From NCBI GenBank assembly GCA_959347345.1, contig OY365738.1, positions 868,001 to 932,000 on the forward strand: a stretch of DNA of 64,000 nucleotides, written 5' to 3'. Positions 1-64,000 of this stretch are shown in pieces. Within the stretch, counting starts at the first letter, position 1. The number at the start of each line of letters is the position of its first letter. The stretch comes from an uncultured Amylibacter sp. (GTDB lineage Bacteria; Pseudomonadota; Alphaproteobacteria; Rhodobacterales; Rhodobacteraceae). Both the position numbers and the translations under genes were made by a program. The notes beneath the pieces are model-generated. The model made no database searches and was not told where the DNA came from. It saw only the letters and a program-made list of their open reading frames with translations.

Positions 1-2048
1 TTAAATTCGCGGGGACGTCTTTTTCAGATGGGACTGTTTATGGCGATGTTTTATTGCTGGAGGAGGATAGCTCTAGTGGCGTAGCCTTTAGCCATGTTCT
101 TGGCACAGGTGTTACGGGCAGAAAATACTATGCTGGGCTGTTGCCCGGCACAAATCTGGGTGCGCCGATTACTAACCCCAACACCCGCGCGATTTGGGGT
201 GCACAATTTAGGGCAGTACTCGGCGGCTTGCGTAGTGATACACAAGAGTATTCAAACCCCAGTTTCAAAATGCGGATTACCTATAATGGTATCGGTCATA
301 GTACGATTAGCTCTGGCACAGTCTCAAACGGGGTATTCACCAAAGGGTCAGTTACAGTGCCATATACTAACATCACCGCCCCTGGTTTTGATGGTAGCAG
401 TGATTTTAACATACAGGGCAAGTTTGGCGACGATGGTCTGTTATATGGCACGGTAGATCTTGTTGGAGCGGTAGATATTGAGAGCACATTGACGGGGTTG
501 ATTGGTTTTAACGGCGCGGTGGGCGCGTTTGTGGGTGGTGGTCTTGGTGTTAATATCGCTGGTGGGTTTGTCGCATATCCAGCTGCCTATTTTGCCGATT
601 GGGCCGGGACGTCTGACAACCGCAGGGCAACCGTGATTAACAAAAATAATAATGGCACATTGCCCCTGTTAAATGGTGCGGCAAGTGTTAGCAATGCCAA
701 CCCCGCAGGGAATTTTATTCAAAGATTGGCAACATTGGATGGTCAGGGGTTTGATTTCGACGGGACGGGTTTTCCAGATGCGAGCGTTTATGGCGGTGTT
801 TTATATCTGGACGAGGATGCAAACAGTGGCAGTGGCGTAGCCTTTAGCCATGTTGTTGGGACAGGTGTTACGGGCAGAAAATACTATGCTGGGCTGTTGT
901 CTGACACAGATCTGGGTTCGCGGATTACCGACCCCACCACCAGCCTGGTTTGGGACGCAAGATTGATGGGAGTATTCAGAATACTTAGCCCAAAACGGTA
1001 TTCAAGCTCCCATTTCAAAATGCGGGTTACCTTTAATGGCAACGGGGGTACGATTAACTCTGGCGCATATTCGGACGGGGTATTCACCAATGGGGGAATT
1101 CTCACTAGCGATTTTGGTGATTTTAACATAGAGGGCAAGTTTGGCCGCGATGGTCTGTTATATGGTAAGGTAGGTACTAATTTAGAGGGTACGCTGACGG
1201 GTTTGATTGGTGTTGATGGCGCGGTGGGTGCGTTTTCGTTTACTAGTAGTGTTCTTTCCTACGTTGGCGGGTTTGTCGCGCATCCAATTGCCGAGGTAAA
1301 TTTTGCCGATTGGGGCGAGGCGACAACTGTAATTAACAAAGATAACACTGGCACAGCCCCCCTGTTAAATGGCGTGGCAAGTGTTAGCAATGCCAACCCC
1401 ACAGGGAACTTTATTAAAGGATTGGCAACTTCGACATCGGCGGATAAGGGTTTTGATTTCGCGGAAACGCCTTTTGCAAATGCGACTGTTTATGGCAATG
1501 TTTTATTGCTGGACGAGGATAACCGCAGTGGCAGTGGCGTAGTCTTTAGCCAAGTTAGTGGCACGGGTGTTGATGGCGACAGATACTATGCTAGGCTGTT
1601 GTCTGGCACAGATCTGGGTTTGCCGATTACCGACCCCAACACCAACGCGATTTGGGACGCAAAATTGAAGGGAACACTCGGAATATTCGCAGCAAAAGTC
1701 ACTCACTCAGAACGGTATTCAAGCCCCAATTTCAAAATGCGGGTTATCTTTGATGGCAACGGGGGTACAATTAACTCTGGCACAGTTACGGACGGGGTAT
1801 TCGCCAAAGGGCAAATTCCCACGAGATTTGCCAACTCTAATGATTTAACTAGTGGCGAAATGGGTAGTTTTAACATACAAGGCAAGTTTGGCATCAATGG
1901 TCTGTTATATGGTACGGCAGGTATTGGTTCAAAGACTGATGGCACGCTGACAGGTTTGATTGGTGTTGATGGCGCGGTGGGTGTGTTTGTAGGTGGTTCT
2001 CATGGTGTTGATTACGCTGGCGGGTTTGTCGCGGCGCCCCCCCAATAA
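1..2048 (+). CDS. Large repeat-containing exported protein, C-terminal part (TbpB-like motifs)
   Basis: The frame is open at the left edge, so only the C-terminal part (about 680 residues) is visible. It is built of in-frame repeats of about 240 residues. Each starts with a VLxLxED segment and continues through RKYYAGLL, a FNIxGKFGxxGLLYG block and TLTGLIGxxGAVGxF to AGGFVA. A FADW...INK...PLLNGxASVSNANP linker then leads into the next unit. The protein is rich in Gly, Asp and Thr, with no predicted membrane helix, which suits a beta-rich surface or secreted protein. The GLIGxxGAVGxF...AGGFVA pattern resembles beta-barrel lobes of transferrin-binding-protein-like surface proteins of alphaproteobacteria; this is an inference from motif memory. 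Signal peptide and anchor cannot be judged. The TAA stop is followed at once by heptamer repeats. Confidence 0.7.
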   Translation, partial: KFAGTSFSDGTVYGDVLLLEEDSSSGVAFSHVLGTGVTGRKYYAGLLPGTNLGAPITNPNTRAIWGAQFRAVLGGLRSDTQEYSNPSFKMRITYNGIGHSTISSGTVSNGVFTKGSVTVPYTNITAPGFDGSSDFNIQGKFGDDGLLYGTVDLVGAVDIESTLTGLIGFNGAVGAFVGGGLGVNIAGGFVAYPAAYFADWAGTSDNRRATVINKNNNGTLPLLNGAASVSNANPAGNFIQRLATLDGQGFDFDGTGFPDASVYGGVLYLDEDANSGSGVAFSHVVGTGVTGRKYYAGLLSDTDLGSRITDPTTSLVWDARLMGVFRILSPKRYSSSHFKMRVTFNGNGGTINSGAYSDGVFTNGGILTSDFGDFNIEGKFGRDGLLYGKVGTNLEGTLTGLIGVDGAVGAFSFTSSVLSYVGGFVAHPIAEVNFADWGEATTVINKDNTGTAPLLNGVASVSNANPTGNFIKGLATSTSADKGFDFAETPFANATVYGNVLLLDEDNRSGSGVVFSQVSGTGVDGDRYYARLLSGTDLGLPITDPNTNAIWDAKLKGTLGIFAAKVTHSERYSSPNFKMRVIFDGNGGTINSGTVTDGVFAKGQIPTRFANSNDLTSGEMGSFNIQGKFGINGLLYGTAGIGSKTDGTLTGLIGVDGAVGVFVGGSHGVDYAGGFVAAPPQ
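48..2048 (+). repeat. Three in-frame tandem repeats inside the surface-protein gene
   Basis: Homologous units begin at 48, 798 and 1500, at the codons for VLLLEED, VLYLDED and VLLLDED. Spacings are 750 and 702 bp, both multiples of three. The third unit ends at the stop codon. The units differ by substitutions and codon-sized gaps rather than being identical, so the duplication is not recent. Confidence 0.85.
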
Positions 2049-2345
2049 CGATTAACGATTAATGATTAGTGGGGTCTTTTGTGCGTAGCCCCCGCTTCGC
2101 GGGAGCATGCCAAAAGCCCTATGTACAAGACGATAAGTTTGCCCTAGATTTGTTTAGGCTTTGCCTAGAAACTAGGACAGGCTAGGGTGGGCGGGCGGGC
2201 GACCGAAGATCGGGGCTTGCCCCCGAAGTGAGGGCGCAACAAAAAAGCTCTGCCCTTAACTTCTAATAACCAACCTCCAATTCCTAACAACCAATCATTC
2301 ATCGTTAATCGTTAATCGTTAATCGTTAATCGTTAATCGTTAATC
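2049..2345. repeat. Composite intergenic repeat, copy 1 (internally deleted, reverse orientation)
   Basis: Fills the gap between the converging surface-protein and gabD-like genes. It has heptamer edges (CGATTAA type on the left, ATCGTTA type on the right) and the hairpin CCCGC-TTC-GCGGG near 2090, flanked by CTTTTGTGCG and CATGCCAAAAG. It also has the AGGCTTTGCCTAG segment and the GC-rich block near 2190-2240. Compared with full copies it lacks about 100 bp of the middle, including the CCAGATAGTAAATTTAT segment. The right heptamer edge supplies the gabD stop codon. Confidence 0.85.
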
Positions 2346-3821
2346 GTTAATACCAGTGCAAACATACTTCAATTCCAAATAATCATCCATCCCATGGTGA
2401 GAGCCTTCTCGCCCTAACCCAGATTGCTTTATCCCGCCGAACGGGGCAACCTCGGTGGAAATAATCCCCGTATTCACCCCGACAATCCCGTATTCCAATC
2501 GCTCCTGCATCCGCACAACCCGCGATAAATCGTTAGAATAAAAATAACACGCCAGCCCGAATATCGTATCATTGGCGGCGGCTAGAACTTCCGATTCGCT
2601 CTCAAACCGTATTAACGGGGCCAGCGGGCCGAAGGTTTCCTCACGGCTCATAATCGCGGTTGCAGGCACATCCGCCAGCACGGTCGGCTGGAAAAACGTG
2701 CCCCCCATCGGCTCACCCCCGCACACCAGCCGCGCACCCTTGCCCAGCGCGTCGTCTATATGTGCGCGCACCTTATCCAGCCCGTTTTTATCAATCAGAG
2801 GACCAGTCGTCACGCCTTCCGTCAACCCATCGCCTATTTTCAGAGCCTGCACCGCCGTCTTCAATCGCTCGCAAAACGCGTCATACACACCCGCCTGCAC
2901 ATATATCCTGTTCGCGCAAACGCAAGTTTGCCCGTTATTGCGGAATTTGCAAATCATAGCGCCCTCCACCGCTTTGTCCAAATCGGCATCGTCAAACACG
3001 ATAAACGGCGCGTTACCGCCCAATTCCAGCGATAGTTTCATAATCTGCGGGGCGGCTTGCGCCATTAGGACGCGGCCGACTTCGGTTGACCCCGTGAAGG
3101 TCAATTTGCGCACCTTGGGGTTTTCGCAGAACTCTTTGCCTATATCGGCGGCGCGGGCAGAGGTTATCACGCTGAACACGCCCTTTGGCACGCCCGCCCG
3201 TTCCGCCAATACCGCCAGAGCCAAGGCGGACAAAGGTGTTTGCGCCGCGGGTCGTCCCACAAACGCGCAACCAGTAGCCAAAGCGGGCGCGACTTTCCGT
3301 GCAATCATCGCGCTTGGGAAATTCCATGGGGTTATGGAGCAGACGACTCCGATGGGTTGTTTCAAAACGGTAATCCGTTTGTCTGGCTGGTGGGCGGGGA
3401 TGGTTTCGCCGTAGACGCGTTTGGCTTCCTCGCCAAACCATTCGATGAAACTGGCGGCGTAGGCGATTTCGCCGAAGGCTTCTGCGATTGGTTTGCCCAT
3501 TTCGGCGGTTAATATAATGGCGAGGTCTTGTTGGTTTTCTATGATGAGGTCAAACCATTTGCGCAGGATTTGGGCGCGGTCTTTGCCCGTTCGTGCAGCC
3601 CAAGCGTGGCGGGCGGAATCGGCGGCGTTTATGGCGGTGGCCGCGTCTTTGCGTGATAAATCGGGTAGGTTGGCGAGGATGTCGCCCCGTGCGGGATTAT
3701 AGACGGGGAAGGTTTTTTTATCGGGAGCGTCGCGCCATTCGCCACCGATAAACGCCTTGCTGCACAGTAGCGATTGGTCGGTTAACAGGGAGGCTAGGTT
3801 GGTTTTGGGTTGGGTTTTCAT
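2340..3821 (-). CDS. gabD: NAD(P)-dependent succinate-semialdehyde dehydrogenase-like aldehyde dehydrogenase
   Basis: ALDH-superfamily enzyme of 493 residues, closest in pattern to GabD, which oxidises succinate semialdehyde to succinate at the end of GABA and putrescine breakdown. Visible residues are Asn167 in TPWNFP, Glu266 in LELGG and the nucleophile Cys300 in GQTCVCANR. The ATG at 3821 is chosen because AAAGGA lies 10 bases upstream and homology starts there; an in-frame extension to 3899 looks spurious. One oddity is that the normally conserved Lys of the cofactor-binding KPA motif is Arg190 (VGRPAAQTP). The last residues (IND) and the stop are encoded by heptamer repeats. The polyamine locus 35-46 kb away makes a role in putrescine catabolism plausible; other aldehydes are possible. 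Confidence 0.85.
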   Translation of the reverse strand: MKTQPKTNLASLLTDQSLLCSKAFIGGEWRDAPDKKTFPVYNPARGDILANLPDLSRKDAATAINAADSARHAWAARTGKDRAQILRKWFDLIIENQQDLAIILTAEMGKPIAEAFGEIAYAASFIEWFGEEAKRVYGETIPAHQPDKRITVLKQPIGVVCSITPWNFPSAMIARKVAPALATGCAFVGRPAAQTPLSALALAVLAERAGVPKGVFSVITSARAADIGKEFCENPKVRKLTFTGSTEVGRVLMAQAAPQIMKLSLELGGNAPFIVFDDADLDKAVEGAMICKFRNNGQTCVCANRIYVQAGVYDAFCERLKTAVQALKIGDGLTEGVTTGPLIDKNGLDKVRAHIDDALGKGARLVCGGEPMGGTFFQPTVLADVPATAIMSREETFGPLAPLIRFESESEVLAAANDTIFGLACYFYSNDLSRVVRMQERLEYGIVGVNTGIISTEVAPFGGIKQSGLGREGSHHGMDDYLELKYVCTGIND

Positions 3822-3944
3822 GGGGAGGGAGTCCTTTGTATGGTTAGTGTGTGAGTGGTCTTTGCCAAAGGCTATAAACACATTGTGGAATGATTGCAAG
3901 AATGAATCTGTCCATTTTAGATAAGTTGGTTTTAGGTGTTAATG

Positions 3945-4055
3945 ATTAGGGGGTTTAGCCCTTCGGGTCTGCGTCATCGCTATGCGATGCCACCACGGGG
4001 TGCGCCCGCACCCTTGAGGCTAAAGCCTCTTCGGGGCGGGCGCACCGTGCCTAAC
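3945..4055. repeat. GC-rich nested hairpin module, member of the composite repeat family
   Basis: Begins with the family header TAGCCCTTCGGGTCTGCGTCAT. It then forms a small stem CATCGC-TAT-GCGATG (3975-3989) and a long hairpin. The long hairpin has outer arms GGTGCGCCCGC (3999-4009) and GCGGGCGCACC (4036-4046), a bulged A, a CCC/GGG step and an inner stem GAGGC-TAAA-GCCTC (4016-4029). It lies between divergent genes, the only copy in that setting. The same architecture with different arms occurs at 37700-37795. The remainder of the 3822-4136 gap shows nothing I recognise. Confidence 0.85.
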
Positions 4056-4136
4056 TACCAGCTTTACCTAAAAGATGGGGTTGATTTTTATAAACTTAAC
4101 GATTAATTAAGTCTGTAAGAAAGGATGAAATGAAAA

Positions 4137-4733
4137 ATGAAAAACAATTTGGATATGGAATTGATTGTTTGTAAAAGGTCTAATGACTTGCATGAATTTA
4201 TTGAATGCTGGTCTGGGATTTATAATGACCCGCTTGAACATCTTTATGAAGAACACATAGGCGCACTGCTGACCGAAGAGAGCATAAATGCACTATACCA
4301 TTGGAAAAATGGGCGCAAGGTTGCTGTTCCAAAACAGATAGAGGGTATAAAAAACTATTACACCCCCCAACCGCCCGCGCCTAGCGAATTAGAAAAAGAG
4401 TATTTAGATCACACGAAGAATGGCGGAGCAATATGGAATATCTTTTATCTACACATACTTTCAAAAAACCCGCACTTAAAAGTACCCGATGAATACCCCA
4501 TCTTTGACCAGCATACATATCGTGCTATGTGCTTTATGAAACCAGATATGACTAAAGAGACAAGCATGCGTAGCGACAAACATAAATTTCTTGCCTATAA
4601 AAAATATAAAGCGTTTCATGATTCTATTAAAATCATTCTAGGTGACGAAAACCGCAAAATTGATAAAGCATTTTTTGCATTTGGGCAGTTTCTATCAAAA
4701 TCCCTACCCTATCCAAATGGACTTCCCGACTAA
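4137..4733 (+). CDS. Hypothetical protein, unrecognised family
   Basis: A 198-residue soluble, charged protein that I do not recognise. It is AT-richer than the flanking housekeeping genes and stands alone between a hairpin module and a convergent DUF1643 gene, which suggests acquired material. Visible features are a Trp/Tyr-rich middle (IWNIFYLHIL) and the conserved-looking stretch YPIFDQHTYRAM near residues 122-133. The ATG at 4137 follows AAAGGA at 4120-4125 with a spacing of 11. An earlier in-frame ATG at 4125 runs straight into TGA. A second start six codons downstream is possible. No signal peptide or membrane helix is seen. Confidence 0.7.
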   Translation: MKNNLDMELIVCKRSNDLHEFIECWSGIYNDPLEHLYEEHIGALLTEESINALYHWKNGRKVAVPKQIEGIKNYYTPQPPAPSELEKEYLDHTKNGGAIWNIFYLHILSKNPHLKVPDEYPIFDQHTYRAMCFMKPDMTKETSMRSDKHKFLAYKKYKAFHDSIKIILGDENRKIDKAFFAFGQFLSKSLPYPNGLPD

Positions 4734-4797
4734 CATCCTGCATCAATCCATTAATGTAACTGTTATTATTTTAAAAACGGTGTTTCGCCAGCGTAAC

Positions 4798-4845
4798 GAC
4801 CGCCCAAAGGGTGGTCGCGCGCACCCTCACCCCCACGGGTGCGCG
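4798..4845. terminator. Two adjacent hairpins between converging genes
   Basis: GACCGCCC-AAA-GGGTGGTC (4798-4816, one G-T pair) is followed by CGCGCACCC (4818-4826) pairing with GGGTGCGCG (4837-4845). They lie downstream of the orphan gene and of the convergent DUF1643 gene. There is no T tract, so intrinsic termination is uncertain. A weaker GC-rich stretch with a CCCTTCGGGTT loop follows near 4930. Confidence 0.5.
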
Positions 4846-4964
4846 TCAGCTTATCGTTTGTACTGGGTCAATAGTCTTTAAGAGTCTTCGGTGACGCGAA
4901 TCCCTTTATCCTAACTACCAAGACGCACACCCTTCGGGTTCGCGCGACCTTACCGCACCTAATT

Positions 4965-5519
4965 TTATTCTATCCATAATTGAAAAGGTTCGTGCTCATT
5001 TATAGTCAATGGCCATTTAGGGTGCTTCGGCTGATCTTGATTCGTTAAACCCAGATGATATAGTGGCAAATTTTTTGCATCAACCAATATCTCTTTTACC
5101 CTATCAGATCGCCTATTAAATAATAGCCCGTCATCACCCCAAGCACAGACAATTGTATCTCTCCCATTATTCCTGCCCATCCTTGCCACTTTTTGGCGAA
5201 TAATCTCATCATTGCACAATTGAATACGTTCGTCTGGTTGGCGCAACATCCCAGCATTCGCCCCCCATTGAGCAAAAACATTTAACACCCAAAGTGCACC
5301 AAACTCATCTATCACAGCACGATTTGTGCATAGTGTCACAGTCAGATCTCCCATCAGCTCTGTTGCCCTTGAAGGATTCAACATGATAAACATTAGCACG
5401 GGGGCAGTAGTATCCCAAGTTCGGCGTAAAAAATAACGATAATAACGGCAATCAGAATAAATTGCACGTGATTCTATTATTTTAGCGGGGGGCTCTATTG
5501 CATTATCTGGTAGTGGCAT
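4965..5519 (-). CDS. DUF1643 domain-containing protein
   Basis: A 184-residue protein matching the DUF1643 pattern: a RxxW start, then the core FIMLNPSRATELMGDLTV, NRAVIDEFGALWVLNVFA and a PDERIQLCNDEII segment, ending with a PKHP motif. The family's biochemical function is not established and members are scattered, often in accessory DNA. The start at 5519 is supported by AAGGAA 6-7 bases upstream. It is convergent with the orphan gene at 4137 and divergent from rpmB. AT-rich codon use fits acquisition together with its neighbour. Confidence 0.85.
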   Translation of the reverse strand: MPLPDNAIEPPAKIIESRAIYSDCRYYRYFLRRTWDTTAPVLMFIMLNPSRATELMGDLTVTLCTNRAVIDEFGALWVLNVFAQWGANAGMLRQPDERIQLCNDEIIRQKVARMGRNNGRDTIVCAWGDDGLLFNRRSDRVKEILVDAKNLPLYHLGLTNQDQPKHPKWPLTINEHEPFQLWIE

Positions 5520-5655
5520 ATTCTTTCCTTAACTTACACAAATATCCATAAACCCATCGCGCAAAGAGCACAAGGAGATTTAATAGTTATTTTACAAAAA
5601 CCGTGAAAAACTGCGAAAAACTGCGAAATATTAATAAATACCCACAAAATACCTC

Positions 5656-5684
5656 TTGACCTTTACCAATTTTGCCATTAAAAG
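5656..5684 (+). promoter_or_regulatory. Candidate sigma70 promoter of rpmB-secG
   Basis: TTGACC at 5656-5661 is followed after 17 bases by TAAAAG at 5679-5684, about 40 bases before the rpmB start codon. The -35 is good and the -10 is weak. Confidence 0.4.
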
Positions 5685-5725
5685 CACGAAAAAACACATA
5701 TAACCCCAAACAAAGGATACAAACT

Positions 5726-6019
5726 ATGACCCGTCGTTGCGAACTCTCTGGCAAAATGCCCCTAGTCGGTAATAATGTCAGCCACGCCAAAAACCGAACA
5801 AAACGGCGGTTTTTGCCGAATTTGAACGCGGTCAGCTTGGCCAGCGATGCGCTGGAACGCACTTTTAAATTCCGTATTACGGCGTATGCTCTGCGCAGTG
5901 TCGATCATTGTGGCGGGCTGGATAGCTTTCTTTTAAAGGCGAAAGACGATAATCTATCGCCGAACGCGCAGAAAATCAAGCGCGACATTATCAAACATCA
6001 AGAAACACCAAAGGTGTAG
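5726..6019 (+). CDS. rpmB: 50S ribosomal protein L28
   Basis: A 97-residue basic protein of the large ribosomal subunit, with the normal alphaproteobacterial length and the diagnostic N-terminus [21 protein letters not shown] followed by the basic [10 protein letters not shown] segment. The ATG at 5726 is preceded by AAAGGA at 5712-5717; the in-frame extension further upstream is not needed for homology. It ends four bases before secG, whose ribosome-binding site (AAAGGTG) lies inside the rpmB 3' end, so the two are probably co-transcribed. Confidence 0.95.
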
Positions 6020-6023
6020 CCCT

Positions 6024-6389
6024 ATGCAAAATGTGATTCTGGTTATTCATCTGCTTTTGGCACTCAGCCTGATTGGGATTGTGCTTATGCAACGCTCGGA
6101 AGGCGGGGGTTTGGGTATCGGTGGCGGTACTTCTGTTAATACAGCCGTGCGCTCGGCGGCGAGCGCGCTGGCAAAGGTGACTTGGGGGCTGGGGACGGCT
6201 TTTGTGATAACGAGTTTGACGTTAACCTTTATCGCGGCACAAGGTGTGAATAACGATTCGGTGCTGGATAGGACGTTGTTGGAGGATTTGCCGATTGATG
6301 GGTCTGCTCCGTTGTTGCCTGAATTGGGCGATGATTTGTTGCCTGATTTAGAGCTGGACACGCCCGCGTTGCCGCCAAGCCCGCAATAA
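6024..6389 (+). CDS. secG: Preprotein translocase subunit SecG
   Basis: Small inner-membrane subunit of the SecYEG translocon. Two membrane helices are visible: residues about 4-22, and about 50-72 after the hallmark LMQRSEGGGLGIGGG loop. The 121-residue length is normal for alphaproteobacteria, with an acidic, proline-rich tail (LPELGDDLLPDLELDTPALPPSPQ) typical of the class. It follows rpmB closely; in related genomes secG usually follows tpiA and precedes pyrG. Here pyrG lies about 500 bp downstream, beyond a composite repeat. Confidence 0.93.
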   Translation: MQNVILVIHLLLALSLIGIVLMQRSEGGGLGIGGGTSVNTAVRSAASALAKVTWGLGTAFVITSLTLTFIAAQGVNNDSVLDRTLLEDLPIDGSAPLLPELGDDLLPDLELDTPALPPSPQ

Positions 6390-6770
6390 CGATTAACGAT
6401 TAACGATGAATGATTGGTTATTCTGGATTAGGCGTTTGTTATTAGGAGTTAAGGATAGAGGTTTTTTGTTGCGCCCTCACTTCGTTCGGTTGCCCACCCG
6501 CCCACCCCTCCTGCGGAGAGCTGGACGGGTGATTTTTGGCTAAAGCCTATCCAAGCATCTAGGCACAGCCTAAATAAATTTAGAAATTGCCTATCACCGA
6601 TTCCCAAGGTTTCTTTGCAAATAATCCACTCTACCGTCTTGTTATTCCAGATAGTAAATTTATAGAGGGCTTATCATCTTGCAACCAAAGGCTTTTGTGT
6701 ATGGGCTTTTTCGTAAGAAAAAGCTCTATATGCACAAAAGCCCCCGTTAATCGTTAATCACTAATCGTTA
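6390..6770. repeat. Composite intergenic repeat, copy 2 (forward), with variant end hairpin
   Basis: Starts directly at the secG stop with CGATTAA heptamers. It contains the GCCCTCACTTCGTTCGG block, the CCTAAATAAATTTAG inverted repeat and the CCAGATAGTAAATTTAT segment. It ends with a variant hairpin instead of the usual CCCGC/GCGGG one: outer arms GGCTTTTGTG.../...CACAAAAGCC enclose GGGCTTTTTC-GTAA-GAAAAAGCTC (about 6686-6745). Right-hand heptamers (TAATCGT, TAATCAC) precede the pyrG promoter. It separates secG from pyrG on the same strand. Confidence 0.9.
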
Positions 6771-6777
6771 ACAACGC

Positions 6778-6806
6778 TTGACTCCCCCCAATATCTGGTT
6801 TATACT
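6778..6806 (+). promoter_or_regulatory. Strong candidate sigma70 promoter of pyrG
   Basis: TTGACT (6778-6783), a 17-base spacer and TATACT (6801-6806) form a near-consensus promoter just after the repeat's heptamer edge. The leader is about 85 bases long. In it CCGTGGT (6813-6819) is fully complementary to ACCACGG (6878-6884), which overlaps the ribosome-binding region GGAAGA, so the leader could fold over the start site. Confidence 0.7.
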
Positions 6807-6895
6807 TAATCCCCGTGGTGCTGTCGTAACAACCCAGCCCAACCCCCGCATCGCCCACCAGCGTTGCTAAACCAAAAACCACGGAAGAACACCCC

Positions 6896-8515
6896 ATGGC
6901 ACGATATATATTCATCACAGGCGGCGTTGTGTCGTCACTCGGCAAAGGGCTAGCCTCCGCCGCCCTCGGCAGCCTGCTACAAGCGCGGGGTTTCACCGTC
7001 CGCTTGCGCAAATTAGACCCGTATTTAAACGTAGACCCCGGCACTATGTCGCCCTTTGAACACGGCGAAGTCTTCGTCACCGACGACGGCGCGGAAACCG
7101 ACCTAGACCTCGGCCACTACGAACGATTCACCGGGGTCGCCGCCACGCAAAGCGATTCGATATCCTCTGGCCGCATCTACACCACCGTTTTGGAAAAGGA
7201 ACGGCACGGCGATTACCTCGGCAAAACCATCCAAGTCATCCCCCACGTCACCGATGAAATCAAAAACTTCCTGCATATAGGCGCGGATGACGTGGATTTC
7301 ATGCTCTGCGAAATAGGCGGTACGGTCGGGGATATAGAGGGCTTGCCGTTTTTCGAATCCATCCGCCAGTTTTCCCAAGATAAACCCGCGGGGCAGTGTA
7401 TTTTCATGCACTTGACCCTGCTACCCTACATGCACGCGGCGGGCGAGTTAAAAACCAAACCTACCCAGCATTCGGTGAAAGAATTGCGCTCGATAGGCAT
7501 CGCCCCCGATATTCTGGTTTGCCGAGCCGAACAGCCCATCCCTGAAAAGGAACGCGCCAAACTGGCGTTGTTTTGCAATGTTCGCCCCGAACGGGTGATT
7601 GCCGCGCTGGATATGAAAACGATTTACCACGCGCCGACTTTGTACCACGAGGCTGGGCTGGACGCGGCGGTGCTGGATGCGTTTGGGCTGGACGCCCCTG
7701 CCCCCGATTTGACGGCATGGCACGATATTGCTGACCGTCTGAAAACCCCCGACGGCTCTGTTCGTATAGGGATTGTCGGCAAATATACGCAACTGGAGGA
7801 TGCCTATAAATCCATATCAGAGGCGTTGATTCACGGTGCGATGTTCAACCGAGTCTCTGTGAAAACTGAGTGGATTGACGCGGAGTCTCTGGAATCCGAT
7901 ATCGGGCGGTTGCAGGGGTTGGATGGGATTCTGGTGCCTGGGGGCTTTGGCGAACGCGGGACGGAAGGCAAAATAAAGGCGGCCGAATACGCACGGGTGA
8001 ATGATATTCCGTATTTTGGGATATGTTTGGGCATGCAACTGGCGGTGATTGAAACGGCACGGAATTTGGCGGGGGTGGCGGATGCTGGGTCTGCCGAATT
8101 CTGTGAGACTGGCACGCCTGTGGTCTACCACATGAAGGAATGGGGCGCGGGCAATCGAACGGAGACGCGCAATGTCGGCGATGATAAGGGTGGTACGATG
8201 CGACTGGGTGCCTATGACGCGGTTTTGGCTGGTGGCTCGCAGGTGGCGCGGATTTATGGTGAGGCGCGGATATCCGAACGCCATCGCCATAGGTACGAGG
8301 TGGATATCGCGTTTCGTGGCGCGTTAGAGGGCGCGGGTTTGCGGATAAGCGGGCTGTCCCCCGATGGTCGCCTGCCAGAGATTGTCGAGCGGGTCGGCCA
8401 TCCGTGGTTTATTGGCGTGCAGTTCCATCCAGAGTTAAAGAGCAAACCGTTTGCCCCGCATCCTCTGTTCGCGGATTTTGTGAAGGCGGCGGTGGGGAAG
8501 TCGCGGTTGGTTTAG
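6896..8515 (+). CDS. pyrG: CTP synthase
   Basis: Converts UTP to CTP using ATP and glutamine; cytosolic, last step of pyrimidine nucleotide synthesis. The 539-residue length is normal. The N-terminal synthetase domain opens with [17 protein letters not shown] (P-loop-like) and carries the [20 protein letters not shown] segment. The C-terminal class I glutamine amidotransferase domain shows PGGFGERG, the nucleophile in YFGICLGMQ, and the His/Glu pair in GVQFHPEL. The ATG at 6896 is preceded by GGAAGA. It has its own promoter and is separated from secG by a repeat. Confidence 0.97.
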
Positions 8516-8622
8516 GGGGTTGGGGGTTAATTAAAAAAGTTTGTAAAATGTTAATGTTTTATTAGTGATTTTATTTGATTGTTTTGCTTGCAAGGGATTG
8601 TTATTTTGAGTAAGATGAATAC

Positions 8623-8976
8623 ATGGAATTTTTAAATTATATCGATATAAAAGGTATTAGCACTAATGTGATTACATATATCATATTAGGGTTTATAGCT
8701 ATCATAGTAGTGTTTTTTAGGGAAAAAATTTTTAGATTTAATAAAAAACCCGAATCTAATCCACAAGGCATTCCTCGCGCTGAATCTGTTAAAAGCGAAC
8801 AAATAACCACTGAAAATTATAGCAGTGAAACAAACGAGCCAGAACGAACAGACGAGGAAAGAAGGGTAATACTTATAAGTAAACTTGAAGAACTTGAACA
8901 ACAACTTTCCGTATTTAAAAAAGTCTTGCATAAAACACGAATAAGCAGTATAAATGCTGAACAACCCCATAAATAG
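8623..8976 (+). CDS. Small membrane-anchored coiled-coil protein, unknown function
   Basis: A 117-residue protein with one N-terminal membrane helix (about residues 14-33, NVITYIILGFIAIIVVFF), a basic stop-transfer segment (REKIFRFNKK), a polar linker and a C-terminal heptad-like helix (ISKLEELEQQLSVFKKVL). I do not recognise a family. Codon use is much AT-richer than in pyrG or purH. Its TAG stop overlaps the AGGAGG ribosome-binding site of the following TPR gene, so the two are very likely translated together and may form a membrane-tethered complex (inference). Confidence 0.7.
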   Translation: MEFLNYIDIKGISTNVITYIILGFIAIIVVFFREKIFRFNKKPESNPQGIPRAESVKSEQITTENYSSETNEPERTDEERRVILISKLEELEQQLSVFKKVLHKTRISSINAEQPHK

Positions 8977-8989
8977 GAGGGCATCTAAA

Positions 8990-10027
8990 ATGAGTAAAGA
9001 TAAAATAGACGAAGCTAAATTAACACTTGAAAAAGGTGATTTTTTTAAAGCAGATGAACTCTTTGAAAAAATAGAGTTAACCGAAAAACTTGACTTGCAC
9101 CAATTTGCAGATATAGCTTATAACCGAGGAAAAATTGCCGAGGATATGGTACGTTGGAATGATGCCGCCGAACATTATGCGCGAGCAGCAAAACTTCATA
9201 CAAATTTTAAATACCTGACAAAAGCACAAACGCTTGCCTACTCTACAGGAAATTATTCTTCTGCTTTATCTTTTGGTAACGATGCAATAAGAATGGCGAA
9301 AGAAGAGCATGGAGAGGAATCCGAAGCGTATGCGACTAGCCTTCATAATCTAGCGGCAATTTATCACGCACAGCGACTCGATGAAAAAGCAGAACCGCTT
9401 TATGAGCAAGCTATACATATTTACAAAAACCTTTTTGGAGAGAACGATGTCGTAACAGCCACCAGTCTTAATAACCTTGCCTCGGTTTATAAAGGACAGG
9501 AAAATTATGACAAAGCAGAGCCTCTTTATCAAAAATCCCTAAAAATTCTTAGAAATATTTTGGGGGACTACGAACCTCAAGTTGCATCCACCCTCAACAA
9601 TCTTGCAGGACTTTATCAAAAACAAGGTCGATATGAAGAAGCAGAGAGGTCTTGCGAAGAATCCTTAAAAATTCGTAAAAAGATCTTCGGGGAAAATCAC
9701 CCCGATACCGCAGGTAGTTTTAACAATCTTGCTGGGATTTATGAAAAACAAGGGAACTATGACAAGGCAGAACAATTTTATCGAAAAACTCTGAAAATTA
9801 ACAGAACCCTTTTGGGCGAAAATCATCCCAACACCGCTATTAGTCTCAATAATCTTGCAGTGCTTTATGATGAAAAAGGGGGGCAACGTGATAAAGCAGA
9901 GTCGTTTTATCTACAAGCCATCAGAACTCTTGAATCTAACTTTGGTATTGAACATCCTAACACCAAAGATGTTAAAGCAAATTACGAACGATTCATAAAC
10001 ACATCTGCCCAAGTTGCCCATGCCTAA
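8990..10027 (+). CDS. Tetratricopeptide repeat protein (kinesin-light-chain-like repeats)
   Basis: A 345-residue protein with a degenerate N-terminal TPR region followed by five 42-residue repeats of the kinesin-light-chain type, recognisable by xxNLAxxYxxQxxYxxAExxYxxxLxI and the FGENHPDTA inter-repeat loop. Such repeats form a protein-binding solenoid; no catalytic domain is present. The ATG at 8990 is chosen for the AGGAGG at 8975-8980. It has the same low-GC character as the upstream membrane protein. Its stop overlaps the convergent purH stop by four bases. Partner and role are unknown. Confidence 0.85.
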
Positions 10028-11610
10028 TGCCGAAAGTGTCGCATCCCAGTAAAGACCATCGCACAGCCGAACTTATCGGCGCAGGCTATCACCTCCGCGT
10101 CTTTTTGCGACCCGCCGGGCTGGATAACGGCGGTGATACCCGCCTGTAAAGCCAGCTCTAACCCATCGGCAAAAGGGAAAAACGCGTCCGAAGCCAAAAC
10201 CCCGCCCGTCGCACCACCGCCAACACCACCGCCCTCACCCGCTTTCCATAACGCCATACGAACCGAGTCCACTCGGCTGGTTTGCCCGCCGCCAATACCC
10301 AAAACCGCGCCCTTGCCCGCCAACACAATCGCGTTGGATTTCACATGGCGGACGACCTCCCACGCGAATTCCAAATCGCGCCATTCATCGGCGGTAGGCA
10401 CTCGTGCCGACACAACCGCTATATCCGCCCGCGCCACCGCACCGACATCACGGGTTTGCACCAAATACCCGCCCGATACCGCCGTCATCACAGAACCAGC
10501 CGCAACTGGCCCGCCCATATCCGCCATCGCCAATACCCGCAAATTCGGGCGAGCCGCCAGCACCTCCAACGCCCCAGATTCCACAGACGGCGCAACCACG
10601 CATTCGGTAAATCGGTCGACCAGCACCCGCGCGACCTCGGCATTCAAAGGCATATTGAGCGCGACTATCCCACCGAAAGCCGACACGGAATCGCAGGCAT
10701 ACGCCCGCTCGTAAGCATCCAACGCGCCCGACCCCAAGGCTACACCACAGGGATTAGTGTGCTTAATAATCACCGCCGCGGGGGTGCCGATAAAGCCAGA
10801 AACCAGATTAACTGCCGCGTTTATGTCATTGATATTGTTATAAGAAAGCTCTTTACCTTGATGCAAGACCGCCCCTGCTATCCCGCCTCGTTCAAACCCG
10901 CCGTCATCATAAAACGCGGCGAGCTGATGCGGATTTTCACCATAACGCAGGCCTTGGACAAACCGCCCAGCACGGACTATTCGGCGCGGAGCGTCAATCT
11001 CCAACGCCCCCGCCATCCAGTCCGCCACCCCCGCGTCATAGGCCGCCGTGCGCCCGAAAGCCACCTGCGCCATGTGCGCCCGAAACGCGAGCGAAGTGGC
11101 GCCATCCGCGCCCAATTCCGCCAGTAAATCACCGTAATCCTCGGCATCCACGACAACCGTCACGAATGCATGGTTTTTCGCCGCCGCGCGTATCATCGCG
11201 GGGCCACCGATATCTATATTTTCCACGCAGGTCGCGTAATCCGCCCCACCAGCACGAACCTGTTCAAACGGGTAAAGATTAACGATTAACAAGTCTATCG
11301 GGGCAATCCCATGCACCTCCATCGCGTTAATATGCTCGGCATTATCGCGTAATGCCAACAGCCCGCCGTGGATATTGGGATGCAGGGTTTTCACCCGCCC
11401 ATCCATCATTTCCGCCATCCCCGTAAGCTCCGACACATCGCGTACGGGCAGTCCAGCATCACGCAGAACGCCCGCCGTGCCACCCGTGGAAATCAGCTCT
11501 ATATCCAACGCATCCAGCGCAGTTGCCAATTCCACCAAGCCCGTCTTATCGGACACGGACAGCAAGGCTCTACGCACAAAAATGCGGTTGTTTTGCGTGT
11601 TATCAGTCAT
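10024..11610 (-). CDS. purH: Bifunctional AICAR transformylase / IMP cyclohydrolase
   Basis: Catalyses the last two steps of purine synthesis, AICAR to FAICAR and then to IMP. The 528-residue length is normal. The N-terminal MGS-like cyclohydrolase domain (about 1-150) has [15 protein letters not shown] and [14 protein letters not shown]. The C-terminal transformylase domain carries the [11 protein letters not shown] signature. A glycine-rich insertion ([13 protein letters not shown]) sits just before the conserved LASDAFFPF, where most homologues have a short turn. It lies 20 bp downstream of rsmB on the same strand, a conserved alphaproteobacterial pairing, so co-transcription is likely. 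Confidence 0.97.
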
Positions 11611-11630
11611 ATTTCACCCATTTGTATATT

Positions 11631-13145
11631 TCACTCTTTTTTATATTTCACAATATAAAACCCATCCATACCGCCCAAATCCGCCCAGAAATCGGGGCGT
11701 AGACGCAACCCTCCCCTAGCATCATTCGCGGCATTAGGAAAGCCGTAATCCTCTGCCAGCAACGGGGCGGGCTGCAAATTGGGCTGAGTTTGCTTTATCC
11801 AATCGGCCTGTAATTCGCCCTCCTCTGGAAACAGCGAGCATGTGGCGAAAACGAACACGCCGCCCTGTGCCAGCCAGCCAGTCGCACGGGCTATCAAATC
11901 GCGTTGCAGGGCGACCAATTCGGGCTCTGCCGCCGAGGGCTTTACGAACGGCAAATCCGGATGACGGCGCATCGTTCCAGTGGCAGAACACGGCGCATCC
12001 AGCAGTATAACATCAAATTTATCGTCGGGTTGCCAGTCCAGCGCATCGGCAATAACCACGCGTGCGGTGAGCCCCGTGCGGTCTAGGTTTTGCTGCAAGC
12101 GGATACTGCGGTTTTTGGAAATATCCAGCGCGGTAAGGTCGGCGTTTTGGGCGGCGATTTGCAGGGTTTTGCCACCTGGGGCGGCGCATAAATCAAGGAC
12201 TCGCTTGCCGTTAAGGTCGCCACAGGTGCGCACGGGCAGGCTCGCGGCCGCGTCCTGCACCCACCAATCGCCCATCTGATAGCCGTCAAGGGTGCTGATT
12301 TGCGTGCGCCCTTTCAGGCGGATAGAGCCGTTTGGAAGGCGGGTTGCTTGTAGTTTCCCATCAGGCTTTTGCGTGAATTTTTCAATATATTCATCGGCGC
12401 GGTTGGGGTCTTTCAGCGTTAAATCTACCGCCGCACCCTGGGCGTGGGCGATTTCAAACGCGGCAACCGCGGGTTTGCCATAAACGTTTGCCAGCCTTGT
12501 ACGCAAGGCTTTCGGCAGAGCTTGCGGAGGCAAATCAGGCGCGACCACCATCGGTTTCATCTGCCCGCCCGTATCCGCGCCTGTCACCTCTGGGCTGTCC
12601 TTTTCCCCATCGGCTCTATCGCTGGTTTTATCGGCGACACTGCGGGTGAAATTGCGCCCTACTGCGTTGATAAAGCCAGAGAATCCGCGTAACCGAGGGT
12701 GGGTTTTGGCTAGGCTAACCGCGCCGTCAATCGCGGCGTAAGGCGGGGCCGCGTCCAGCCACATCTCCGCAATACACAGGCGTAGGACTTGGCGAACCAG
12801 CATCGGCGGGGATTTGTCCATGAATTGCGTTAGGACATCGTCCAGCGCGTCCAGATGGCGCAGGACAAGCATCGCGTGCCTTTGGGCTTGGGCGCGGTCG
12901 TGGGGGGCAAGGCGGGCAAAGCTGGATTTGGCATCAAGCATCTGATCGCTGATTGGGCGGTGGTCGATGAAAACGCCTTGTAGCAGGTCTATGATAGCGC
13001 GGCGACGGCGGGTTGGGTCGGATTTGCCATGAGATTTGGGGGGTTTTTGGGACGGAATGGCGGAATTGCCGAATTTTGGCGGTTTGCCGTGTTGGGCGAA
13101 TTTGCCCGGTTTGGCCATGCGTTGCGGTTTTTGGGAGCGGGTCAT
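11631..13145 (-). CDS. rsmB: 16S rRNA (cytosine-967-C5)-methyltransferase RsmB/Fmu
   Basis: A 504-residue SAM-dependent rRNA m5C methyltransferase. After a Lys/Pro-rich, probably disordered N-terminus (about 45 residues) comes a NusB-like RNA-binding domain (RRAIIDLLQG...AIDGAVSLAKTH), an unusually long linker, and the methyltransferase core. The core has VLDLCAAPGGKT (SAM binding), DAPCSATGTMRRHPDL and the catalytic FATCSLFPEE. The first ATG at 13145 is used, though a start inside the basic tail is possible. It is divergent from the DUF1674 gene and followed by purH. Confidence 0.93.
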   Translation of the reverse strand: MTRSQKPQRMAKPGKFAQHGKPPKFGNSAIPSQKPPKSHGKSDPTRRRRAIIDLLQGVFIDHRPISDQMLDAKSSFARLAPHDRAQAQRHAMLVLRHLDALDDVLTQFMDKSPPMLVRQVLRLCIAEMWLDAAPPYAAIDGAVSLAKTHPRLRGFSGFINAVGRNFTRSVADKTSDRADGEKDSPEVTGADTGGQMKPMVVAPDLPPQALPKALRTRLANVYGKPAVAAFEIAHAQGAAVDLTLKDPNRADEYIEKFTQKPDGKLQATRLPNGSIRLKGRTQISTLDGYQMGDWWVQDAAASLPVRTCGDLNGKRVLDLCAAPGGKTLQIAAQNADLTALDISKNRSIRLQQNLDRTGLTARVVIADALDWQPDDKFDVILLDAPCSATGTMRRHPDLPFVKPSAAEPELVALQRDLIARATGWLAQGGVFVFATCSLFPEEGELQADWIKQTQPNLQPAPLLAEDYGFPNAANDARGGLRLRPDFWADLGGMDGFYIVKYKKE

Positions 13146-13200
13146 TAGGGGGTCTTTCAGGTTTGTATTTCACCGTGTTTCGTGTTAGAAAACGGATGTT

Positions 13201-13404
13201 ATGAAGAAACCCCTATCAAATAAGGATGCGAATGTAAAACAGGCAGGTATGCGTGCGTTAAAAGAGGCTGAGGCTCGGCGGGATGCAGGGGAATCTGGTG
13301 GTTCTGGTGATAAAAGTGGCGCGAAGGAGCTGGGCGGGCGTGATGGGCCGGAGCCGACGCGCTATGGTGATTGGGAGCGCAAGGGGATTGTGTCGGATTT
13401 TTAA
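13201..13404 (+). CDS. DUF1674 / SDHAF4-like small protein
   Basis: A 67-residue protein ending in the family signature ELGGRDGPEPTRYGDWERKG...SDF. DUF1674 is the bacterial relative of the mitochondrial succinate dehydrogenase assembly factor SDHAF4, proposed to act on the flavinylated SdhA subunit; the bacterial role is inferred from that relationship. The N-terminal half is Lys/Ala/Gly-rich and probably disordered. It is divergent from rsmB, as in many alphaproteobacteria. No clear ribosome-binding site is visible upstream of 13201. Confidence 0.85.
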   Translation: MKKPLSNKDANVKQAGMRALKEAEARRDAGESGGSGDKSGAKELGGRDGPEPTRYGDWERKGIVSDF

Positions 13405-13415
13405 TTATGAATGGT

Positions 13416-13700
13416 GAATTATTTTAACTGGATTAACTGTGATTAACCATCAATAACCATCATTAACCACAAATAACCACCGTGAGTTATTTTGAGTTAT
13501 TAATTACTCAATTAACTCACTGGTGTTATTTATTAACTCAATTAACTCACATTAACTCAAGGTGAGTTATTTATTAACTCACATTAACTCAAGGTGAGTT
13601 ATTTATTAACTCACATTAACTCAAGGTGAGTTATTTATTAACTCAATTAACTCAAGGTGAGTTATTTATTAACTCAATTACTCAAGGTGAGTTATTTTAG
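13416..13700. repeat. Hairpin array: AACTCA...TGAGTT units of about 32 bp, with decamer-type lead-in
   Basis: After a short lead of TTAACTG, AACCAT and AATAACCAC decamer-like words, five units start at 13551, 13583, 13615, 13646 and 13677 with spacings of 32, 32, 31 and 31. Each contains the hairpin AACTCA-AGG-TGAGTT followed by ATTTATT. It lies just downstream of the DUF1674 gene. The neighbouring DNA (13700-13760) carries ATTCAC/ATTCAT-type short repeats. No gene is seen in the 13405-13988 gap. Confidence 0.85.
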
Positions 13701-13763
13701 GCATCAGGTAACTAGAATAACCAATCATTCATAATTCACAATTCACCATTCACAATTCAGAAC

Positions 13764-13848
13764 GTGTCGGGGCGGTCAAAATGTTAATAAGAACAAGGAG
13801 CAGCACTTTTACCCCAAGGGCTATTGTATAATGCTATCACCCCGACAC
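13764..13848. repeat. Long-range 9-bp inverted repeat upstream of ribokinase
   Basis: GTGTCGGGG (13764-13772) and CCCCGACAC (13840-13848) are perfectly complementary and enclose 67 bases. The enclosed stretch holds a perfect TATAAT (13827-13832) without a good -35 at standard spacing. It could be the stem of a small RNA, a mobile palindromic unit or a transcription-factor site; the sequence alone does not decide. Confidence 0.4.
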
Positions 13849-13988
13849 ATTTATTAAAATAGTTCCTATCCCCGCCAATAACAACCCGCCGCCCGCGTTT
13901 TCACTAAACCCAAACCTAGTTTCCAAAAATCCACGCCCCCACTGGCATTTTGCCAAAACCTCTGCTAAAACCACACCCAGAGGACTCT

Positions 13989-14864
13989 ATGATTTTAAAC
14001 TTCGGCTCTATCAATATCGATTATGTGTATCGCTTAAAAACCTTGCCACAGGCGGGAGAAACCCTTTCATGTCAAGGGTTTGCGCGGTATTTGGGGGGTA
14101 AAGGCATCAACCAATCGATCGCCATAGCCCGCGCGGGTGGCGCAGTAAAACACATCGGAGCCGTCGGGGCGGACGGCGCGTTTGCTCTGGCGCAAATAGC
14201 CGATATGGGGCTGGACACGGGCAATATCCGCGTTACCGATACGGCCACGGGGCATGCGGTTATTTGCCTTGATAAACAGGGGGAAAACCACATAATCATC
14301 CACGCTGGGGCGAATGCGGAGCTAACCGAAAACCAAATAAATTCTGCCTTGAATACGAACCCCAAAGCCGAATGGGTCGTTATTCAAAACGAAACAAACC
14401 TTACCGAATATATCGCCAAATCCGCCAAGGAACGCGGGCTTTCGCTGGCATATAGCGCGGCTCCGTTTGACGCGACCGCTTGCCAAACTATCCTGCCCCA
14501 TCTGGATATTCTGGCGGTGAATGAAACCGAGGCCACCGCCCTATCCCACGCCATGCAAACCCCTATTACAGACTTAAAAATCCCCACCCTGCTGATAACC
14601 AAAGGCGCGAAAGGCGCGGAATTATGGCAAAACGGGGCGTGTGTATCCGTCAGAGGACTCCCCGTGAAAGCCATAGACACAGTCGGCGCGGGCGATACCT
14701 TTTTCGGCAGTTTCATCGCGCGACTACAAAACAGCGAAACCCCGCAAGAGGCATTAAACTACGCCGCATCCGCCGCGGCCCTGCAATGCACCATCACAGG
14801 CGCAGCAACCGCCATTCCGAGCCAACAAACCGTATTAAATCTAATGAAAGAACGCCCGCTATGA
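13989..14864 (+). CDS. rbsK: Ribokinase (PfkB family)
   Basis: A 291-residue PfkB-family sugar kinase, most like ribokinase, which phosphorylates ribose at O5. It shows the N-terminal sugar-binding GGKGINQSIAIARAG motif (residues 36-50), the NETEA segment and the ATP/anion-hole motif DTVGAGDTFFG with catalytic Asp236. The ATG at 13989 is chosen for AGAGGAC just upstream and because homology starts at MILNFGSINIDY. Its stop overlaps the next gene's start (ATGA), so it is coupled to the nucleoside hydrolase, which would supply ribose. Another nucleoside or sugar substrate cannot be excluded. Confidence 0.88.
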   Translation: MILNFGSINIDYVYRLKTLPQAGETLSCQGFARYLGGKGINQSIAIARAGGAVKHIGAVGADGAFALAQIADMGLDTGNIRVTDTATGHAVICLDKQGENHIIIHAGANAELTENQINSALNTNPKAEWVVIQNETNLTEYIAKSAKERGLSLAYSAAPFDATACQTILPHLDILAVNETEATALSHAMQTPITDLKIPTLLITKGAKGAELWQNGACVSVRGLPVKAIDTVGAGDTFFGSFIARLQNSETPQEALNYAASAAALQCTITGAATAIPSQQTVLNLMKERPL

Positions 14865-15784
14865 CATTGAAAACAAAGATAATTATTGATACTGACCCTG
14901 GCATAGATGATGCTATGGCGATATTATACGCGGGCTTGCATCCTGATATTAACCTGCTTGGATTGACCACTATTTTCGGCAATGTGACCACCGAAATCGC
15001 CACCCGCAACGCGTTGGTTTTGGCCGAAATGATGAACCTGACCATCCCCGTGGCTCAGGGTGCGCACGTCCCTTTGACGCAACCCCCGAACGCTCCATCC
15101 TCGCATGTTCACGGCACCCAAGGCTTTGGCAATCATCCCGCGATTCACCCGAAGGGACGCGCGATAACCACCCCTGCCGCCCAGTTTATTTGCGATACAA
15201 TCCACGCGAATCCGCATGAAATCGTGCTGTGTCCGATTGGTCCTTTAACGAATATAGCCGAGGCTCTGGCGTTTGATCCCACCATCGCCGAAAAGGTGAA
15301 ATCCGTTATTATTATGGGCGGAGCGGTGCATGCCAAGGGCAATGTCACGCCCTATGCGGAGGCGAATGTCTGGAACGACCCCCATGCCGTGGCAAAAGTG
15401 TTTGCGGCGGACTGGGATGTCACCATGATTGGGCTGGATGTGACCGCCCAAATCGTCTGCCCTGTACGTGATTTTGAACAAATTTTACCTGATTCGCCGA
15501 TTTTGGGCGATTTCCTATTGAAAGCCGTTAAGTTTTACGATAGCTTTTATCGCACTAACCTTAAAATAGATGGATGCCAGATGCACGACCCAACGACTAT
15601 TATTGCCGCGATTGCTCCGCAATTGTTTGCCTATGAGTCCGCGCCACTCCGCGTTATTCTCGATGGCGAGCGGGTTGGGCAAACCAGTGTGGATATGGGG
15701 ATGCGAGCCATCCGTTTTGCCACTGGCGCGGATATTGACGCGGTTAAAACTGATTTTTTCACCACTTTGAAACGGGGGCATTAG
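14861..15784 (+). CDS. Nucleoside hydrolase (IunH/Rih type)
   Basis: A 307-residue nucleoside N-ribohydrolase that cleaves nucleosides into base and ribose. The calcium-binding signature DTDPGIDDAMA is at residues 10-20. Also seen are VAQGAHVPL, the HGTQGFG loop, IMGGAVHAKGNVTPYAEANVWNDPHA and the C-terminal MHDPTT with the fourth metal-binding Asp. It starts inside the ribokinase stop codon and is four bases from the downstream oxygenase, so this is an operon. The encoded pathway is uptake, hydrolysis and ribose phosphorylation. Purine versus pyrimidine preference cannot be read from the sequence. Confidence 0.92.
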   Translation: MTLKTKIIIDTDPGIDDAMAILYAGLHPDINLLGLTTIFGNVTTEIATRNALVLAEMMNLTIPVAQGAHVPLTQPPNAPSSHVHGTQGFGNHPAIHPKGRAITTPAAQFICDTIHANPHEIVLCPIGPLTNIAEALAFDPTIAEKVKSVIIMGGAVHAKGNVTPYAEANVWNDPHAVAKVFAADWDVTMIGLDVTAQIVCPVRDFEQILPDSPILGDFLLKAVKFYDSFYRTNLKIDGCQMHDPTTIIAAIAPQLFAYESAPLRVILDGERVGQTSVDMGMRAIRFATGADIDAVKTDFFTTLKRGH

Positions 15785-15787
15785 AAT

Positions 15788-16621
15788 ATGACCGATTTTA
15801 CCATCCTTGCCATTGATATTAACGAGCCAACAGCCGCGCAAAAATTCGCCAAATCCCTGCGTGACACGGGGTTTGCCGTGTTAAAACAACACCCAATCGC
15901 GCCAGATATGATAAAACAAACCTATCAGGTTTGGGCGGAGTTCTTTGCCACGCAGGACAAATTCAATTACACCGCCAAACCAGGCGAATCGGCGGGTTAT
16001 TTTGGCTATAAATCCGAAAACGCCAAGGATTCACAGCATAAAGATTTGAAAGAATTCTTTCACGTCTATCAAAACCGCGATATTCCGCCCGAAACGGAAC
16101 AGATAACCCGCGTTTTTAACCAACAGATGATAGACCTTGGGCAGATATTGCTCGGCTGGTTGGACGAACACACCCCCGATAGCGTCAAACTATCCGAACC
16201 CATCCAAAATATGGTGGCGAATTCCGACCAAAACCTGCTGCGTGTCCTGCACTATCCCCCGCTTGATAAAGCCGTGAAACGGGGCGAAACCCGCGCTGCC
16301 GAACACGGGGATATTAACCTGATTACCCTGCTGGTGGCTGGCACTGAACCCGGCCTGCAAGCCAAGGATACCCAAGGCAACTGGCACGATGTGCCGACTG
16401 AAACGAATTATATTGCGGTCAACGCAGGTGATATGCTGGAACAAGCGACCAAGGGCTATTACCCCTCCACCCCGCACCGCGTTATTAACCCAAAACAGGC
16501 AGAGAATCGCTCGCGCTATTCCATGCCGTTATTCATGCACCCGCGCAAAGAGGTGGTTTTAGACCACCAAACGGCGGGAGAGTTTTTGGAGCAACGACTC
16601 CAAGAAATTGGATTGAAATAA
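15788..16621 (+). CDS. Isopenicillin-N-synthase-family Fe(II) oxygenase
   Basis: A 277-residue member of the IPNS-like non-haem Fe(II), 2-oxoglutarate-type oxygenase family. The facial triad is visible as His173-x-Asp175 (EHGDINLIT) and His230 (STPHRV), with the co-substrate-binding Arg243-Tyr-Ser245. It has the N-terminal DIOX_N-like FAVLKQHPI and a FFATQDKFNY segment. Substrate is unknown. The name reflects fold, not antibiotic synthesis. Its place between a nucleoside hydrolase and a nucleoside-type binding protein suggests oxidation of a purine, pyrimidine or modified nucleoside (inference). Confidence 0.88.
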   Translation: MTDFTILAIDINEPTAAQKFAKSLRDTGFAVLKQHPIAPDMIKQTYQVWAEFFATQDKFNYTAKPGESAGYFGYKSENAKDSQHKDLKEFFHVYQNRDIPPETEQITRVFNQQMIDLGQILLGWLDEHTPDSVKLSEPIQNMVANSDQNLLRVLHYPPLDKAVKRGETRAAEHGDINLITLLVAGTEPGLQAKDTQGNWHDVPTETNYIAVNAGDMLEQATKGYYPSTPHRVINPKQAENRSRYSMPLFMHPRKEVVLDHQTAGEFLEQRLQEIGLK

Positions 16622-16634
16622 TCCAAATAACCCC

Positions 16635-16647
16635 GCGTATTATACGC
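16635..16647. promoter_or_regulatory. Perfect 13-bp palindrome GCGTAT-T-ATACGC before the binding-protein gene
   Basis: Perfect inverted repeat in the 52-bp gap between the oxygenase stop and the BMP-type gene. It is short enough to be a dimeric regulator's operator and is placed where transcript levels of the binding protein could be set. No promoter hexamers fit well around it. Confidence 0.35.
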
Positions 16648-16673
16648 ATAACAACTATGAAAAGAGAGAAACA

Positions 16674-17675
16674 ATGAAAAAATTAACAATCGCGGTGATA
16701 ACCGCCGCATGCGCATTACTGGCAACCGCCAGCTTTGCCCAAGAATTCAAACCCGCCGTCATTTACGATTTGGGCGGTAAGTTTGACAAATCCTTTAACG
16801 AGGGTGTCTATAACGGACTCCAACGTTTCACCGAAGAAACAGGCATAGAAGTGATGGAATTTGAAGTCACAAACGAAGCCCAACGCGAACAGGCTATGCG
16901 CCGTATGTTGCAACGCGGGGCGACCTTGATTTTGGGCGTTGGCTTTGGCCAAGCCGATGCGATTGACAAAATCGCCGGTGAAAACCCTGATAAGCTGTTT
17001 TCCATTATCGATGTGAATTGGCTGGACAAACCGAACCTGCGTCAGTATTCTTTTAAGGAAGAAGAAGGCTCTTATCTGGTGGGGATTGCCGCGGCGATGA
17101 CCTCTACCACTGGTAAGGTGGGTTTCGTTGGCGGGATGGATATTCCGCTGATTCGTGCCTTTGCTTGTGGCTATGAACAGGGGGCGAAATCCGTGAGTAG
17201 CGATATTGTCGTCTATCAAAACATGACGGGCACAACCCCCGCGGCGTGGAATGACCCTGCCCGTGGTGCCGAATTGGCGCAATCACAGATTGACCGAGGG
17301 GCGGATGTCGTTTATCAGGCGGCGGGCGGTACTGGTAGCGGTGTTATCCAAGCGATGAAGGATGCTGGCAAGTATTCTATCGGCGTGGATAGCAACCAGA
17401 ACCACATAGCCCCTGGCTCTGTTTTGACCTCTATGTTAAAACGGGTGGATGTCGCGGCCTATGAGACCATGATGGACGGTAAGAACGGTAGCTTTACGGC
17501 TGGCGTGCGTACCTTGGGTTTGGCAGAGGACGGTGTAGGCTGGGCTTTGGACGAGCATAATGCTGCCCTTATCAGCGATGATATGAAGGCGATGATAGAC
17601 GCGGCGGCGGATAAAATCAAATCCGGTGAAATCGACGTGCATGACTATCGCAGTGATAACAACTGCCCGTCCTAA
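16674..17675 (+). CDS. BMP-family nucleoside-binding protein of an ABC transporter
   Basis: A 333-residue periplasmic binding protein of the basic membrane protein (PnrA/Med) family, which binds nucleosides. The signal peptide is clear (MKKLTIAVITAACALLATA, cleavage after SFA at about residue 22) and has no lipobox Cys, so the protein is soluble in the periplasm. Family features are YDLGGKFDKSFNEGVYNGL, ILGVGFGQADAI, GKVGFVGGMDIPLIRAFACGY and DVVYQAAGGTGSGVIQA. The ribosome-binding site GAGAG is close upstream. It is the last-but-one gene of the nucleoside operon and feeds the ABC ATPase downstream. Confidence 0.92.
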   Translation: MKKLTIAVITAACALLATASFAQEFKPAVIYDLGGKFDKSFNEGVYNGLQRFTEETGIEVMEFEVTNEAQREQAMRRMLQRGATLILGVGFGQADAIDKIAGENPDKLFSIIDVNWLDKPNLRQYSFKEEEGSYLVGIAAAMTSTTGKVGFVGGMDIPLIRAFACGYEQGAKSVSSDIVVYQNMTGTTPAAWNDPARGAELAQSQIDRGADVVYQAAGGTGSGVIQAMKDAGKYSIGVDSNQNHIAPGSVLTSMLKRVDVAAYETMMDGKNGSFTAGVRTLGLAEDGVGWALDEHNAALISDDMKAMIDAAADKIKSGEIDVHDYRSDNNCPS

Positions 17676-17724
17676 TCGGGGCGTGTCCATGATTTATCGG
17701 TGGATTTATCGGTGGATTTGTCTT

Positions 17725-19341
17725 ATGGATAAAGTGAAAAACAAGGCGAGCAAGGGGAACCTTGCTCGCCCTACCCCCAAACTTGGGGATAATACGGCGA
17801 CCAATACGGGTAGGAATTCCGATGGGGATTTCGCGTTAGAACTGCGCGGGATTTGCAAATCCTTTGGGCTGGTTCGCGCCAATCGCGATATTGATTTGAA
17901 GGTGGAAACGGGGACTATCCACGGGATTATCGGCGAAAACGGGGCGGGTAAATCCACCCTTATGAACATTCTTTACGGGTTGCATCGCGCCGATAGCGGG
18001 CAGATGTTTATCAACGGAACGGCTCAGCGAATTCGCAATGCCAGTGATGCGTTGCGGCTGGGCATAGGCATGGTGCATCAGCATTTCATGCTGGTTTCCC
18101 CCTTTAATGTGTTGGAAAACGTGATGCTGGGCAGTGAGGGCGGTGCGTTGTTAAAAGCGGGTCGTGCGGCCAGTTTAAAGACGTTGGAAAGCCTTGGGCG
18201 CAACTATGACATGGCGGTTGATCCGAACAGTTTGATTTCGGATTTGAACGTCGGCTCGCGCCAGAGGGTAGAGATTTTAAAGGCGTTAAAAGGCGGTGCG
18301 GATATTTTAATTCTGGACGAGCCAACGGGCGTTTTAACCCCGCAAGAGACCGAACAGTTATTCAAAATCCTGCGGGTTTTGCGCGATGACGGGGTGACTA
18401 TTTTACTGATTACCCATAAATTGGCGGAAATTATGGCGATAACCGATAATGTGTCGATTATGCGTGCGGGGCTGATGGTTGGGCATCGGCGGACCGCGGC
18501 GACTAGCCCTGCGGAGCTGGCGGAATTGATGGTCGGGCGACCTGTTTTATTGAATGTGAAAAAAACGCCCGCGAAAATTGGTGCGCCGATTTTGCGCGTG
18601 TCTGGGCTGGGTGCCTATTCCTCACAAGGCAATAAAATCCTTGATGGGCTGGGGTTTTCTTTGCATGAGGGCGAGATTCTTGGCATAGCTGGGGTTTCGG
18701 GCAACGGGCAGACTCCGCTGATGGAGATTTTATCGGGGATGCGCGTGCCTGACGAAGGCGGGTTTGAGTTTGACGGCGTGCAGGTGGATAAAACGCACCC
18801 GATGACTCCGCAGGCGTTGCGATTGCACGGATTGGGGCATATTCCAGAAGACCGCCACAAGCATGGGTTGATATTGGATTATACGGCGCAGGAAAATATG
18901 GTGCTGGGGTTTCATCATTTGCCACTGGCTGGGGCTGGGTTTTTTATGAATAAGGGGGCGGTTTTGGCGCATTGTTTGGCGCGGATGGATGAGTTTGATA
19001 TCCGTCCTCGCGACCCGTATTTAAAGGCGGCGCAGTTTAGCGGCGGGAATCAGCAGAAAATCGTGATAGCGCGGGAGGTTTCGGCAAATCCAAAGATGCT
19101 GATTGTCGGGCAGCCTACCCGCGGGGTGGATGTCGGGGCGATAGAGTTTATCTATAAGGAGCTGTTGGCGTTGCGGGATAAAGGCTGTGGGATTATTCTG
19201 GTGTCCGTGGAATTGGATGAGGTGATGGGGCTGGCGGATCGTATCTTGGTGATGAATGCGGGGCGCGAAGTTGGGACTATTGGCGCGGATGTGGCAACGC
19301 GGCATGCGTTGGGGATGATGATGACAGGGGTTAGTGATTAG
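17725..19341 (+). CDS. Nucleoside ABC transporter ATP-binding protein, two ABC domains
   Basis: A protein of about 538 residues with two fused ATPase domains, typical of BMP-linked nucleoside and simple-sugar transporters. The first domain has GENGAGKST (Walker A) and ILILDEPTGVLTPQE. The second has GVSGNGQTPL, where the Walker-A Lys is absent as is usual for the degenerate second domain of this group, and FSGGNQQKIVIAREV. The start is uncertain: ATG 17725 has GGTGGA eight bases upstream, and ATG 17689 is also in frame. The last residues (VSD) and the stop are encoded by heptamer repeats. The matching permeases lie immediately beyond the repeat on the opposite strand. Confidence 0.9.
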   Translation: MDKVKNKASKGNLARPTPKLGDNTATNTGRNSDGDFALELRGICKSFGLVRANRDIDLKVETGTIHGIIGENGAGKSTLMNILYGLHRADSGQMFINGTAQRIRNASDALRLGIGMVHQHFMLVSPFNVLENVMLGSEGGALLKAGRAASLKTLESLGRNYDMAVDPNSLISDLNVGSRQRVEILKALKGGADILILDEPTGVLTPQETEQLFKILRVLRDDGVTILLITHKLAEIMAITDNVSIMRAGLMVGHRRTAATSPAELAELMVGRPVLLNVKKTPAKIGAPILRVSGLGAYSSQGNKILDGLGFSLHEGEILGIAGVSGNGQTPLMEILSGMRVPDEGGFEFDGVQVDKTHPMTPQALRLHGLGHIPEDRHKHGLILDYTAQENMVLGFHHLPLAGAGFFMNKGAVLAHCLARMDEFDIRPRDPYLKAAQFSGGNQQKIVIAREVSANPKMLIVGQPTRGVDVGAIEFIYKELLALRDKGCGIILVSVELDEVMGLADRILVMNAGREVGTIGADVATRHALGMMMTGVSD

Positions 19342-19864
19342 TGATTAGTGATTAGTGATTAGTTTTTTTGTCACTTCTTGGCTGGTCGGCATTTCGAAGA
19401 AATGACGAAGACCCGCAGGGCTAAATAATGATGAATGATTGGTTATTAGAGATTAGGAGTTGGTTATTAGAAGTTAAGAGCGGAGGTTTTTTGTTTCGCC
19501 CTCACTTCGTTCGGTTGCCCGCCCGCCCACCCCTCCTGCGGAGAGCTGGACGGGGTTTTATGGCTAAAGCCTGTCCTAACATCTAGGCACAGCCTAAATA
19601 AATTTAGAAATAGCCTATCGCCAATTCCCAAGTATTCTTTGCAAATAATCCAATTTATAGTCTTGTTATTCCAGATAGTAAATTTATGACAATCTTATCA
19701 TCTTGTAACCAAAGGGCTTTTGGCATGCTCCCACGAAGTGGGGGCTACGCACAAAAGACCACGCTGGTCGGTATTGCGTAGCAATGACGAAGACCCGCAG
19801 GGCTATTAATCACTCACCACTAATCACTAATCACTCACCACTAATCACTAATCACTAACAACTC
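19335..19864. repeat. Composite intergenic repeat, copy 3 (forward, near complete)
   Basis: Best full-length example. It runs from left heptamers GTGATTA through the small stem CATTTC-GAA-GAAATG (19390-19404), an AGACCCGCAGGGCT stem and the CCCTCACTTCGTTCGG block with the CCACCCCTCCTGCGG tract. It continues with CCTAAATAAATTTAG, CCAAGTATTCTTTGCAAATA, CCAGATAGTAAATTTAT and the GGGCTTTTGGCATGC hairpin. It ends with GACCACGCTGGTC, a second small stem ATTGC-GTA-GCAAT, a second AGACCCGCAGGGCT and right heptamers TAATCAC. It sits between converging transporter genes. Confidence 0.93.
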
Positions 19865-20831
19865 ACCGCTCATAATTCACCCCAATCGCCTTTGGCGGGG
19901 TTGGTCGCCCAATAACCCCTGCCAATAACAACACCGTCACAATATACGGAATAGCCTGCATCAGTTGCGCTGGCACTTCACCAATAAACCACCATTCCAC
20001 CCCCTGCATCCGCGTGGTAGCCGCATCCAAAAACCCAAACAACAAACACGCAAGGAACGCCCGCACAGGCTGCCAATTCCCGACAATCACCGCCGCCAGC
20101 GCAATATACCCCTTACCCGCCGACATATCGCGGATGAAATTCGCCCCGTGCGCCGTTGATAAATACGCCCCTGCTATCCCACAAAACACCCCGCCAATCA
20201 ACAACGCACGATAGCGCAACCAGACGACCGATACCCCCGCGCTATCCACCGCTTCTGGCATTTCACCAACCGCCCGCAATCGCAACCCGAACCGCGAGCG
20301 ATACAGGATAAACATAGCCAAAGGCACACACATTAACGCTATGTAAGTCAATATATTATGCCCGCCAATCAGTTGCCGATAAACGACCCCAACCACTGGC
20401 ACACTGTCCAAAACCCCCGTGAGCCACAGCTCAATCGGGGAAAACCGCGCGTCCCCCGCAAGGCTAGGCGTTTGCCCGCCCCTTTGAAACAGGGCAATCC
20501 CGACAATAACGGTCAAACCAGAGGCTAATATATTAATCGCCAAACCACTGACGACTTGGTCGCCCTTGTGGGTAATACAGGCAAACCCGTGTAACAGAGA
20601 CATAAACACACCCGCACCAATCGCCGCCCCAAGCCCCAGCCAAGCCGACCCCGTTAAAGTCGCCACACTGGCGGCGGCAAACGCTCCGCTCAGCATTTTG
20701 CCTTCCAGCGAGATATCAACAATCCCAGAGCGTTCCGAAAATATCCCCGCCATAGCGCACAAAATCAAAGGCGTAGCCAGACGCAAGGTCGCATCAAGGC
20801 TGAGCAATATCTGGTACAGAGTCTCTGTCAT
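19863..20831 (-). CDS. Nucleoside ABC transporter permease (second)
   Basis: A 322-residue integral membrane protein of the BPD_transp_2 family that forms half of the channel of a BMP-type nucleoside transporter. It has eight or more hydrophobic segments and the family motifs GIFSERSGIVDISLEGKML near the N-terminus and VGNWQPVRAFLACLLFGF toward the C-terminus. Its ATG overlaps the stop of the upstream permease by four bases, so the two are translationally coupled. The partner ATPase and binding protein are on the other strand. Confidence 0.9.
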   Translation of the reverse strand: MTETLYQILLSLDATLRLATPLILCAMAGIFSERSGIVDISLEGKMLSGAFAAASVATLTGSAWLGLGAAIGAGVFMSLLHGFACITHKGDQVVSGLAINILASGLTVIVGIALFQRGGQTPSLAGDARFSPIELWLTGVLDSVPVVGVVYRQLIGGHNILTYIALMCVPLAMFILYRSRFGLRLRAVGEMPEAVDSAGVSVVWLRYRALLIGGVFCGIAGAYLSTAHGANFIRDMSAGKGYIALAAVIVGNWQPVRAFLACLLFGFLDAATTRMQGVEWWFIGEVPAQLMQAIPYIVTVLLLAGVIGRPTPPKAIGVNYER

Positions 20832-21940
20832 CGTATCAATCCCCCCATATATAAAACCCGTGCTAAAGACGGTTTGAACAGATTGACTAATGCGCCTGAG
20901 AATAAAATGATAAGCCCTTGGACGAGCAAAACCATCTCCCTCGTTATCAGGGTGAATTCAAAATCTAACTCGGCCCCGCCTTGGAATAACGCGCCGAATA
21001 ACAACGCGGCAAAGAATATCCCAATCGGGTGATTGCGCCCCATTAACGCCACGGCTATGCCCGTGAAACCTGCGCCTGCGGTGAAGTTTAACACGATTCG
21101 GTGGTGGGTGCCGAGCACTTCGTTCGTTGCCAATAACCCCGCGAATGCGCCCGATATAATCATAGTAATAACGATAATTCGCTTTACGTTAATACCCGCG
21201 TAATGCGCGGCTTCTTGGTTTTTGCCGACCGCACGGATTTCAAACCCCAAACGGGTTTTCCAGATAAGCATCCAAAACACGCCCAGCGCGGCTAGGGCTA
21301 TGATAAACGATAGGTTCAACGGGCTGGCGACGGTGGTTATGCCTATTTCGCCGAGGATGTCACGCATGGACGGCAGATAGGCGGCATCGCCCAAAAGGTC
21401 ACTCTGCGGGGATTGCTGCCCTTTTTGCAGCAGCCAACCTGATAATAGCCAGACCATCAGCGAGGACGCAAGGAAGTTAAACATAATGGTGGTGACGACT
21501 ATGTGGCTACCCCGAGTCGCCTGCAACCAGCCTGGGATAAACGCCCATAACGCGCCGAACGCCGCGCTGGTTATGACGCAGATGGGGAGGACTAGGAACG
21601 CGGGCAAGTGCGGTGCGATGGCAAAGGCGGTCAAAGCCGCGCCCAACCCGCCGATATAGGCCTGTCCTTCTCCGCCGATATTAAACATAAGCGCGTGAAA
21701 GGCGGTGGCAACGGCCAGCCCCGTGAAGATGAAATTGGTGGTGTAGTATAGGGTGTAGCCGAGGCTCTCTGGATAAAAGAACGCCCCTTGTATCATAATG
21801 GATAGCGCGTGGGCGGGGTTTTCCCCCAGTATCCAAATGACTAGACCGCAGAATAAAAACGCGATGGTGAGGTTTAATAAGGGTAGTAGAAAAACATCAG
21901 CCCACCGTGGGAGGGGGGGAATTGGGGAATCCGTGGGCAT
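20828..21940 (-). CDS. Nucleoside ABC transporter permease (first)
   Basis: A 371-residue BPD_transp_2-family permease, partner of the gene that follows. About ten hydrophobic segments are visible, with the family motifs TGLAVATAFHALMFNIGGEGQ and FTAGAGFTGIAVALMGRNHPIG. The ATG at 21940 is chosen because AAAGGAC lies about 10 bases upstream; the in-frame extension to 22018 runs through the ileS promoter region and is unlikely. Transcription starts opposite ileS, so the 21941-22064 gap holds two divergent promoters. Confidence 0.9.
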   Translation of the reverse strand: MPTDSPIPPLPRWADVFLLPLLNLTIAFLFCGLVIWILGENPAHALSIMIQGAFFYPESLGYTLYYTTNFIFTGLAVATAFHALMFNIGGEGQAYIGGLGAALTAFAIAPHLPAFLVLPICVITSAAFGALWAFIPGWLQATRGSHIVVTTIMFNFLASSLMVWLLSGWLLQKGQQSPQSDLLGDAAYLPSMRDILGEIGITTVASPLNLSFIIALAALGVFWMLIWKTRLGFEIRAVGKNQEAAHYAGINVKRIIVITMIISGAFAGLLATNEVLGTHHRIVLNFTAGAGFTGIAVALMGRNHPIGIFFAALLFGALFQGGAELDFEFTLITREMVLLVQGLIILFSGALVNLFKPSLARVLYMGGLIR

Positions 21941-22007
21941 GTGGGGTGTCCTTTGTGGTGTTTTGGTTATTATTAGGTATTCGTTGCCGATTGTCAATTC
22001 GCCCCGC

Positions 22008-22036
22008 TTTACAATCACGCAAATTTAATTTATAGA
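22008..22036 (+). promoter_or_regulatory. Candidate sigma70 promoter of ileS
   Basis: TTTACA (22008-22013), a 17-base spacer and TATAGA (22031-22036), placed about 28 bases before the ileS start codon. Expected transcript start is near 22043. Confidence 0.6.
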
Positions 22037-22064
22037 CGGATAAAAACAACAAAAGACCGAAGCC

Positions 22065-25000
22065 ATGCCTAACTCCCCCGAAACACCGCCCGATTACAAA
22101 AACACCCTCAGCCTGCCGCAAACGGATTTTCCAATGCGGGCGGGTTTGCCTGTGCGAGAGCCTGAATGGTTGAAACGATGGGATAGCCTCGCCATATACG
22201 ATACTCTGCGCGAAAGGGCGAAACAGGCGAAAGACGCAAACAACCCCCGCCCCGATTTCGTGCTTCATGACGGTCCGCCCTATGCCAATGGTCACCTCCA
22301 TATCGGGCATGCTCTTAATAAAATCCTAAAGGATTTCATCCACAGAAGCCAGCAAATGCTGGGCAATGACAGCCGTTATATTCCGGGTTGGGATTGCCAC
22401 GGCTTGCCGATTGAATGGAAAATCGAAGAAAAATACCGCAATAAAGGCAAGGACAAAGACGAAGTCCCCATCATAGAACTCCGCCAAGAATGCCGCCGTT
22501 TCGCCCAAGAATGGGTTGATATCCAAGCCGTGGAATTCCAACGGCTGGGCGTTAGTGGCAAGTGGGACAACCCCTATTTGACTATGGCACCCCACGCGGA
22601 GGCGACTATCGCCGCCGAATTCATCAAATTCGTTATGAACGGCGCGTTGTATCAGGGTAGTAAGCCCGTGATGTGGTCGCCCGTGGAAAAAACCGCACTG
22701 GCAGAGGCGGAGGTGGAATATGAAAACCACAAAAGCCACACGATTTGGGTTGCTTTTCCCTTTGCCACGCAAGCCGATTTGCCCACCGATTTACCCGATG
22801 ATTTAAAAACCGCACGGGTGGTGATTTGGACGACGACCCCTTGGACTATTCCCTCAAACCGCGCCGTTGCGTTTAATGAAAATATCGCTTATGGGCTTTA
22901 TGAAGTGCAGGAAACCCAAACCGAAAGCTGGGTGAAAACGGGCGAGCGATTCATCTTTGCCGACAAAATGGCGGGCGAGTGTTTGGAAAAGTCTCGCGTA
23001 ACCAAATTCACGCGGATTCGCGATGTGTCCGCAACCGAATTAAACGGCAAAATGCTGCGCCATCCTTTCCATGATTTGGCGGGGACGGAGGCGGAATGGG
23101 ACGCGAAATCCATCACGGGTCTCGCCGAAATTAAGGCGGGGATACGGGATGCAAACACGCCTCACAAATTCTGGGATTATCTGGTTCCGATGCTGGCGGG
23201 CGACCATGTGACGGATGACGCTGGCACGGGGTTTGTCCATACTGCGCCGTCCCATGGCGCGGATGATTACGAATTGTTTGTCAAACACAACTGGCTGAAT
23301 TTGATGACCTATAATGTCGGGGAGTCCTCCGAATTTCTGCCCCATGTTCCCCTGTTCGCAGGGCTGGAAGTCTTTGATAAAAAGGGGCGGGAGGGCAAAG
23401 CGAACTCGGCCGTGATTGACGCGTTGGTGGCCTCTGGCGCACTGATAGCCCGTGGGCGGATTGAACACAGCTATCCCCATTCGTGGCGGTCTAAAGCGCC
23501 GGTTATTTTCCGTAATACTCCGCAATGGTTTGTTGCGATTGACCGCGAAATTGGCGGGGATAATACCCTTGGCGCGACTATTCGGGAGCGGGCTTTGAAG
23601 GCGATTGACTCGGTGAAATGGACTCCGCAAACGGGGCGCAATCGCCTGCATTCTATGATTTCCACGCGCCCCGATTGGGTGCTATCGCGGCAGAGGGCTT
23701 GGGGGGTGCCTTTGGCGTGTTTTACCCGTATTGGCGTGTTGCCCACAGACGCGGATTTTATATTGCGCAATGAGGCCGTGAATGCGCGGATTATCGCGGC
23801 GTTTGAAGCCGAGGGCGCGGATTGCTGGTATGAAACGGGCGCGAAATCGCGGTTTTTGGAGGGGATTGACGGGGTGAATCCCAACGATTGGCAGCAGGTT
23901 TTTGATATTTTGGATGTGTGGTTTGATAGTGGTAGCACGCATGCTTTCGTTCTGCGTGACCGTGCGGATGGGGCGGAGGACGGCATAGCCGATTTGTATT
24001 TGGAAGGCACAGACCAGCATCGCGGGTGGTTTCATTCGTCGCTTTTGCAGTCCTGTGGGACGAATGGTCGTGCGCCCTATCGCGGGGTTTTGACGCACGG
24101 ATTTACCTTGGATGAAAACGGGCGGAAGATGTCCAAATCTTTGGGCAATACGCTGGCGCCCGATAAGATTGTTGCGCAATATGGGGCGGATATTTTGCGC
24201 CTGTGGGTGGCGCAGGCGGACTATACTGCCGACCAGAGGATAGGTGCGGAGATTTTGAAGAATACGGCGGATAGTTATCGGCGGTTAAGGAATACGTTTC
24301 GGTTTATTTTGGGGAATTTGGATGGGTTTGAGGAGTCGGAGCGGGTGGATTATGAGGATATGCCAGAGCTTGAGCAGTGGGTTTTGAGTCGTTTGGCAAT
24401 GTTGGATTTACAAGTGACAAATGGCTATAAAAACTATAATTTTCAATTAGCGTTTAGTGGTATTTTTAGCTTTTGCACCTCTACCCTATCAGCCTTTTAT
24501 TTTGATGTGCGCAAGGATGTTTTATATTGCGATACAAAGGATAGCATCCGCAGACGCGCGGCACGAACAGTTTTAGATATGCTCTTTACTTACCTGACCA
24601 AATGGCTTGCCCCTATCCTACCTTTTACCATGGAGGAGGTTTGGCTAGAACGCCACAAGGGGGCGAAAGACTCTGTCCATTTGCACGATTTTGAAAAAGC
24701 GAAAGGGGCATGGGTAACTTCTGTATTATCAGACTTTAATTGGTCGTGCATCATCCACGCCCGCAAAGTGGTAACTGGTGCGATAGAGATTGAACGCACC
24801 AATAAAACTATTGGGTCTAGTTTGGAAGCTGCACCGATTGTTTATATTGGTGCAGAGACTAAACTCGCCATGAAGGACATGGACAACATAGATTTTGCCG
24901 ATATTTGCATTACTTCTGGCATCACCATTTCTTATGAAAATCCGCCAAAAGATGCTTTCACCCCGATTGATTCACAGGATGAAGTATACGTAAAATTTGC

Positions 25001-25124
25001 CAAAGCCGAAGGGCAAAAATGTGCAAGATGCTGGAAGATTAGTAAAGATGTTGGCGCGTATAAACACCCGCAAACCTGCAAACGATGCAATGACGCTCTA
25101 AATACGCTAAATCACCCCTTGTAA
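22065..25124 (+). CDS. ileS: Isoleucyl-tRNA synthetase
   Basis: Class Ia synthetase of 1019 residues that charges tRNA-Ile. It has the HIGH motif in PYANGHLHIGHALNK (residues 72-86), the CP1 editing domain (TTTPWTIPSNRA and AGTGFVHTAPSHG) and the KMSKS motif in GRKMSKSLGN near residue 688. A C-terminal zinc ribbon shows CARCW...CKRC. From about 24400 to the end, base composition becomes clearly AT-richer and codon choice changes, while the frame and the family motifs stay intact. This suggests a recombined 3' segment. It is probably monocistronic with its own promoter. Confidence 0.97.
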   Translation: MPNSPETPPDYKNTLSLPQTDFPMRAGLPVREPEWLKRWDSLAIYDTLRERAKQAKDANNPRPDFVLHDGPPYANGHLHIGHALNKILKDFIHRSQQMLGNDSRYIPGWDCHGLPIEWKIEEKYRNKGKDKDEVPIIELRQECRRFAQEWVDIQAVEFQRLGVSGKWDNPYLTMAPHAEATIAAEFIKFVMNGALYQGSKPVMWSPVEKTALAEAEVEYENHKSHTIWVAFPFATQADLPTDLPDDLKTARVVIWTTTPWTIPSNRAVAFNENIAYGLYEVQETQTESWVKTGERFIFADKMAGECLEKSRVTKFTRIRDVSATELNGKMLRHPFHDLAGTEAEWDAKSITGLAEIKAGIRDANTPHKFWDYLVPMLAGDHVTDDAGTGFVHTAPSHGADDYELFVKHNWLNLMTYNVGESSEFLPHVPLFAGLEVFDKKGREGKANSAVIDALVASGALIARGRIEHSYPHSWRSKAPVIFRNTPQWFVAIDREIGGDNTLGATIRERALKAIDSVKWTPQTGRNRLHSMISTRPDWVLSRQRAWGVPLACFTRIGVLPTDADFILRNEAVNARIIAAFEAEGADCWYETGAKSRFLEGIDGVNPNDWQQVFDILDVWFDSGSTHAFVLRDRADGAEDGIADLYLEGTDQHRGWFHSSLLQSCGTNGRAPYRGVLTHGFTLDENGRKMSKSLGNTLAPDKIVAQYGADILRLWVAQADYTADQRIGAEILKNTADSYRRLRNTFRFILGNLDGFEESERVDYEDMPELEQWVLSRLAMLDLQVTNGYKNYNFQLAFSGIFSFCTSTLSAFYFDVRKDVLYCDTKDSIRRRAARTVLDMLFTYLTKWLAPILPFTMEEVWLERHKGAKDSVHLHDFEKAKGAWVTSVLSDFNWSCIIHARKVVTGAIEIERTNKTIGSSLEAAPIVYIGAETKLAMKDMDNIDFADICITSGITISYENPPKDAFTPIDSQDEVYVKFAKAEGQKCARCWKISKDVGAYKHPQTCKRCNDALNTLNHPL

Positions 25125-25173
25125 ATAATCCAAAAACTCTGTCTTATCAAACGGATAACTTTGGATACCATCA

Positions 25174-26028
25174 ATGACTTTAACCGTATTTTTCGCCGTT
25201 TTATTCGCCGCCCTAGTCCATGCCAGTTGGAACGGCATCATCAAACAGGGCAGCAACAAATGGCAATTCATGATGCTGTTATCGGCGGGCGAATTGGTCG
25301 CGGGGGCGGTCATGGTCGCCATATTCCCCCTGCCCGATATCCGCGCGGTCGGCTGGCTCATCGCCTCTGTATCGTTCCACACTCTGTACAAATTCGCGCT
25401 GGCTTGGGCGTATATTTACGGCGATTTATCGCGGGTTTATCCCATCGCACGGGGCGGAGCCCAAATGCTGGTGTTGCTGATTTCCGTCGCCATCCTCGCC
25501 CCATTATCGTTATTAATCAAAGAGATACGGATGCTGGAAATCGGCGGGATTTTATTAATCAGCGTGGGGATTTTAACCATGGCTCGCGGCGTTTTCACTG
25601 GCAAAGAATCCCGAGCGTTACTGCCGTTTGCCCTGCTGGCGGCCGTGGCGACTGCCGGATATTCCATCACAGATGGGCTGGGCGGGCGCGTGGCGGGCAG
25701 TGTTTCGGGCTATGTCGGCTGGTTGTTTTTGCTGGACGGTATTATTTTTATCGGCGGCGGGTTGTGGTTGAATGGGCGAGGCATCGCGTCCGCCTCGCGC
25801 GGCGATTGGGGCAAAGGTTTGACGGCGGGCGGCCTGTCGGTCGTGGCGTATTGGATAGCGGTTTGGGCAATGACTATCGCGCCGATTGCGCTGGTGTCGG
25901 CGTTGCGAGAGACTTCGGTGGCCTTCGCGTTGCTGATTGGGGTTTTTATTTTGAAAGAACGGCTGAGTGGTGAGAAAATCGTGGCGATGGGGTTTATTTT
26001 GCTGGGGCTGGTGTTTATGCGGATTTAG
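25174..26028 (+). CDS. EamA/DMT-family transporter
   Basis: A 284-residue inner-membrane protein with about ten hydrophobic helices in two homologous halves, typical of the drug/metabolite transporter superfamily. Typical features are a VHASWNGIIKQG start, the first-half end GGILLISVGILTMARG and the second-half ALRETSVAFALLIGVFILKERLSGEKIVAMGFILLGL. Substrate is unknown. It begins 49 bp after ileS and ends next to the decamer array. There is no strong ribosome-binding site before the ATG at 25174. Confidence 0.85.
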   Translation: MTLTVFFAVLFAALVHASWNGIIKQGSNKWQFMMLLSAGELVAGAVMVAIFPLPDIRAVGWLIASVSFHTLYKFALAWAYIYGDLSRVYPIARGGAQMLVLLISVAILAPLSLLIKEIRMLEIGGILLISVGILTMARGVFTGKESRALLPFALLAAVATAGYSITDGLGGRVAGSVSGYVGWLFLLDGIIFIGGGLWLNGRGIASASRGDWGKGLTAGGLSVVAYWIAVWAMTIAPIALVSALRETSVAFALLIGVFILKERLSGEKIVAMGFILLGLVFMRI

Positions 26029-26060
26029 GGGGTGGTTAGTTGTTAGTTATTCTTAACTGG

Positions 26061-26320
26061 GATTAACCACAAATAACCACGATTAACCACGATTAACCAA
26101 CAATAACCACGATTAACCACGATTAACCAACAATAACCACAAATAACCAACAATAACCACGATTAACCACGATTAACCAACAATAACCACAAATAACCAA
26201 GATTAACCAAGATTAACCAACAATAACTAAGATTAACCAAGATTAACCAAGATTAACCAACAATAACTAAGATTAACCAAGATTAACCAACAATAACCAC
26301 AAATAACCAAGATTAACCAC
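26061..26320. repeat. Array of 26 contiguous decamers in perfect 10-bp phase
   Basis: Twenty-six ten-base units follow each other without one insertion or deletion. The types are GATTAACCAM, AAATAACCAM and CAATAACYAM (M = A or C), each carrying the core TAACCA or TAACTA. The order of types is irregular, often two GATTAAC units followed by one CAATAAC unit. It lies downstream of the EamA gene and upstream of the MFS gene in a 644-bp gap with no coding potential. Confidence 0.95.
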
Positions 26321-26600
26321 AGGTGGTTATTTTGGTTAATCATTAACTCAATTAACTCAGGTGAGTTATTTTGAGTTATTTTTAACTCAAGTGAGTTATT
26401 TTTAACTCAAGTGAGTTATTTTTAACTCCGATTAACTCAAGTGAGTTATTTTGAGTTATCGCAGTTATCCATTAACTCAATTAACTCAATTAACTCACAT
26501 TGAGTTATTTCAGTTATTCAATAACTGGATTAACTGCCCCAGTTATTTTTAACTGAAATTAACTGCGATTAACTGCCCCCAGTTATTTTTAGGTATTGAC
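26311..26600. repeat. String of short hairpins with changing arms
   Basis: Following the decamers is a series of stem-loops of common design. They are AACCAC-AG-GTGGTT (26315-26328), several AACTCA-(GG or AG)-TGAGTT, and AACTG-CCC-CAGTT and related forms toward 26590. All are spaced by TTATTTTTAACT-like DNA. Heptamer repeats (TAATCAC) continue to about 26645. The same AACTCA hairpins occur at 13551-13700. Confidence 0.88.
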
Positions 26601-26672
26601 TAAATTGCAATAATCACTAATCACTAATCACTAATCATTAATCGTTACCCCCTAAAACAAAGCCACCAAACC

Positions 26673-27893
26673 ATGCCCCACACCCCCGCCCGCGCCCGCC
26701 GCAATGTAACCGTTCTGGTCATTGCCCAAGCCTTCGTGTCCGCCCAATTGCTGATGATTTTCATCATAGCAGGGCTGGCTGGCAAAGCCCTTTCCGTCAA
26801 TCCCTGCTGGGCAACCCTACCGATTTCTTGCATAGTCATTGGCTCTATGACAACCGCCCCGTGGCTCAGCCAAGTGATGCAACGTTGGGGGCGCAAAATC
26901 GGGTTTTATATCGCCGCAATCGGCGGCACATTGGGCGCGGCCATATCCGCCTACGCCCTGAACACGGAATCGTTCGCTTTTTTACTAGTCGGCAGTTATC
27001 TCAGTGGAATTTATATGTCCAGCGCGGGGTTTTATCGGTTCGCGGCGACCGACACCGCGTCGCCAGAATTCCGCCCAAAGGCCGTATCTTATGTGTTAAT
27101 GGGCGGTTGGGTTGCGGCTATTTTCGGCGCGCAACTGGTGAAAATCACGACCGATATAACCGATATGCCGTTCTTTGGAACCTATGTTGCGATTATTGCT
27201 TTGAACGTGTTATCCCTGTTTTTGTTTGCTTTTCTGGACATTCCTGTGCCGAAAAAACTGACCGCCACGGATGATAGAGGGCGCAGCTACCTCGCCCTGC
27301 TGAAAACCCCACGGATAGCCGTCGCGGTGCTCTGCGCGATGGTCTCTTATGGGCTGATGAATTTCGTTATGACCTCTGCCCCGCTGGCGATTGTGGATTT
27401 TGGGTTTAGCACGAATCAAGCCGCCGATGTCGTGATGGCGCATGTTTTGGGGATGTTTGTGCCGTCCATTTTCACCGGTTTTTTAATCGTGCGGTTCGGG
27501 GCAGAGCGGATTATCGGCACGGGGCTGCTTATCCTTTTGGGCGCGGCTGGCGTGCATTTGATGGGGCTGACTCTGCCGCATTTCTTTGGCGGAATGATTT
27601 TTCTGGGAATCGGTTGGAATTTTGGCTTTATCGGGGCAACGGCGATGCTGACCTCTGCCCACCGCGAATCAGAGCGCGGGCGCGTGGAGGGGATGAATGA
27701 TTTTCTGGTGTTCGGGTTTGTCGCGATTTCATCGCTTGCTTCGGGCGGGATTATGAATTGTCGCGGAGGCAGTCCAGCGGAAGGCTGGCAGGCGGTTAAT
27801 ATATCAACCGCGCCGCTTTTGATGCTGGCGGCGGGGGCGTTGGTTTGGCTGATTTGGCATGATAACGATAAACGATTAACGATTAACGATTAG
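26673..27893 (+). CDS. MFS transporter
   Basis: A 406-residue major-facilitator protein with about twelve hydrophobic helices. The loop 2-3 motif appears as QVMQRWGRKIGFYIAA, and the central loop is after residue 190 (DIPVPKKL). Helix 10-11 has FLGIGWNFGFIGATAMLT followed by HRESERGRVEGMNDFLVFG, a pattern seen in a subgroup of uncharacterised MFS proteins. Substrate is unknown. The last residues (LTIND) and the stop are encoded by CGATTAA heptamers, and the stop overlaps the convergent four-helix-bundle gene by four bases. Confidence 0.88.
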   Translation: MPHTPARARRNVTVLVIAQAFVSAQLLMIFIIAGLAGKALSVNPCWATLPISCIVIGSMTTAPWLSQVMQRWGRKIGFYIAAIGGTLGAAISAYALNTESFAFLLVGSYLSGIYMSSAGFYRFAATDTASPEFRPKAVSYVLMGGWVAAIFGAQLVKITTDITDMPFFGTYVAIIALNVLSLFLFAFLDIPVPKKLTATDDRGRSYLALLKTPRIAVAVLCAMVSYGLMNFVMTSAPLAIVDFGFSTNQAADVVMAHVLGMFVPSIFTGFLIVRFGAERIIGTGLLILLGAAGVHLMGLTLPHFFGGMIFLGIGWNFGFIGATAMLTSAHRESERGRVEGMNDFLVFGFVAISSLASGGIMNCRGGSPAEGWQAVNISTAPLLMLAAGALVWLIWHDNDKRLTIND

Positions 27894-28240
27894 TGTTTAG
27901 CCGTTTTAATACTGCTAGTGATGATTTTTAATAACTCCTCACATTCATCAAACAAGCTCTGAAATTCTTTTTTAGAAAAGAAATTTGTTTCTTCCAACAA
28001 TTCCAACCAGTACAAAGTTTCATTGGTTTCCTTTTGGGCAATGCCGAGCTTATGGGCAAAGTCGGCTTTGCTTTCTGCATACTGAGCCTCGCGATACAAC
28101 GCGCCAATGGCAGTGCCAGAGCGCAAAAGTTGCTTGCTTAAAACATATTCGCGTTTTTCTATCAGGAACTTATACGCCCCAACAATACGAACAGCAAAAG
28201 CAAAACTTTTATCTTTTAGTGGGTTTTCTTTCTTAATCAT
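27890..28240 (-). CDS. Four helix bundle protein (S23 / IVS-type family)
   Basis: A 116-residue all-helical protein matching the family first found encoded in 23S rRNA intervening sequences: LKDKSFAFAVRIVGAYKFL, LSKQLLRSGTAIGALYREAQYAESKADFAHKLGIAQKE and the final ETLYWLELL...F helix. Function is unknown; members are small pentameric bundles often found as isolated, horizontally spread genes. Codon use is AT-rich. It is convergent with and overlaps the MFS gene end. Confidence 0.88.
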   Translation of the reverse strand: MIKKENPLKDKSFAFAVRIVGAYKFLIEKREYVLSKQLLRSGTAIGALYREAQYAESKADFAHKLGIAQKETNETLYWLELLEETNFFSKKEFQSLFDECEELLKIITSSIKTAKH

Positions 28241-28294
28241 AATTCATAATGAACCGCTAATCATTAAAAATTGATTAAAATTAACAAAAAAACC

Positions 28295-28330
28295 TTATTA
28301 ATCGTTAATCGTTAATCGTTAATCGTTAAA
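28295..28330. repeat. Heptamer array ATCGTTA
   Basis: About five consecutive 7-bp units upstream of clpA, of the same word as the right edge of composite repeat copy 1. Here they stand alone, without the rest of the composite repeat. Confidence 0.85.
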
Positions 28331-28354
28331 TTCCCTTTACATTATCATTAACAC

Positions 28355-28376
28355 TTATAGTATAAAGACACTATAA
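28355..28376 (+). promoter_or_regulatory. Inverted repeat TTATAGT-N8-ACTATAA in the clpA leader or promoter
   Basis: Perfect 7-bp inverted repeat just upstream of the AAAAGGAG ribosome-binding site. The region carries promoter-like words (TTTACA at 28336, TATAAA at 28361, spacing 19). It could be an operator or a leader hairpin. Confidence 0.35.
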
Positions 28377-28397
28377 AAACCGAAAAGGAGCTACAAA

Positions 28398-30716
28398 ATG
28401 GCCATATTCACCACCACCCTTGAAAACGCTATCCACAGCGCGTTGGACATTGCCAACTCCCACAGGCATGAACTCGCCACGCTGGAACACCTACTGCTGG
28501 CTCTGGTGGATGAGGATGACGCAGGGCGTTTGCTCCAATCCTGCAAGGTCAATCTGGACGTATTACGGCGCAAACTCCACGCCTATCTGGAAAACGAACT
28601 CGCCGATTTAATCCAAACCACGCAGGACACCAGCGCGACCCCGACCACTGGTTTTCAGCGAGTCATCCAACGCGCGGTTCTGCATGTCCATGGCACGGGG
28701 CGACCGAACGTGACGGGCGCGAATGTCATAGTCGCCCTGTTTGCCGAACGCGAAAGCCACGCCACCTATTTCCTGCAAGAACAGGACATGACGCGGTTTG
28801 ATGCGGTCAATTACCTGGCCCATGGGATTGCCAAAGATGGCAGTGATACCCGCGATGTTCTCAGTGCGGATGGCGATGAATCGCCTGACCATGATGATGC
28901 CACGCAACCCGCGCAAAAATCCGCGCTGGATAAATACTGTGATAATTTGAACGAACGGGCGGCGCAGGGGCGGATTGATCCGCTGATTGGGCGCACGGAT
29001 GAATTGCAACGATGCGTCCAAATCCTCTGCCGTCGGCGGAAGAATAACCCGATAATGGTCGGCGATCCGGGGGTTGGCAAAACCGCGATAGCCGAAGGCT
29101 TGGCACTGCATATTATTGAGAAGAAAACCCCCGATATCCTGCATAATCACACGATTTACGCGCTGGATATGGGCGCGCTCATGGCGGGAACACGCTATCG
29201 CGGGGATTTTGAGGAAAGATTGAAAAATGTAATGGATGAATTGCAAGCCGTAGAAAATTCCATCCTGTTTATCGATGAAATCCATACTATCATAGGTGCG
29301 GGCGCGGCCAGTGGCGGGGCTATGGATGCCTCTAACCTGCTGAAACCCGCCTTGCAAAACGGGGTTTTGCGGTGCATTGGGTCAACGACCTACAAAGAAT
29401 TCCGCCAGCATTTTGAAAAAGACCGCGCCTTGGCGCGTCGCTTTCAAAAAATCGATGTGGGCGAGCCGACCGTCACCGATAGTATCAAGATTTTAAAGGG
29501 GTTAAAGGCGAATTTTGAAAAGCATCACAATGTGAAATACACGGCAGAGGCGATGAAAACCGCCGTGGAGCTGTCCGTACGCTATATTCATGACCGCAAA
29601 TTGCCCGATAAGGCGATTGATGTGATTGATGAGGCGGGTGCCGCCTTTCAAATCGTTGCCAAACTGGGCGATAAGGCGAAAACCATAGGTGTCACGGATA
29701 TCGAATCCATCATTGCCAAAATCGCGCGGATACCGGCCAAATCCATCTCCAAAGACGATGCAAAACAACTGGCAGAGCTGGAAGACGCGCTGAAACGGGT
29801 GGTTTTTGGGCAGGATACGGCGATTGAAGCCTTGTCTTCGGCGATAAAACTGTCGCGGGCGGGCTTGCGCGAACCCGAAAAACCGATAGGCAGTTATCTT
29901 TTTGCGGGTCCCACAGGGGTTGGCAAAACCGAAGTCGCACGGCAATTGGCGGCGACCTTGGGCGTGGAGCTTTTGCGGTTTGACATGTCCGAATATATGG
30001 AAAAACACGCGATTAGTCGGCTGATTGGCGCGCCCCCGGGCTATGTCGGGTTTGACCAAGGCGGGCTTTTGACGGATGGTGTCAATCAAACCCCCTATTG
30101 CGTTTTGCTGCTGGATGAGATTGAAAAAGCCCACCCAGATGTGTTCAATATATTGCTGCAAGTCATGGACAACGGCAAGCTGACCGACCACAGCGGGCGC
30201 AGCACGGATTTCCGCAATGCGATTATTATTATGACCTCCAATGCTGGGGCGAGGGAACTGGCACAGGCGAACATAGGATTCGGGCGTGGCAAGCGTACGG
30301 GCGATGATACACAGGCGATAGAGCGGTTGTTTAGTCCCGAATTCCGCAATCGGCTGGACGCGATTATCAGTTTTGGCGCGTTAGGTTTGGACACGATTCA
30401 TAAGGTCGTGGATAAGTTTATCTTGCATTTGGAGGCGCAGTTAATGGAACGTAATGTGACCTTTGAGCTGAGCGCGGCGGCGATGGATTGGCTGGCGCGT
30501 GCGGGCTATGACGAGGTGATGGGGGCGCGGCCTCTGGCGCGGGTTATTCAGGAGCATATTAAAAAACCCTTGGCGGACGAGCTGTTATTCGGGCGGTTAG
30601 CCAAGGGCGGATTGGTGAAGGTGACTTTGAAAAAGGGCGCGTTGGATTTGCAGTTAGAACCGATTGAACGGCGGAAGATTACGAAGAGTAAGCAGAGGTT
30701 GCTGACGGCTAAATAG
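28398..30716 (+). CDS. clpA: ATP-dependent Clp protease ATP-binding subunit ClpA
   Basis: A 772-residue AAA+ unfoldase that works with ClpP. It has an N-terminal adaptor-binding domain (about 1-150, LEHLLLALVDEDDA), D1 with GDPGVGKTAIAEG near residue 221 and ILFIDEIHTIIGAG, and D2 with AGPTGVGKTEVARQ near 503 and CVLLLDEIEKAHPD. It lacks the long middle coiled coil of ClpB, which places it as ClpA. A strong AAAAGGAG ribosome-binding site precedes ATG 28398. No clpS is seen next to it. The stop TAG joins the first heptamer of a composite repeat. Confidence 0.95.
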   Translation: MAIFTTTLENAIHSALDIANSHRHELATLEHLLLALVDEDDAGRLLQSCKVNLDVLRRKLHAYLENELADLIQTTQDTSATPTTGFQRVIQRAVLHVHGTGRPNVTGANVIVALFAERESHATYFLQEQDMTRFDAVNYLAHGIAKDGSDTRDVLSADGDESPDHDDATQPAQKSALDKYCDNLNERAAQGRIDPLIGRTDELQRCVQILCRRRKNNPIMVGDPGVGKTAIAEGLALHIIEKKTPDILHNHTIYALDMGALMAGTRYRGDFEERLKNVMDELQAVENSILFIDEIHTIIGAGAASGGAMDASNLLKPALQNGVLRCIGSTTYKEFRQHFEKDRALARRFQKIDVGEPTVTDSIKILKGLKANFEKHHNVKYTAEAMKTAVELSVRYIHDRKLPDKAIDVIDEAGAAFQIVAKLGDKAKTIGVTDIESIIAKIARIPAKSISKDDAKQLAELEDALKRVVFGQDTAIEALSSAIKLSRAGLREPEKPIGSYLFAGPTGVGKTEVARQLAATLGVELLRFDMSEYMEKHAISRLIGAPPGYVGFDQGGLLTDGVNQTPYCVLLLDEIEKAHPDVFNILLQVMDNGKLTDHSGRSTDFRNAIIIMTSNAGARELAQANIGFGRGKRTGDDTQAIERLFSPEFRNRLDAIISFGALGLDTIHKVVDKFILHLEAQLMERNVTFELSAAAMDWLARAGYDEVMGARPLARVIQEHIKKPLADELLFGRLAKGGLVKVTLKKGALDLQLEPIERRKITKSKQRLLTAK

Positions 30717-31170
30717 TTATTAGTTGTTAGTTATTAGTTATTAGTTTTTTAGCCCTTGCGGGTCTTCGTAATCGCTTACGCGATACCGACCAGCGTGGTC
30801 TTTTGTGCGTAGCCCCCGCTTCGCGGGAGCATGCCAAAAGCCCTTGGGTTACAAGACTATATTTTTTCTATAAATTTACTATCTGGAATAACAAGACGTT
30901 AGAGTGGATTATTTGTTTAGAATACTTGGGAATTGGTGATGGGTTTGCTCTAAATTTATTTAGGCTTTGCCTAGATACAAAGACAGACCCTAGCAAATAA
31001 AACCCGTCCGCCCAAGCCTCGCAGAGGGGTGGGCGGGCGGGAAGCCCGAACGCAGGGGCTTGCCCCGAAGTGAGGGCGAAACAAAAAACCTCCGCTCTTA
31101 ACCTCTAATAACCAACCCACAATTCTTAATAACCAATCACTAATAACTAACAACTAATAACTAATAACTA
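30713..31170. repeat. Composite intergenic repeat, copy 4 (reverse)
   Basis: Lies between converging clpA and the OmpA-like gene. Read in reverse, the order of modules is heptamers GTTATTA, AGCCC-TTGC-GGGTCT stem, AATCGC-TTAC-GCGAT stem, GACCA-GCG-TGGTC, CCCGC-TTC-GCGGG hairpin, TAAATTTACTATCTGG, ATTTATTTAGG, CCGCCC tract and CTTCACTTCG-type block. It ends in heptamers CTAATAA that reach the stop codon of the OmpA-like gene. Confidence 0.92.
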
Positions 31171-32802
31171 TTTCTCAGTGAATTTCAATTCAATCCGCCG
31201 ATTCACCGCATAGGCCTCCGCACTATCCGCCTCATCAATCGGCTGAAACTCGCCAAACCCGTTGGCCGCCAGCCGATTCGGCGGTATTCCCAAGGGCGCA
31301 ATCATATAGCGCACCACGGATAACGCCCGCGCCTGCGACAGCTCCCAATTATCGCGGAACCGACTGCCTTCACGGATAGGTTGCATATCGGTATGCCCAT
31401 CCACCCGCAAAATCCAGTCTATTTCGGGGGGAATATCGGCGGCGACCTTCTGCAAAACCTCGGCTACCTTGCGGATTTCGGCGCGCCCCTGCTCGCCCAG
31501 AACGGAAGACCCCACATCAAACAAAACCTCGGACGAAAACACGAACCTATCGCCGACGATTCGCACGCCTGTTTGCCCCTCCAAAACCACCCGCAATCGC
31601 CCGAAAAAGTCCGAGCGATATTTACGCAAATCGGCGGTTTCTTCGGTCAACCTTTCACGCTCGCGTTGTTCCAAATCCGCCCGCACACGTTGCTCTGCCG
31701 CAACGCGAGCCAAGGCCGCGTTCAAATCCGCACCCAAGGTTTCAATCTGCACATCCGCGTCCGCGTCGGCCGCGCGGGAGGCATCCAGCAATTGCTGCAA
31801 ACTGTTTAACTGCTGACGCAAAGCCAAGGTTTGCTGGTTTAACAACGCCAAACGCCGTTGCCCATCGGCGGAGACTTCACGTTCCTGCGCCAACAAATCC
31901 CGCGCCCGTGCCAATAACGCGGCTTGGCGTTGTTGGTCGGAAAAAACCGCCGCGTCCTCGTCCGATAGCAAAGTTTCCAACCGTTCCTGCGACAATTCGG
32001 CGGCGGCTAATAATGTCAAAGTCCGCTCTGCCTCGGCGCGTTTTTCTTCCAAAATCAGAGTCATCGTGGTTAATTCATCTTCAGCATTTTTCAAACGTTC
32101 GCGTAATATCTCGGCGGCGCGGTTTTCCAATAATCGGGCGCGTTCCACCTCGCTTAATTCGGCGGTTTTGCTGTCAAGTTCGCTTTCCAATTCCCCAACT
32201 TCCAACGATAAATCCGCGTCCCCTACCCGCAATTCATCAATCAAAGCCTGCATAGCCTCGCGTTTCGCCGCCGCCAAACGCGCCGTCTGCTCGCGGGCAT
32301 TCACCTCCAACCGCGCGGAAGCCAGCGCCAATTCCAAGGCCTCTTTTTCATCAATAACCCGCAGGTTTTCCAATTGTAAATCGGCACGGGCGGATTCCAA
32401 ACCCGCCTTATCCGCCAGCAAACCCGCGATTTGCGCCTCAAACCCCGTGATGCGATTGTTCGCCGCGACCAATCGATTTTCACTATCGCGCAAATCCCCA
32501 CGCAAAGAAAAAATAGTCGCCCGCAACCCGCGTTCCACCCCCTGTGCCGTGGTTAAATCGTCCTGTAATTGCGCGACATTCTGGCGTTCCAACCCCAAAG
32601 CCGAAGCCAACGAGTTAATTTGCACGCTTAGGCTATCCAGTTGTTTATCTTGAACATTTATCGTTTCACGCAGAACAAACTGGACAATCATAAAGATGGA
32701 AAGCACGAAAAACAAAATCAGCAACAGCGCCGTCATAGCATCGACAAAGCCGGGCCATATATTGCTGTTCAAACGGTTTTGGGCGCGTCGCAAAAGAGCC
32801 AC
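31168..32802 (-). CDS. OmpA/MotB-like peptidoglycan-binding protein with long coiled coil
   Basis: A 544-residue envelope protein. It has an N-terminal membrane helix (about residues 16-38, within WPGFVDAMTALLLILFFVLSIFM), a long Ala/Leu/Arg/Glu-rich coiled coil (about 45-400) and a C-terminal OmpA/MotB domain with VDGHTDMQPI and the QARALSVVRYM helix. The GTG at 32802 is chosen because it follows the upstream stop by four bases, with AAAGG about 12 bases before. Paired with the MotA/ExbB-like gene it resembles alphaproteobacterial ion-channel/peptidoglycan-anchor pairs outside the flagellar system. No flagellar genes are seen here. Role is inferred. Confidence 0.88.
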   Translation of the reverse strand: MALLRRAQNRLNSNIWPGFVDAMTALLLILFFVLSIFMIVQFVLRETINVQDKQLDSLSVQINSLASALGLERQNVAQLQDDLTTAQGVERGLRATIFSLRGDLRDSENRLVAANNRITGFEAQIAGLLADKAGLESARADLQLENLRVIDEKEALELALASARLEVNAREQTARLAAAKREAMQALIDELRVGDADLSLEVGELESELDSKTAELSEVERARLLENRAAEILRERLKNAEDELTTMTLILEEKRAEAERTLTLLAAAELSQERLETLLSDEDAAVFSDQQRQAALLARARDLLAQEREVSADGQRRLALLNQQTLALRQQLNSLQQLLDASRAADADADVQIETLGADLNAALARVAAEQRVRADLEQRERERLTEETADLRKYRSDFFGRLRVVLEGQTGVRIVGDRFVFSSEVLFDVGSSVLGEQGRAEIRKVAEVLQKVAADIPPEIDWILRVDGHTDMQPIREGSRFRDNWELSQARALSVVRYMIAPLGIPPNRLAANGFGEFQPIDEADSAEAYAVNRRIELKFTEK

Positions 32803-32806
32803 TGGC

Positions 32807-33760
32807 TTAACCTTTCGGGCTGGATTTTGACAGCTCTTGCAAGATACCCGCCAGTTGCGAATCCATGGAACGCAGGCGCATTCGGCTTTCTTCATCCAAC
32901 GTGGAACCGCCCTTATCCGTGGACTGTTTATTCATCACCTCTATGGCGAATGAGAGGGTTGCAACCTGTTTTGCCAGCTCCAGCAAAATGTCATGGGCAT
33001 CGGTTTCACTGCCCTTTTTATCCTTATCAAACACGGTTATTTTAGTAATTGACGACAGCCATTCTTCCAATTCGCGATAGAACCGCCCTTGGGTTTGCGC
33101 CGATAATAAATCCAGCAAACCGACGATTAAAGACCCCGCCAAACCCAACAAAGACGAGCCGAACGCCGTTCCCATACCGCTTAATTGCGATTCCAACCCG
33201 CGCATCAAATTATCAAAGATTTGGATGGTTTCCACGCCTTCCTGCGGGGCGAGGCTACGGATGGTTTCCACAACGGCAGGCACGGTGATGGCCAGCCCAT
33301 AAAACGTCCCCAAAAGTCCCAGAAAAATCAGCAAGTTAATGATATATCGCGTGATTTCGCGCCCTTCATCCAGCCGAATTGCCACGGAATCCAAAATAGA
33401 CCGCGTCGAGGTGGAGGTCAGGGAAAACCGCGCGGCTCTATCAGACAACATCGCGGCAAGCGAGCCAAGCAGGGTCGGCGCGACTATGTATTCATGCCCT
33501 GGGCGGTCTAGTGCGAAGCTTTCAATCCAACTGACCGATTTTATCATGGTTAAAACTTGGTAAAAGCACGAAATCAGCCCAAGCCCGAAAATCCCCACGA
33601 TAAACCCGTTCAAGTACGGCGAGGCAAGGAAAATAGGCGATATGGTCGGGTAAATGAAATACACCCCGACCCCGAAAGCGATGCAAATCCCCAGCATCAT
33701 AACGATTTGGTTAAAGGGGTGGGTGAATTTAAAGGAAATCACGCGGTTCAGGTTTGACAT
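32807..33760 (-). CDS. MotA/TolQ/ExbB-like proton channel family protein
   Basis: A 317-residue inner-membrane protein with three or four hydrophobic helices: two near the N-terminus (about 15-65) and a conserved pair around LINLLIFLGLLGTFYGLAITVP and SGMGTAFGSSLLGLAGSLIVGLLD. These last two are the MotA/TolQ/ExbB channel signature. The ATG at 33758-33760 fits homology (MSNLNRVISFKFTHP), and an extension to 33946 is spurious. It is transcribed first in a two-gene operon with the OmpA/MotB-like gene; together they probably form an ion-driven envelope complex (inference). Confidence 0.88.
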   Translation of the reverse strand: MSNLNRVISFKFTHPFNQIVMMLGICIAFGVGVYFIYPTISPIFLASPYLNGFIVGIFGLGLISCFYQVLTMIKSVSWIESFALDRPGHEYIVAPTLLGSLAAMLSDRAARFSLTSTSTRSILDSVAIRLDEGREITRYIINLLIFLGLLGTFYGLAITVPAVVETIRSLAPQEGVETIQIFDNLMRGLESQLSGMGTAFGSSLLGLAGSLIVGLLDLLSAQTQGRFYRELEEWLSSITKITVFDKDKKGSETDAHDILLELAKQVATLSFAIEVMNKQSTDKGGSTLDEESRMRLRSMDSQLAGILQELSKSSPKG

Positions 33761-33950
33761 GGTGGGCTGCTTTGGGCTGCTTTGGGTTTTTGTGGGTTTT
33801 GCAGGGGACTCTGCACTTGCTATTATAGCGAAATGATTCCATAATTCCAGATGAAAAGTGGTAAAATTGGGCGATAGGGTGGAAAAATCGGTTAAGACCG
33901 ATAAAAACCGTGTGAAACCCGCGTATAATCCCCCGCAAAGGAGCAATAAA

Positions 33951-34895
33951 ATGAAACGATATTCTATTCCCGCGCTGATCGCGGTTATTGTGATTTGCGC
34001 GATTGGCTGGTCGGTTTATTGGGTTATTGGCGGGCGGATTATGGACGAACGCGTGGAACGCTGGCTGGATTTCCCTGCCGATTCGAACTGGAGTGTGGCG
34101 TATGATAGTGTCGCGTTGGCGGGCTATCCCAATCGGTTTGATACGACCGTAACGGGGTTTGAATTGCGTCATAAGGACAGCGAGGCGGCTTGGCGGATTA
34201 ACCCGTTGCGCCTGTTTGCGTTAAGCTATCAACCGCAGAAATTCATCGCCGTTTGGCCTGCCGAGCAGACCGTTACCCTGCCACGCGGGGGGGTGGTGGA
34301 TGTTTTCACCGATGATATGCGCGCCAGCATGTCGTTTGCGGACTCGGCGTTGCCATACGAAGCGGTGATGAGCATAAAGGGTGCGCTTTTGGCAACCCCC
34401 ATGGGTGCCGTGCCGATAGAGGACGTTTTGCTTGCGATGCGGGCGGTGGATTCGGGGGATGGTGCGGATTACGATGTGGATATGCGGGTGGATGGGTTAT
34501 ATTTGCCCGTTCAGGATGAGCCGAGCCGTATTGACGGTCATATTCGGGCGCGAGTCGTGATGGATGAGGCACGAGTGGATATAATGTCCAGCAATGTACG
34601 GTTAGAGGGCGTGGTTTTGCAAGCCACGGGCAGTTTGCAAACCGATGCCGATGGCTATCTTATCGGCGATTTATCCGTTGCCGTGCAGAATTATACCGAA
34701 TTACCCGCGTTATTGGCGGTTTATGGGGTGATAAAACCGACTATGGCGGCGAGGGTAGGCAAGACTCTGTCGTTTATCAGTGCGCTGGCGTTGGATAAAT
34801 CCCGTGTGTCCGTGCCGTTGCGGTTTGACGGGGGCAAGATGTATCTGGGACCCTTGCCGATTGGGGAGGCACCGCGTTTAGTTATTAGTTATTAG
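33951..34895 (+). CDS. DUF2125 domain-containing protein
   Basis: A 314-residue protein with an N-terminal signal anchor (residues about 4-24, ALIAVIVICAIGWSVYWVI) and a periplasmic beta-rich domain with the family's VALAGYPNRFDTTVTGFEL pattern. Function of DUF2125 is not established. ATG 33951 has AAAGGAG just upstream. The C-terminal residues LVISY and the TAG stop are encoded by heptamer repeats, so the natural C-terminus has been replaced or extended by the repeat. It is divergent from the MotA-like gene. Confidence 0.82.
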   Translation: MKRYSIPALIAVIVICAIGWSVYWVIGGRIMDERVERWLDFPADSNWSVAYDSVALAGYPNRFDTTVTGFELRHKDSEAAWRINPLRLFALSYQPQKFIAVWPAEQTVTLPRGGVVDVFTDDMRASMSFADSALPYEAVMSIKGALLATPMGAVPIEDVLLAMRAVDSGDGADYDVDMRVDGLYLPVQDEPSRIDGHIRARVVMDEARVDIMSSNVRLEGVVLQATGSLQTDADGYLIGDLSVAVQNYTELPALLAVYGVIKPTMAARVGKTLSFISALALDKSRVSVPLRFDGGKMYLGPLPIGEAPRLVISY

Positions 34896-35325
34896 TTATT
34901 AGTTGTTAGTGATTGGTTATTGAGAATTGTGGGTTCGTTATTAGAGATTACGAGTAGAGGTTTTTTGTTGCGCCCTCACTGCGTTCGGTTGCCCACCCGC
35001 CCACCCCTCCTGCGGAGTGCGGGCGTGCGGGGTTTTGTGGCTAAAGCCTGTCCAAGCATCTAGGCATAGCCTAAATAAATTTAGAGCAACCCTATCACCG
35101 ATTCCCAAGTATTCTTTGCAAATAATCCACTCTATAATCTTGTTATTCCAGATAGTAAATTTATGACAAACCTAGCATCTTGTAACCAAAGGGCTTTTGG
35201 CATGCTCCCGCGAAGCGGGGGCTACGCACAAAAGACCACGCTGGTCGGCATTCGCGCAAGCGATGACGAAGACCCGCAAGGGCTAAAAAACTAACAACTA
35301 ACAACTAATAACTAATAACTAACAA
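34879..35325. repeat. Composite intergenic repeat, copy 5 (forward)
   Basis: Full-length copy between converging DUF2125 and alcohol dehydrogenase genes. It holds the CCCTCACTGCGTTCGG block, CCTAAATAAATTTAG, CCAGATAGTAAATTTAT, the CCCGCGAAGCGGG hairpin, GACCACGCTGGTC, a stem CATTCGC-GCAA-GCGATG and AGACCCGCAAGGGCT. The heptamer edges encode the last residues of both flanking proteins (VISY on the left, VSC on the right). Confidence 0.93.
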
Positions 35326-36374
35326 CTAACCAAAACCACCTTCGCCGCCCGAACTCCCCCTGCCAAAATATCATCAAACGCCTGCGCACCCTCCGCCAAA
35401 GCCCGCGTTTCCACCCACCGTTCCGTATCATAGCGACCATCAAAAATCGCCTGCGTTGTCGCCTCAAAATCCGCCTTAGTATAGGTATAAGTGCCGATAA
35501 ACGTCACCTCCTGCAAGGTTGCACGGCGGATATCCAGCCCACCATCGCTATCACCCAAACCGATATGCACGATGACTCCGCCCGCCGCAACCAAACGGCT
35601 GGCATCGCTGCGAGTCGCCGCATATCCAACCGCGTCAATCACCAAATCATACGCGCCCGTATCGCCCGATTTATCGCGCGGATGAAACGCACACAGCCCG
35701 TCAAACGCCGCCAAAGCATCACGGCGCAAATCATTCGGCTCCGCCACATCCACCTGCGCACACCCCCATAATTGCAGAGTTAAAGCCGCGCCGACACCTA
35801 TCGCCCCGCCGCCTATCACCAAGCATCGCGCCCGCTCCAGCCCACCGAAAACCGCATCCCCAGCCAAACGCACGGCGTGCCAGCAAACCGCCAAAGGTTC
35901 CGCCAGAGCCGCCCGCACATAGGACACCGAATCGGGGATAACAATCAAACTATCGCTCGGCATAGTCAGAAATTCCGCCATAGCACCCATCCTCGGCGGG
36001 ATGGAAATAATCGTGCGGGTGGGGCAAAGGTTCGCCCGACCCGTATTACAATACCGACAATTCCCACACGAAATCAGGGGATTAACGCAGACTCGCGCGT
36101 TTTTCATAGGGCCCGCGATGACTCGCCCAGCCGCCTCATGCCCCAGAATTAACGGCGGAGGTCGGCGCGAATCATGCCCCAAATACCCGTGCAAATCAGA
36201 CCCGCAAATCCCAACCGCCCGCACCGCAATAAGATTATCATCGCCTTGTGGCACGGGACGCGGGAATTTCCCCATCTGTATCGTGCGCGGGGAGGTATAA
36301 ATAAGGGCGTTCATAGTATCTGGCATAGTATCTGGCAAAGCATCAGTCATAGTATCATTCATAGCATCCGTCAT
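35319..36374 (-). CDS. Zinc-dependent alcohol dehydrogenase (MDR family)
   Basis: A 351-residue medium-chain dehydrogenase. Catalytic zinc residues are Cys57 (GICGSDLHG) and His79-Glu80 (LGHEAAG). The structural zinc cysteines are 103, 106, 109 and 117 (CGNCRYCNTGRANLC). The Rossmann motif is VIGGGAIGVGAAL. The N-terminus is extended by a low-complexity run of MTDA/MNDT/MPDT words encoded by short DNA repeats. The ATG at 36374 has GGAAAGA upstream, whereas the later ATG at 36314 has no ribosome-binding site. Substrate is unknown; threonine- and polyol-dehydrogenase-like enzymes share this pattern. It is divergent from potF. Confidence 0.88.
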   Translation of the reverse strand: MTDAMNDTMTDALPDTMPDTMNALIYTSPRTIQMGKFPRPVPQGDDNLIAVRAVGICGSDLHGYLGHDSRRPPPLILGHEAAGRVIAGPMKNARVCVNPLISCGNCRYCNTGRANLCPTRTIISIPPRMGAMAEFLTMPSDSLIVIPDSVSYVRAALAEPLAVCWHAVRLAGDAVFGGLERARCLVIGGGAIGVGAALTLQLWGCAQVDVAEPNDLRRDALAAFDGLCAFHPRDKSGDTGAYDLVIDAVGYAATRSDASRLVAAGGVIVHIGLGDSDGGLDIRRATLQEVTFIGTYTYTKADFEATTQAIFDGRYDTERWVETRALAEGAQAFDDILAGGVRAAKVVLVSC

Positions 36375-36456
36375 AGCAATCTTTCCATTTTTCCAAAGTT
36401 TTTCACATTTTTTTCACATTTTATTGCATTAAACTCACCAAAAAGCCAATAAACAA

Positions 36457-36473
36457 TTTGACAATCCGTCAAA
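36457..36473. promoter_or_regulatory. Inverted repeat TTTGAC-N5-GTCAAA between divergent genes
   Basis: Perfect 6-bp arms in the 174-bp gap between the dehydrogenase and potF. The left arm includes a TTGACA (-35-like) word. A regulator bound here could control potF, the dehydrogenase or both. Nothing else in the gap is recognisable apart from TTTTTCACA direct repeats near 36400. Confidence 0.4.
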
Positions 36474-36548
36474 ACTATTGCCAACTAGCACCATCGGGGC
36501 AAATCCCCAAAACCAAATTAACCACAATTAATCATAAGGAGACATAAA

Positions 36549-37664
36549 ATGATTAACTCAATAAAACCCACACTAAAACCCATAATAACCCTCACCGCAA
36601 CAGCCACCGCCCTCGCGTTATCGGCTTTTACCGCACAGGCGCAGGAATTGCGCATCTATAACTGGTCGGATTACATCGCCGAGGACACGATTGAAAAGTT
36701 TGAAAAACAAACGGGCATCACGGTGACCTATGACGTGTTTGACAGCAACGAAGTGCTGGAGGCTAAATTACTCGCGGGCGCGTCTGGCTATGACATAGTC
36801 GTGCCGACCTCCGATTTCCTGCAACGCCAAATCGCCGCGGGTATTTACCAAAAGCTGGACAAATCCAAGCTGCCCAATTTGAAAAACATGGACGCGGATT
36901 TGATGGCGAACGCGGCGACTTACGATACGGATAACGCCCATTCGGTCATATATTTATGGGGGACGACGGGTATTGGCTATAATATCAAAGCTGTGCGCGA
37001 ACGGCTGGGCGATGATTACGAGATCAACAGCTGGGATATGGTTTTTAACCCCGAAAACGCCGCGAAACTGGCGGATTGCGGGATTTCCATGCTGGATGCC
37101 CCGACCGAGGTTATCCCTGCGGCGGCGAACTATCTGGGCTATAACCCGAATACGGAAGACGCTGGCGAGTTGCGTGAGGCTGCGGAGTTGCTGTCCGCCG
37201 TGCGCCCCTATGTTCGGTATTTCCATTCCTCGCAATATATCAACGATTTGGCGAATGGCGATAGTTGCGTTGCGGTCGGCTGGTCTGGCGATGTTTTCAT
37301 AGCCCAAGCCCGCGCGGATGAGGCGGAAAACGGGGTGGAAATTGATTATTTCATTCCCCGTGAAGGTGCGTTGCAATGGTTTGACATGCTGGCTATCCCT
37401 GCGGATGCGCCGAATGTGGATGCCGCCCATGCGTTTATTAATTTCCTGATGGAGCCTGAGATTACGGCGGATATAACGAACTATGTTTGGTATGGGTCTG
37501 CTAATCAGGCGGCTTTGCCGTTGATTGATGAGGAGATTTTGGAGAACGAGGGGATATTCCCATCCGCCGCCGCGAAGGAGAATTTATGGGGGGGCGAGGT
37601 TGTGTCTATCAAATCTGACCGTTTGCGGACGCGGTTATGGACGAAGATAACAACCGGGCAATAG
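36549..37664 (+). CDS. potF: Polyamine-binding periplasmic protein
   Basis: A 371-residue extracellular solute-binding protein of the PotD/PotF type (spermidine/putrescine). The signal peptide ends near residue 32 (LSAFTAQAQ/ELRIYNW). Family features are LRIYNWSDYIAEDTIEKFEKQTG, YDIVVPTSDFLQRQI, YLWGTTGIGYN and the C-terminal AHAFINFLMEPEI. AAGGAG precedes the ATG. It is the first gene of the transporter operon, but a whole composite repeat separates it from potG. The neighbouring catabolic genes support putrescine as substrate (inference). Confidence 0.93.
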   Translation: MINSIKPTLKPIITLTATATALALSAFTAQAQELRIYNWSDYIAEDTIEKFEKQTGITVTYDVFDSNEVLEAKLLAGASGYDIVVPTSDFLQRQIAAGIYQKLDKSKLPNLKNMDADLMANAATYDTDNAHSVIYLWGTTGIGYNIKAVRERLGDDYEINSWDMVFNPENAAKLADCGISMLDAPTEVIPAAANYLGYNPNTEDAGELREAAELLSAVRPYVRYFHSSQYINDLANGDSCVAVGWSGDVFIAQARADEAENGVEIDYFIPREGALQWFDMLAIPADAPNVDAAHAFINFLMEPEITADITNYVWYGSANQAALPLIDEEILENEGIFPSAAAKENLWGGEVVSIKSDRLRTRLWTKITTGQ

Positions 37665-38121
37665 TTATTAGTTATTAGTTATTAGTTGTTAGTGGCTTTA
37701 GCCCTTCGGGTCTGCGTCATTTCTTTGAAATGCCACCACGGGGCGCGCGCTTGACTCTTGGAGCAAGCTCCTGCGAGCAAGCGCGCGCCCAAAGCCTGTC
37801 CTAGCGTCTAGGCAAAGCCTAAATAAATTTAGAAAGTGCCTATCGCCAATTCCTAAGTATTCTTTGCAAATAATCCACTCTATAATCTTGTTATTCCAGA
37901 TAGTAAATTTATGATAAAACTATCGTCTTGAAACCAAAGGGCTTTTGGCATGCCCTCACACCGTGAGGGCTACGCACAAAAGACCACGCTGGTCGGCACT
38001 CGCGTAAGCGATGACGAAGACCCGCAGGGCTAAAACCATTTGACAATTCATCACTAATCACTAATAACTAATAACTAACAACTAATAACTAACAACTAAC
38101 AACTAATAACTAACAACTAAA
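37662..38121. repeat. Composite intergenic repeat, copy 6 (forward), inside the pot operon, with large GC hairpin
   Basis: Begins at the potF stop and ends at the potG start codon. The left part carries TAGCCCTTCGGGTCTGCGTCAT, the stem CATTTC-TTT-GAAATG (37718-37732) and a long hairpin. The hairpin has arms GGGCGCGCGCTTG (37741-37753) and CAAGCGCGCGCCC (37778-37790), a bulged A, a CTC/GAG step and an inner stem GGAGC-AA-GCTCC (37760-37771). The rest is the usual CCTAAATAAATTTAG to CCGACCAG series with many right-hand heptamers. Confidence 0.93.
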
Positions 38122-39207
38122 ATGCCTCCCTTCATCCAAATCCGCAATGTCACAAAGTCCTTCGGCCAAGTCCTCGCCGTTGATAATATCACGCTAGACA
38201 TCCAGCAAAACGAATTGTTCTGCCTGCTGGGCGGGTCGGGTTGCGGCAAAACCACCCTGCTGCGTATGCTCGCGGGGTTTGAAATGCCAACCACTGGGCA
38301 AATCCTGATTGACGGGCAGGACATGCAAAACCTACCCCCCCAAGCGCGCCCCACGAACATGATGTTCCAATCCTACGCCCTGTTCCCGCACATGAGCGTT
38401 GCCAAAAATGTGGGCTATGGACTCAAACGCGCAGGCACCCCTGCCCCAGAAATCCGCGAAAAGGTCGCCGAAATCCTGAACCTAGTCCAACTGGGCGGCT
38501 ATGAAACCCGCAAACCGCACCAATTATCGGGCGGACAACAGCAACGGGTCGCGCTCGCCCGTGCCTTGATCAAACGCCCGAAACTCTTACTACTAGACGA
38601 ACCGCTGGGCGCGTTGGACAAGAAACTCCGCGAAGAAACCCAGTTTGAACTGATAAACATCCAAGAATCGCTGGGCGTCACCTTTGTTGTCGTCACCCAC
38701 GATCAAGAGGAAGCCATGACCCTATCCACCCGCCTTGGCGTGATGCAAAACGGGCGGTTATCGCAGGTTGGCACGCCCCACGAAATCTACGAATACCCGC
38801 AGAGCCGTTATGTCGCCGATTTCATCGGCTCTATCAATTTATTCGAAGGGCGGGTGAAAAAATCGGCCCCCGACCACCTGCGTATAACCAGCGAGGATAC
38901 CGCCGTTGATATCCATCTATCGCACGGCGCGGGCTTCCGCACGGATCAAGAGGTCTGCTTTGCTCTGCGCCCCGAAAAGGTGGAAATCGCACGGAAAAAA
39001 CCGCCACAATCGTTCAATTATGCCAAAGGCGTGGTCGAGGACATAGCCTATCTGGGCGGGCGTTCGGTCTATCTGGTACGTACCAAATCGGGCAAATTGC
39101 TGCGGGTGACCCGCGCCAATCGCCAACAAACCTCAACGCCGATAACTTGGGAGGATAGCGTTTATCTGCACTGGTCTGACAAGGCGGGTGTGGTGTTAAG
39201 CGGGTGA
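38122..39207 (+). CDS. potG: Polyamine ABC transporter ATP-binding protein
   Basis: A 361-residue ATPase of the spermidine/putrescine importer. Walker A is GGSGCGKTTLLR, the signature is LSGGQQQRVALARAL, Walker B is LLLLDEPLGALD and the switch His is VVTHDQEEA. A C-terminal TOBE-type domain follows (about 270-361). The start codon directly abuts heptamer repeats and has no ribosome-binding site, so the repeat seems to have displaced the normal leader. It continues into potH after 16 bp. Confidence 0.93.
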   Translation: MPPFIQIRNVTKSFGQVLAVDNITLDIQQNELFCLLGGSGCGKTTLLRMLAGFEMPTTGQILIDGQDMQNLPPQARPTNMMFQSYALFPHMSVAKNVGYGLKRAGTPAPEIREKVAEILNLVQLGGYETRKPHQLSGGQQQRVALARALIKRPKLLLLDEPLGALDKKLREETQFELINIQESLGVTFVVVTHDQEEAMTLSTRLGVMQNGRLSQVGTPHEIYEYPQSRYVADFIGSINLFEGRVKKSAPDHLRITSEDTAVDIHLSHGAGFRTDQEVCFALRPEKVEIARKKPPQSFNYAKGVVEDIAYLGGRSVYLVRTKSGKLLRVTRANRQQTSTPITWEDSVYLHWSDKAGVVLSG

Positions 39208-39223
39208 AAATCGGGGAAAAATA

Positions 39224-40132
39224 ATGACAATAATCACAAAAATTACCCGCGCATCACTGGGACGCAAATTATTAATCGCCCTGCCGATGGTTTGGTTGCT
39301 GATATTTTTCCTTGCCCCGTTTATCGTTATTTTCAAAATATCGTTTTCAGAGGTCGCACGCGCCCTGCCCCCCTATACGCCGTTGTTTTCTTGGCAAGAC
39401 GGCACGCTGGCTATATCATTAAGCCTGTCCAATTACGCCTATTTATGGCAAGATACGCTGTACATAACCGCCTATTTATCGTCCATAAAAATCGCGTTTT
39501 TCTCTACCATATTAGCGTTATTAATCGGCTACCCGATGGCCTATGTGATAGCCCGTGCACCCGAACCCAAACGCAGTATCCTGCTGATGCTGGTCATTCT
39601 GCCATTCTGGACTTCGTTTTTATTGCGAGTCTACGCGTGGATTGGGTTCTTAAAAACAACGGGGATTATCAATGGATTTTTGCTCTGGGTCGGGGTCATC
39701 AGCGACCCTTTGATAATGCTGCAAACCGATTTCGCCGTTTATGTCGGGATTGTTTATACCTATTTGCCGTTTATGATTCTGCCGCTTTACGCCAATTTAA
39801 CCCGCTTGGATAACTCGTTATTGGAGGCAGCGCAGGATTTGGGCGCGTCCCCCATCACTGCGTTTTTAACCGTCACCCTGCCCCTGTCTGTGCCGGGGAT
39901 AGTCGCGGGCTCTATGCTCGTCTTCATCCCCGCGATTGGCGAGTTCGTCATCCCCGCGTTATTGGGCGGGCCAAGCACTTTAATGATAGGCAAAATCCTG
40001 TGGGTAGAGTTCTTTTCCAACCGCGATTGGCCAGTGGCTTCGGCGGTGGCGGTGGCTATGCTGATATTGGTGGTCGCCCCGATAATATGGTTGCGCCGTA
40101 TGCAAGACCAGCAAAACAAGGGGTTTGATTAA
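39224..40132 (+). CDS. potH: Polyamine ABC transporter permease
   Basis: A 302-residue inner-membrane permease with six main helices. The EAA loop motif is LLEAAQDLGASPITAFLTVTLP, followed by SVPGIVAGSMLVFIPAIGEFVIPALLGG, characteristic of PotB/PotH. Its stop overlaps the potI start (TAATG). Confidence 0.93.
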   Translation: MTIITKITRASLGRKLLIALPMVWLLIFFLAPFIVIFKISFSEVARALPPYTPLFSWQDGTLAISLSLSNYAYLWQDTLYITAYLSSIKIAFFSTILALLIGYPMAYVIARAPEPKRSILLMLVILPFWTSFLLRVYAWIGFLKTTGIINGFLLWVGVISDPLIMLQTDFAVYVGIVYTYLPFMILPLYANLTRLDNSLLEAAQDLGASPITAFLTVTLPLSVPGIVAGSMLVFIPAIGEFVIPALLGGPSTLMIGKILWVEFFSNRDWPVASAVAVAMLILVVAPIIWLRRMQDQQNKGFD

Positions 40133-40926
40133 TGGGGATTCGTGTGCTTGCGCTTATCGGGTTTGTGTTTTTATACGCACCGATTATTGGGCTGATGATT
40201 TATAGCTTTAATGCCAGCAAGCTGGTCACCGTCTGGGGCGGGTTTTCCACCAAATGGTACGCGGCTTTGCTGGAGGATTCGCAGATATTAACCGCCGCTT
40301 GGGTGAGCTTAAAAATCGCCTTTATCAGTGCGAGTATCGCGACAGTGCTGGGGACTCTGGCGGCGATTATTATGCTCAGATTCGGGCGGTTCGCGTTCCG
40401 CAATTTGTTTTCTGGGATGATGACCGCGCCCTTGGTGATGCCCGAAGTGATAACGGGCTTGTCCCTGTTATTGCTGTTTGTCAGCTTGCAGAATTTGTTT
40501 GGGTTTTCTGGGCGGGGGGTTACGACTATTGTCATAGCGCACAGTACGTTTTGTTTGGCTTTCGTGGCGGTGATTGTGCAATCTCGGCTGGCGAGTATGG
40601 ATAGGATGCTGGAAGAGGCGGCGGCGGATTTGGGGGCGCGCCCGTTGCAGGTGTGGCTGGATGTGACCCTGCCCGTTATATCGCCCGCGTTGTTATCGGC
40701 GTGGTTGCTGGCGTTCACCTTGTCCTTGGATGATTTGGTGATTGCCAGTTTTGTGGCGGGTCCTGGGGCGAGCACCCTGCCTATGGTGATATTTTCAAAG
40801 GCTCGGCTGGGGGTTGATCCGTCCATCAATGCGCTGGCGACTTTGATGATTGCCTTTGTCGGGATTGGGGTGGTTTGCGCGACTTGGGCGTTGTTACGGG
40901 CGGATAGAAAGCGGGTTAGGGGTTAG
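40132..40926 (+). CDS. potI: Polyamine ABC transporter permease
   Basis: A 264-residue partner permease of the PotC/PotI type. It has helix 1 near residues 5-25 (FVFLYAPIIGLMIYSFN), the EAA loop LEEAAADLGARPLQVWLDVTLP, and SLDDLVIASFVAGPGASTLPMVIFSKARLGVDP, a strongly conserved PotI segment. It overlaps potH by one base and is the last gene of the transporter unit. The following 64 bp before the convergent methyltransferase show no terminator-like hairpin. Confidence 0.93.
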   Translation: MGIRVLALIGFVFLYAPIIGLMIYSFNASKLVTVWGGFSTKWYAALLEDSQILTAAWVSLKIAFISASIATVLGTLAAIIMLRFGRFAFRNLFSGMMTAPLVMPEVITGLSLLLLFVSLQNLFGFSGRGVTTIVIAHSTFCLAFVAVIVQSRLASMDRMLEEAAADLGARPLQVWLDVTLPVISPALLSAWLLAFTLSLDDLVIASFVAGPGASTLPMVIFSKARLGVDPSINALATLMIAFVGIGVVCATWALLRADRKRVRG

Positions 40927-40990
40927 ATATGTCGTTGCACTCTTTTTTGCTGGCGCAAACCCCGTAGGGTTAAAGCCAAATACCCAGCAT

Positions 40991-41617
40991 TTACGGCTTT
41001 TGCGCAATCATAAAAACCGCCCAGCTTTTCTTACTAGTCGGTTGCCAATCATGGATAATATCAAATCCAGCAGCCCGCAGGTCGGAACGCAAATCATCAT
41101 GCCCAAAAAACTTAACATAGGGCAGAACTCGAAACCAATACCCCAAAGGAAAAACAAACCGCAAAAGCGGCAATTTATCCAGCAAACAAGGCGTACTGGA
41201 TATAAAAACCCCGCCAGATTTTAACATATCATAACACTTGACAATCGCGCCGCGGTGGTCAGGCAAAAGATGCAGGATGCTCATCGCCAAAACCGCATCA
41301 TAGTGGGCGTGAGGTGCGGCAAAATCCTCTATCCCAGCAGTTTGAAAGGTGATGTTTTGCGTTTTGGCATGCTTTGCCTTGTCCTTGGCAATAGCCAGCA
41401 TCGCGTCCGAAATATCCAGCGCATCAATGGTTTTGACAAAAGGCGCGTGGGCGATGGCGGTTGAACCCGTGCCGCAAGCCAGCTCGCAAACGCGCGATTT
41501 GGACGTAAGATGTTCGCGCGTAAGGCGCAATTTTTCGGCATAAACCGCCTCGTCAGGGATGGGGTCGCGGGCGTATTTTGAGGCAACTTTATTCCAGAAT
41601 TTGGCGGGGTTGGTCAT
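40991..41617 (-). CDS. Class I SAM-dependent methyltransferase
   Basis: A 208-residue Rossmann-type methyltransferase. Motif I is CELACGTGSTAIAHA, an acidic post-I residue is in IDALDISDAML, and motif II/III is YDAVLAMSILHLLPD followed by LKSGGVFISSTP. It resembles UbiE/Methyltransf_11-type enzymes, but the acceptor is not identifiable. It sits convergent to the pot operon and divergent from the aminotransferase. Nothing links it to polyamines beyond location. Confidence 0.82.
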   Translation of the reverse strand: MTNPAKFWNKVASKYARDPIPDEAVYAEKLRLTREHLTSKSRVCELACGTGSTAIAHAPFVKTIDALDISDAMLAIAKDKAKHAKTQNITFQTAGIEDFAAPHAHYDAVLAMSILHLLPDHRGAIVKCYDMLKSGGVFISSTPCLLDKLPLLRFVFPLGYWFRVLPYVKFFGHDDLRSDLRAAGFDIIHDWQPTSKKSWAVFMIAQKP

Positions 41618-41782
41618 TGGGGGTTTCTTTAGTTGGGGATGGATTAGTGCGGGGGCATTCGTTTTTTACTTTTTATTAAGAAAGAAGTCAATATCACTAG
41701 ACAGATAAACTATTTTTAGGTGTTGCATTCTTCACAAATCATAGCTAATAACGAACCAACCCCCCAACCAAAAGGCACCAAA

Positions 41783-43171
41783 ATGACCAAAATCACAAAC
41801 CACATGCCCACCGATGAATTGCAAGCTCTTGATGCCGCGCATCACCTGCATCCCTTCACCCACAACGATGACCTTGCCCAGAAAGGCTCGCGGATTATCA
41901 CGGCGGCCAACGGCATTACCCTGACGGATTCGGACGGCAAGCAATACTTGGACGCTATGGCGGGGCTTTGGTGCGTTAATATCGGCTATGGGCGCGATGA
42001 ATTGGCGGAAGTCGCGGCCGCGCAAATGCGCCAACTGCCCTACTATAACACGTTTTTCCAAACAACCCACCTGCCCGCGATTGCCCTGTCGGCAAAGCTG
42101 GCGGAGCTCGCGCCCGAAGGCTTTAATACCGTGTTTTACAGCAGCAGTGGCAGCGAAGCCAATGACACGAACATTCGCCTCGTCCGCCATTATTGGGCGC
42201 AGATGGGCAAGCCCGCAAAGAAGATTATCATCAGTCGGCACAACGCCTATCACGGGTCAACCATGGCGGGTGCGTCGCTGGGCGGCATGACGGCTATGCA
42301 TGCGCAGGGCGGGCTGCCGATTGCCGATATAGCCCATATTGACCAGCCGTATTGGTACAAAGACGGCGGCGATTTATCTCCCGATGAGTACGGTTTGGTC
42401 GCGGCGCGTGCGTTAGAACGCAAAATCGCCGAATTGGGCGAGGCGAACATAGCCGCTTTCATCGCCGAACCCGTGCAAGGCGCGGGCGGAGTGATTATTC
42501 CCCCCGATAGCTATTGGCCAGAAATCCAGCGGATTTGCGATGCCCACGATATTCTGCTGATAGCGGACGAGGTGATTTGCGGATTTGGGCGCACGGGCGC
42601 GTGGTGGGGGAGTGAGACTTTTGCTATCCGCCCCGATATTATCACCGTGGCAAAGGGGTTGTCTTCGGGGTACGCTCCGATTGGTGGCTCGCTGATTATT
42701 GACGCGGTGGCAGAGGTGATTAAGGCAGGGGATTTCAACCACGGATATACTTACAGTGCGCATCCTGTTTGTGCTGCTGTGGCCTTGGAAAACCTGCGGA
42801 TTATACAGGAGGAGTCGCTGATTGAAAAAGCGGTGGCTGGGGTTATTCCCTATTTGCACGATAAATGGTTGGAGTTGGCGGATCATCCTTTGGTCGGGGA
42901 AGCGACTATTTGCGGGTTAATGGGCTCGATTGCTCTGTCGCCTGATAAGGAGCGGCGGGCGTTCTTTGAGGAATCTGGAGTGGCTGGGGCGATATGCCGT
43001 GATTTGTGTTTTGAAGGCGGGTTGGTTATGCGGCATGTGGGTGATCGGATGATTATCGCGCCGTCTTTGATTTTAACGCGGGCGGATGTGGATGTGTTGG
43101 TGGAACGAGCCGTGTCGGCGTTGGATGGAACGCTGGGCGCGATGGCGGCAAAGGCGATTATGCGGGGGTAG
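41783..43171 (+). CDS. Class III aminotransferase, putrescine/omega-amino-acid:pyruvate type
   Basis: A 462-residue PLP enzyme. The PLP lysine is Lys291 in VAKGLSSGYAPIGG. Other features are DAMAGLWCVNIGYG, FYSSSGSEANDTNIRL, SRHNAYHGSTMAG and IADEVICGFGRTG. The pattern is closest to putrescine- or omega-amino-acid-pyruvate transaminases (SpuC-like). ATG 41783 is preferred over 41720 because AAAAGG precedes it and homology starts nearby. With potFGHI upstream and agmatinase plus a PuuA-like ligase downstream, deamination of putrescine or another diamine to an aldehyde is the likely role. Confidence 0.88.
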   Translation: MTKITNHMPTDELQALDAAHHLHPFTHNDDLAQKGSRIITAANGITLTDSDGKQYLDAMAGLWCVNIGYGRDELAEVAAAQMRQLPYYNTFFQTTHLPAIALSAKLAELAPEGFNTVFYSSSGSEANDTNIRLVRHYWAQMGKPAKKIIISRHNAYHGSTMAGASLGGMTAMHAQGGLPIADIAHIDQPYWYKDGGDLSPDEYGLVAARALERKIAELGEANIAAFIAEPVQGAGGVIIPPDSYWPEIQRICDAHDILLIADEVICGFGRTGAWWGSETFAIRPDIITVAKGLSSGYAPIGGSLIIDAVAEVIKAGDFNHGYTYSAHPVCAAVALENLRIIQEESLIEKAVAGVIPYLHDKWLELADHPLVGEATICGLMGSIALSPDKERRAFFEESGVAGAICRDLCFEGGLVMRHVGDRMIIAPSLILTRADVDVLVERAVSALDGTLGAMAAKAIMRG

Positions 43172-43660
43172 GTGTTTAGTTGTTAGTTATTAGTTATTAG
43201 TTGTTAGTGGCTTTAGCCCTTCGGGTCTGCGTCATCGCTACGCGAATGCCGACCAGCGTGGTCTTTTGTGCGTAGCCCCCACTTCGCGGGGGCATGCCAA
43301 AAGCCCTTTGGTTGCAAGATGATAGGGATTCTATAAATTTGCTATCTGGAATAACAAGACGTTAGATTGGATTATTTGCAAAGAATACTTGGGAATTGGT
43401 GATAGGTTTGCTCTAAATTTATTTAGGCTGTGCCTAGATGCTCGGATAGGCTTTAGCCAAAAAATCCCGTCCAGCTCATTATTTTTATTTTCGGGCAGGT
43501 TCAACTGCCCTTGTAGGAGGGGTGGGCAGGTGGGCAACCGAACGCAGTGAGGGCGCAAGCAAAAAACCTCTATCCTTAACTTCTAATAACCAAACCCACA
43601 ATTCTTAATAACCAATCACTAATAACTAACAACTAACAACTAACAACTAATAACTAATCA
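43168..43660. repeat. Composite intergenic repeat, copy 7 (reverse), with nested palindrome
   Basis: Between converging aminotransferase and agmatinase genes. It has the usual reverse-order modules: AGCCCTTCGGGTCT, CATCGC-TAC-GCGAATG stem, GACCA-GCG-TGGTC, CCACTTCGCGGGGG hairpin, CTATCTGGAATAACAAG and ATTTATTTAGG. In the GC-rich block near 43477 a nested GGGCAG/CTGCCC module has been inserted. The right heptamers supply the agmatinase stop and its last two residues. Confidence 0.92.
43477..43515. repeat. Nested palindromic module GGGCAG-GTTCAA-CTGCCC, copy a
   Basis: A run of T and A (ATTATTTTTATTTT) followed by the 18-bp hairpin at 43493-43510. It interrupts the block that in other copies reads CCAGCTCTCCGCAGGAGG. 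Copies b and c are at 46750-46786 and 63827-63864. Confidence 0.85.
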
Positions 43661-44604
43661 CTAATCGTTTCTTTGGCAAGCAAACACAACCAATCATACC
43701 CAACCGTAGCCGCCGCCAAGGCGGTAATCTCAGCGCAATCATAGGCGGGGGCAACCTCCACAATATCCATCCCAATCAGGTTCATCCCGCCCAACCCGCG
43801 AATGAATTCTAACGCTTGCCAACTAGCCAGACCGCCACAAACGGGCGTGCCAGTGCCGGGCGCGAAGGCGGGATCCAACCCGTCTATATCAAACGAAATG
43901 TACAAAGGCGCGTCCCCCGCCCTCGCCCTTACGACCTCCAAAACCGCGTCAATCCCATTGCGATGAATCCACGGCGCATCCAAAATTCGAAACCCAAAAT
44001 CCGTGTCATTAAACGTCCGCAACCCAACCTGCGTTGATTTTGCGACATCAATCACACCCTCCGCCACGCCCCGCGCGAACATAGTCCCGTGGTCTAACCC
44101 GCCCTCATCTGGCCACGTATCGCAATGCGCATCAAACTGCACCAGAGCAACCGGTCCATACTTTTCCGCGTGGGCGCGAATTAACGGCAAAGCGACAAAA
44201 TGATCCCCGCCGAGCGATAACATCTTTGCCCCACTTGCGATGATTTCCCGTGCGTGGGCGGCTATGTCAGTCGGCACAGACTCCGCATGATGCGGGTTCA
44301 AATGGCAATCGCCATAATCAATAACCGCCAGTGTTTCAAAGGGATTAAACCCATGCGGAAAGGATTTTAATTCCGCCAATTGGGTGGAGGCAGCACGGAT
44401 AGCTCGCGGGCCAAGCCGTGCGCCACTGCGGTTCGTCGTGGCGCAATCATAAGGGATACCCGTGACTGCCACGTCTATATTATTAAGGTCGCGAGAGTAC
44501 CGACGGCGGGCAAAACTGAGCGCACCTCCATAAGTCATTTCAGCCCAAGCCTCATTATTATTTTGTCCACGGAAGGCGAAATCACCTTTGTTCTTTTCGG
44601 TCAT
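43654..44604 (-). CDS. speB: Agmatinase / ureohydrolase
   Basis: A 316-residue manganese ureohydrolase. The metal-binding residues are all present: His135 (GGDHF), Asp158, His160 and Asp162 (QFDAHCDTW), and Asp239 and Asp241 (SFDIDGLDP). The pattern fits agmatinase, agmatine to putrescine plus urea; guanidinobutyrase or another ureohydrolase is an alternative. It is transcribed after the PuuA-like ligase, 91 bp away on the same strand. It ends in repeat-encoded residues (SD). With the transporter and aminotransferase it forms a polyamine locus. Confidence 0.9.
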   Translation of the reverse strand: MTEKNKGDFAFRGQNNNEAWAEMTYGGALSFARRRYSRDLNNIDVAVTGIPYDCATTNRSGARLGPRAIRAASTQLAELKSFPHGFNPFETLAVIDYGDCHLNPHHAESVPTDIAAHAREIIASGAKMLSLGGDHFVALPLIRAHAEKYGPVALVQFDAHCDTWPDEGGLDHGTMFARGVAEGVIDVAKSTQVGLRTFNDTDFGFRILDAPWIHRNGIDAVLEVVRARAGDAPLYISFDIDGLDPAFAPGTGTPVCGGLASWQALEFIRGLGGMNLIGMDIVEVAPAYDCAEITALAAATVGYDWLCLLAKETISD

Positions 44605-44695
44605 AATTTTTCCTTTTTTTATACAAATATTAAGAATAAATAATATATTGTAAATAGCCTATTTTAATTATTCATTAATTATAATTAAAATTTAA

Positions 44696-46120
44696 TTAAA
44701 GTCTGCTTAAATAATATCGGTACTCGGCGGGGGTTATGTCTTGGTTAATTTTATCCGCCTCAAACCTGCGGATTTGACTGTAAATATGGCGATAATAGGG
44801 GGTGAAAACCGCGCCAGCATGCTCGGCATTGGCAAACCGTTCAATCGCGGTGCGCCAATCATGGGACAGATTTGGCACGGCAACCGCACCTGCAACCGCG
44901 CCCTCATCATCCAAGGCGGGCGGTAAATCGGGCGACTCTGTCAGCCCATAATCCATCCCGCCCAAAATCGCGGCAATCGCCAAATACGGATTGACATCGG
45001 CACCGCAAATACGGTGTTCCAACCGCCCGTTTTCTGCGAAAGGGTCAATGACGCGAACCGCAGCCTCGCGATGGTCAATCGCCCAATTCGGGCGCGAAGG
45101 GGCAAAACTGGTCGGCACAATCCGCCGATAAGAATTCAAATGCGGGGCGAAAATAGCCTGCATATCGGGCATAGTTTCCAGCAACCCCGCGACAGCGTGT
45201 TTCAACCTAGGCGTGAGTGCGTCACGCGAATCCGAACCAGATTTTATTCCCTTGGCCACACCCTTATTATAAAAAATATTATCCCCTGCCCCGTCCAAAA
45301 CCGAGCAATGGACATGCATCCCATTACCAGCAAAATCGGCGTAAGGTTTCGCCATAAAGGTCGCCTCAACCCCCTGCTCTGACGCGATTCCCCGCACCAA
45401 ACGGCAGAATAAAACCGCGCGATCGGCAGCCGCCAGAACATCATCACTGTGGTGAAAATTGATTTCAAACTGCCCTGGACCGAACTCTGCTATCAAAATA
45501 TCGGCGTTCAACCCGCACAAAGCGCAAGCCTGTTTTATCCGTTCCAACAGGATTTGATGACGTTCCAAAACCTCCAAATCATAGTTTTGCGCCTTAAATT
45601 CAGGCTCTATCGGTTCGGGTGGCGCGTCCAAAGATGCCCGCTTTTTGAATAAATAAAATTCCAGTTCAACGGCAATAATGGGGGTTAATTTTTTACCAGC
45701 AAACCGCGCGACCACATCGTTCAAAATACGGCGGGGGGATAAAGCGCTCACCTCGCCGTCTTCAAACATTTCAACCATAACTTGTGCGCGAGTAACCCCC
45801 GCAGGCGCACCCGCATTCGGCGCACCCCAAGCAATGGGCGACAGCGTCCCCAAAATCGGGCGCAATTCTGCATCCCGATCCCCGGTTATAATGCCCAGCC
45901 CAGTCGTGCCAACTTCCTGCCCAAAAATACTCGGCGCGTAGGTCGATAACGGCAGGCGCATCCCGCCTTTCGCCAGTTTCATCACGTCCGTAGGAGCGAT
46001 CCATTTGCCACGCAATACGGCATTGACATCGCAGAGCATGACTTCAATCCGCTCTGGCGTGCCGTGAGTGGCGCAATAAACGTCATATTCTTTAAGGAAT
46101 TGTTGGGAGTTTGCTTGCAT
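44696..46120 (-). CDS. puuA: Glutamine synthetase family protein, gamma-glutamylputrescine synthetase-like
   Basis: A 474-residue ATP-dependent glutamate-amine ligase of the GlnA superfamily. Seen are the beta-grasp N-terminus (VMLCDVNAVLRGKWI), metal-binding ELEFYLF, HVHCSVLD in NGMHVHCSVLD, RPNWAIDHREAAVRV and CGADVNPYLAIAAILGG. It lacks the adenylylation-loop pattern of GlnA and matches the PuuA-like group that glutamylates putrescine. Context (pot transporter, agmatinase, aminotransferase) supports this, but other amine ligases of the group are possible. Divergent from the ankyrin gene. Confidence 0.85.
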   Translation of the reverse strand: MQANSQQFLKEYDVYCATHGTPERIEVMLCDVNAVLRGKWIAPTDVMKLAKGGMRLPLSTYAPSIFGQEVGTTGLGIITGDRDAELRPILGTLSPIAWGAPNAGAPAGVTRAQVMVEMFEDGEVSALSPRRILNDVVARFAGKKLTPIIAVELEFYLFKKRASLDAPPEPIEPEFKAQNYDLEVLERHQILLERIKQACALCGLNADILIAEFGPGQFEINFHHSDDVLAAADRAVLFCRLVRGIASEQGVEATFMAKPYADFAGNGMHVHCSVLDGAGDNIFYNKGVAKGIKSGSDSRDALTPRLKHAVAGLLETMPDMQAIFAPHLNSYRRIVPTSFAPSRPNWAIDHREAAVRVIDPFAENGRLEHRICGADVNPYLAIAAILGGMDYGLTESPDLPPALDDEGAVAGAVAVPNLSHDWRTAIERFANAEHAGAVFTPYYRHIYSQIRRFEADKINQDITPAEYRYYLSRL

Positions 46121-46147
46121 TTTGGATTTTAATTGTTTATTAATTAT

Positions 46148-46176
46148 TTGACGCTACTTTGGATTTATGCAATTAT
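46148..46176 (+). promoter_or_regulatory. Candidate sigma70 promoter of the ankyrin gene
   Basis: TTGACG (46148-46153), a 17-base spacer and AATTAT (46171-46176) in the puuA-ankyrin divergent gap. Start codons follow about 42 bases downstream. Confidence 0.45.
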
Positions 46177-46217
46177 GGCACAAGACAGGTGGCGTGGCAA
46201 GGGTGAAAAGGATTGGA

Positions 46218-46709
46218 ATGATGGGGAATTTTGGAAAAACAATAATCGTAATTTTCGTATGGTTGGCGTGGTTTTGGGTATCGCCCGCTTTGGCGGAGGG
46301 GTGCGAGGGTTGGCGCAATGGTCAGCAGGATTTTTGGCAAAATGTCAATCTGGAGCAGGTGAAAACCTGCTTGGATAACGGCGCGGATTTGACGGTTTAT
46401 GATGATAAATATAAGGCGACTCCGTTGCATTGGGCGGCTTCGGCGAATACCGATCCGTCGGTGACGCAGGCTCTGCTGGACGCGGGCGCGGATATAAATG
46501 CACGGGCGCGGGGGCGATTAACGCCGCTGCATGTGTCCGCTTGGATGGGCAAAAGTCCAGAGGTTATTATGGTGTTGTTACGCGCTGGGGCGGACGGGTC
46601 TTTGCGGAGTTTGTGGGGCAGTACCGCCTATCGCCAAGCGAAAAATAACGAAGCGATAAATGGCAGTGTGGCGTTTGAAGCGTTGAAAAAGGCGGCTGAT
46701 AAGCGTTAG
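46218..46709 (+). CDS. Exported ankyrin-repeat protein
   Basis: A protein of about 163 residues with a signal peptide (MMGNFGKTIIVIFVWLAWF...SPALA) and ankyrin repeats: VNLEQVKTCLDNGADLTVYDD, KATPLHWAASANTDPSVTQAL, LDAGADINARARGRLTPLHVS and EVIMVLLRAGADGS. Ankyrin repeats mediate protein binding, here in the periplasm. The two adjacent ATGs at 46218 and 46221 follow AAAAGGA; either may be used. The partner is unknown. The stop is followed closely by a hairpin of the repeat family. Confidence 0.83.
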   Translation: MMGNFGKTIIVIFVWLAWFWVSPALAEGCEGWRNGQQDFWQNVNLEQVKTCLDNGADLTVYDDKYKATPLHWAASANTDPSVTQALLDAGADINARARGRLTPLHVSAWMGKSPEVIMVLLRAGADGSLRSLWGSTAYRQAKNNEAINGSVAFEALKKAADKR

Positions 46710-46726
46710 CGTCTTGGTGCCAAAGG

Positions 46727-46814
46727 CTTTTGTGTATGGGCTTTTGCACGTTTTTATCTCGGTCGGGCAGGTTCAACTGCCCTTATGCAAAAGCTCTATA
46801 TACACAAAAGCCCC
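46727..46814. repeat. Solo variant hairpin of the repeat family, with nested palindrome in its loop
   Basis: Outer arms GGCTTTTGTGTAT (46727-46739) and ATACACAAAAGCC (about 46800-46812) enclose an inner stem GGGCTTTTGCA/TGCAAAAGCTC. The loop of the inner stem carries the GGGCAG/CTGCCC module. Same design as the hairpin ending copy 2 (6686-6745), where the inner stem is GGGCTTTTTC/GAAAAAGCTC. It lies between same-strand ankyrin and symporter genes and may act as a terminator or 3'-end stabiliser. Confidence 0.85.
46750..46786. repeat. Nested palindromic module GGGCAG-GTTCAA-CTGCCC, copy b
   Basis: The hairpin at 46765-46782 is preceded by a T-rich stretch (TTTTTATCTCGGTC). It occupies the loop of the larger hairpin at 46727-46814. 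Confidence 0.85.
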
Positions 46815-46877
46815 GCCCCTCGCTTGCATTTCCCCCCAAACATCGCTACACCCCGTCCCAAAAGGAACACACACCCC

Positions 46878-48299
46878 ATGCTTAACCTCCTCATAAACCC
46901 TTGGACTCTGGTTGCTTTTGTCGGTATCATCGGCATTACCAGCCTTGCGATTTCCCCAAAACACATCACCACCACTGGCTTTTTCCAAGGCACAAACCAG
47001 CACGGCCAACCGCCACGCCTTTTCACATTAGTCCTATCGCAAGTCACCACTTGGATATTCGCGCGCTCCTTGATGAACGCGGCAATCCTTGGCTATTACT
47101 ACGGATTCGCGGGCACGCTGGCATACACCTGCTACTATCTTTCCTTCCTGACTGGCGGATTTATAGTCGCCCGTCTTCGCGCCGACAAAGCCACTTCCGT
47201 CCAACACTGGTTGGGGCAGAGGTTCGGGCGCACGGGACATTACACATACAATCTGGTCGTCGGTTTGCGCCTATTATCAGAGGTTTTCGCCAATTTAATA
47301 GTCGTTGGATTGATATTTTCCGCCGCTTGGCCAACCAGTGCAATAGCGGGCAATACCGCGATAATCGTGCTTGCCATTATCGGGTTAATTTACTCGGCTT
47401 TGGGCGGATTACGTGCATCTTTACGCACGGATACGATGCAAATGTTGGTATTCCTAGCGGCCTTTGGCGTGGCGTTTGCCTTAATGATAACACGCAGTGA
47501 TTTTTCCTTTGGCGCGGTGCTGACCGCACAGGGGGTTTCGGGCGACCGAGCGGGCTGGGTGCTGGTCGTGGTGGCGTTATTGCAAGTGCTATCCTACCCC
47601 GCGCACGACCCGGTAATGATGGACAGAGGGTTTATCGCCGATGAAAAAACCACCCGCGATAGCTTTATCTGGGCGTTCGTTTTATCGGTTTTGTGCATCT
47701 TTGGATTCGGCATGTTCGGCATCCAAGCGGGGCTGATGAATGTCGCTTATGACACACAGTTGCTCGGCAGTTGGATGGAGATGTTCGGCGGTGGAGTCTA
47801 TTTGTTAATCGCCTGTTCGCTGCTGTTATCCGCGATTTCTACACTGGATAGCACGCTTGCCTCCTCTGCCCGCTTGATGGTTGAGGAATTGCGCATGGGG
47901 GCGCGAACGGTGCGCAATGGACGGCTGGCGATGTGTGCGTTTATGATGGGCGGAGCGTTGCTAACCCTTTGGAATAACGCGACTTTATTTGATGCTGTTG
48001 CGGTGTCTGGAACTGCGTCTATGTTTCTTGCGCCGGTATTTGTCTTTGCGTTTTTGGGCTGGGTTGTGCCGATATGGAGCTACCTCATCGCGTGGAGCGT
48101 GGCGGTTTTGGGCGCGGTTGCGTATTTGTGTCGCGGGATGGATTGGGTGATTATGTCGATAAATCCTGTGGCTGGTTTGTGGGTGGATGCGGGCGCGATG
48201 CACAAATACGACCAGTTGCTGGGGATTTGCATTTGCGTGCTGGCGGTTGGGTTTTCTGCGATGATTGCGGGGACTATTTTCGGCAATAAAACCCGCTAA
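46878..48299 (+). CDS. Sodium:solute symporter (SSS) family protein
   Basis: A 473-residue inner-membrane protein with about twelve to thirteen hydrophobic helices and the SSS pattern: FLTGGFIVARLRADKATSVQHWLGQRFG, LLSEVFANLIVVGLIF, IGLIYSALGGLRASLRTDTMQML, PAHDPVMMDRGFIADEKTTRDSF and the sodium-site helix LLLSAISTLDSTLASSARLM. Substrate is unknown (sugars, amino acids or organic acids occur in the family). ATG 46878 is chosen for AAAGGA at 46861-46866. It converges with the acetyltransferase gene with only three bases between. Confidence 0.87.
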   Translation: MLNLLINPWTLVAFVGIIGITSLAISPKHITTTGFFQGTNQHGQPPRLFTLVLSQVTTWIFARSLMNAAILGYYYGFAGTLAYTCYYLSFLTGGFIVARLRADKATSVQHWLGQRFGRTGHYTYNLVVGLRLLSEVFANLIVVGLIFSAAWPTSAIAGNTAIIVLAIIGLIYSALGGLRASLRTDTMQMLVFLAAFGVAFALMITRSDFSFGAVLTAQGVSGDRAGWVLVVVALLQVLSYPAHDPVMMDRGFIADEKTTRDSFIWAFVLSVLCIFGFGMFGIQAGLMNVAYDTQLLGSWMEMFGGGVYLLIACSLLLSAISTLDSTLASSARLMVEELRMGARTVRNGRLAMCAFMMGGALLTLWNNATLFDAVAVSGTASMFLAPVFVFAFLGWVVPIWSYLIAWSVAVLGAVAYLCRGMDWVIMSINPVAGLWVDAGAMHKYDQLLGICICVLAVGFSAMIAGTIFGNKTR

Positions 48300-48302
48300 C
48301 CC

Positions 48303-48896
48303 CTATTCCACCCCCGCCAAAGTCTCACCCAATCTATCCCCGCGTAAATTCGCGTACAACACATGCGTGCGCCACCGCCCGTTGATTTGCAGATACTTCT
48401 GCGCCACACCCTCATATTTGAAACCCGTCTTTTCCAACACCGCCCGTGACGGCTTATTTCCGGGCAAAGTCGCCGCCTGTATCCGCGATAAATCCAGCCG
48501 AGCAAACGCGTAATTCACAACCCCACGCACGGCCTCGGTCATCAAACCCTGCCTGCTGTAATCGCTGCCAATCCAATAACCGATGGTCGCACTTTGCGCT
48601 GGACCACGTTGGATATTTTCCAAATTTATCCCGCCCAAAAGACGCGAATCATCCTTGCGAATCAAGAACAGAGCCAATGCCGAATCCTGTTCCTTCGCCC
48701 GCTTCGCCCAATAAATCCTTTGATGAAACCGCGTTTTGGTAAAATGAGAATCCGACCATTCAGGCTCCCAAATCCGCAAAAATTCAACATCCTTACGGCG
48801 ACACGCGCACCACTCCTCAAAATCGCGGGCGATGGGCAGGCGTAAATATAACCGCTCTGTCTCTAACTGAAAAACTGGTTTTTTAGACCGAAACAT
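48303..48896 (-). CDS. GNAT acetyltransferase, RimJ-like
   Basis: A 197-residue N-acetyltransferase of the RimJ/RimL type: LETERLYLRLPIARDFEEW, an ALALFLIRKDDSRLLGGINLENI strand block, the acetyl-CoA-binding segment GSDYSRQGLMTEAVRGVVNYAF and AATLPGNKPSRAVLEKTGFKYEG. RimJ acetylates the N-terminus of ribosomal protein S5; other N-terminal acceptors are possible. It is two bases downstream of the M16 peptidase gene at the end of the cox-thrC operon, a conserved placement in alphaproteobacteria. Confidence 0.9.
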   Translation of the reverse strand: MFRSKKPVFQLETERLYLRLPIARDFEEWCACRRKDVEFLRIWEPEWSDSHFTKTRFHQRIYWAKRAKEQDSALALFLIRKDDSRLLGGINLENIQRGPAQSATIGYWIGSDYSRQGLMTEAVRGVVNYAFARLDLSRIQAATLPGNKPSRAVLEKTGFKYEGVAQKYLQINGRWRTHVLYANLRGDRLGETLAGVE

Positions 48897-48898
48897 CG

Positions 48899-50170
48899 CT
48901 ATCCCCGTTGCAACCTATCGCTTAAAATCCCGTAATCGGGCGCAGCAGAAACCGGGCCGTATAACGAACATGACGGCACGACTCCGCCCGTAAATCGCCC
49001 GCCGAAATCGCGAATTCCCTCCAGCGAAACCGCGTCCAGCTTTGCGCTGATTTCCGCCAAGGGCGGCACGCGCCCCCAGATTTGCAGCATCCGAGCGTTA
49101 CGGTCGCACCGTGCCATAGTCGATTCCTGCCCCATCATCATGCCCGCCTTGAATTGCGCCCGCGCCCGCGCCAATTCTTCGGCGGTTATCGTATCGGTCA
49201 TCCGCCTGATTTCATCGCAACAAAGCAAGGGAAGCTCGGCAATATCATCCCCGCTCGTCCCCGAATAAATCGTCAAAACCCCGCCGTCAGCATAGCTGTT
49301 TTGCGACGCATAAATCGTATAGCACATGCCCCGTTTTTCCCGCAATTCTTGGAACAAACGCGAGGACATCCCCCCGCCCAAAATCATCGAATAAATCTGT
49401 GCCGTGTAAATCGCATCGTCTTTATAGCCAACACTGGGCAGGGAAAGCGCGAAATGCGCCTGTTCCAAATCTTTGATTTCACGGCGGTCTCCACCGCCAT
49501 ATTTGGCGGGGTCGGCACTCGCCATAACCCCCGCGGGCAAGTCCGCAAAAACCCCCTGCGCCTGTTTCACCAACGCGTCATGGTCAACCGCTCCCGCCGC
49601 CGATAAAACCAAACTGGCAGGGTGATAATGCTGGCGAACAAAGCCGCGCAAATCGTCCGCGCTATACGCCGAAACCCGCTCTGCCGTGCCAAGAATTCCC
49701 CGCCCCATAGGTTGATTCGGATAGGTCAATTCCTGCAACCATTCGAAAATCACATCGTCTGGCGTGTCGTGCATTTGCCCGATTTCGCTGAGGATTACGC
49801 CGCGCTCCAGCTCCAATTCCCGCGCGTCAAATATCGCGTTCAGCACAATGTCAGAGGTAATATCCAACGCCAATCCCGTGTCCGCCCGTAGCACTCGCGC
49901 ATAGTACGCAGTGGTTTCGCGCCCCGTGTAGGCGTTCATATAGCCGCCGACATTTTCAATGGATTCGGCGATTTGTAGCGAGGTTCTGCTGGTCGTTCCC
50001 TTGAACGCCATGTGTTCCAGAAAGTGGGCGATGCCGTTTTGCGCAGGGGTTTCAAACCTCGCGCCGACCCCTGCCCAAACGCCGACAACGGCGGATTCAA
50101 AGCCCGCTATGTTTTCGCTGATGATGCGAAATCCGTTGTCCAGAGTCGTTATTTGTACTGCATTTTTCAT
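48899..50170 (-). CDS. M16-family zinc peptidase (processing-peptidase-like)
   Basis: A 423-residue inverzincin, the bacterial relative of mitochondrial processing peptidase beta. The zinc motif is His49-x-x-Glu52-His53 (HFLEHMAFKGT), with a downstream Glu in ELELERGVILSEI. The N-terminal LDNGFRI and the flexible glycine-rich loop LGGGMSSRLFQELREKRG are typical. It is probably a cytosolic or periplasm-facing peptidase; no signal peptide is seen. Its start overlaps the thrC stop by four bases, and this thrC-M16 pair is a conserved alphaproteobacterial arrangement. Confidence 0.94.
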   Translation of the reverse strand: MKNAVQITTLDNGFRIISENIAGFESAVVGVWAGVGARFETPAQNGIAHFLEHMAFKGTTSRTSLQIAESIENVGGYMNAYTGRETTAYYARVLRADTGLALDITSDIVLNAIFDARELELERGVILSEIGQMHDTPDDVIFEWLQELTYPNQPMGRGILGTAERVSAYSADDLRGFVRQHYHPASLVLSAAGAVDHDALVKQAQGVFADLPAGVMASADPAKYGGGDRREIKDLEQAHFALSLPSVGYKDDAIYTAQIYSMILGGGMSSRLFQELREKRGMCYTIYASQNSYADGGVLTIYSGTSGDDIAELPLLCCDEIRRMTDTITAEELARARAQFKAGMMMGQESTMARCDRNARMLQIWGRVPPLAEISAKLDAVSLEGIRDFGGRFTGGVVPSCSLYGPVSAAPDYGILSDRLQRG

Positions 50171-51591
50171 GTGTTTAACCTATCGTTAATAAAGGATTGA
50201 ATGGCGGGTAAATCGTTTTGGCAAGTCGCCAAACGCTCCGTGCGGTCGCCTAAATCCGCAAGATGAGGGGGTAAATCGGGGGCGGTTTTACACGCGGTTT
50301 TCACCGCATCTGGGAATTTCGCGGCATGGGCGGTGGCAAGGCTGATGATTGGGGAATCCGAGTCCGCGTCCGAGTCCGCGTCCGTGAGAAAATCCCCCGC
50401 GACCTTCACCGCAACCGCCGTATGGGGGCAAATCATCCGCCCCGCTTTTTCATAGATTCGCGCGATAGTATCCAGAGTTTCCCGTTCCGAACACCGCCCA
50501 GAAGCGAATTCTTTGCATAATTTCGCATGGGCTTCGCCTGACAAAACAAACCCACCCTGCGCGGTTAAGTCCGCGAATAAATCACGCACCGCCACGGGGT
50601 CTCGCCCATAAAGCTCAAACACCAATCGTTCGAAATTAGAGCTGATTTGAATATCCATAGACGGGCTGATGGTCGGCTGAACCCCCGTATTTTTATGGTC
50701 GCCCGTCTGCACGGTGCGATGCAAAATATCGTTTTGATTGGTCGCGATAATCAAACGGTCAATCGGCAAACCCATCTTTTTCGCGACAAACCCCGCGAAT
50801 ATATCGCCAAAATTACCCGTAGGCACGCAGAAGGACACGCGGGGCGCGCCCGCTCCCGCTCCCAAATCCAAACGGCTCACCGCCCAAAAATAATACACCA
50901 CTTGCGCCAAAATCCGCGCCCAGTTTATGGAATTAACGCTCGCCAATCGCACGGAATCGCGGAAATCCGCATCGGCAAACATAGCTTTGACCAAGGCTTG
51001 GCAATCATCAAAATCCCCATCAATAGCAACGGCATGGACATTAGCGGCACTCGCCGTCGTCATCTGGCGACGTTGCACATCGGACACACGCCCCGCTGGA
51101 TATAGGATAAAAACGTCAACGGAGGCAAGGTTTTGGAACGCCTCAATCGCGGCACTGCCGGTATCGCCAGAGGTCGCACCGACTATACACAGGCGTTTAT
51201 CGGCGCGGTGCAGGCTGAAATCAAACATCCGCCCGATGAGCTGCATGGCGAAATCTTTGAACGCCAAAGTCGGTCCATGATAGAGTTCTAATAAATAATG
51301 ATTCGGCTCTATTTCGGCAAGCGGAGCGCGGTCGGGCGTGGCAAACCCGCGATAGGCAGACGCTATCAAATCACGCAAGGTCGCATCGTCAAACGCCCCG
51401 CCAATAAACGGTTTCATCACGGTAAAGGCAACCTGTTCGTATGACTGCCCCGCCATCGCCTCACGCTCAGAATCGGCAAGAACGGGGAAACGCTCTGGCA
51501 CATACAACCCGCCATCGGGGGCAAGCCCCGTCAGCATCGCCGATTCGAAATCCAAGGGCGCGCACTCGCCCCGTGTTGATATATAACGCAT
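50167..51591 (-). CDS. thrC: Threonine synthase
   Basis: A 474-residue PLP enzyme converting O-phosphohomoserine to threonine. The PLP lysine is Lys112 in YHGPTLAFKDFAMQ. Also seen are the N-terminal MRYISTRG, GATSGDTGSAAIEAF and CVPTGNFGDIFAGFVAKKMGLP. An Asp/Ser run (DADSDADSDS) encoded by a short tandem DNA repeat interrupts the C-terminal part before PIISLATAHAAKFPDAV. The start immediately follows the SURF1 stop, and its stop overlaps the M16 start. Confidence 0.96.
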   Translation of the reverse strand: MRYISTRGECAPLDFESAMLTGLAPDGGLYVPERFPVLADSEREAMAGQSYEQVAFTVMKPFIGGAFDDATLRDLIASAYRGFATPDRAPLAEIEPNHYLLELYHGPTLAFKDFAMQLIGRMFDFSLHRADKRLCIVGATSGDTGSAAIEAFQNLASVDVFILYPAGRVSDVQRRQMTTASAANVHAVAIDGDFDDCQALVKAMFADADFRDSVRLASVNSINWARILAQVVYYFWAVSRLDLGAGAGAPRVSFCVPTGNFGDIFAGFVAKKMGLPIDRLIIATNQNDILHRTVQTGDHKNTGVQPTISPSMDIQISSNFERLVFELYGRDPVAVRDLFADLTAQGGFVLSGEAHAKLCKEFASGRCSERETLDTIARIYEKAGRMICPHTAVAVKVAGDFLTDADSDADSDSPIISLATAHAAKFPDAVKTACKTAPDLPPHLADLGDRTERLATCQNDLPAIQSFINDRLNT

Positions 51592-52284
51592 CTAAACCCT
51601 CCTACGCCATAGGCGACCAATCCAATAGGCGCTCATCGCGCCCCAAACCGCCGCCAAAGAAAACCAAGTCACCATATATTCCCAATGGTCGTTGGGGATA
51701 TTGGTGGCAAGGGCTTGGGGAAACATCCCCGCTTGCCAACCCAGCGCATCCGTATCCAAGGCGGTAATCGCGGAGGCCACAACCAAAATCGGCTCTGTAT
51801 CCAGAAAATCCGCCATCAAACCCGTGTCCCGTGCAAACCAAATCCCCGCATCCAAATCGGGCGGGGGCGTATTACGCCCAGTCTCCATAGCAAAGAATAC
51901 ATTGCCAATCACAGCCACCTGCCCTGCTCGCCGCACGTCTTTATCGCCCGTTCGCACAAAGCCCAAATCCACCATAATACGCCTCGCGCCAGAAGCGGTG
52001 CGTATAGTCACGGGCGCGATAATCCGAAAGCCAGCACCGCGCAGTTTATCCCCGCGTAGCACATGGATCTCCGCGCCATCCAACCGCCCAACCACCTGCA
52101 CCCGCAGGTAATTATCGGCATCGGTAATCTCAATCGGCAAGGCCACAGGCTCCGCCACCATCCGCGTGTTAATATCCGCCAGATACGCGGATTTTTCATC
52201 CAGCCGTTCCCTTTGCCAAACACCCAGCCACAGCAAAACCGCAATCCCAAGCACCGCCAGAATAATAGGGAAGATAAACCTCAT
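51592..52284 (-). CDS. SURF1 family cytochrome oxidase assembly protein
   Basis: About 230 residues, with a membrane helix at each end (IFPIILAVLGIAVLLWLGVWQ and YMVTWFSLAAVWGAMSAYWI) and a periplasmic beta domain between, as in SURF1/Shy1. These act in haem a delivery to cytochrome c oxidase. Family motifs are GVWQRERLDEK, GFRIIAPVTI and the C-terminal NDHWEYMVTWFSLA. ATG 52284 is preferred over an in-frame GTG at 52296, whose AAGGGG would be too close. It is 29 bp downstream of coxC and directly followed by thrC. Confidence 0.92.
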   Translation of the reverse strand: MRFIFPIILAVLGIAVLLWLGVWQRERLDEKSAYLADINTRMVAEPVALPIEITDADNYLRVQVVGRLDGAEIHVLRGDKLRGAGFRIIAPVTIRTASGARRIMVDLGFVRTGDKDVRRAGQVAVIGNVFFAMETGRNTPPPDLDAGIWFARDTGLMADFLDTEPILVVASAITALDTDALGWQAGMFPQALATNIPNDHWEYMVTWFSLAAVWGAMSAYWIGRLWRRRV

Positions 52285-52312
52285 CCAGCACAGCACCCCT
52301 TATCAAACAGCA

Positions 52313-53155
52313 TTATCCGCCCCAGATATAAACGGCAGCAAACAGGAATAACCACACGACATCAACGAAATGCCAGTACCACGCGGCGGCTTCAAAGCCG
52401 ATATGATTGTCTTGGGTGAAATGCCCAACGGCCGCCCGCCACAGGCACACACCCAGAAAAAGAGTGCCAATCAGCACGTGAAATCCGTGAAAACCCGTTG
52501 CCATGAAAAAGTTCGCGCCATAGATATTGCCCGAAAAACCAAACGCCGCGTGGCTATATTCATACGCCTGAAAAACGGTAAAAATCGCGCCCAGAATAAT
52601 CGCGCCGAAGAGACCTTGCATCAAGGCTTTGCGGTCATTATCATGCACCAGAGCGTGGTGCGCCCAAGTGCAAAAACAACCCGAACAGAGCAAAATCAAA
52701 GTGTTAATCAGGGGTAAATGCCATGGGTCAAAGGTCTCTATCCCCACGGGAGGCCACACGCCTCGGGCAAAGGGGAATCCCTCTGCCATCGTGAAAATTG
52801 AGTATTTAAAGAACGACCAGAACCACGCGACAAAGAACATGACTTCGGATGTGATGAATAAAATAACGCCGTAACGCAGACCGATGCGGACAACTGGGGT
52901 GTGGTCGCCTGTGTTTGCCTCTTTCACCACGTCCGACCACCAGCAAAACATAGTGAAAAGCACGCCGAATAGCCCTAATATAAACATCCAAGGCGACAGG
53001 GGAAACCCTGCTAGGCGGGCGGTTTCTTCGCCGCGCCCAAGGTGATGGGCAAGGAAAACCGCGCCCGATAACATTGTCAGGGCGGAAAGCGAGCCTAGGA
53101 GTGGCCAGATGCTGGGGTTTATGATGTGGTAATCGTGGTTTTTTGTGTGTGCCAT
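52313..53155 (-). CDS. coxC: Cytochrome c oxidase subunit III
   Basis: A 280-residue, seven-helix membrane subunit of aa3-type oxidase. Family features are [63 protein letters not shown]-like [19 protein letters not shown] and [18 protein letters not shown], ending [20 protein letters not shown]. The ribosome-binding site AAAGGA is upstream of 53155. It belongs to the cox operon but is separated from ctaG by a full composite repeat. Confidence 0.96.
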
Positions 53156-53227
53156 TGTGATTTCCTTTGTGGTTTGTGGGTTAGTGTTATAGTTGCGGGT
53201 GTTATAGGGGAGTTTTTGGGGGAGGTC

Positions 53228-53699
53228 AAGGGGTAGTTGTTAGTTGTTAGTTATTAGTTGTTAGTTATTAGTGAATCCGCCCTTCGGGTCTTCGTCATCG
53301 CTTACGCGAGTGCCGACCAGCGTGGTCTTTTGTGCGTAGCCCCCGCTTCGCGGGAGCATGCCAAAAGCCCTTGGGTTTCAAGACGCTAGGGATTCTATAA
53401 ATTTACTATCTGGAATAACAAGACTATAAATTGGATTATTTGTTTAGAATACTTGGGAAATGGCGATAGGCTATTTCTAAATTTATTTAGACTATATACA
53501 AGACGCTGAACCAAACCCCAGCCAAAAAAATCCGTCCAGCTCTCCGCAGGAGGGGTGGGCGGGCGGGAAGCCCGAGCGAAGTGGCTTGCCACGAAGTGAG
53601 GGCGCAACAAAAAACCTCTATCCTTAACTCCTAATAACGAACCCCAAATCGCTAGCAACCAATAACTAACAACTAACAACTAATAACTAATAACTAAAA
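53228..53699. repeat. Composite intergenic repeat, copy 8 (reverse), inside the cox operon
   Basis: Lies between ctaG and coxC, both on the minus strand. It has heptamers GTTATTA, GCCCTTCGGGTCTTCG, the stem CATCGC-TTAC-GCGAGTG, GACCA-GCG-TGGTC, CCCGC-TTC-GCGGG, TTTACTATCTGG, ATTTATTTAG, the CTCCGCAGGAGG block and right heptamers ending two bases before the ctaG stop. The open frame on its minus strand recurs in other copies but looks non-functional. Confidence 0.92.
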
Positions 53700-53700
53700 T

Positions 53701-54255
53701 CTAATCGCTCACATGAAACGTATAGGACAAAGTCACCGCCCGCACGGCCTGTGCGTCTTCATCCGTCATCATATCCGCGTCAATAAAGAACGTCACGGGC
53801 ATCTGCACGCGCTCCCCCGCTTCCAAAACCTGCTTTTGGAAACAAAAACACTCAATCTTAGAAAAATATGACCCCATACTATACGGATAAACATTGAAAG
53901 TCGCCTGCCCCGCGGTGGGCGCGTCGGTGGGGTTGTAGGCCTCGTAAAATATGGTTACAGTCTCACCAATCCGCACTTCCACCTTGCGATCAACGGGGGC
54001 GAATTCCCACGGCATATCTTCCGCCAAGGACGCATCAAAACGCACCTCCATCGTTTCTTCCAAAATCGGTCCGTTGCCACTGGTGGCGATTTGGGTGACC
54101 CCGCCAAAGCCCGTGACTTGGCAAAACCACTGGTACAACGGCACGGATAAAAACGCCAAAACCAGCATCCAAGCCGCTAGTCCAAAGCATAAAAATGCTG
54201 TACGTAGGGGTTTTGGGGATTTTTTTTGTGGCTCTTGTGGCTCTTCGGTTTTCAT
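53701..54255 (-). CDS. ctaG: Cytochrome c oxidase assembly protein CtaG (Cox11-like)
   Basis: A 184-residue membrane-anchored copper chaperone for the CuB site. One helix (about 18-40), then a beta-sandwich periplasmic domain with the copper-binding CFCF motif, Cys136 and Cys138 in KIECFCFQKQ, and Cys45 near the membrane. FFIDADMMTDEDAQAVRAVTLSYTF at the end is typical. Order in the operon: after ctaB and a small membrane protein, before coxC. Confidence 0.95.
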   Translation of the reverse strand: MKTEEPQEPQKKSPKPLRTAFLCFGLAAWMLVLAFLSVPLYQWFCQVTGFGGVTQIATSGNGPILEETMEVRFDASLAEDMPWEFAPVDRKVEVRIGETVTIFYEAYNPTDAPTAGQATFNVYPYSMGSYFSKIECFCFQKQVLEAGERVQMPVTFFIDADMMTDEDAQAVRAVTLSYTFHVSD

Positions 54256-54294
54256 GGTTTGTCCTTTGTTTGATGGGGGTTTTAACGGGGTTTA

Positions 54295-54501
54295 TTAACT
54301 GTTCTGCTCTTCAATCAGCAGGCAGTTGCGCAGCACATGGTCGGGGGCTTCCAAACATCCGCCAGACATCATTTTGGCAACGGTAATGGCGAAGACCAGC
54401 GCGACAAAGCCCACCAGAATCAGCCCTATAACAACGTTATTCCTCGCCCTGCCCGCGCGGAAGGTTGCCATTTGCGCAGTTTCATTTGTCTCTTGTTTCA
54501 T
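54295..54501 (-). CDS. Small single-helix protein of the cox operon (CoxF-like)
   Basis: A 68-residue protein with one membrane helix (about residues 23-43, VVIGLILVGFVALVFAITVAK) after a short basic N-terminus (RAGRARNN). Alphaproteobacterial cox operons regularly carry such a small protein between ctaB and ctaG. Its exact role is not established. The C-terminal tail with two cysteines (GGCLEAPDHVLRNC) is not usual for the type as I know it. Confidence 0.8.
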   Translation of the reverse strand: MKQETNETAQMATFRAGRARNNVVIGLILVGFVALVFAITVAKMMSGGCLEAPDHVLRNCLLIEEQNS

Positions 54502-54527
54502 AGTTTTCCCCTAAATTCCTATTAAAT

Positions 54528-55496
54528 CTAAATCCAAACAGGCCAAGCCTGCCACACCAGACCGAAATCACGCAAAACAGCCTCCACCCCCAGTGCCGCG
54601 AACAGTGCGAATAAATACACGATTGAAAACCAGAACAACGCCAGCTCTGCCTTATTATCGCCCTTATTATCAACCGCATCACCGCCCCCGCCCGCGTCAC
54701 CACTCTTGTGCAAAAACACCATAACCGCACGGAAAACAAACCACCCGCTCAGCGACAAAGCCACCGCAAAATAAACCACTCCGCCAATAGAGCTCACCGC
54801 CAAAGCCAGCGCAATAGGACACAGCACCACCGCGTAAATCAGGATTTGCCAACGCGTATAATCGCCACCGCGTACGACGGGCATCATGGGAATCCCTGCT
54901 TTTTTATAGTCCGCGTTGCTAAACAACGCCAAGGCCCAGAAATGCGGCGGAGTCCATACGAATATCAACGCGAACATCAGCACGCTTTCCACCGATACAC
55001 CGCCAGTCGCCACTGCCCAGCCTATCATCGGGGGGAATGCGCCCGCCGCGCCGCCTATGACTATGTTTTGGGGGGTTGCGCGTTTTAACCACATGGAATA
55101 AATCACCGCGTAAAAGAATATCGTGCCAGCCAAAATCCCCGCCGCCAGCCAGTTTGCCGTTAATCCCAGCATGCCTACGGACAAAAACGACAGCCACAAC
55201 CCCAGAGCCAGTGCGTTTCCAGGCGAGACTCGCCCCGCGGGGATGGGGCGGTTTTTAGTCCGTTGCATGATTGCGTCAATATCCGCGTCCCACCACATGT
55301 TTAACGCACCTGATGCACCCGCGCCGAGGGCTATGAATAACAGCGAAGCCAATGCTAATACAGGGTTTAATTGGCTGTTCGGTGCGACCCACATGCCGAT
55401 GAACGCGGTGAAAACCACCAGCGACATCACACGCGGTTTCAGCAATCGGTAAAAATCGCCGACATCACTTTGATAGGGGACAGTGGGGGCGAGCAA
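54528..55496 (-). CDS. ctaB: Protohaem IX farnesyltransferase (haem O synthase)
   Basis: A 322-residue UbiA-family integral membrane enzyme that adds farnesyl to haem B. It has the Asp-rich motif [21 protein letters not shown] and the second-loop region [13 protein letters not shown], with about nine helices. A polar, glycine/asparagine-rich insertion ([18 protein letters not shown]) precedes the last helix. The start is TTG at 55496, with AAGGA nine bases upstream. It follows coxB after 32 bp; coxA, usually in this position, is absent. Confidence 0.95.
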
Positions 55497-55528
55497 GCGT
55501 AAATATCCTTATGGGAGGTATCGGGGGG

Positions 55529-56458
55529 TTATCGGTTTGAAACAACCTGTTTGGGCGCGGGAGTGCTCAAAGGCATATCCACATCCGCATATTCCTGTAT
55601 TGCCGAGTTTAACCAGCGCAGATATTCGCGTTCGGACACGACTTTCACCGTTATCGGCATATAGGAATGGTCTTTGCCACATAGCTCCGAACACTGCCCA
55701 AAATACACGCCGATTTTCTCAGCACGAAACCACAGCTCTGCCAATCGCCCTGGCACACCGTCTTGTTTCACTCCAAACGCGGGGATTGTCCAAGAATGTA
55801 TCACGTCAGAGGCGGTGATTTGCACCACAACCGTGCGATTGACTGGCACTATAACCGCCGTATCGGTCGCCAGCAAGTATTCGGCTTGGCTGTACCCGTG
55901 GGCTTCCAATTCGTCCCTTTGCAACATCAGCGAATCAAAGCCAAAGCCGTGGTCGATATAGTCATAAGTCCAATACCACTGGTTGCCCGTGGCTTTTATG
56001 GTTAAATCCGCCTTTGGGATGATTTGCTGTTTATTCAGAAAGCTGAGGCTCGGCGGAATCATCGCCAGCAGAATAATCACGGGAATCACCGTCCAAGCGA
56101 TTTCAACCGCCGTATTATGGGTGAAACGCGCGGGTGTAGGGTTAACGGAGGCGCGATAGCGGATAACCACCCAAGCCAGCAAAAGCGTGACGAAGAGCGA
56201 TATTACGCCAATGATAATCAGCAGAAAGTTATCCAGCCACTGCAAATCCCGTGCCAATTCGGTGGCGGGGGTTTGGAAGTTATAGCCCTTATCGTGCGGG
56301 ATACCCAGCAGGGGCAAGTCTTGGGATACTTGTTGCGCGGTGGCACTGGTCGTTGTTATTATGGCTATGATAGCGGTTGTGATGGTGGCTATCATCTTGG
56401 CTATCGTTGCGGTTATCGTTGCGGTTAGCGTGGATTTTAGGGTGGGTATTATCGGCAT
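55529..56458 (-). CDS. coxB: Cytochrome c oxidase subunit II
   Basis: A 309-residue subunit carrying the CuA centre. The ligands are complete: His221, Cys256, Glu258, Cys260, His264 and Met267 (CSELCGKDHSYMP). Two membrane helices lie at about 75-100 and 117-137. The aromatic electron-entry motif GNQWYWTYDY is present. The signal peptide is strange: a Thr/Ile/Ala run of about 40 residues (TITATIAKMIATITTAI) encoded by short tandem DNA repeats. AAAGGAG precedes ATG 56458. First gene of the cox operon, but no coxA follows. Confidence 0.96.
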   Translation of the reverse strand: MPIIPTLKSTLTATITATIAKMIATITTAIIAIITTTSATAQQVSQDLPLLGIPHDKGYNFQTPATELARDLQWLDNFLLIIIGVISLFVTLLLAWVVIRYRASVNPTPARFTHNTAVEIAWTVIPVIILLAMIPPSLSFLNKQQIIPKADLTIKATGNQWYWTYDYIDHGFGFDSLMLQRDELEAHGYSQAEYLLATDTAVIVPVNRTVVVQITASDVIHSWTIPAFGVKQDGVPGRLAELWFRAEKIGVYFGQCSELCGKDHSYMPITVKVVSEREYLRWLNSAIQEYADVDMPLSTPAPKQVVSNR

Positions 56459-56683
56459 TGCGGAGGACTCCTTTGCAGGTTTGGTGGTCGTTTATCTGTA
56501 TAAAGGCGAGGCAAACCCGCGCCATTTCCCCCAGTCATAACGATTTTTATGAAAAAGGCAAGGGGGTTTTTGGGGGTTTTGTGGGATTTCCCAAATTTTG
56601 CCGATTTTGTGAGGATTTTGGATTTTCGCGATAAACCCGATTTTCCTCCTCACAAAAATAAAAACATTTTTACATGCATTTTT

Positions 56684-56698
56684 TCTAAATAATTTAGA
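56684..56698. promoter_or_regulatory. 15-bp palindrome TCTAAAT-A-ATTTAGA between coxB and dprA
   Basis: Perfect inverted repeat in the 293-bp divergent gap. It resembles the CTAAATAAATTTAG element inside the composite repeats but stands alone here. No other feature is recognised in this gap apart from AT-rich DNA. Confidence 0.35.
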
Positions 56699-56751
56699 TT
56701 CTGTTAATACTCTCAGGCTAGGGTGAAATACGAACCCACAAAATATACCTT

Positions 56752-58179
56752 ATGGAAAGCAGGTTTAGCCCAATGTTATATGACTTATCATCACCAGATG
56801 CCCCCCAATCCCATGGCGAATCCCATGGCGATTCTTCGCCCGATTCACACGATTCGCAGAATTATTCCCACCCCGATGCACAAATGGATGCGCAGGGGGA
56901 GTCGCAAACCGCAGATCTTCTGCAAACCACGCTCAGCGATACGGAGGCTATTGCATGGTTGCGCCTGACCCGTTCGTCTCGCGTGGGGCCAGCGACTTTT
57001 GTCCGCCTGTTGGAAGAGCATAAAAACGCCAAGGATGCGTTGATCGCCCTGCCCGATATTGCAAGGCAGGCGGGGGTAAAGGATTATCAACCTTGCACGG
57101 TTGCCCGCGCCGAATCCGAATATGAACAGGGTTTGGAATTGGGCTATAAGCCTTTGTTCTTGGGGTATTTCCCCTACCCTAGGTTATTGTGTGAAACGCC
57201 CGATGCTCCGCCGTTTTTGTGGGCAAGGGGGGATTTGGATTTGCTGCAAAACCCGTGTGTCGCGCTGGTTGGGGCGCGGAATGCGTCGTCTTTGGGGCAA
57301 CGGATTGCGGGTGTGATTGCGCGGCAACTTGGGCAGTTTCAATACGGAGTCGTCTCTGGTTTGGCGCGGGGGATTGACACGGCAACCCATCGCGGGGCGT
57401 TGGAAACGGGGACGGTCGCGGTTTTGGCGAGCGGGCTGGACGTGTGCTATCCAAAGGAAAACGCGGATTTAATGGAACAAATCGGCACGCTAGGCGTGTG
57501 TATTTCCGAACAACCCATCGGCACTACCCCGCAGGCACGGCACTTTCCCCAACGCAATCGCATTATCGCGGGGATGTGTTCGGCGGTGGTGGTGGTAGAG
57601 GCGGCGACTCGGTCTGGCAGTTTGATAACCGCGCGGTGTGCGGCCGATTTGGGACGTGAAGTTATGGCGGTGCCCGGCAATCCGCTGGATGGTCGTGCCT
57701 CTGGTTGCAATGCACTGATCCGCGATGGGGCGGTGCTGGTGCGCTCTGGGCAGGATATTCACGATGCGTTGCAGGTGCCTGCTGATTTGCGCCCGTCGGT
57801 GCGCAGTGCCCAGGGGATATTGAACTTTGTCCCCAATGGATTTTCGGAAGGCGGGGTGCAAGAGCGGATTTCTGGACGGGATGCGGAGGGTGGTGCGGTG
57901 CGGGACATGGATAATAGTGTGGTGCAGGATGTGGTAAATCCAAAACAAGAATCGGAGTCGGTAGAGGGTTCGGAAGAGGAAGACGGCGAACGGTTGATGA
58001 CACCCGATTCCCTGTGTCAGAGGATTTTTGAACTCTTGGGCAGTACCAGCTTGCCCGAAGATATTTTAATCCGCGATTCGGGTTTGCCGATGATTCCTTT
58101 GACACAACAGCTCACCGCGTTGGAATTGGAGGGGCGAATCATCCGCCAACCAGGGGGTGTCTTAAGCGTGGCGGTTTGA
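56752..58179 (+). CDS. dprA: DNA-processing protein DprA (Smf)
   Basis: Up to 475 residues. DprA loads RecA on incoming single-stranded DNA in natural transformation. A Ser/His/Asp-rich low-complexity N-terminus (SHGESHGDSSPDSHDSQNY) precedes the core. The core includes a SAM-like helical domain (AWLRLTRSSRVGPATFVRLL) and the Rossmann domain with VALVGARNASSLGQRIAG, VSGLARGIDTATHRGAL, LASGLDVCYPKEN, HFPQRNRIIAGMC and AVPGNPLD. A C-terminal winged-helix domain is also visible. ATG 56752 lacks a ribosome-binding site, whereas ATG 56773 has AGG nine bases upstream and may be the true start. It precedes topA, a conserved order. Confidence 0.94.
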   Translation: MESRFSPMLYDLSSPDAPQSHGESHGDSSPDSHDSQNYSHPDAQMDAQGESQTADLLQTTLSDTEAIAWLRLTRSSRVGPATFVRLLEEHKNAKDALIALPDIARQAGVKDYQPCTVARAESEYEQGLELGYKPLFLGYFPYPRLLCETPDAPPFLWARGDLDLLQNPCVALVGARNASSLGQRIAGVIARQLGQFQYGVVSGLARGIDTATHRGALETGTVAVLASGLDVCYPKENADLMEQIGTLGVCISEQPIGTTPQARHFPQRNRIIAGMCSAVVVVEAATRSGSLITARCAADLGREVMAVPGNPLDGRASGCNALIRDGAVLVRSGQDIHDALQVPADLRPSVRSAQGILNFVPNGFSEGGVQERISGRDAEGGAVRDMDNSVVQDVVNPKQESESVEGSEEEDGERLMTPDSLCQRIFELLGSTSLPEDILIRDSGLPMIPLTQQLTALELEGRIIRQPGGVLSVAV

Positions 58180-58225
58180 TGAATCACATATTTTAGTCCC
58201 TATTAGTGCATATTATTAGCGAAAC

Positions 58226-58254
58226 TTGCATTTATAATCGCGCCCCGCTACAAT
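58226..58254 (+). promoter_or_regulatory. Candidate promoter of topA
   Basis: TTGCAT (58226-58231), a 17-base spacer and TACAAT (58249-58254). The transcript would start about 63 bases before the topA ATG. A further TATAAT at 58233 lacks a -35 partner. Confidence 0.45.
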
Positions 58255-58323
58255 AGCCCTTGACGCTTTTGTAAAAAATTATAAAAGCAAGCCACAGAAC
58301 TTATCCAAAAATACAGGAATATT

Positions 58324-60927
58324 ATGCCCGTTGTCGTCGTCGAATCCCCCGCAAAAGCCAAAACCATAAACAAATATTTGGGTAATAGCTATACCGTCCT
58401 TGCCTCCTACGGCCATGTCCGCGACCTTCCACCAAAGGACGGTTCGGTACATGTTGACGATAATTTTTCCATGGATTGGGAGGTGGCAGCCGATTCGAAA
58501 AAACACCTAAAGGCCATCACCGATGCCTTAAAAACCGACCCAACCTTGATACTCGCAACTGACCCCGACCGCGAAGGCGAAGCCATCAGTTGGCACCTAC
58601 ACGAAACCCTAAAAACCCACAAAACCCTTGCCCCCCTAACCGTCAGCCGCGTTGTTTTTAACGCGATAACCAAGAACACCATAACGGAAGCGATGAAATC
58701 CCCACGCCAAATCGACATGGATTTGGTCAATGCCTACCTCGCCCGCCGTGCGCTGGATTACCTCGTTGGCTTTAATTTATCCCCCGTTTTATGGCGCAAA
58801 TTACCGGGCGCGAAATCCGCAGGACGCGTGCAATCCGTATCCTTGCGATTAATAGTCCAACGGGAAATGGAAATTGAAAAATTTGATGCCCGCGAATACT
58901 GGTCGGTTGACGTGGATTGCACCACCCCAAACGGGCAGAATTTCACCGCTCACCTGCACGAATTGGCTGGCAAAAAGCTGGGCAAATACGATTTGAACAA
59001 CGCCGAGTCCGCCGAAGCCGCGGCAAAAATAGTCCGTGCGGGCGATTTCGCTGTACGCGATTTAACCACGAAACCCGTATCACGCAACCCCGCCCCGCCG
59101 TTTATGACCTCCAGCTTGCAACAGGACGCATCGCGCAAATTCGGTTTCGGCGCGGCGCAAACCATGCGAGTCGCCCAACGGTTGTATGAATCGGGACACA
59201 TCACCTACATGCGCACGGACGGTATAGACATGGCGGCGGACGCTTTGCATTCCATGCGCGATACCATCGGCAAAACTTTCGGCGCGGCGTATTTGTCCGA
59301 AAAACCGCGTTATTACAAGAACAAAGCCAAGAACGCGCAAGAGGCTCACGAATGTATTCGCCCGACCGATTTCACCAAACAGGCGAAGGATTTATCCCGT
59401 TTGGACGGCGACCAAATGCGGGTTTATGACCTGATTTACAAACGCGCGATTGCCAGCCAGATGGCGAGTGCAAGGCTGGAAAGCACCTCTGCCGATTTGG
59501 CTCCGTCAGATGGGGGCGCGGTTTTGCGTGCCAGTGGCATTGTCGTGAAATTTGACGGGTTTTTGAAAATTTATGAAGAAAGCCGCGGCGTATCCCAAGG
59601 CAAGGACACGGACGAGGATAAAGACGCGCGCGCCCTGCCCCCGTTGGATATGAATGACAAAATCGCCACGCAAAACATCACCAGCAACCAGCATTTCACC
59701 CAACCTCCGCCAAGGTATAGCGAGGCTTCTTTGATAAAACGGATGGAGGAATTGGGCATCGGGCGACCTTCCACCTACGCGTCAATCGTCACGACAATCC
59801 AAACCCGTGGCTATGTTTTGAAAGAGAAAAACCGCCTGAAACCAGAAGACAAAGGTCGCCTCGTCACCGTGTTTTTGGAGGGCTATTTCCCCCGCTATGT
59901 TGAATACGATTTCACCGCGTCATTGGAGGATGAATTGGACGAAGTCTCGGCAGGTAACGAAGATTACAAAGCATTATTAACCCGATTTTGGACAAGTTTT
60001 TCCGCCGCGATAGGCGACACGGCAGAACTGCGCATCACCGATGTTTTGGAAAAAATCAACGAATTACTTGCACCGCATATTTTCCCCGCGAACGAAGACG
60101 GCAGCGATTCGCGTATTTGCAAAACCTGTGGCAACGGGCGATTATCCCTGCGAACCGCCCGAAGCGGCGAAGCTTTTATCGGCTGCTCCAACTACCCCGA
60201 ATGCCGCTACACTCGCAATTTCGGTGGCACGGAAACCGAGGGCGCGGACAACGAAGATGTAACATTGGGGCAGGATGACGGCGACACGATATTCCTCCGC
60301 CACGGGCGATTTGGCCCTTATGTACAAAGGGGCGAAGTCACGGAAGAGTTGCCAAAACCCCCGCGTTGTTCTATCCCCAAACCCATGCTTGCGGGGATTG
60401 ATTTAGCCCGCGCGTTGCAATTATTAGCCCTGCCCCGCGCCTTGGGCGACCACCCCGAAGGCGGAAATTTGGCCGCGTCAATCGGCCCCTATGGACCCTA
60501 TGTCATGTGGCAGAAAAAAACCGCCGATGGCAAAAACGGCGCGAAAGTCTATGCCAATATCAAGGACGTGGAAGAGGTTTTGGTGATAGGAATGAACCGC
60601 GCGGTCGAGCTGATTTCAGAAAAAATAGCGGGCGGATTTGGCAACAAACAGACCAGCAATGCGTTAAAAGATTTGGGCGCGCATCCGGACGGAAACCCTA
60701 TGCTGGTGATGTCTGGGCGGTACGGACCCTATGTTAAATGCGGCAAAATCAACGCGACTTTGCCCAAAGATATTGAGCCGACCGACCTGACCGTGGAACA
60801 AGCGATAGAGCTGGTGGACGCCCGCGCCGCCAAAGGTCCCCGTGTTAAAAAAACTATTAAAAAAACAATAAAAAAAACCACAAAAAACGTCATAAAAAAA
60901 CGCAAACCCGCGGCGAAAAAGAAATAA
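58324..60927 (+). CDS. topA: DNA topoisomerase I
   Basis: An 867-residue type IA topoisomerase that relaxes negative supercoils. It has the TOPRIM domain at the N-terminus (VVESPAKAKTINKYLG, LATDPDREGEAISWHL) and the catalytic Tyr295 in GHITYMRTDG. Also seen are GRPSTYASIVTTIQTRGYV and one C-terminal zinc ribbon (CKTCG...CSNYPEC), followed by topo-C repeats (RHGRFGPYVQRGE, SIGPYGPYVMWQK, MSGRYGPYVKCGK). It ends in a Lys-rich tail (KKTIKKTIKKTTKNVIKK). The next gene starts one base after its stop. Confidence 0.97.
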   Translation: MPVVVVESPAKAKTINKYLGNSYTVLASYGHVRDLPPKDGSVHVDDNFSMDWEVAADSKKHLKAITDALKTDPTLILATDPDREGEAISWHLHETLKTHKTLAPLTVSRVVFNAITKNTITEAMKSPRQIDMDLVNAYLARRALDYLVGFNLSPVLWRKLPGAKSAGRVQSVSLRLIVQREMEIEKFDAREYWSVDVDCTTPNGQNFTAHLHELAGKKLGKYDLNNAESAEAAAKIVRAGDFAVRDLTTKPVSRNPAPPFMTSSLQQDASRKFGFGAAQTMRVAQRLYESGHITYMRTDGIDMAADALHSMRDTIGKTFGAAYLSEKPRYYKNKAKNAQEAHECIRPTDFTKQAKDLSRLDGDQMRVYDLIYKRAIASQMASARLESTSADLAPSDGGAVLRASGIVVKFDGFLKIYEESRGVSQGKDTDEDKDARALPPLDMNDKIATQNITSNQHFTQPPPRYSEASLIKRMEELGIGRPSTYASIVTTIQTRGYVLKEKNRLKPEDKGRLVTVFLEGYFPRYVEYDFTASLEDELDEVSAGNEDYKALLTRFWTSFSAAIGDTAELRITDVLEKINELLAPHIFPANEDGSDSRICKTCGNGRLSLRTARSGEAFIGCSNYPECRYTRNFGGTETEGADNEDVTLGQDDGDTIFLRHGRFGPYVQRGEVTEELPKPPRCSIPKPMLAGIDLARALQLLALPRALGDHPEGGNLAASIGPYGPYVMWQKKTADGKNGAKVYANIKDVEEVLVIGMNRAVELISEKIAGGFGNKQTSNALKDLGAHPDGNPMLVMSGRYGPYVKCGKINATLPKDIEPTDLTVEQAIELVDARAAKGPRVKKTIKKTIKKTTKNVIKKRKPAAKKK

Positions 60928-60928
60928 T

Positions 60929-61333
60929 ATGATAGGGCGTTTGAACCATATCGCCATCGCCGTGCCTGATTTGGCGGTTGCGATTGCGCGGTATGAAAAC
61001 GCGCTGGGGGCGGTCGTATCCGCCCCGCAGGATTTGCCTGAACACGGGGTGCGGGTGGTTTTTATCACCTTGGATAATACGAAAATAGAGCTGATTTCGC
61101 CTTTGGGTGCGGACTCCCCCATCGCTGGATTTTTGCGCAAAAACGCGGACGGTGGCATCCATCATATTTGTTATGAGGTCGCGGATATAGACCGCGCTCG
61201 CAAAGATTTAATCGCCCAAGGTGCGCGGGTTTTGGGCGATGGTAAGCCAAAGATTGGCGCGCATGGTAAGCCCGTTTTGTTCCTACATCCAGCCGATTTT
61301 ATGGGAACATTGATAGAGCTGGAACAGGCGTAA
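60929..61333 (+). CDS. mce: Methylmalonyl-CoA epimerase
   Basis: A 134-residue VOC-superfamily metalloenzyme that interconverts (R)- and (S)-methylmalonyl-CoA in propionate metabolism. Features are RLNHIAIAVPDL (His7), VRVVFITLDNTKIELISPLG, GGIHHICYEVADI and the C-terminal PADFMGTLIELEQ (metal Glu). It is coupled to topA by a one-base gap and followed by a DUF1467 gene, as in many alphaproteobacteria. Methylmalonyl-CoA mutase is not in the window. Confidence 0.93.
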   Translation: MIGRLNHIAIAVPDLAVAIARYENALGAVVSAPQDLPEHGVRVVFITLDNTKIELISPLGADSPIAGFLRKNADGGIHHICYEVADIDRARKDLIAQGARVLGDGKPKIGAHGKPVLFLHPADFMGTLIELEQA

Positions 61334-61359
61334 CTGCCTGATAAATAAGGGGAATTATT

Positions 61360-61635
61360 ATGAATATAGGATCTGCTCTGGTACTGCTGGCGGTTATTTG
61401 GTTTATGGTGTTTTTCGTGGTTTTACCGATTGGTTTGACCACGCAAGGCGATGCGGGCAAGCGGTTAAAAGGCACCTCTGCTGGGTCGCCCGAAGGCGTG
61501 GATTTGTGGCGTAAAGTTCGAATAACCAGTTTTTTTGCCGTGCTGATTTGGGGGTTTTCTGTGTGGCTGATTTCCAGTGGGCTTGTATCGGTGGAGACCT
61601 TGGATTTTTACAATGCGATCAATGTTAATCCCTAA
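61360..61635 (+). CDS. DUF1467 family membrane protein
   Basis: A 91-residue protein with two membrane helices (about 5-26, LVLLAVIWFMVFFVVLPIGL, and about 53-75, ITSFFAVLIWGFSVWLISSGL) and the family loop TTQGDAGKRLKGTSAGSPE. Function is unknown. It regularly follows the epimerase gene in this class. The start has AAGGGGAATT upstream. It converges with aspS with only 17 bp between. Confidence 0.9.
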   Translation: MNIGSALVLLAVIWFMVFFVVLPIGLTTQGDAGKRLKGTSAGSPEGVDLWRKVRITSFFAVLIWGFSVWLISSGLVSVETLDFYNAINVNP

Positions 61636-61652
61636 TTTTTAATCCCTAACAC

Positions 61653-63434
61653 TTAATCCTTATCAACGGGCAAAACCCGCAATCCCAAATCGCGCAACTG
61701 CTCGTTGCTTGCTTCGCTCGGCCCGCCCAGCATCAAATCTTCGCCACGTTGGTTCATCGGGAAAGCAATCACTTCGCGGATATTCGTTTCATCCGCCAAC
61801 AGCATCACCAAACGGTCAATCCCCACGGCACACCCGCCGTGCGGCGGCGCACCATAGCGAAACGCCGACAGCATTCCGCCGAATCGCGATTCGACCTCGG
61901 ATTTGTCATAGCCCGCCAGCGCGAAAGCCTTATACATAAGGTCGGGCAAATGGTTGCGAATCGCACCCGAAACCAGCTCATACCCATTACACGCCAAATC
62001 GTATTGATAGCCCAAAATATCGGTCGCATCCTCGGCATCAAACGCCGCCATCCCCCCGTGTGGCATAGAAAATGGGTTGTGAGAGAACGCCAAATCGCCG
62101 CGTTCATCCCGTTCATAAATCGGGAAATCCACTATCCAAGCAAAGGCAAATTCATCTTTAATCTGCCCCAATTCCGTGCCAATGACTACGCGAGCTTTTG
62201 CCGCGACAGCTTCAAAATCACTCGGCGTACCGCCAAGGAAAAACGCGGCATCGCCCAGCCCAAGCCCCAACTGTTCGCGCAGGGCTTCGCACCGTTCATG
62301 CCCGATATTTTTCGCCAGTGGCCCCGCGGCCTCCATCCCCTCGCCGATATCGCGCCAGAAAATATAGCCCATGCCAGCCAAACCTTCGCCTTGGGCAAAG
62401 GCATTCATACGGTCGCAGAACTTCCGCGAGCCGCCCTTCGGCGCGGGAATCGCACGAATTTCCGTGCCGTCTTTTTCCAACAATGACGCGAAAATTTGAA
62501 AGCCAGAGCCAGCAAAATGTTCCGACACAATCTGCATTTTCATCGGCACACGCAAATCGGGCTTGTCCGTGCCATACCAGAGCATCGCGTCACGATAGCT
62601 GATTTGCGGCCAGTCATCCGCGACTTTCCGCCCACCGCCATGGGTTGTGAAAATCTGTTTTATCACGGGTTCAATCGTGTTCAAAACATCGGCTTGTTCG
62701 ACAAACGACATCTCCACATCCAGCTGATAAAAATCCGTGGGCGAGCGGTCTGCCCGAGGGTCTTCATCGCGAAAACACGGGGCGATTTGGAAATATTTAT
62801 CAAAACCCGCGACCATAAGCAGCTGTTTGAACTGCTGCGGAGCCTGCGGTAAAGCGTAAAACCGCCCGTGATGCAAACGCGAGGGAATCAGGAAATCCCG
62901 CGCACCCTCTGGCGAAGAAACGGTGATAATCGGCGTTTGGAATTCGTTAAATCCCGCGTCATTCATGCAGGAGCGCGCGGTTTTTATGACATCAGCGCGA
63001 AGGATGATGTTGTTGTGCAAGGTCTCGCGCCGAAGGTCTAGGTAGCGGTATTTCAGGCGGGTTTCCTCGGGGAAATCGGGTTCGTTAAAAACCTGCACGG
63101 GCAAATCGTCGGCCGCACCCAGAACTGTCATATCTTGGATGAAAATTTCAATCTCACCCGTGGGGATGTTGGGGTTAATCAGGTCTTTATCGCGGGCTTT
63201 GACCTTGCCAAGGATGGAAATGCACCATTCGGAACGCACGGATTCAAGGGCGGAAAACACGGGGCAATCTGGGTCGGCAAGCACTTGGGTGATGCCGTAA
63301 TGGTCGCGCAAATCGATGAACAAAACGCCGCCGTGGTCGCGGATGCGATGCACCCAGCCAGACAGGCGGACGGTGGAATCAACGTGCGTGGCGCGTAAAT
63401 CGGCGCAGGTGTGCGTGCGGTAGGGGTGGGTCAT
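61653..63434 (-). CDS. aspS: Aspartyl-tRNA synthetase, probably non-discriminating
   Basis: A 593-residue bacterial-type class II synthetase. It has an N-terminal OB domain ([20 protein letters not shown]), motif 2 [19 protein letters not shown], a GAD insertion domain and motif 3 [15 protein letters not shown]. In the anticodon-binding OB fold, His34 (RDHGG) occupies the position where His marks enzymes that charge both tRNA-Asp and tRNA-Asn, while strictly specific enzymes carry Leu. This predicts Asp-tRNA-Asn repair by GatCAB (family knowledge plus inference). Upstream, the gap 63435-63942 is filled by a composite repeat. Confidence 0.96.
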
Positions 63435-63499
63435 TGGCGGGGGTGTTCCTTTTTGTGGGATTGTTTTTTGTGGATATAAATGGAAAAGGGCGGATTGTA

Positions 63500-63945
63500 A
63501 ATAGTGATTAGTTATTAGAGGTTAAGAGCAGAGGTTTTTTGTTGCGCCCTCACTGCGTTCGGTTGCCCGCCCGCCCACCCCTCCTGCGGAGAGCTGGACG
63601 GGCTATTTTTTGGCTGGGGTTTGGCTCAGCGTCTTGTATATAGTCTAAATAAATTTAGAACTTACCCATCACCACTTCCCAAGTATTCTTTGCAAATAAT
63701 CCAATCTAACGTCTTGTTATTCCAGATAGTAATTTTATAGAATCACTATCGTCTTGAAACCAAAGGGCTTTTGGCATGCCCCCACGAAGTGGGGGCTACG
63801 CACAAAAGACCATGCTGGTCGGCATTCATTATTTTATTTTACGGGCAGGTTCAACTGCCCTATGGAGCGATGACGAAGACCCAAAGGGCATCACTAATCA
63901 CTAATAACTAATAACTAATAACTAATAACTAATAACTAACAACTA
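63500..63945. repeat. Composite intergenic repeat, copy 9 (forward), with nested palindrome
   Basis: Upstream of aspS and at the 3' end of the next minus-strand gene. It contains the CCCTCACTGCGTTCGG block, the CCGCCCACCCCTCCTGCGG tract, CTAAATAAATTTAG, CCAGATAGTAATTTTAT and the CCCACGAAGTGGGGG hairpin with GGGCTTTTGGCATGC. It also has GACCATGCTGGTC and a small stem whose loop is occupied by the GGGCAG/CTGCCC module. Right heptamers (CTAATAA) run into the stop of the neighbouring gene. Confidence 0.92.
63827..63864. repeat. Nested palindromic module GGGCAG-GTTCAA-CTGCCC, copy c
   Basis: An ATTATTTTATTTTAC stretch followed by the hairpin at 63843-63860. It sits between GTCGGCATTC and GAGCGATGACG, inside what is a 3-4 base loop in the other copies. 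Confidence 0.85.
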
Positions 63946-64000
63946 CTTCTTAGATTCCAACGCCTTCACCCGCGCCATCAACGCTTTATTATCCGCGCGC
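63943..64000 (-). CDS. Unidentified gene, last 18 codons
   Basis: The minus strand reads RADNKALMARVKALESKK followed by TAG, open at the right window edge. The charged helix-like tail is too short to assign. The stop codon abuts heptamer repeats, the usual position of a gene end in this genome, which supports it being a real 3' end. Confidence 0.55.
   Translation of the reverse strand, partial: RADNKALMARVKALESKK

Follow-up and report, generated by a model that had tools for sequence, protein, structure and literature searches.

Small dispersed repeats and heptamer STRR repeats are found in cyanobacteria, and mosaics of palindromes are covered by the BIME nomenclature. In REP families, following the parts of Di Nocera et al. 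(2013; PMC3733652) used here, a conserved tag with stems carrying alternative complementary residues is the rule, and G-T pairs are taken as a sign of transcription. According to the same parts, CGTC-tagged REPs prevail in alphaproteobacteria, apparently without a dedicated transposase, and consist of a palindrome right behind a tag ending in CGTC, with a stem of 8–9 bp, a loop of 4–5 nt and a tail that is mostly CCA; they occur in high copy number and as head-to-head dimers. GTAG-tagged REPs, BIMEs and REPINs, which go with a RAYT (TnpA-REP) transposase, combine a tag with imperfect, bulged hairpins in intergenic palindrome mosaics and inverted doublets (PMC3116915 and PMC8266576, in the passages used). 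For the E. coli TnpA-REP, these passages of PMC8266576 describe the GTAG tag and the bulge as required, and stem contacts of which a few are specific and several are not. Intergenic 7-bp arrays of the TAACTGA type, holding stops in all frames, were described from Beggiatoaceae, cyanobacteria and Bacteroidetes; in the sections of MacGregor (2015; PMC4679880) concerned, some overlap gene ends and some lie directly upstream of starts, most sets being upstream of starts. Template switching in replication can produce multi-base compensatory changes, by which perfect stems can be made or kept in one step (Monttinen and Loytynoja 2022; PMC8794818, sections on compensatory change). It is a mutation mechanism and not an element.

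The window studied here is the whole 64-kb stretch of DNA that was analysed. Its host is, as judged from sequence similarity, a Rhodobacteraceae-like alphaproteobacterium (nearest TopA relative among 14 loci: Amylibacter marinus, 67%). Two large hairpins in the window are read here, with about even confidence, as palindromic modules of a lineage-restricted, REP/BIME-like, non-autonomous intergenic repeat family whose stems are rewritten at the DNA level. This family is considered REP-like because published REP families are recognised by a tag that is conserved and by stems that differ yet stay complementary.

Anatomy of the two large hairpins

Two nested hairpins with a common header and different arms had been drawn in the preliminary description, and both were present as drawn. 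Their parts are as follows.

3957–3977, plus strand: header, copy 1 (AGCCCTTCGGGTCTGCGTCAT)
3975–3989, plus strand: linker hairpin, copy 1 (CATCGC-TAT-GCGATG)
3999–4046, plus strand: large nested hairpin, copy 1, with 11+3+5 pairs, subjected to folding and pairing tests
37700–37720, plus strand: header, copy 2
37718–37732, plus strand: linker hairpin, copy 2 (CATTTC-TTT-GAAATG)
37741–37790, plus strand: large nested hairpin, copy 2, with 13+3+5 pairs, subjected to folding and pairing tests

The units from header to hairpin span 3957–4048 and 37700–37790, and both carry the same 21-nt header. Arm pairing was Watson-Crick throughout (19/19 in copy 1, 21/21 in copy 2), with 0 G-T pairs and 0 mismatches in the 40 pairs, and the bulged A and the TT of the internal loop are common to both hairpins. 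Upon folding, 20 of the 21 pairs of copy 2 closed, one being left open because the 2-nt loop is too small. DNA folding gave z values of −4.8 to −5.6, and 0/200 shuffles were as stable for both strands of both copies; for RNA folding, z was −3.4 to −5.3, and among 200 shuffles the number as stable was 0, 1, 0, and 0. The window contains 25 perfect inverted repeats whose arms measure at least 9 and whose spacers measure at most 45, against 7, 14, and 11 under three first-order nulls. Copy 2 has the longest arm among these (13), and copy 1 (11) is tied for second with three others. As a separate observation, tandem decamer and 32-mer arrays at 13442–13700 and 26061–26600 contain palindromes with joint arm change (AACTCA/TGAGTT, AACCAC/GTGGTT, AACTG/CAGTT).

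Between copies 1 and 2, respectively, the loops read TAT and TTT in the linker, TTC and TGC in the internal loop, and TAAA and AA at the apex, and copy 2 has two additional outer pairs. Differences were found at 0/27 flanking bases (18 nt of the header plus CCACCACGG) vs 18/50 paired bases (Fisher P = 1.4e-4, for paired counts entered by hand, a partition set after seeing the sequence and a header flank that may contain a 3–4 bp stem). Loop bases as well as stems vary between the copies, which counts against the reading as stems rewritten at the DNA level. Anchoring at the outer end, picked by eye for maximal identity, gave 19 comparable pairs; 12 are identical, and in the other 7, five of which are transitions, both sides differ. 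A count of seven double and no single changes restates the pairing, as perfectly paired hairpins can differ only on both sides. When the bulge was used as anchor, just 2/11 outer pairs agreed, so homology of the outer arms is anchor-dependent. This last figure favors an unlikely explanation in which ready-made, different palindromes were placed behind one leader and the arms never co-evolved. That the bulge and the greater part of the internal loop are kept, together with the 12/19 identical pairs under the outer anchor chosen by eye, suggests common descent of the two hairpins instead.

Linker hairpins and a mosaic intergenic repeat

The 21-nt header, with at most 3 mismatches, matched 8 times in the window (0.00 expected), an occurrence beyond chance. 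A looser pattern identified 10 headers in the 64-kb window, a large hairpin following only 2/10; that there are just two such hairpins counts against the DNA-level reading. The linker behind the header (CATCGCTATGCGATG or CATTTCTTTGAAATG) is a further small covarying hairpin that had been missed in the preliminary description. Its stem is CAT-CGC-loop-GCG-ATG in most copies, with TTC/GAA in two and TGC/GCA in one. For the alignment, 9/10 header copies (8 distinct) were used, the tenth (63813–63890) being left out for an insertion there. In these 9 copies, pairing holds for 95.8% of cells, and covariation is seen at two pairs. Covariation score, cells changed on both sides and percentage paired were each reached by 0/500 shuffles, values that kinship among the copies can lift over shuffles without selection. 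Sliding the structure along the alignment resulted in scores of at most 0.119 vs 0.321 in place. The number of covarying pairs was reached by 205/500 shuffles and the number of pair types by 453/500; two of the five measures are thus not above shuffles, which counts against the preferred reading. The outermost pair is mismatched in 2/9 copies, which counts against it as well.

Comparison with CGTC-tagged REPs was based on these linker copies. A CGTC tag stands directly 5′ of the palindrome in 8/9 aligned copies (CGTA in the copy at 30762), and AT at stem positions 1–2, paired A-U and U-A, was found in 8/8 distinct copies, both as in CGTC-tagged REPs. Complementary stem variation, intergenic position, frequent location downstream of genes and the lack of a reported dedicated transposase are likenesses as well (PMC3733652, parts used). 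The linker stem of 5–6 bp and loop of 3–4 nt fall short of the described sizes, and its tail is CCA in 2/9 copies and CCG in 7/9. Among the 10 headers in 64 kb there is one inverted pair, with tags outside (37700 plus, 38011 minus) and about 300 bp apart. The family further differs in a longer conserved header, in the large hairpin that two copies carry in addition, and in a 300–530 bp mosaic with heptamer arrays. Because tag and AT agree, stem length does not, and tail and dimers are ambiguous, it is called REP-like and not a member of the CGTC-tagged REPs; this partial agreement counts against the preferred reading. From GTAG REPs, with which it shares the general layout given above, it differs in that no GTAG directly precedes the hairpins, the stems are longer and no RAYT (Y1_Tnp) is found in the 45 window genes. 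Transposase families were represented by 0 of these 45 accepted genes (35 scanned with Pfam, 10 with NCBIfam), a further point against the preferred reading; a Y1 transposase was found in 1/5 related genomes.

Hairpin 2 lies inside one of about nine intergenic mosaics of 300–530 bp in the window, referred to as repeat R. Most copies consist of chains of small palindromes round a conserved AT-rich body, with inverted 7-bp arrays at both bounds. Together they amount to about 4.0 kb; the 45 accepted genes leave 10.4 kb uncovered, and R makes up about 39% of this, some ends having been set by hand. The copy with hairpin 2 starts at 37662 and the other copies at the first positions given below.

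2049–2351, plus strand: R copy with much of the body missing, ends set by hand
6390–6775, minus strand: R copy with a different h3, its outer arms perfect over 10 bp; ends set by hand
19331–19863, minus strand: R copy with two same-direction headers
30714–31170, plus strand: R copy lying between two convergent genes, clpA and one with an OmpA domain
34878–35330, minus strand: R copy
37791–38031, minus strand: R body at hairpin 2, comprising hairpins, the conserved AT-rich body and a second, inverted header (38011–38031)
43176–43665, plus strand: R copy whose hairpin h5 has a mini-palindrome at its tip
53234–53705, plus strand: R copy between ctaG and cox3
63470–63945, minus strand: R copy whose linker hairpin holds a mini-palindrome; ends set by hand

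Upstream of the first copy, a large reading frame (54–2048) with no Pfam match contains internal repeats about 700 bp apart.

Hairpin h3 was compared in 8 copies, 37/45 columns being invariant and all variable ones lying in the apical stem and its loop. Its two covarying pairs were matched by 43/500 shuffles, pair 17-31 is open in 5/8 copies and pair 21-27 in 1/8; both this weak covariation and the mismatches count against the preferred reading. Outside the 6390 copy, the outer h3 arms have 6 pairs and a bulge.

Several features of R bear on the placement of ready-made palindromes. The mini-palindrome GGGCAGGTTCAACTGCCC, with its AT-rich side, occurs at 43494, 46766, and 63844, two of these being R hairpin tips and one being near a gene start. 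Insertion of whole palindromes had been put forward as an alternative in the preliminary description, and the presence of this one sequence at the tips of hairpins in two copies of R gives it some support. The same direction is indicated by GGGGCTTGCCCC and GTGGCTTGCCAC, palindromic inserts found at a single position of two R copies, and by module recombination, suggested by the same-direction headers at 19345–19804 and the inverted ones at 37700 and 38011.

A role as intrinsic transcription terminators between genes is very improbable. The large hairpins were rejected as terminators, the feature of a GC hairpin followed by a T-run not being found for them. They are GC-rich and intergenic, as a terminator would be, and several R copies lie between convergent genes. 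The vicinity of copy 1 gave 0 terminator-like matches (0.4 in shuffles), and that of copy 2 gave 1 (0.9 in shuffles), located in the small R hairpin GACCAGCGTGGTC, which is followed by TTTTG. Moreover, two R copies are situated between co-directional, syntenic genes (potF-potG and ctaG-cox3), a position that argues against terminators and suits an element of inter-cistronic RNA, considered below.

Heptamer arrays and gene ends

The R copy with hairpin 2 is bounded by two inverted arrays.

37662–37695, plus strand: left heptamer array (TTAGTTA type), the first TAG being the potF stop codon
38051–38120, minus strand: right heptamer array, made up of 10 units; 1 nt separates it from the start codon of potG (38122)

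Further examples are located at 30714–30746, 31127–31170, and 53652–53705, and the units are of the TTAGTTA, TTAATCG, and TTAGTGA types. The region upstream of potG is the array itself (38051–38122). The potF-potG spacer, with one array beginning at the potF stop codon and the other stopping 1 nt short of the potG start, measures 457 nt here vs 84–115 nt in 11 relatives. The distance between the cox3 start and the last CtaG residue that aligns is 80–86 nt in 3/3 relatives; here it is 78 nt plus a repeat of about 470 bp. At both loci the extra length is, according to these alignments, absent from the relatives.

Within 3 nt of a stop codon, 11 of the 18 period-7 arrays were found, and 1 within 3 nt of a start codon. 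Random intergenic placement gave means of 1.3 stops and 1.5 starts, and 11 stops were reached in 0/5000 draws. Stop codons of 11/45 genes sit at arrays, an association that is partly forced because every frame meets a stop within an array, so that an open frame running into one must end there. Comparison with relatives at potF, clpA, and ctaG is, as far as aligned sequences tell, better evidence than the stop count. The C-terminus of PotF coincides with the end in relatives, the array beginning from that stop, at 11/12 loci (the twelfth is cut by a contig end), and the same holds for ClpA at 8/8 loci; the PotF loci were drawn from 28 genomes that gave a match and the ClpA loci from 29. CtaG is without the last 18–19 residues of its relatives (3/3), and its stop lies inside the array. 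Like the TAACTGA sets, the arrays are intergenic and in part adjoin gene ends or starts. They differ in mostly touching stops, in forming inverted pairs round palindromes, and in their units (PMC4679880, sections used).

These bounds also allow a rather unlikely alternative, a new class of intergenic mobile element formed by palindrome mosaics between inverted heptamer arrays. Such an element would settle at stop codons, occupy spacers up to the next start and keep rewriting its stems as matched arms, spread by a putative single-strand DNA process.

Origin of the matched arms

If the hairpins are REP/BIME-like modules rewritten at the DNA level, the mark of a module would be its conserved leader, the header ending in CGTCAT, behind which the stems would have to be palindromic and could otherwise be free in sequence. 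Modules may spread via single-stranded hairpin DNA, with foldable hairpins being favored for spreading. Joint arm change could arise when one arm is recopied from the other by template switching on an imperfect palindrome, or when the palindrome is replaced as a unit. A DNA-level process is favored over selection on RNA because change is confined to the hairpins, with 0/27 in the flanks, and no G-T pair occurs; rewriting is favored also because one h3 copy has perfect arms and the others are bulged. The restriction of h3 variation to its apex, the mini-palindrome in two hairpin tips, the extra length at ctaG-cox3 and potF-potG, and the tag and stem variation published for REPs likewise speak for a REP-like family of this kind. 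In the sections of PMC8794818 used, multiple compensatory changes were enriched over simulation and single ones were not, the latter counting against this reading. A structured-RNA function is not needed.

The preliminary description had taken the matched changes as pointing to selection on an RNA or cruciform structure. The first part of that argument stands, in that arms drifting independently would no longer match in full, and the linker covariation adds modest support. The second part does not follow from matched change alone, as template switching and REP stem variation give the same pattern. On the RNA explanation, modules in 3′ untranslated or inter-cistronic RNA would act as an mRNA stabiliser or as a processing or protein-binding site, and compensatory mutations would keep the helices. 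This we consider unlikely. The linker score reached by none of the shuffles in 9 copies is in its favor, as is the retention, between the large hairpins, of the bulged A and some internal-loop bases (TT, T-C). Counting against it, there are 0 G-U among the 40 large-hairpin pairs, though compensatory change is commonly thought to go via G-U (PMC8794818, same sections), and the flanks of the two copies are unchanged. In h3, each variable A-C mismatch corresponds to G-U on the other strand (only two sites), and G-T pairs in REPs have been read as evidence of transcription, as noted above. Rfam gave 0 matches at gathering score in the window and, for one repeat copy, none up to E 5. Three Rfam matches at copy 1, all far below gathering score, were rejected.

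Searches for other carriers gave absences that are weak, because no known carrier genome served as positive control and several searches scored part of the candidates. The exact header plus CCACCACGGGG pattern had 0 matches in genome_contigs (one genome per species, 84,980 species; contigs of at least 3 kb) and 0 in viral_contigs, where the R body and h3 patterns gave 0 as well. With a looser pattern, 7 viral loci were obtained, three with a 33-base BLAST match to the window; 7/7 were read as chance, the stretches inspected showing neither a heptamer array nor any header outside the pattern. Plasmids and phages gave no repeat match. By BLAST, the repeat was found in 0/8 genomes. In 394 family genomes (2 candidates per genome scored), there was 1 match of 36 bp, and follow-up in the genus of that match gave 1/1, of 25 bp; from the DNA itself and a short-word BLAST, both were read as chance in coding sequence. 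Within the genus Amylibacter, with all candidates scored, the repeat was present in 0/33 genomes, and the heptamer array pattern in 0/394 family genomes. A covariance model of the header gave 1 match (27 bits) in 33 genomes with at most 150 candidates each, rejected on finding no repeat in the 240 nt round it. In 390 genomes under stricter filters (17 candidates each), the model gave 1 uninspected match (31 bits), read as chance.

Compensatory change is widely taken as proof of functional RNA. Dense palindromes within one genome, with joint arm change and fixed flanks, would suit the measurement of covariation that arises by DNA copying without RNA selection. The arrays at stop codons suggest a way for intergenic repeats to occupy the ends of genes at low cost, even where both neighbors run in the same direction.
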